A stretch of DNA of 19,735 bases, from positions 1 to 19,735 of the forward strand of contig RXOD01004633.1 in NCBI GenBank assembly GCA_005223375.1, read 5' to 3'. A model generated the notes under the pieces. It was not told where the DNA came from and ran no database searches. It saw nothing but the letters and a program-made list of their open reading frames with translations. This DNA is from Amoebophrya sp. AT5.2 (taxonomy: Eukaryota; Sar; Dinophyceae; Syndiniales; Amoebophryaceae). Both the position numbers and the translations under genes were made by a program. Shown in pieces: positions 1-19,735 of this stretch; within the stretch, counting starts at the first letter, position 1; each line of letters begins with the position of its first letter.

Positions 1-2
1 GG

Positions 3-1346
3 GGGGGGGAGCCGCTCCCGGATCCGAACCGCGATCTGCTGAAGCGACGGTGTGTGGTGCCGAACAGCGGAGCGACGTCCGGCAAGTTCGAGAAAAAAGT
101 GGACCTGCCGGAGCCGTCTCCGACCTGGGTGCAGCGAAAGTTCCTTCGTTCCAGCAGCTTCCCGCGGGCGTTCCGGAACCGTCAGCTGAACCGGTACTGG
201 GAGAGAGCCAGGAACCGCAGCGGTGAGAAGTACAAGGCAAAGTTTGTGTTGGAGCCGAGCGCAGCAGGAACGACCCGAGAGAGCGCTGCCGAAGCCGGGG
301 CGGGCGTGCGAAGCGCGAAAACATGTGGAGCACTACTCGCCGCCGAAGATAGCGAGACGGGCGCAGTTCTTGGGGGAGGGGGCGCGGAAGGAGAAGGCAG
401 CGGTCTCAGAGCACCAGTCCGTGCTGCGTCTCGATCAGATTCAGGATCCTCAACCGACGACGACGGCGAGCAGAGTGAAGCGGGTCTGAGGGCACCGCAG
501 GGCGAAAACCTGGAGGTTAGTAGCACTAACAAGCGAAGAAGACCGGCCCCTAGAATACGGCCGGCGCTCGGCGGGCAAGAGCCGGTGTCGAGTCCCACGG
601 AGTTTGACGCAGCGGAATCCCCACTGGTGCTCGAATTTCGTCCGTCGCCAACGGAGAGCTTTCGAGAGCAGGGACGCGCGAATGACCTGCATCTGCCGTC
701 CGGAACGGCGCCCTCTGAGACGCGACAGGGAGATAGGGCCAGTGGCTCGTCTACCGCCGCAAAGTACCCGAGCAAGCTCCGCCGCGAAGAAAGCCGGGCA
801 CTCGATTCCGTGGCCGAGTCCGCGCTTGAGGACGCGCCGCAAACGCCGTTCGACGACAGCTGTGTCGACGATTCGAAGCGCCAGAAAAAGGCAGAGCCCC
901 CGGTGGGGCCTCCGCGTGGCGACGTCGTTGCAAAAGCCAGCAAGGGGGCCAGTGGGGTGCAGGGATGCAAACTCCACCTTTCCAATAAAGGAGATACAGA
1001 GCGGAACGAAGGTGCCCGTAGTGGAGGTCCGCCCGAAGACGCCGAATCTCCTGGCCATCGTGTTGTTGAAAAAGCAAAAAGCGATGGCGATGCAGAAGAT
1101 GACCAAGATCTCGATCCGGACTGGGACTCTCCCCCGCGAAGAACCCCCGAGCCGCACGACCAATCGATCAGTCTGTGGAACTTGATCGACCCTGCGCCCT
1201 ACTGTGTGGGACCGGACTTTCCGATACAGCGCATCTACCCCTTGTTCATATCTGCGCACCCAGTTCCGGCAGTAGTAGTCTTCGAACGGGGGCGATTGCG
1301 AGGCGTGCTGACGCGACGCCATCTTACGAACCTGTCACACGACTGA
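3..1346 (+). CDS. CLC-type chloride channel/transporter, C-terminal part with CBS domain (5' partial)
   Basis: The frame is open from base 3 to a TGA at 1344-1346 (447 codons) with no convincing start, so the 5' part and the membrane domain lie outside the window. The last ~62 codons (about 1158-1343) read as the second CBS domain of eukaryotic CLC proteins: SISLWNLIDPAPYCV, then IQRIYPLF, a hydrophobic PAVVVFERGRLRGV strand and the closing LTRRHLTNL, which matches the family pattern (I/L)TR(K/R)xL. In CLC proteins the paired cytosolic CBS domains bind nucleotides and modulate gating of Cl- channels or Cl-/H+ exchangers. The preceding ~370 codons are low-complexity, rich in Ser, Glu, Asp, Arg and Pro, and probably form a long disordered insert between CBS1 and CBS2; CBS1 is not visible here. 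The CBS call is firm. The CLC assignment rests on the DPxPYxV...ITRxxL signature and could be another CBS protein. Confidence 0.72.
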   Translation, partial: GGEPLPDPNRDLLKRRCVVPNSGATSGKFEKKVDLPEPSPTWVQRKFLRSSSFPRAFRNRQLNRYWERARNRSGEKYKAKFVLEPSAAGTTRESAAEAGAGVRSAKTCGALLAAEDSETGAVLGGGGAEGEGSGLRAPVRAASRSDSGSSTDDDGEQSEAGLRAPQGENLEVSSTNKRRRPAPRIRPALGGQEPVSSPTEFDAAESPLVLEFRPSPTESFREQGRANDLHLPSGTAPSETRQGDRASGSSTAAKYPSKLRREESRALDSVAESALEDAPQTPFDDSCVDDSKRQKKAEPPVGPPRGDVVAKASKGASGVQGCKLHLSNKGDTERNEGARSGGPPEDAESPGHRVVEKAKSDGDAEDDQDLDPDWDSPPRRTPEPHDQSISLWNLIDPAPYCVGPDFPIQRIYPLFISAHPVPAVVVFERGRLRGVLTRRHLTNLSHD

Positions 1347-2039
1347 CCGCGATTTGGCGACGTTCGATGGCCAGAAAGATCGCCTAGTACGCATTGTTCT
1401 GCCCCTGTCGGACAAGCGAGCTAAAGGAGTTTCTAACCTTCGGGTTTTTTTGATTTTGACAATGGATCAGATATACGCAAGGAAACGACTACCTTCTGTG
1501 AAATGCGAAATTTTTGCTTCCATCGGAAGCGAAAGAACTACGCAATAATAGCTATCGGGCAGATCAAAGTGCGGAATGAAAAAACAAATAGGTGGCCCCG
1601 ATTGATGTTCGTCACACTCGTCAGGAGTGTCGTCTCAACATCTTCTGCCGAAAGCATAATTGCAGCAAAAAAAAGAACGGACCGCCCTCTTTACGAATGA
1701 CGGGTTTGCGATTCTGTAGACCTCGTCTCTACTTCTGCACCAACTACATTTTTCGACATCATGCCTGCACGAGGTTGTAACTACACTGACACAAGAATTT
1801 TCTTTTCCTCCACAAAGCCGAGCTCTGCCCAGTGGAGTCTACCTCACCATCGTCCGCTATGCACGTCAACGCCTGTATACAACCTGAGTATCATCTACTT
1901 ACTTCAATACACCAGCTTCTCCCTCGTTCTGCTTGTCTTGTACATCTTTTACCCACGGTGATGGTCTTACTCGGAGCATTTGCCGCTTACTGGTACTCCT
2001 CATGCGCATGCTCGGCAGCAGATCTTCTTCGGGGGAGCA
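1347..2039. other. Intergenic spacer between the CBS/CLC gene and the orphan gene
   Basis: About 690 bp, visibly richer in A/T than its neighbours, with short T and A runs (for example 1445-1451 and 1668-1675). It should hold the 3' UTR of the upstream gene and the 5' UTR/promoter of the downstream one. Short open frames here have unremarkable composition and no motif. I see no RNA gene or clear repeat. Confidence 0.5.
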
Positions 2040-3071
2040 ATGGCGACGAAGATATGCCAGGCGGCGACGACACTGACGAGCAGCCAAGTGCAAGAGGTCC
2101 ACAGTTGGCTCACCACGGCGAGATGCAGGCATCTGCTGGTCGACAGGTTGGTGGCGACAGGATCCGAAAAGGACGCGGTTCTTACCAACGTCCTGGAGCA
2201 GATAAACATCAGCAGACTGAAACTACTCGGCTGCAGCACGCAGCTGCGGCGCGCAGCTAAGGGAAAAAACGTAAAGGCGACCCTGCGGAAGTTGTGCAGG
2301 ACGGTGCGGCGAGCAGCCCTGAACCACATCGCCCAGTGCGGATCGGGCAGGTCCCAAGCCATGCAGATGTGTAGCTGTCTGGGGCTCGACCCAGAGGACC
2401 GAGATGCGCGGCTGCAAGTGTTGAGGAGCGGAGCCTGCCCGGTGGCTGATCTTCGACTTCCCGCGGAGATTAGGAAGCGATTCTCGCTTCTCGCCCCCGG
2501 AGGAAGTGACCACCAAGAAACGCACGACGCGGTCATAAAACCCGACAGAGGGGGGGGAGCAACATGGTCCGCGGCAGGTCGCGTGATCAGATGCAGAGTG
2601 ACGGTCCCGGACGAAGACTGTCTCCCCTCCATGGTGGCAGCGCGGTATCAATATGCTCTCAGTGCGCTCCGGGTAGCGAAGAAGTCCGGCAAGCAAGGAA
2701 AAATTCTCATCGAAGGCTTCCCTGTCAACATGATCCGCAAGAGCCCTCTCATCCGGAGCGCAATACACGAACAATTCGCCGCAGGGGAAATGAAAGTAGT
2801 GCTCGCAGTCGAGAAACCGGCAGGACACCAGGACCAGGCGGACGACGACGCGCCCCTGCTCGAAGAAGAGCATACCCGATTCTTCCCCACGGCCTGGGAA
2901 GAAACATGGCCTCGAGACCCGGCGGGGGACGAATCCGATGAGGACGAGGAGGGATGGGCTGCGGAGTTGCAGAGCGAAATGCAGAATCCCGCGGTCCGAA
3001 AAAGCCTCAAGGCGGTGCAGGCCGAGTTCCGGAAGATCCGCGTCGGCGTAGCGGAGGAAGCGGAAACATGA
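2040..3071 (+). CDS. Uncharacterised protein, 343 aa, intronless, acidic C-terminal region
   Basis: An open frame runs from ATG 2040 (context gagcaATGG) to TGA 3069-3071. The same frame is open back to about 1980 but has no earlier ATG, so 2040 is preferred. I do not recognise the family. The N-terminal ~150 residues look helical with many Cys and basic residues (for example QVQEVHSWLTTARCRHLL and ATLRKLCRTVRRAALNHIAQ). A middle part has a strand/helix pattern (VIRCRVTVPDEDCLPSMVAA, GKILIEGFPVNMIRKSPLI). The C-terminal third is acidic (QADDDAPLLEEEH, DESDEDEEGW) and ends in a Lys/Glu/Arg-rich helix. No signal peptide or membrane segment is seen. The base composition is exon-like against A/T-rich flanks, and a mixed, charged composition supports real coding on this strand rather than its antisense. 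The function is unknown. It could be a decayed or lineage-specific gene. Confidence 0.55.
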   Translation: MATKICQAATTLTSSQVQEVHSWLTTARCRHLLVDRLVATGSEKDAVLTNVLEQINISRLKLLGCSTQLRRAAKGKNVKATLRKLCRTVRRAALNHIAQCGSGRSQAMQMCSCLGLDPEDRDARLQVLRSGACPVADLRLPAEIRKRFSLLAPGGSDHQETHDAVIKPDRGGGATWSAAGRVIRCRVTVPDEDCLPSMVAARYQYALSALRVAKKSGKQGKILIEGFPVNMIRKSPLIRSAIHEQFAAGEMKVVLAVEKPAGHQDQADDDAPLLEEEHTRFFPTAWEETWPRDPAGDESDEDEEGWAAELQSEMQNPAVRKSLKAVQAEFRKIRVGVAEEAET

Positions 3072-3342
3072 AGCAGGAATGGAGGCCGAAGGGAGGAACC
3101 CACAAAGAAGGGGACCGGTGGTACCAGAAACATCTCCAGCGCGGCAAGGTCAGAACGGTTGGAGGCGGACGTCTGGTGCTGCGGGCAGCAAGTAAAGAAA
3201 CAGCTATTTCCCACAGTAAGAAAGAAAGAAAAGTATCAGTTGTCGTATCCCGCTTGCATGCGCATTTAGTAAACGGCCGCGAGCGTAGAGCTACATTTTG
3301 CAAATAGCTGGCCTTCGTGCCCCCGGATAATAATTAATACTT

Positions 3343-3648
3343 ATGTACAATACCAAGCTCCACGACCCGACAAAGGTATGTATGAAAGAAAGCTCAAACC
3401 AATACGCACAAAGTACAAAGAAAAAGAAATATGGGAGGTTTGAATTTGCTGTATTTGAAGAGTACATCGTTTCCCACGAATATCGAACGAGCGGCTCGAA
3501 CCAATACGCACAAAGTACAAAGAAAAAGAAATATGGGATGTCTGAATTTGCTGAATTTGAAGAGTACATCGTTTCCCACGAATATCGAACGAGCGCTGAT
3601 GTAAAAAACAAAGTGTTACGATTCAAAGCGTACGTATGTAAAAACTAA
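3343..3648 (+). CDS. Possible small repeat protein, 101 aa (doubtful)
   Basis: ATG at 3343 and TAA at 3646-3648 enclose the two 34-codon repeat units. The product would be Lys-, Tyr- and Glu-rich with no signal peptide or known domain. The frame stays open through both copies because the unit length is a multiple of three, so openness alone is weak support. The substitutions between copies are mainly non-synonymous. It lies in an A/T-rich spacer unlike the G/C-rich exons nearby. I list it because a transcript would settle it; I think non-coding is more likely. Confidence 0.2.
   Translation: MYNTKLHDPTKVCMKESSNQYAQSTKKKKYGRFEFAVFEEYIVSHEYRTSGSNQYAQSTKKKKYGMSEFAEFEEYIVSHEYRTSADVKNKVLRFKAYVCKN
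3394..3594. repeat. 102-bp tandem duplication (two copies)
   Basis: Copy 1 is 3394-3495 and copy 2 is 3496-3594 or slightly beyond. They differ at only a handful of bases. The unit is a multiple of three and sits in a 101-codon frame starting at ATG 3343 and ending at 3648, so it can be read as a 34-residue repeat starting SNQYAQSTKKKKYG and ending EEYIVSHEYRTS. Most differences between the copies would change amino acids (Arg-Phe to Met-Ser, Val to Glu), with one clearly silent. That argues against selection on a protein, so a non-coding minisatellite is the simpler reading. Confidence 0.85.
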
Positions 3649-4274
3649 ATGTATGCTAATGTAATTATCGCCGCGCGCCGTCTATTACTCGCTTTCATGC
3701 GTATTTGGCCTTCGTGCCCTTACTCCAGTGACATGCCTGCTAGGATGTCCACTGCGCGAACCTCAAATGAACGAAATCACTCGATTGTGTCCAACAACTT
3801 TTTTCTCGCTCTTGTTGCACAACACACTCACAGCCGCCTGCTCTCGGAGCGCTGCGCCGTTGCTTTCGACGGAGACAGCGACAGCTTTTGCGAGACCACT
3901 GACGCACACAATCGTGGTGAAAAATGAACTCTACCGTTGACCAGCGACGGCGCTGGGTTCGCTCTCAGCGGTACTGCAAAAAACAAACAAAAAAAGTACT
4001 ACAACAAGAGCATGAAATATTTCGGGTGTAGTCGTGCCCACTGCTGCACGTGCACTTCTGTGTGCAGTGCAGAAAGATTGGCGGTGACTAAAGCCAGGAC
4101 TTTTTTCCCCCCACAGAGTGTGAGATGGCGAAACAAACCACGCTGTGGCGAGAGCGCAAAGCTGTCGGGGTTGAGGGGCGAAGGCATTCATTGGCGTTGT
4201 GCTACTACTGCAAAATGGCGCACCCGTACACGTTGCAAAAGGTTTCTTTCTGTAGGGATCGTGTTACGCGTCAG

Positions 4275-4348
4275 TGGTTTTGTCCTCCAGTATGAGAGCC
4301 CGGCTTACAACCATAGGTGGTTTCTTCCTCCAGTATGAGAGCCCGGCT
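4275..4348. repeat. 43-bp tandem duplication upstream of villin
   Basis: The phrase tcctccagtatgagagcccggct (23 bases, starting tcctccagtatgagagcccg) is identical at 4283-4305 and 4326-4348, and the preceding gtggttt is also repeated, giving a unit of 43 bp. The second copy ends about 250 bases before the villin ATG, so it lies in or near the promoter/5' UTR. A regulatory role is only a possibility. Confidence 0.85.
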
Positions 4349-4601
4349 CACCATGTTTAATAATTTTCTTCCGTTTGCGTAGCTTCGTTGCGAATGCGAT
4401 CATGCGTATAGGAGTACTTAGAATCAAAGATTAAGACTGACATTGACTTCTGCTGAGTAACAGCTGCTTTCTCATTCTCGACTTGTGTTCAAAGCCAGCA
4501 TCGAGTGATTTTTCTCACGCCTCAAAAACGGTCACTCAAGAAGAAGTACGTGGTGAGGACTACAACACCAGTCGCTCGTCGTAGGTTAAGTTCTGCCGAA
4601 A

Positions 4602-7600
4602 ATGGGAAAGAAGAAGCACCACAAGAAGCACGAGGGCGCCGGCGCCGCCGAGGAATCCCCGAGCAAGGCTGAACCGGAAGCCGCTAGCGAGTCGCCGAGC
4701 AAGTCGCCGGAGAAGCGAGCAGGTGGGGACGCTGTGATCGAATTCGAGAATGCGGGCAAGAAGAGGGGCGTCGAGGTTTGGCGGATTGAGCACATGAGGG
4801 CGGTTCCGTGGATGGATCTCGGCCAGTTCTACTCCGGCGACAGTTACATCGTGCTGCACACCATGGACGTCAACAAAAAGTACGTAGGCTTGTTTCGCTG
4901 CAGTTTTGCGTTTGTTCAATTTTTCCGATGGATTTTTAGTTTTGTTTCGTCTCGAGCTCGAGCTCGACGTGTACCGCATCGCTTGAGGCATCATCTCTCT
5001 TTATCCACCCGTCTCCACCACCTCTCGCATCGACGACCATCACACCAGGTACGACCTTTTTTACTGGCTCGGCAAGGACTCCACGGTGGACGAGAAGGGT
5101 GCCTGCGCTCTGAAAACTGTCGAGCTCGATACGAAGCTGGGGGACGTGCCGGTGCAGTACCGGGAGACCGAGAACTATGAGTCCGGGCCGTTTATCGCAC
5201 TCTGGAAGCCTTTTGGCGGGATCCGGTACCTGGCCGGCGGCGCGGACTCCGCGTTCCGGCACGTGGAGCCCGCCGCGTACGAGACTCGACTGCTGCACGT
5301 GAAGGGCCGGCGCGCGGTGCGCGTTTCGCAGGTCGCGAAGAGCGCGAAGTCCATGAACGAGGGGGACGCGTTCGTGCTGGACGCGGGCCTGAAGATCTTC
5401 GTGTGGCGGGGCGCGGAGTGCAACCGGTACGAGTCGCAGAAGGCGTCCGAAGTCGCGCGCGCCATCAAGACGGAGCGAGGCGCGAAGCCGGAAATCTTCC
5501 TGCTGGACGCGGCGGCGCCGGACTCCGCCGAGTTCGCCGAGTTCTGGCAGGAGCTCGGGGGCGGGGGCGCGGCGGACGTCGCAGCCGCGGCGGAGGGCGG
5601 GAGCGACGAGATGTACGAACAGGTGTGCAGCTCCAAAATCAAATTGTACGAGATCGGGAAGGAGACGGGAGAACTGGCGGAGGTGGCCGGAGCGACGGTA
5701 CCGTTCGACAAGGCGGCGCTGAAGGGAAGCGGCGCTTTCGTCCTGGACAGCGGGGCAGCACAACCGGGACTGTTCGTGTGGCTGGGAAAAGAAACAGACG
5801 CGGAAGTGAAACGAAAAGCCATGGCGACCGCGGGAGAGTGGCTGGGAAAAGTGGGAAGACCGGACTACACAGGGATGTCGAGGGTACCGCCAATTTGGGA
5901 ACCAGTTGGATAAAATTTTTGCGCGTGTTGACGAGAAAGCTCGGATAGAGGAGGCGGAGATAGATGTGGCGCTAAGTGCAGTGAAGAAGCAGTATTGATT
6001 TCCAAGTACATTGTCAGACACGTAGACAGCGAGGTCGCGAGAATCTCTGGCGGTTGACGAAGCTAAATTTGAGGCCAATTTCAGGGGAAATCAATTTTGA
6101 AAAACGGGCTTCAACAGATGGACGCCGGGACCGAGACGGCCATGTTTAAGACCTTCTTCGCGCAGTTTGATCCACCAAAGATTCCCTCGACGCTGCAGGT
6201 CCAGCCGTCCGGTGCAGTCGCGCAGCAGCGGGAGAGCGAGGTAAGGTCGAGGATTTTGATGCTTTTGATGCAGTATCAGTATCACTCGCTATACTCAATG
6301 ATCCTCCGGCTCTGGAAACGAATCAAGCAGCCCCAACGGCACCTCTGAAGCGGATCGCATCAGAGGCCTTGCAAGCTCCTTGACCGAGCGGGCCGCTGCA
6401 GCAAGTCGCCGAGAAAACCGAGAGGCGCCTGGTCGGCGCTGCTCCCGGTCGTGGCGCTGCATAGCTACCGCGATTTTGAGGCTCTTGCAGTACGCCCCGG
6501 GTCCTCCAAAGCCTCTCGAAGTTCCTACTTTTGCGATCTTTCGCGCGCTTGCTTCCCAGACGCGAGTCCATCTAAAGGGCAAAGAAACGGCTTCGAATTG
6601 GCCGCAGGCGCTGCGCTCTTGTGGGTTTTCTTGTTCCGGGGCCACTCGGCACGCCTGGCGTCTTTCCCTTTGTGCGCCACTGGCAGCAGATCCGCAGCCG
6701 ACCGCGCTGGAGGAGGCTCGCCCGAACTTGGGGAGCCTTTTTGTTTCCTGCTCGTATCCTCCAGCTATCGCCAGACGACTGGTCGTCGCGCGCGTTGGTT
6801 GGCGCTCTTCTGCAGAAGGAGCCTGCCTAGCTGCTTGCTTGGGGACCATCCCAGCCCATGAAGTCGGGCGACAGGGGCGGCGTGCTCTGGATCGATGACA
6901 AGCCCCAGCGCCCGTGAGCCCCAGGAGCTCGCCGGCGAAGATCTGCCCGAGGATGTTCGCCGCGTGTTTGTTTTGGTCAAGCCACTGCGTGGCAGCTTTT
7001 GCCGGCGCGTTGGACTGCGGCCAGTGGATCCCTTTGCGCTCCCTGCTCAGCAATAATAACAGGAGCCGGATCTTCGCCATCGTTTCGGGAGCCGCGTCCT
7101 CGTAGACGGAGGCACGGGGGAGCTGCTTTGCGAGCTCCTCCGAGTCGATGCCTATCACCTCTTTGCGCTCCTGCCGGTCCAGCGCGGCCTGTTTCTTTCT
7201 CTCTATTCAAGTCCCCAGTGCTGGAAGCTTTCCCAGCAACGTCGACAGTGCCGCGTCCCCCGTAGCTAGCTCCGTCCCCCCTCCACGGTATCCGCCACGC
7301 TCGGCGGGAGGTCGCCCCTGGGCCACGCGGGAAACTCAACGCCTTGGGTGTTTTTGTCCAGGTCCTCGAACGCCTTCGGGTCTGCCGGTCCCCACCCCCC
7401 CGACCGCGCGCGGCGTGCCTCGACTTTACCGAGGAAGGAGCGGAACTGCTGCGCGCCACTTGCCTCGATGAGTGGGCTCTGAAGCTGGATGGGCTCGAGG
7501 GCGGCCCCCGGATGCACCCGGTCGCGCCAGGGGATCAGCGAAGTGTTGGGTGTCTCGTTTTGCATCGCCTCCCGCATGATCATCGTCAGGAACAGGAAGT

Positions 7601-10600
7601 AGTCGGCGGCCCCCGCCCGATACCACTCAGGCCGGAAGCGGAGTATGTTCCTCGACTCGACGGGGCAGGGGTCCGCTCTCTTGAGGGACTCGTAGAACCG
7701 CCCCCGCCCCGATTCCTTCATCCATTTCGCGGCCGGAGGCGGGCAATCAGGCGCCACCTCTTTGTCGAGGAATTTCGCGCCGAACTTGTCCCGCTCCTTC
7801 TTCACGTCGTCGAGTTTTTGCCCCAGTTCCGACTAGGCCGGCATCTCCCGGAAAAAGAAACCAGCGCACTCGATAGCTTTTTGCTGCTGGTTGTTCCAGT
7901 CGCGCGGATCGCGGAGCAGCTTCTGGCTAAAGACGCGACGCGTGATGGGTCAGACGTTGCGCACTGCTGCTTTTTGGTCCAGTCGCGCGGATCTCGGGGC
8001 AGCTTCTGGCTAATGACGCGACGCGTGATGGGTCAGACGTTGCGCACTTCCTGCCAAGCAAGAGTCTGCACCACCACCCCGGCGGACAGGTCGCTCCTCT
8101 CGGACTGGCCATGTGGTCCCTTTCCTTTGTCGAGCTGGTACATGGTTCCGGCGCATGGTCTCGCTCGGCGCTTGTTGCCTCCACCTTCGTCGTCACCTCT
8201 TTGCCCCCCTTCCCGTTCCCAGTCGACCGCGTGGAGCTGGGCGCGTCGTTCGTAACTGCGAGGAAGCACAGGCAGCAGCTTCAGCGTGAAACTACTGCCC
8301 CGCATGGGCTCCAGTGCATGCGGTGCGACCCATTCTCAACGCGCAGCATGCACCGACGCCACTTCCGTCGTTTTCTGGGCCGTCTTGTTGCCGAGATGCT
8401 GCCGATTCGCCGACGCGGAGGAGGCTCAGGCGCGCCGCCGTTCTCTCTTCGCACGCAGTCGCCAGGGAAGTTCTCGAGCTGTGCCAGGTAGTAGTCGCGC
8501 TCTTCGTAGAGTAGTTCCCGACGCGTCTTCATCGGTGTGGGCATCCCCTGCTGCGGCCGACGTCGTTGAAGGGCTTGAAGGCTTTGCCGACTCCCTTGCC
8601 GGTTCCGGTGCTGTTGAAGGGGTTGAAGGCTTCGCCGACTCCCTTGCCGGTTCCGGTGCTTCTGCTCTGCTGCGGCGCTGGAGCGCTCCGGGGGCGAGTT
8701 GCGGCGGGCTTTGGGGGGGTCAAGGGTCATGGGCGCCTTGCCCCCCCCCCTTTTTCGTGTGAATTGCAAGGCGATACCCAAAAAAAAATCGTTCCCGTTT
8801 CCGGTCCCGTTTCCGTGATAATCGTACAGAAAAGCCAAAAAATCGGCCCCGTTTCCGTGATAATCACACAGAAAAGCCAGGACCGTCTCCGCGCCATCCT
8901 GTCGCGACAACTTACCAAGCAGGGCAAGGGAATGCCTGCGCTCCGAGTGCGTTCCGATGGCTTTCCGCGAGGGGCTTGCCTCGAAGTTTCCGTCGCGGTA
9001 GGTGCGCGCGGCCCGCGGCGGGCGCAGTGACGCCAGTCGTGGCGGCTGTTTCTTTCGCTCCCGCAGTCATGTCTGTGACAACGGCGGCGCCATCACTGGG
9101 GAGCTCCCTGGCATCGGCGTCCGTCGGCTTGTGCTGCTTCTCTTCCGCCTGGATGGAGCTAAGGAAGGTAAGCAGGCCGACCAACACGGAATCGCAGCCC
9201 TGGCGGGCCGACCACTGGCGGCCAGCCCGGTTGGCCAACTTATTGGCGTGGCGGCTTTTGGGCTCTTGCGTGTTGGCTGGCGGCAGCTTTTCACCTGGGA
9301 CCGCCGGGCTGTGCTTGTATGTGTGAGGACGCTGCGCAAGGCTTGGGGCTGGCGAGCTTGCAGCACGCGCAAAAGAAAGGCGCGCACCCAGCGGCTTGGC
9401 GATCGCTTCTCTACGGCAGCGCGGGCGTTTATGCCCCGCTGCATAAAAGGCCGAAAGTGGTCGAGGCTTTTCCAGCGGGCACCCTCTTCGTTTTGCTTAT
9501 CTTTCCGAGGTGCGCGCCGAAATCGTCGCCGGTCTTGTACTCCGGGCGCCGATGCCCTTGCAGCAGGAACGTCGGCAGTTCTGCTCTGGGCCCCGGTTCG
9601 CCCCTGAGGGCCTTCGGTATATCTTGCACCACCGACGAGAGGGCGGGGGAGCTGCTCGCTGCTGTTTTGTATTCGGCTGCAATGAATGCGACAGCCGCCG
9701 GCCGTGCTCAAAACGGGGGCAGGCCAATCCGTACCAAGCTCGTCGCTTTCCTTAAGCTGCCCTGTGCTTTCAGGGCTTGGCTGCGAGCCTTCAAGTTCTC
9801 CTTCAAGACCGGACTGGTCGAGTAGGGAAGGGAACTCCTCCGCACCACGGTAAGACGGCGATCGGCGCCAGCCGGTATCCTCTCAGGGAGGCGGGACCTA
9901 TGTTCTGCTTGAGCGTATGCATGGCACGCGCCTGGTAGCGCGTCGCCGAGACTACTTGGACACCGCTCGGCCCCCAGGAAAGCCGCCAGGCGGCCGCGTT
10001 TCGCGCCGCCGCCGGATCTTGCTGCGCGACAGCCTTGCCGGGCGTTCTCCTGTGCGTGACTGCTGCGGGGGTTTCCCATCATCGCCGTGGCCTGAGTTGG
10101 CCGGAAACTCAGCCAGGGCCGGCGCCTTTGGAGGTCCAGCGGGAAGACGCGGGCGTCGTGTGCTGGACATTCAAACCGGAGACGAGGGAAATGGCCGGCC
10201 CTGGCGCCGCTGGCGCGTATTATCTCGGAGGCCCAAACCTTAAGCCTGAAACTCTTCGCCCTAGCCCCTAAACCGTTGACCCTATACCCTAAACCTGGGC
10301 GGGGTGTGTCTGGCTTCCTTGCGCACGTCATTGATTTGCGGGGACAGCGTCGCCCGCTCGTGATTTTGCGCGCTTGCCAGCTTCGTCCTCTCGTGGAATC
10401 GTGCGGCCGCCAACGTCTTGCCCTCGTGGTTTCGTGTTCGTCTCTGTTTCGTGCGTCCGGCCTTTCCGTGGGCTCGCGCATCTTCTCAGAGGCTTCGCGC
10501 AGCGTTTGGCCCGTCGTGGTGGTCTTTGGTGTGCCATCCGTGCGCCCGGGCGAGCAGGCTGCTCGGCAATTTGCTACCATGTGCATCGTCCTCGCAATAT

Positions 10601-13600
10601 TTCGGCTGCGGGTCCTCATAGTGCAAGGCGGTCCGGCTGCTTTTTTTCGGCAGTCGTTTCCGCTACTTGCTTGGGCATAAGGATGAGCGCCGGGGGGGTG
10701 TGGGGCGCAGCTGGCTTCGCGGCCGGAGGTCCCGCGCGGCTGGTGATCGGTGTTGGCGCCCGTGTTCTCCAGTCCAGTACTCGCGCCCGGGCTGCCTCCA
10801 GGATTGACAGCACCAGCGTCCATCTCGTCATCCGGGCGCTTCTCCTCAAAGACCACGCCCAGCCCGTCACTCGTCGACAGGTCGTCAGCCGCGTCCTCAT
10901 TCGTGATGGGACGGCGGGCCGCAACCTCGAAGAGGCCCGGGCTCTGGTTGATAATCTGACAGGCAACAGCGAGGGCACAGCTTTCCACCTGCGCGATCGG
11001 CGCGTAGTACGTGCCCAGCTTGGTCTTGGGGCGTCCTCCAGACCTCCCATTCCCACACTTCTTTTCCCGTACCTCCTTCGCCCGAACGAAATCTCTCCGG
11101 CGGGTGCCATTGAGACTCGTTCAGCCCTTTCAAACGGTTCTGGATGTGCTTGGCGTTGGTGCCGCTACCGCTGCCCAAAAACCCCGCGAGCAAGTTCTTC
11201 ACTTTCTCCGCCGTAATCTCGTCGCACTCCTCGTTGCAATGCTTGATCGCCCGCTTTAAGAGGGCGCTTTTCATCCCCGCAAGAGTCACCGCTGCCAGCT
11301 CTGCCAACGTCCAAGACGTGCCGTCATCTACCGCCGTCAAGGGGCCGAGCGCCTGACTGCGGAGCTTCGGCTGCGGCGGAGCGTGTTACGGTTAGCAAGC
11401 CTGGGGAATCGGCCCCCGGCCTCGCTGAGTACGAGCGCAGCGAGGCCTTCCACTGGATCGCGCACAACGTTAAGCCGGCCCAGCCGGTGGAGCAGGTGCG
11501 CCGTCGTCGGGGTCCTCTCACTCCTGTCCCGACTCCGGGGCCTCATGCTGCTCCATTTTGCACGGCCAAAACAATGGGCGCCAAGTGTCGGACTCCTCCG
11601 GCGCGCGGTCGCTCGTGCGCCACGCCGTAGACGGGGCGCGGCAGCTCAAGAAATAGACCGCCAGACTTCACCCGCATCCTCTTCCCGGTGGGCCCCGCTT
11701 CCAGCTGGCAAGCGATGCCCCCGACCTGCATCACGGGGCCACTCAGCAGATCACGTCCCGCGATCTTCTCACGGATCAGCCTCCCTTGGTCTGATCGGTG
11801 GGAGTTGAAGGCGTGCGACATCGGCCCGAGCACTTTCGCGCTGCAAAGCTTGCACGCTTGCGCCCCGCTCTCCTTCCCGACCTGCCGCGTTGTGGTTCCC
11901 TTGCAGTGCCTAACGTGGCGCCGCATATCCTGCAGGGAGTCCAGACTGCGCAAACGGCACGCGTAGCGTACGCATTTACTTGCCTGACTGTCGCGGGTTT
12001 CTACTCTGGAGCCAGCTCGCGCGTACATGTACAAAGTGCGCGACTTGTCCGGCGGGGGGCCGCCTTTGCCGTGGGTGGCAACGAACGCGCCGAGTTTTGC
12101 CCCCGCTGCCCGGCCCATCTACCCAAGTCGTGTCGGCGCCGCACGTCGTCACCGCTCCCATTTTCCTCGCGTCGGCGGAGGTCACCCGAGTCCGGGCCCA
12201 GCGGCATTCCCGGGGCAAGCGGGTATGCGTGCCGATTCTGCACCACCAGCGGGCACCTTTAGCCTGCTGCGAGGAAAGACTGTCCGCCGACTTCCGCCGC
12301 TTTCGGTCTCCTTCTTTCCTTTGAAAGGGCGGCCACGACTGCCCGGGAATAGAAACCCCAAGCGCCACCGGATGAGATGACGGACCTCACTTGTGGCGTG
12401 GTTACAGCCGGGGGGAAGTTCGTTGACGGGGTGAGTGCTTGCCCGGACTTGTTCGCGGATGCGGCCAGCTGTATGAAGTCGCTGCGAATGGACGCCGTGG
12501 AGGCTTTTCGGGGCCTTTGGAGCATCCAGATCGCGCAAGCGTTTCGTTTTCGCTGGATCGTTGTGCCACAGGCTGAAGAGAGCAAGACCGACGCGGCCCG
12601 CAAATTAATGATCCCGCCCACCCCGTTCGACTCGCGCCCGTCCCTCCTTCCGGCTTGTTCTTGTCTTGCAGCTCCTCCGCGCGTTAGAGCTGCACCAAAC
12701 AGACACCCCGCGGCCGCGCTGTTCATAATATAGCTGCAAGCACCAAACCCAAAGCAGGACGAGCGTCGAGAGCAGAAAGGTCCGCGCGCGATCGGCTCGA
12801 CGCTATCGCGCAAAGAAAGGCCGGCAATATCTCCGGGGGCGGGCGCGCACTCGTGTGACGGCACTCCCACACACCATCAGACGACTCAGCGCCAGCTTCC
12901 TCTTCCCCTGTATTGCGCCAATTTGCCCCCCTGTACTCGCGGAGCACATCGGGCGGGGTGGAGGTAATTGAGTCGGTCCTTTTCGGCGTTCTTCCCCGTG
13001 CCCGTCTTGTGAGTCGGCGCCTCCTTCTTGGTCTTGTTCGCATTGTTTTACCAGTTGGGGCCTCGCTCCAAAACCCTGGCCAGGAGCTTGGCCGCCTCGA
13101 GGGCGTCCGTCGTGGTCCCGAATTCGACGCAGTTGCGAAAGTCGGCGATCGCCTCCTGGATAGGCGTTCGGCAACCCGCTCGAGCGCGCTCTCGTTTTTG
13201 CGTAGCGCAGTCCTGAAGCGCGTCAAGAGGTCCTGCAGCTTTTCTAAGCGCCACACCTCCGACGCCGCGAGCGGCCGCATTTTAGGACTGCGATCGCGTT
13301 CGCGGCAAAGTTTTCCGCCCACTCTTCGCTGGCCTCGTCCGCCACCTCCGTCAAAGCCGCCGCGTTGGATTGCAAGGCGCTGAGCAGGTTTCCACAGACC
13401 CCGTTGGGCGTGGCGCGCATAAACTTGCGCGGGTTCGCTTCAATGGCGTCCATGAGCTTGCTCGGCCGCGAGGCGATCCAACCTCTTGTAGAGTTCGATG
13501 CCTACGCGGCGGCGGTAGTCTTGTGGGTTCTCGTAGAACTTCTCCCAGTAGGAGGCGGCGAAAGCAGAAAGGTCCGCGCGCGATCGGCAGGAAGGAACAG

Positions 13601-16600
13601 AACCGCGCCTGAGCGGTTCGCGCGTTTCGCGTGCCGGGTGCTGATCGCCAGGGGGCGCGGCTCTTTCTTAGTTCCAGGACCCCGATACGCTTGGAGCGCA
13701 GGGCGCGCGGCGAGTCAGGGCCCTCGGCATCGCAGTGCCCACGTAACTGGCTAAGGTGGCTGGTACTCATTGCGAGATAGCGGCCACCGGCGGGCGGCCC
13801 TCTCATCCAGTCGGCGGGCGGCCCGAAGTTTTGCAGTACACTGCGCGCCCGGAGTTCTGTGCGCTCGGTCGTGACTTTGCTGCTTAGTTAGTACTTAGGT
13901 GGGCTCGGTCGTGACTTTACTGCTTAGTTAGTACTTAGTTCTCCACCAGCCACGGCAGCGCCTCGGCGAACCCGGTCCCGGGCGGTATTCCGCCCTTACG
14001 TTCTTCCGCTCCAAGGCGAATCCCTCAGGGAAGTCGGTGCCCGCGCGTCTTCGCTCATGGTCCGCGCCCCGCCGGGCAGAAAAATGGCCCGCGGGCTGCT
14101 GGCTGGGCTTCGTGTTGTTTTTGCTCCGTTTCTGCAGCATTTGAATGCCCCGCCTTTGCGGCGTTTGTTTTGAGGGGGCTTGCGGCTTTCGCGAATCCCC
14201 CCCTGGACTGAGCGCGCGCGTGCAACAGCTGCCGCGCTTTTGCGTTGGGAGGGCTTCTGCCTGGCGCATTTCGTTCGCGCTCGATGAAAGCAAGGAAGGC
14301 GACGCCGCGGCGCCTATCTTTCTTTGGGCGATCTAACGCGTTGCAAATGCCACCCGAAGTTAAACGCACGCGAACAAACTAAAGAAACGGGGCCCCGGAA
14401 ACGCAAGGCAACAATCTAACTCACCGCCCCAGGTCTCCATCGCGAACATGCACAAGACGAGTGGGGAGCGCCGCAAGTCTGTGCCTGCTGTCCAGCGAGA
14501 CCCACTGCGGGAGGCTGTCAAGATCTGGCGCATCGAGAAGTTCGACGCGGTCGAAACTCCTGCGGACTCCTACGGGCAGTTCTTTTCGGGGGACAGCTAC
14601 ATCGTTGAGTACGTGTATCGCGCGGACAACGGAAAGATCGAGGAGGCGCTTTTGTATTTTTGGCAGGGGGAGGACTCAACGGCGGACGAGAAAGGAAGTT
14701 CGGCTATCCTGTGCGCAAAGTTCGACTCGGAGCGGTTTGGCGGGCAGGCGACCCAGGTCCGAGTCGTGCAGGGGAAGGAGCCGAGCAACTTCCTGCGCCT
14801 TTTTCAGGGAAAAATGGTGCTGCACCAGGGAGGCTGCGACAGCGGTAGAACCTTAAGCAACCCAAGCCTTATACTTGATGTTCCGAGGACGGAAGTCCCC
14901 ACAGCATAAACTCCCGCAACTTGATGTTGCTGCGCAAGTAGAGCCCACACTCACTCATGTACCTCGAAAACTCGATAAGCATTCCTCTGAAGAGACACCC
15001 GTAGTACAGCACAGGGCAGAAGTGCACTATTGTCGGGTCAATGTAGCTGGGAGCCATTTTAGCCTCGCAAAGGGGTAGAAATAGGTGCTGAAAAACACAA
15101 AGTGTGTATACTCGACCTTGAGTCAACAGTAGCATTAAGCATCAGCAACGCGAATATACGAACTGCGAGGACTTCTAACCTCGGCCCGCAACACAGGTTT
15201 TCGCAGCACTCGTGCTGATTCCACCACTTCTTCCACCACCGCCGACGCCGACGCGTATCCGAAGCTGTACCACATTCGCGGGTTCTCTTTGTCGGAGTGC
15301 AAGGCGACCCAGGTTGCGTGCGAGGCCCAGAACTTGAACTCGAATGACGTGCTCGTGCTCTTTCCGTCCGAGAGCGAGCCTGCCTTCGTCTGGCAGGGCG
15401 CCGGCGCCAGTAAGGACGAGCTCGAGCTGGGATCTCACCTCGCGAAAACCCTCGCCACCACCTCGGACGTCGGAAGTGCGGCGAAGGTCATCACCGAGAA
15501 GTCCGAGCCCGACGAGTTCTGGGGCTACTTCAAAACCGGCAAGCAGGAGTACGCTTCGGACCCTGTGCTCGCCGACCCGGACTTCGCACCACGGCTGTTT
15601 CAGGTCTCGAACGCGAGCGGGGCGCTGCGGGTGGAGGAAGCGTTCCAATTTACGCAGGAAGACCTGATTGAGGAAGATGTGATGCTGCTCGACTGCTACT
15701 CGGCGGTCTACGTGTGGGTCGGCGACGGCGCGCACGAGCAGGAGAAGAACGAGGCGCCGAAGATCGCCGAACAGTATATCGAGAGCTCGCCGGACAGGCG
15801 GCTGGTGGAAGACACGCCCATCGTGATCGTGAAAGCGGGAAACGAGCCGCTGCTCTTCACCTGCCACTTCGTCGGATGGGACGCCTCAAAGAGAAAAGGT
15901 TAGCGGCCCGATGATCGATGATTAGAACTGAAGTAAATACAGTGGGTAAGATGGGTACGAGTGAACAGTAACGAGATACTTAAAGCTCACAAGAAGATCA
16001 CTGATGGCTGGAATCTAGACATTGCGACGTGCAGAACTGATTCTGAAATGAACAAAACTAGCACTGCGCAAAGCTGTAAAGAAAGCAGTTGTATTTACGA
16101 AGTATGAAGGTCTAGCTCTAGATCACTTTATTTGGTCCACGGACAGGCTTCGCCGACCTGTACGAGGAGAAGCAGAAGAAGCGGAATTCTGTGCTGCAGG
16201 CGGAGAAGGAAGCTGACGAGAAGGCCCTTGCGGACGAGGACGCGAAACGCGCCTCGAAGGCGCTCGAGATGGAGCAGAAGCGGGAGTCGGAAAAGCGACA
16301 GAAGCAGCAGGAGGCCGAAGAGAAGAAAAAGGCAGAGGAGGGCACCGCGTTCGGCAGGAAGAGCGTGATTAAGGGAGAGGCTGGAGCAGATTCAGCGAAA
16401 TTGAACGAGGACGGCGTGAAGACAACGAAGAGCAAGGAGTCCAATCCCCAGGACGCCAACCGAAGCACCCGGGACTCGACGAAAGAGAATGACGAAAAGG
16501 AGAGAAGTACAGTCACGGGCGGCGTGGCGCCGTCGCCAGGAAGCCCGAGCAGCCTCCGGAGGCCGTCTGTGAAAGGTAAGTGAGTACATTGCTGTGTGTT

Positions 16601-17255
16601 TTGGAACAAATATAGGTACGGTCGTGGCAATCAGGTGCTGTAGTTGCTGCTTCAGGTGCTCCTATGTTTCTACTCCCGCATTGATATTATTTCACTCTGC
16701 CCATTTCGCACCACGCCCGTAGGTCGTCGAAGCTCGGTAACTCGGTGCTGTGTCGGCGGCGGCGGCTCTTCGGATAACTCAGCCTCGGATGATCTGCTTC
16801 ACGAGGGCCCCACAAGTCAGGCCAGCTCCAAGGACACCGCCATGACGACGACCACCTCAACCTCAGCCTCATCAAACAAACCTACGAAACTCCCAGGCGC
16901 CAACGGTCGATGGAGCACGGTGGAAACGGGCGGCTACATCGGCTTCGCGAGCACCGGCGTGGTCCGGAAATCGCAGCTGGAGGCGGAGGAAGCGCTGAAT
17001 AAGTCCGTGGGAAGCAGCGCGGGAGGAGGAAAGGGAACAAAGGAAGAACCGACGTACGCGTGCCCCCGCTCCACGAAGTACTCGTTGGTGGAACTAAGCG
17101 ATGGCAAACGGCCAGAGGACGTGGACCCGACCAAAAAGGAGCACTACCTGGCAGCGGACGAGTTTCACACCGTCTTCGCCATGCACGTGGACGAGTGGGA
17201 CAAGCTACCCGTCTGGAAGCGCACGCAAAAAAAGAAGGACAAGGGGCTGTTCTGA
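4602..17255 (+). CDS. Villin/gelsolin family actin-binding protein, six gelsolin domains plus villin headpiece, seven exons
   Basis: My join is 4602-4879, 5049-5883, 6118-6240, 14433-14844, 15197-15898, 16147-16575, 16723-17255, giving 1103 aa. All junctions are GT-AG and phase-consistent. The start is ATG 4602 (gccgaaaATGG). Residues 1-45 are a Lys/His- and Ser/Glu-rich tail. G1 is ~46-155 (EVWRIEH, GQFYSGDSYIVLH, FYWLGKDSTVDEKG), G2 ~166-262, G3 ~285-395 (GTETAMFKTFFAQF), G4 ~440-545 (VKIWRIEKF, SYGQFFSGDSYIV, VVQGKEPSNFLRLF), G5 ~571-662 and G6 ~680-777 (VMLLDCYSAVYVWVGDGA). Residues ~785-1040 are a Lys/Glu coiled coil then a disordered Ser/Thr/Gly region. Residues 1044-1103 are a villin headpiece ending KKKDKGLF. 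The family severs, caps and bundles actin under Ca2+ and phosphoinositide control, and the headpiece adds an F-actin site. The ATG at 14448 could alternatively start a separate G4-headpiece gene, but exon 3 (GAG|) and exon 4 (|GTC) join in phase and the linker resembles gelsolin. Confidence 0.88.
4880..5048 (+). other. Villin intron 1 (169 bp)
   Basis: The donor is aaaaa|gtacgt and the acceptor caccag|gtacga, in phase 2. Splicing restores the G1 core DVNKKYDLFYWLGKDS across the junction, which is the family pattern of a strand followed by FYWLG. The five bases gtacg are repeated at both ends of the intron. Confidence 0.92.
5884..6117 (+). other. Villin intron 2 (234 bp)
   Basis: The donor is tcgagg|gtaccg and the acceptor caacag|atggac, in phase 0. 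Without splicing the frame stops at 5911-5913. With splicing G3 reads TGMSRMDAGTETAMFKTFF, aligning gap-free with the end of a canonical gelsolin G3 (T...G.ET..FK.FF). This makes the early stop an intron feature rather than the gene end. Confidence 0.92.
6295..7158 (-). pseudogene. Decayed antisense coding segment, 3'-most (unknown family)
   Basis: On the minus strand one frame is open from 7158 to a stop at 6295. Its first ~90 codons look like real protein: MIGIDSEELAKQLPRASVYE, ETMAKIRLLLLLLSRERKG, QWLDQNKHAANILGQIFAG. After about 6900 the same frame turns Arg/Ala/Ser-rich, while another frame (about 6900-6765) becomes protein-like (ALGLVIDPEHAAPVARLHGL, WSPSKQLGRLLLQKSANQ). This is the pattern of a coding sequence that suffered indels. 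No domain is recognised. The stop at 6295-6297 may mark the end of the former gene, about 55 bases inside the villin intron. Confidence 0.5.
7266..8305 (-). pseudogene. Decayed antisense coding segment with in-frame stops and an 83-bp duplication (unknown family)
   Basis: Read on the minus strand, 8305-8036 ends LDKGKGPHGQSERSDLSAG, VVVQTLAWQEVRNV and then a TGA. After the 83-bp duplication the reading resumes as SQKLLRDPRDWNNQQQKAIE, CAGFFFREMPA, a TAG near 7833, then SELGQKLDDVKKERDKFGAK and a well-formed 180-codon stretch down to 7266 (RFYESLKRADPCPVESRNIL, YFLFLTMIMREAMQNE, GAQQFRSFLGKVEARRARSG). The segment is helical and charged, like a structural or nucleic-acid-associated protein, but shows no known motif. 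If the duplication is discounted, the two halves are in one frame. That supports a single ancestral ORF inactivated by duplication and stops. Confidence 0.55.
7882..8047. repeat. 83-bp tandem duplication (two copies)
   Basis: Copy 1 is 7882-7964 and copy 2 is 7965-8047, with only a few mismatches (for example gttgttccag against tttttggtccag near the start). The unit is not a multiple of three, so it shifts the antisense frame that encodes RDPRDW in each copy. The duplication therefore post-dates loss of function or caused it. Confidence 0.9.
8565..8660. repeat. 48-bp tandem duplication (two copies)
   Basis: Copies are 8565-8612 and 8613-8660, starting gttgaaggg(c/g)ttgaaggct. The unit is a multiple of three, so in the antisense direction each copy can be read as the 16-residue phrase STGTGKGVG(E/K)AF(N/K)PFN. 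Confidence 0.92.
8806..8880. repeat. 42-bp direct repeat (two copies)
   Basis: The phrase cccgtttccgtgataatc followed by acagaaaagcca occurs at about 8806-8837 and 8848-8880. A further cccgtttccgg precedes the first copy at about 8794. In the antisense frame this gives two FLAFL(C/Y)DYHGNG phrases. Confidence 0.88.
8912..9840 (-). pseudogene. Decayed antisense coding segment (unknown family)
   Basis: Minus-strand reading from about 9840 gives an acidic stretch (FPSLLDQSGLEGELEGSQPS then GQLKESDELGTDWPAPVLST). It must change frame near 9690 to continue as VVQDIPKALRGEPGPRAELP, RRPEYKTGDDFGAHLGKISK and VPAGKASTTFGLL (to about 9440). After another frame change, 9238-8912 reads CDSVLVGLLTFLSSIQAEEK and DARELPSDGAAVVTDMTAGA. 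Each piece has a balanced protein-like composition, but none lasts more than ~70-110 codons. That is what a frameshifted pseudogene looks like. No domain is recognised. Confidence 0.45.
9708..11546 (-). pseudogene. Decayed antisense coding segment, 426- and 147-codon frames (unknown family)
   Basis: A minus-strand frame from 11340 is clearly protein-like: TAVDDGTSWTLAELAAVTLA, GMKSALLKRAIKHCNEECDE, TAEKVKNLLAGFLGSGSGTN, AKHIQNRLKGLNESQWHPPE. At about 11060 it degrades, and another frame takes over with CALAVACQIINQSPGLFEVA, RRPITNEDAADDLSTSDGLG, VVFEEKRPDDEMDAGA. That 426-codon frame stays open to 9708, but most of it (about 10700-9850) is Arg/Ser/Pro-rich and spans the telomere-like array at 10231-10295, so I do not believe it is one real exon. 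Upstream, 11546-11324 holds further frameshifted pieces. The short helical phrases are suggestive, but there is no named fold. Confidence 0.45.
10231..10295 (-). repeat. Degenerate interstitial telomere-like array, CCCTAAA/TTTAGGG type
   Basis: From 10231 the sequence divides into nine consecutive heptads in one register: gcccaaa, ccttaag, cctgaaa, ctcttcg, ccctagc, ccctaaa, ccgttga, ccctata, ccctaaa, followed by cc. Two are exact CCCTAAA and most others match at 4-6 of 7 positions. TTTAGGG is the telomere repeat of plants, many algae and several alveolates including dinoflagellates. The register over 63 bases makes chance unlikely. The G-rich strand is the minus strand. Confidence 0.7.
11543..12246 (-). 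pseudogene. Decayed antisense coding segment with two C2H2/C2HC zinc-finger-like motifs
   Basis: In the minus-strand frame 12118-11543, residues 49-72 read CVRYACRLRSLD...MRRHVRHC (C-x4-C-x13-H-x2-H-C). Residues 89-107 read CKLCSAKVLG...HAFNSH (C-x2-C-x9-H-x4-H). Both lie at 11798-11974 and resemble zinc-binding fingers. They are followed by GRLIREKIAGRDLLSGPVMQ and SGGLFLELPRPVYGV. Just upstream another frame gives MVQNRHAYPLAPGMPLGPDS (about 12246-12187), which looks like the preceding part displaced by a frameshift. This suggests nucleic-acid binding in the ancestral protein. Spacing is non-standard and no named family fits. Confidence 0.4.
12771..12796. repeat. 26-bp exact dispersed repeat, copy A
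   Basis: Identical over 26 bases (beginning agcagaaaggtccgcgcgcg) to 13563-13588, with both flanks diverging at once. In the antisense direction both copies can be read RADLSA. Confidence 0.9.
13563..13588. repeat. 26-bp exact dispersed repeat, copy B
   Basis: Partner of 12771-12796, 792 bases away. It sits directly before the antisense phrase FAASYWEKFYENPQDYRRR. A match of this length inside 8 kb suggests a duplication or a shared motif in the dead element. Confidence 0.9.
13863..13938. repeat. 40-bp tandem duplication (two copies)
   Basis: Copies are 13863-13902 and 13903-13938, starting gctcggtcgtgactttgctg, with one mismatch over the shared 36 bases. Each contains ttagttagtacttag, which puts stops in the antisense frames and separates the decayed segments on either side. 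Confidence 0.92.
13935..14369 (-). pseudogene. Decayed antisense coding segment, 5'-most (possible former gene start)
   Basis: An ATG at 14369 (minus) opens a 104-codon frame (MRLTSGGICNALDRPKKDRR, GVAFLAFIERERNAPG). Later pieces in other frames include TDFPEGFALERKNV and a closing GTGFAEALPWLVEN that ends at a TAA on 13935-13937. If the chain is one element, this is its upstream end, about 60 bases from the villin exon 4 acceptor. Whether this short ORF belonged to the same protein as the next segment is not clear, since the 40-bp tandem repeat lies between them. Confidence 0.4.
14845..15196 (+). other. Villin intron 4 (352 bp)
   Basis: The donor is acagcg|gtagaa and the acceptor acacag|gttttc, in phase 1, between G4 (ending QGKMVLHQGGCDS) and the G4-G5 linker (GFRSTRADSTTSS). 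The intron is A/T-richer than the exons. An 88-codon antisense frame inside it (15135-14869) has no recognisable motif. Confidence 0.88.
15899..16146 (+). other. Villin intron 5 (248 bp)
   Basis: The donor is agaaaag|gttagc and the acceptor ggacag|gcttcg, in phase 1. It removes an in-frame TAG at 15901-15903 and joins the end of G6 (HFVGWDASKRKG) to FADLYEEKQKKRN, the usual W..........Y/DL pattern after the last gelsolin domain. Confidence 0.88.
16576..16722 (+). other. Villin intron 6 (147 bp)
   Basis: The donor is tgaaag|gtaagt, the most consensus-like in the window. The acceptor is cccgtag|gtcgtc, in phase 1. It joins the charged linker (SSLRRPSVKG) to RRSSVTRCC, leading to the headpiece exon. 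Alternative acceptors slightly upstream cannot be excluded because the linker is not conserved. Confidence 0.8.
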
Positions 17256-18779
17256 ACATTCCTACTTCGCGTCGATTTGCGGGACCCGGATCCAATCCGA
17301 TTCACTCCGAGGGATTGCGGTCGTGTCAGACTAAGCTATACAGATGCTTTATTTGAGAAGTAGTGTTTTAACGGATACTGTACCTATAAGTTTTTCTTTT
17401 TGCAGGAGCTTCTGAGGCGGGCTTCCCGTGCTGCCTCAACAAGTGGCTAAGGGGCATGAGATGGGCTAGATTACAGCACTGCCGTTTCATACGGCCAAAG
17501 CCAGCTCTAACTAGCTTCTGTGCGATCGCTACACACATTTTTCTATCTAAACATGCCTTCGCGACACTTGTTAGACACGACTCGACGTTCCTGGAGTTAG
17601 AGCTTCACTTAATACACCTACGCCAGTCTTTGGATGAATAGGATCGATTGGCAGCTGCAGCATCTACAACACTTTCATTCAATTCTTTTTGAGGAAGCAA
17701 GTGTCTCTCTATATCGGAAGCCACGTATGGGTATGGATATGGAAGCCTGGATATAGTAGCTGGCTTATGCATCTAGTCTTTCGAAGAAGATCGTACATCG
17801 TGATCGTAGCGAGTATGTAAGGATGAAGAAGGAGAACATATTTCAATATTACTTGAGAGGTCTACCGACATCAGCAACGCACATTGTTTCCGCGATACAT
17901 GCATCAGAAGCGCGACTAGAACTGCAGCGATGTAGTGGTAATCAGAGAGAGGGTGTCTCTGCAGTCATCGAGGCACCTAAGTGGGCTGGTCGATCAGCAG
18001 AGCGAGTCAAATGGAAACAAGCCTGGTCAAAAGCAATCATGTACGTTACTCGTTTTGAATGTCTGCCAACCAAGGAGCGAGCATCCTGAACCATTTGCCG
18101 AAAGAGCATGAGAGAGTGCCCTGCATAACGTGGGTTTTTGTCAGAAATTTCGTTGTTCGTGAGGCTGCAGAAACAATTTTAAAAAAGGGAATTCAAGAAG
18201 TTCGGTGACTCGTCGTCCGCGTAAAGGGACAAGAAAATACCGTGCGCAAGAGGATTGTTTCAATGAGTTTGTTCGTCCATGTTGTTGGGGAGAGACAAGT
18301 TTTTTCTACGGCTTTTCGTACGACGTCGAACCACGTCGCAATTCCGTTTCCGGGAGGTGCATTGTTCCAAGGCAAGCGCCTCTTATGCATCACATAGGAG
18401 GGTCGTTTTCTCGCCGGAGCTTGTTTCGTCGACGGCATAGATACTCGCACTGGGTGGTTTTGCTGTTTCGCTGTAGAGACTGAACTCATTATCCGACGGC
18501 AGACTCAGAAAACACTTCGTTGTCGAATCAATCCTCACATTTCCACGGCGAAAGCCCACGCAAACGAAACCTTGCATAAACAGGCATCACAAGTAATTCG
18601 CAAGACACTGCACCACGCGAGGCACACAAGCACGAACGAGAGCAACCACCCCCATCGAATCAAAGATAGCGTTTTTTTCTCCCGTTAGAAGATTCCTCCA
18701 CCTCTCTCGTCCCTCGACGAAAGTACAGAACTGCTACAGTCGTCTCTCTAAGAGTACAGACACCAAGTTCAACAGCAAA
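17256..18779. other. Intergenic spacer between villin and phosphagen kinase
   Basis: About 1.5 kb, A/T-richer than the exons. The first part is the villin 3' UTR and the last part the kinase 5' UTR (…cagcaaaATGGG). The best open frame is 17823-18089 (ATG, 88 codons, MKKENIFQYYLRGLPTSATH); it has no motif and I rate it unlikely to be a gene. A small cluster of gtatgg/gatatgga phrases lies at about 17720-17755. A ttttgcag at 17399-17406 looks like an acceptor site and could belong to a 3' UTR intron. No RNA gene was recognised. Confidence 0.5.
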
Positions 18780-19735
18780 ATGGGTTGCGGAGCATCCAAG
18801 GCTGAAGCGGGGGCCGCTGCGCCCAGCGCCGCCCCGAAGCCGGTGAACAGGAACGACCCCAACTATCCGCCCATGGGTCTGGCGCCCACCGTCCAGGGCC
18901 TCCCCGACTGGATCAAGCTCGGCTGCGGCGACGTTGCGTACATTTGCGAAGAGAAGGGCGCCACCTTCCCCGGTGACAAGTGCCCGGACAAGCTCCCCGA
19001 TCTGTCCAAGCACGGAAACCTTTGCGCCATGGCGCTGCGCGAGCACCCGGAAATCTACGAAAAGTATATTTTATCGGACTCTGAAAAAAAAATCACATTG
19101 CTATGGTTTGTGCTGTGGGAGGCCGCTTCTAAACAACCGACCGTGAGGTTGTGCGGTTTGGGAAGTGGCCGCATCCTGTATTCTCGTACAGGTCCCCTGC
19201 TGTCTTTTCATGTGCCTGTGGTCTTTCATTTTTAGGAGGAATTTGAGGATCTGTCCTCGGTTGCCTTTAATGTTCGGCATTCGTTTTTCCAGGTACAAGA
19301 ACGTGAAGACGAAGGGCGGCGTCTCCCTGGCGAATTGCATCAAGACGGGTATCGACAACCCCGGACACCCGCACATCCTGACCTGCGGTCTGGTTGCCGG
19401 TGACGAAGAGTGCTTCACCACCTTCAAAGACCTGTTCGACATCGTCGTCGGAAAGCGCAACGGCGACTACGCGCCCGATGCGGTCCACAGTACCGACATG
19501 GATATCAACAAGCTGAGCACCACGAAGATCGACCCCACCGGAAAATACTGTATTTTTCCAACGAGTTGAAATTCTTTATTTTCTCGATTGGGTCAAAGGC
19601 AGTATCTATACTTACAACTTTTCACTCTGCAACTTACAACGAAGAGGAAGGCGGTTCGGAGGTCAGGCCGATTTGTCTTTTAAGCTCGCGCTATCTGAAC
19701 GTGTTCACAGGCCTGACTACCCGCTGCCGCACCGG
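18780..19735 (+). CDS. Phosphagen (guanidino) kinase, N-terminal part, probably N-acylated (3' partial)
   Basis: My join is 18780-19063, 19293-19549, 19711->19735, running off the window. The family reversibly moves phosphate from ATP to a guanidino compound (arginine, creatine, taurocyamine and others), buffering ATP in flagella or muscle. The N-terminus MGCGASKA fits N-myristoylation at Gly2 with palmitoylation at Cys3, known in some protist arginine kinases. Residues ~63-95 carry FPGDKCPDKLPDLSKHGNL and EHPEIYEKY. Exon 2 has KGGVSLANCIKTGIDNPGHP (~102-121), GLVAGDEECFTTFKDLFDIV (127-146) and HSTDMDINKL. Exon 3 begins the catalytic domain with LTTRCRT, the usual (S/T)(S/T)R.R motif. The specificity loop (KTKGGVSL) is not the typical arginine kinase S/GVGIYAPD, so the substrate cannot be named. 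ATG context is cagcaaaATGGG. Confident family call. Confidence 0.93.
19064..19292 (+). other. Phosphagen kinase intron 1 (229 bp)
   Basis: The donor is cgaaaa|gtatat and the acceptor ttccag|gtacaa, in phase 2. It restores EIYEKYKNVKTKGGV across the junction. Its boundary resembles villin intron 1 (…aaaa|gta and …cag|gtac). Confidence 0.92.
19550..19710 (+). other. Phosphagen kinase intron 2 (161 bp)
   Basis: The donor is aatact|gtattt and the acceptor ttcacag|gcctga, in phase 1. It joins DPTGKY to CLTTRCRT, the start of the catalytic domain. Unspliced reading stops at 19567-19569. Confidence 0.88.

Follow-up and report, generated by a model that had tools for sequence, protein, structure and literature searches.

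The 19,735-bp window analyzed here is an entire contig (C837) of the 50.7-Mb genome of Amoebophrya sp. AT5.2, which was assembled in 2,759 contigs, and it carries a villin gene of seven exons on the plus strand (4602-17255) whose product has 1,103 residues. Exon 1 (4602-4879) opens with the start codon at 4602 and matches P0121 and P0002/P0003; exon 2 (5049-5883) holds gelsolin repeats, and its donor, which agrees with P0121, P0002, and P0003, was set at 5884 instead of 5905 to fit Amoebophrya A120 and A25 and the public model. Exon 3 (6118-6240) comprises the end of the G1-G3 half and the start of the linker; exons 4 (14433-14844) and 5 (15197-15898) encode G4 and G5-G6, respectively, exon 6 (16147-16575) a charged linker, and exon 7 (16723-17255) the headpiece, with the stop codon at 17253-17255. 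A Pfam scan of exons 2, 4, 5, and 7 found the gelsolin repeat (PF00626) in the first three and the villin headpiece (PF02209; E value, 6.5e-14) in the last. When the six-domain part was used as a query (791 residues, including seven beyond the final end of exon 2), the solved villin 9jus aligned to residues 59 to 786 with an E value of 1.2e-138, and the alignment also ran along gelsolins. The predicted product is accordingly organized as a six-domain villin, with two gelsolin triplets and a C-terminal headpiece. A literature search for villin together with Amoebophrya returned no paper in the limited collection searched.

The six introns measure, in order, 169, 234, 8,192, 352, 248, and 147 bp. 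The long one (6241-14432) begins with GTAAGG and ends with CCCCAG, so that it has a GT donor and an AG acceptor, and it lies in phase 0 on both sides and keeps the frame. Its GC content is 0.63, compared with 0.42 to 0.50 in the other five introns (values computed before the end of exon 2 was shifted). A reading made beforehand from the sequence alone had pointed to a GC-rich, 8.2-kb intron at the G3-G4 linker, and our analysis bears this out, with clean splice sites and a phase 0 junction of exons 3 and 4; its wording that the intron lies exactly between the triplets holds in the sense of the linker, because the G4 motif VKIWRIE is reached 28 residues into exon 4. The protein at the junction reads ESE|VSIANM, and the orthologues have ESE-VSIANM (A120) and GSE-VSVADM (A25). 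In both, the protein is unbroken across the junction of exons 3 and 4 and matches on either side, which supports one gene with one intron. The splice sites, their phase, and the conservation of the protein at the junction are direct observations.

Table 1 of PMC7789003 lists 3,556 bp as the longest intron of AT5, and an intron of 8,192 bp is therefore exceptional for the AT5 annotation; within the genus, the same table lists maxima of 90,415 bp for A25 and 35,152 bp for A120, so that introns of at least 8 kb, as here, are on record. Two edge stretches of the villin intron are closer in composition to the other introns than the interior is. The 5' stretch (6241-6302, plus strand; log-odds, 8.3) is suggestive of a remnant of the original intron. 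The 3' stretch (14331-14432, plus strand; log-odds, 2.2) is weakly closer to them and includes the CAG acceptor and a branch-site-like CTAAC stretch. As evidence for a remnant intron the edges are weak, the right edge above all.

The DNA between these edges, here called the insert, has a marked coding signal on the minus strand. A frameshift-tolerant coding score gave 55.4 for the minus strand and 0 for the plus strand; it did not exceed 3.3 in 25 local dinucleotide shuffles and was 0.9 for the reversed insert and 0 for the complemented insert. Twelve coding-like segments, with 8 frame switches, cover 43% of 6301-14400 on the minus strand. They contain 5 stops in 1,159 codons, compared with 26 and 29 when the same DNA is read in the other two minus frames and 12 to 25 when it is read in the plus frames, a difference to be read in light of the fact that the scan by itself disfavors stops. 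The segments fall into four decayed blocks on the minus strand: block 1 (6922-8513), with four segments in different frames and 4 stops; block 2 (9050-9826), with two segments and 1 stop; block 3 (10761-11375), with two segments in different frames; and block 4 (13066-13579), with four short segments in changing frames. Period-3 strength, a measure independent of any codon model, has a mean of 2.19 over the insert; 200 local base shuffles gave a mean of 1.00 (standard deviation, 0.11; maximum, 1.28), and two intergenic stretches gave 1.31 and 1.78, values that the insert exceeds only modestly. A strength above 4 was reached in 9 of 66 insert windows and in 10 of 11 windows of villin exons 2 and 5 but in 0 of 19 intergenic windows. 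Provided that the assembly is correct at the base level, the frame switches and stops leave no intact open reading frame, and the insert reads as broken minus-strand coding sequence, a signal that is again observed directly.

Several properties of the insert are less telling about its source. The longest open reading frames of 25 insert windows span 191 to 470 codons, and the lowest values in GC-rich host DNA are 201 to 248 codons (L012 and L011; the host sample comprised nine 10-kb pieces, in which 100 of 297 overlapping 2-kb windows had a GC content of at least 0.58); since these ranges overlap, the length of open reading frames alone cannot distinguish the insert. Codon use in the segments correlates with that of the host at r = 0.947 (villin itself, 0.941), a figure that is partly circular because the segments were picked with a host codon model. 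Frames of the insert that had not been selected gave r values of 0.88 to 0.91, nearly as high, so host-like codon use is weak evidence, and after this control we dropped it as proof of a host origin. Dinucleotide distances to host coding sequence were 0.069 to 0.090 in five overlapping 4-kb pieces of the insert, more distant than 34 of 36 host pieces (0.026 to 0.068; the other two, 0.085 and 0.126), an offset in composition that could reflect another source.

Repeats and copies elsewhere give few further clues. The insert holds tandemly duplicated units of 40, 48, and 83 bp, the last at 7882-8048 within block 1, and a degenerate telomere-like (CCCTAAA)n tract (10238-10293, plus strand) of a type also present elsewhere in the same genome. 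Five DNA queries over 6300-14420 found one other place in the incomplete assembly, searched with common words skipped, namely, 79 bp on contig C2238 (8751-8829), to which 9893-9965 on the minus strand is similar (77% at the DNA level and 67% over 27 aligned positions in a minus-strand frame). The GC-rich stretch around it on C2238 (7740-9750) shows little coding signal (frameshift-tolerant score, 2.2; period-3 strength, 1.82), which rules it out as a clear second copy and leaves just ~70 bp confidently common to the two. Searches of the genome with four pieces of the insert as protein returned self-matches, and a loose limit added matches with E values of 1.02 and 3.48, which we judged to be due to chance, the better one covering 31 residues at 45% in a charged stretch. 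It is conceivable but doubtful that the insert represents a single degraded copy of an element of Amoebophrya-like parasites not described before, one that comprises several genes, bears a telomere motif, and settles in introns on the strand opposite to the host gene; contig C2238 would then harbor another remnant, likewise antisense to an exon-like stretch upstream of it.

Hallmarks of mobile or viral DNA were sought widely. Near the intron edges there was no target duplication of at least 8 nucleotides (nt), the two edge regions sharing only scattered matches of 9 to 10 nt, and the window contained no inverted repeat of at least 20 nt; introner-type inverted repeats with direct repeats were not found at the intron ends, a search that would miss very short or diverged repeats. 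Pfam returned nothing for the six read-through frames of the insert, where decay may hide hallmark genes, and a best E value of 0.2 for ten open pieces; over the three minus frames, NCBIfam gave nothing and PHROGs gave one match with an E value of 0.12. No transposase, reverse transcriptase, integrase, or other hallmark gene was detected with these three collections. A viral or phage origin was rejected: when four pieces were compared with viral contigs, none of the pattern matches (10, 10, 2, and 8 stretches) was confirmed, and a protein search among phage records found no relative. For the open piece at 7269-7832 (minus strand), none of 174 candidates of similar length matched at an E value of 10 or below, and the predicted structures of two open pieces had mean pLDDT values of 43.7 and 40.2. 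Rfam and tRNA searches gave nothing. A dinoflagellate retrogene was likewise set aside, since searches of the window for the 21-nt spliced-leader motif, allowing 3 mismatches, and for 13 of its nucleotides, allowing 2, found no relict tag.

How the public annotation handles the locus bears on whether this is one gene. The models g6580.t1 and g6584.t1 divide villin at the long intron and share with our intron the donor at 6241 and the acceptor at 14433, respectively, and each adds one exon from the insert: the last exon of g6580.t1 (6855-6917, plus strand), with the tail MKSGDRGGVLWIDDKPQRP at 6858, and the first coding exon of g6584.t1 (14057-14113, plus strand), of 19 residues. Taken at face value, they would mean that the gene has undergone fission and that its halves are now separate genes with others between them; the numbering leaves room for three models in the gap, and exon 4 has an in-frame ATG after its first 5 codons. 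Against this, neither insert-derived exon has a counterpart in A120 or A25, and the junction is conserved at either edge and retains GT-AG splice sites in phase 0. We regard these exons as probably spurious and fission as unlikely. Somewhat less unlikely, and still improbable, is an assembly error, in which the flanks of the villin intron were joined around misplaced sequence, perhaps from the algal host, or uncorrected long reads were used to close a gap, their sequencing errors then appearing as frameshifts. The insert is indeed GC-rich, single in the assembly searched except for the ~70 bp, and slightly off the host in dinucleotide signature, and frame switches interrupt its coding signal at intervals of a few hundred base pairs. 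The contig is, however, continuous, with no N in the sequence shown; neighboring villin exons reach 71% GC without frame breaks; and a chimera would need both breakpoints within one intron with both splice signals intact.

The minus-strand coding signal also raises the prospect that at least one working gene is nested in the intron, an arrangement with a precedent in the dinoflagellate Polarella glacialis, for which PMC7245778 gives 8.4% and 6.5% of predicted genes in two isolates. We hold this to be quite improbable, as the frames switch with no AT-rich introns between segments (GC content in 500-bp windows is 0.60 to 0.67 over 6501-14250), the 5 stops lie inside segments, and neither the protein search nor the family searches gave a relative. 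Growth of the intron in place by small duplications, with no inserted block, would agree with the tandem duplications, but these explain just a few hundred base pairs, and slippage is not expected to yield an organized minus-strand coding signal; we give it very little credence.

We favor, at a probability of roughly 55%, a single villin gene with one GT-AG-spliced 8.2-kb intron that holds decayed antisense gene DNA. According to this proposal, about 8 kb of GC-rich DNA with one or several antisense genes would have entered an ordinary intron a few hundred base pairs long and, free of selection, would have decayed through frameshifts, stops, and small tandem duplications, while the splice signals at the edges would have been kept because villin depends on them; the whole intron would be removed by ordinary GT-AG splicing, presumably also in vivo. 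Of the idea in the sequence-only reading that a foreign-looking element was put into a formerly normal intron, the added DNA survives as something we infer to have arrived by insertion; "foreign-looking" goes further than the evidence, the insert reading as decayed minus-strand coding sequence. That this DNA came from the same genome and not from outside may be so, and is the weakest part of the proposal. The event is unusual in size yet probably ordinary in kind.

These results suggest that a compact parasite genome, in which 3.6 kb is the longest intron listed, has at least one gene with an intron of more than double that length, and that automated annotation split a conserved cytoskeletal gene into two models and supplied them with exons drawn from decayed DNA. 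Should introns of this kind be frequent, the numbers of strain-specific genes and of lost genes counted in Amoebophrya would be too high. The insert might also serve as a test case for whether GC-rich stretches in these genomes are graveyards of lineage-specific genes.

The closest comparisons come from related systems. The nested genes of P. glacialis, which have full-length transcript support, are likewise a case of dinoflagellate coding DNA lying within the intron of a different gene (PMC7245778), whereas the nested coding DNA of the villin intron is broken and matched no family in the searches made. Introner elements in Amoebophrya A25 and A120 also add DNA to introns in the same genus; the noncanonical introns described there average 120 nt in A25 and 240 nt in A120, with inverted and direct repeats in ~11% and 30%, respectively (PMC7789003), while the villin intron is 8.2 kb long, is of the GT-AG type, and lacks such repeats. 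Interstitial telomeric sequences similarly place telomere-like tracts away from chromosome ends (PMC7215372); the villin tract differs in being a degenerate 56 bp in the middle of a far larger insert.

The sequence-only reading had proposed a single phase-0 intron of about 8.2 kb at the G3-G4 linker of the villin gene, with all other introns in the window measuring 147 to 352 bp; the splice sites here and the junction protein of the related Amoebophrya strains A120 and A25 agree with it. Seven exons (4602-17255) give a villin of 1,103 residues, whose closest named relatives in the protein search are from Amoebophrya sp. A120 (58% identity) and A25 (57%). The donor GAG/GTAAGG at 6241 and the acceptor CCCCAG/GTC at 14432 make a phase 0 join in the linker that connects gelsolin domains 3 and 4. 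In the protein alignment the junction reads ESE-VSIANM here, ESE-VSIANM in A120, and GSE-VSVADM in A25; because the junction protein is continuous in both relatives, the flanks correspond to contiguous coding sequence there. The intron is 8,192 bp long and has 63% GC, versus 42 to 50% in the five others, which measure 147 to 352 bp. Its length is exceptional among the AT5 introns listed in Table 1 of PMC7789003 (mean, 337 bp; median, 228 bp; longest, 3,556 bp; 49.4% GC) and unexceptional in the genus, the longest introns in the same table being 90,415 bp in A25 and 35,152 bp in A120.

Elsewhere on the plus strand of the window, a frame open at the contig start (3-1343) has a CBS-like domain at its end (PF00571, 19.5 bits, below the curated cutoff of 24), an open frame of 369 residues (1962-3068) has no Pfam match at E 0.01, and the start of a phosphagen kinase gene (18780-19735; PF02807 in 19294-19542) is truncated by the contig end. 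The AT-richer DNA between two genes holds a 102-bp unit in two tandem copies that are 96% alike (3392-3595).

We read the insert, the GC-rich content of the long intron, as genes antisense to villin that are far decayed, on the strength of a frameshift-tolerant scan and of period-3 signal. With a codon model from 12 long reading frames of host contigs, the minus strand scored 55.4 in the scan and the plus strand 0; on the minus strand, 25 local dinucleotide shuffles gave no more than 3.3. Control scans scored 0.9 for the reversed insert and 0 for the complemented insert, and three host stretches presumed noncoding scored 0. Twelve segments, with 8 frame changes, cover 43% of the scanned stretch and fall into four minus-strand blocks (6922-8513, 9050-9826, 10761-11375, and 13066-13579); an 83-bp tandem duplication, not divisible by three, coincides with one frame change. 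Stops number 5 in 1,159 codons, confined to 4 of the 12 segments, versus 26 and 29 when these stretches are read in the two other minus frames and 12 to 25 in the three plus frames, a contrast that is not independent because the scan penalizes stops. Period-3 strength, which requires no codon model, averaged 2.19 in the insert, 1.00 in 200 local base shuffles (standard deviation, 0.11; maximum, 1.28), and 9.16 in villin exons 2 and 5; since two intergenic stretches gave 1.31 and 1.78, the insert mean alone is just modestly higher. Windows exceeding 4 made up 9 of 66 in the insert and 0 of 19 in the two intergenic stretches.

Where this DNA came from, and how it arrived, are weaker steps, for which we tentatively favor the host genome and insertion. 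Synonymous codon use in the segments correlates with that of the host at r = 0.947 (villin, 0.941); this cannot settle the source, because the comparison has some circularity and frames that the scan did not select also correlate, at up to 0.903 within the segments and at 0.883 to 0.913 over the whole insert. Dinucleotide signatures of five insert pieces (0.069 to 0.090) lie slightly outside most host pieces (at most 0.068 in 34 of 36), and an outside source is therefore possible. GC content was 52 to 60% in nine host samples of 10 kb each; Table 1 of PMC7789003 gives 55.92% for AT5, which is at odds with the AT content of 54.5 stated in PMC12005148. In composition, the 5' edge of the intron (60 bp) looks like the other introns (log-odds, 8.3) and the 3' edge (100 bp) does so weakly (2.2), edges compatible with a block placed within a short intron. 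Family searches with the insert recognized no known family, no relatives appeared in the viral contigs scanned, and we found no long inverted repeat or target duplication for the insert and no spliced-leader relic.

The insert also contains a degenerate CCCTAAA tract of 56 bp, on the plus strand at 10238-10293. It aligns with a score of 45, whereas 30 local base shuffles of the insert never exceeded 19 and twelve loci not selected for such repeats (three from contig C2238) never exceeded 21; a cruder test (14 nt, at most 3 mismatches) gave 3 window matches, equalled by 14 of 200 shuffles. The same repeat forms tracts on four other contigs, close to the end of C430 and of C463 and internally in C30. 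At the C30 site (L027:1485-1533, near 29373), two CCCTAAA units between 16-bp direct repeats, TTGACTCAGGCGGCAA, adjoin a coding-like stretch and resemble a telomere-repeat insertion with duplicated flanks. At the end of C430 (25397-25730, locus L020), a stretch of about 330 bp contains telomere-type units of both orientations.

Five DNA queries jointly spanning 6300-14420 (two at E 0.001, three at E 1) were run against the assembly (50.7 Mb, 2,759 contigs, the window being all of one), and the sole other match was C2238:8751-8829, 77% alike and, in a minus-strand frame, 67% across 27 aligned positions. A protein query derived from C2238 matched, at E 1, C2238 and the window and nothing else. 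The C2238 stretch, GC-rich with few open frames and little coding signal, is possibly a second intronic remnant; a plus-strand coding-like stretch (7350-7738) precedes it. Further copies could be missed, since the assembly, whose smallest contig encountered was 10,487 bp, falls short of the 87.7 Mb reported for AT5 in PMC7789003.

Public models divide the gene at the long intron, as would be expected if the villin halves were now separate genes. EukProt g6580.t1 matches exons 1 to 3 (98% identity, with seven extra residues kept in the query). Past its first 19 residues, g6584.t1 is identical to the window product (633 of 633) and lacks 58 residues encoded at the start of exon 7 (16725-16898), for which A120 and A25 show partial counterparts. 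The last exon of g6580.t1 (6855-6917, plus strand) and the start of g6584.t1 (14057, plus strand) lie inside the insert and use the same donor and acceptor, respectively, as the villin intron; the A120 and A25 proteins have nothing corresponding to either extra exon. The model numbers, g6580 to g6584, allow for three models between the two. Most simply, one villin gene was split by a gene finder at an over-long intron, and fission is improbable. An assembly error at the intron, though somewhat likelier than fission, is also unlikely. The prediction of a single intron draws on conserved coding edges and on splice sites common to a separate annotation. Just beyond the donor, another plus frame (6246-6382) reads VEDFDAFDAVSVSLAILNDPPALETNQAAPTAPLKRIASEALQAP and then a stop, protein-like by eye and unsupported.

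Living nested genes inside the intron are, given the decayed frames, less probable than either fission or an assembly error. The general kind is already known, because intron-nested genes are described as frequent in another dinoflagellate (PMC7245778). Compared with the nested genes in that account, the content of the villin insert differs in being decayed and without recognized relatives.
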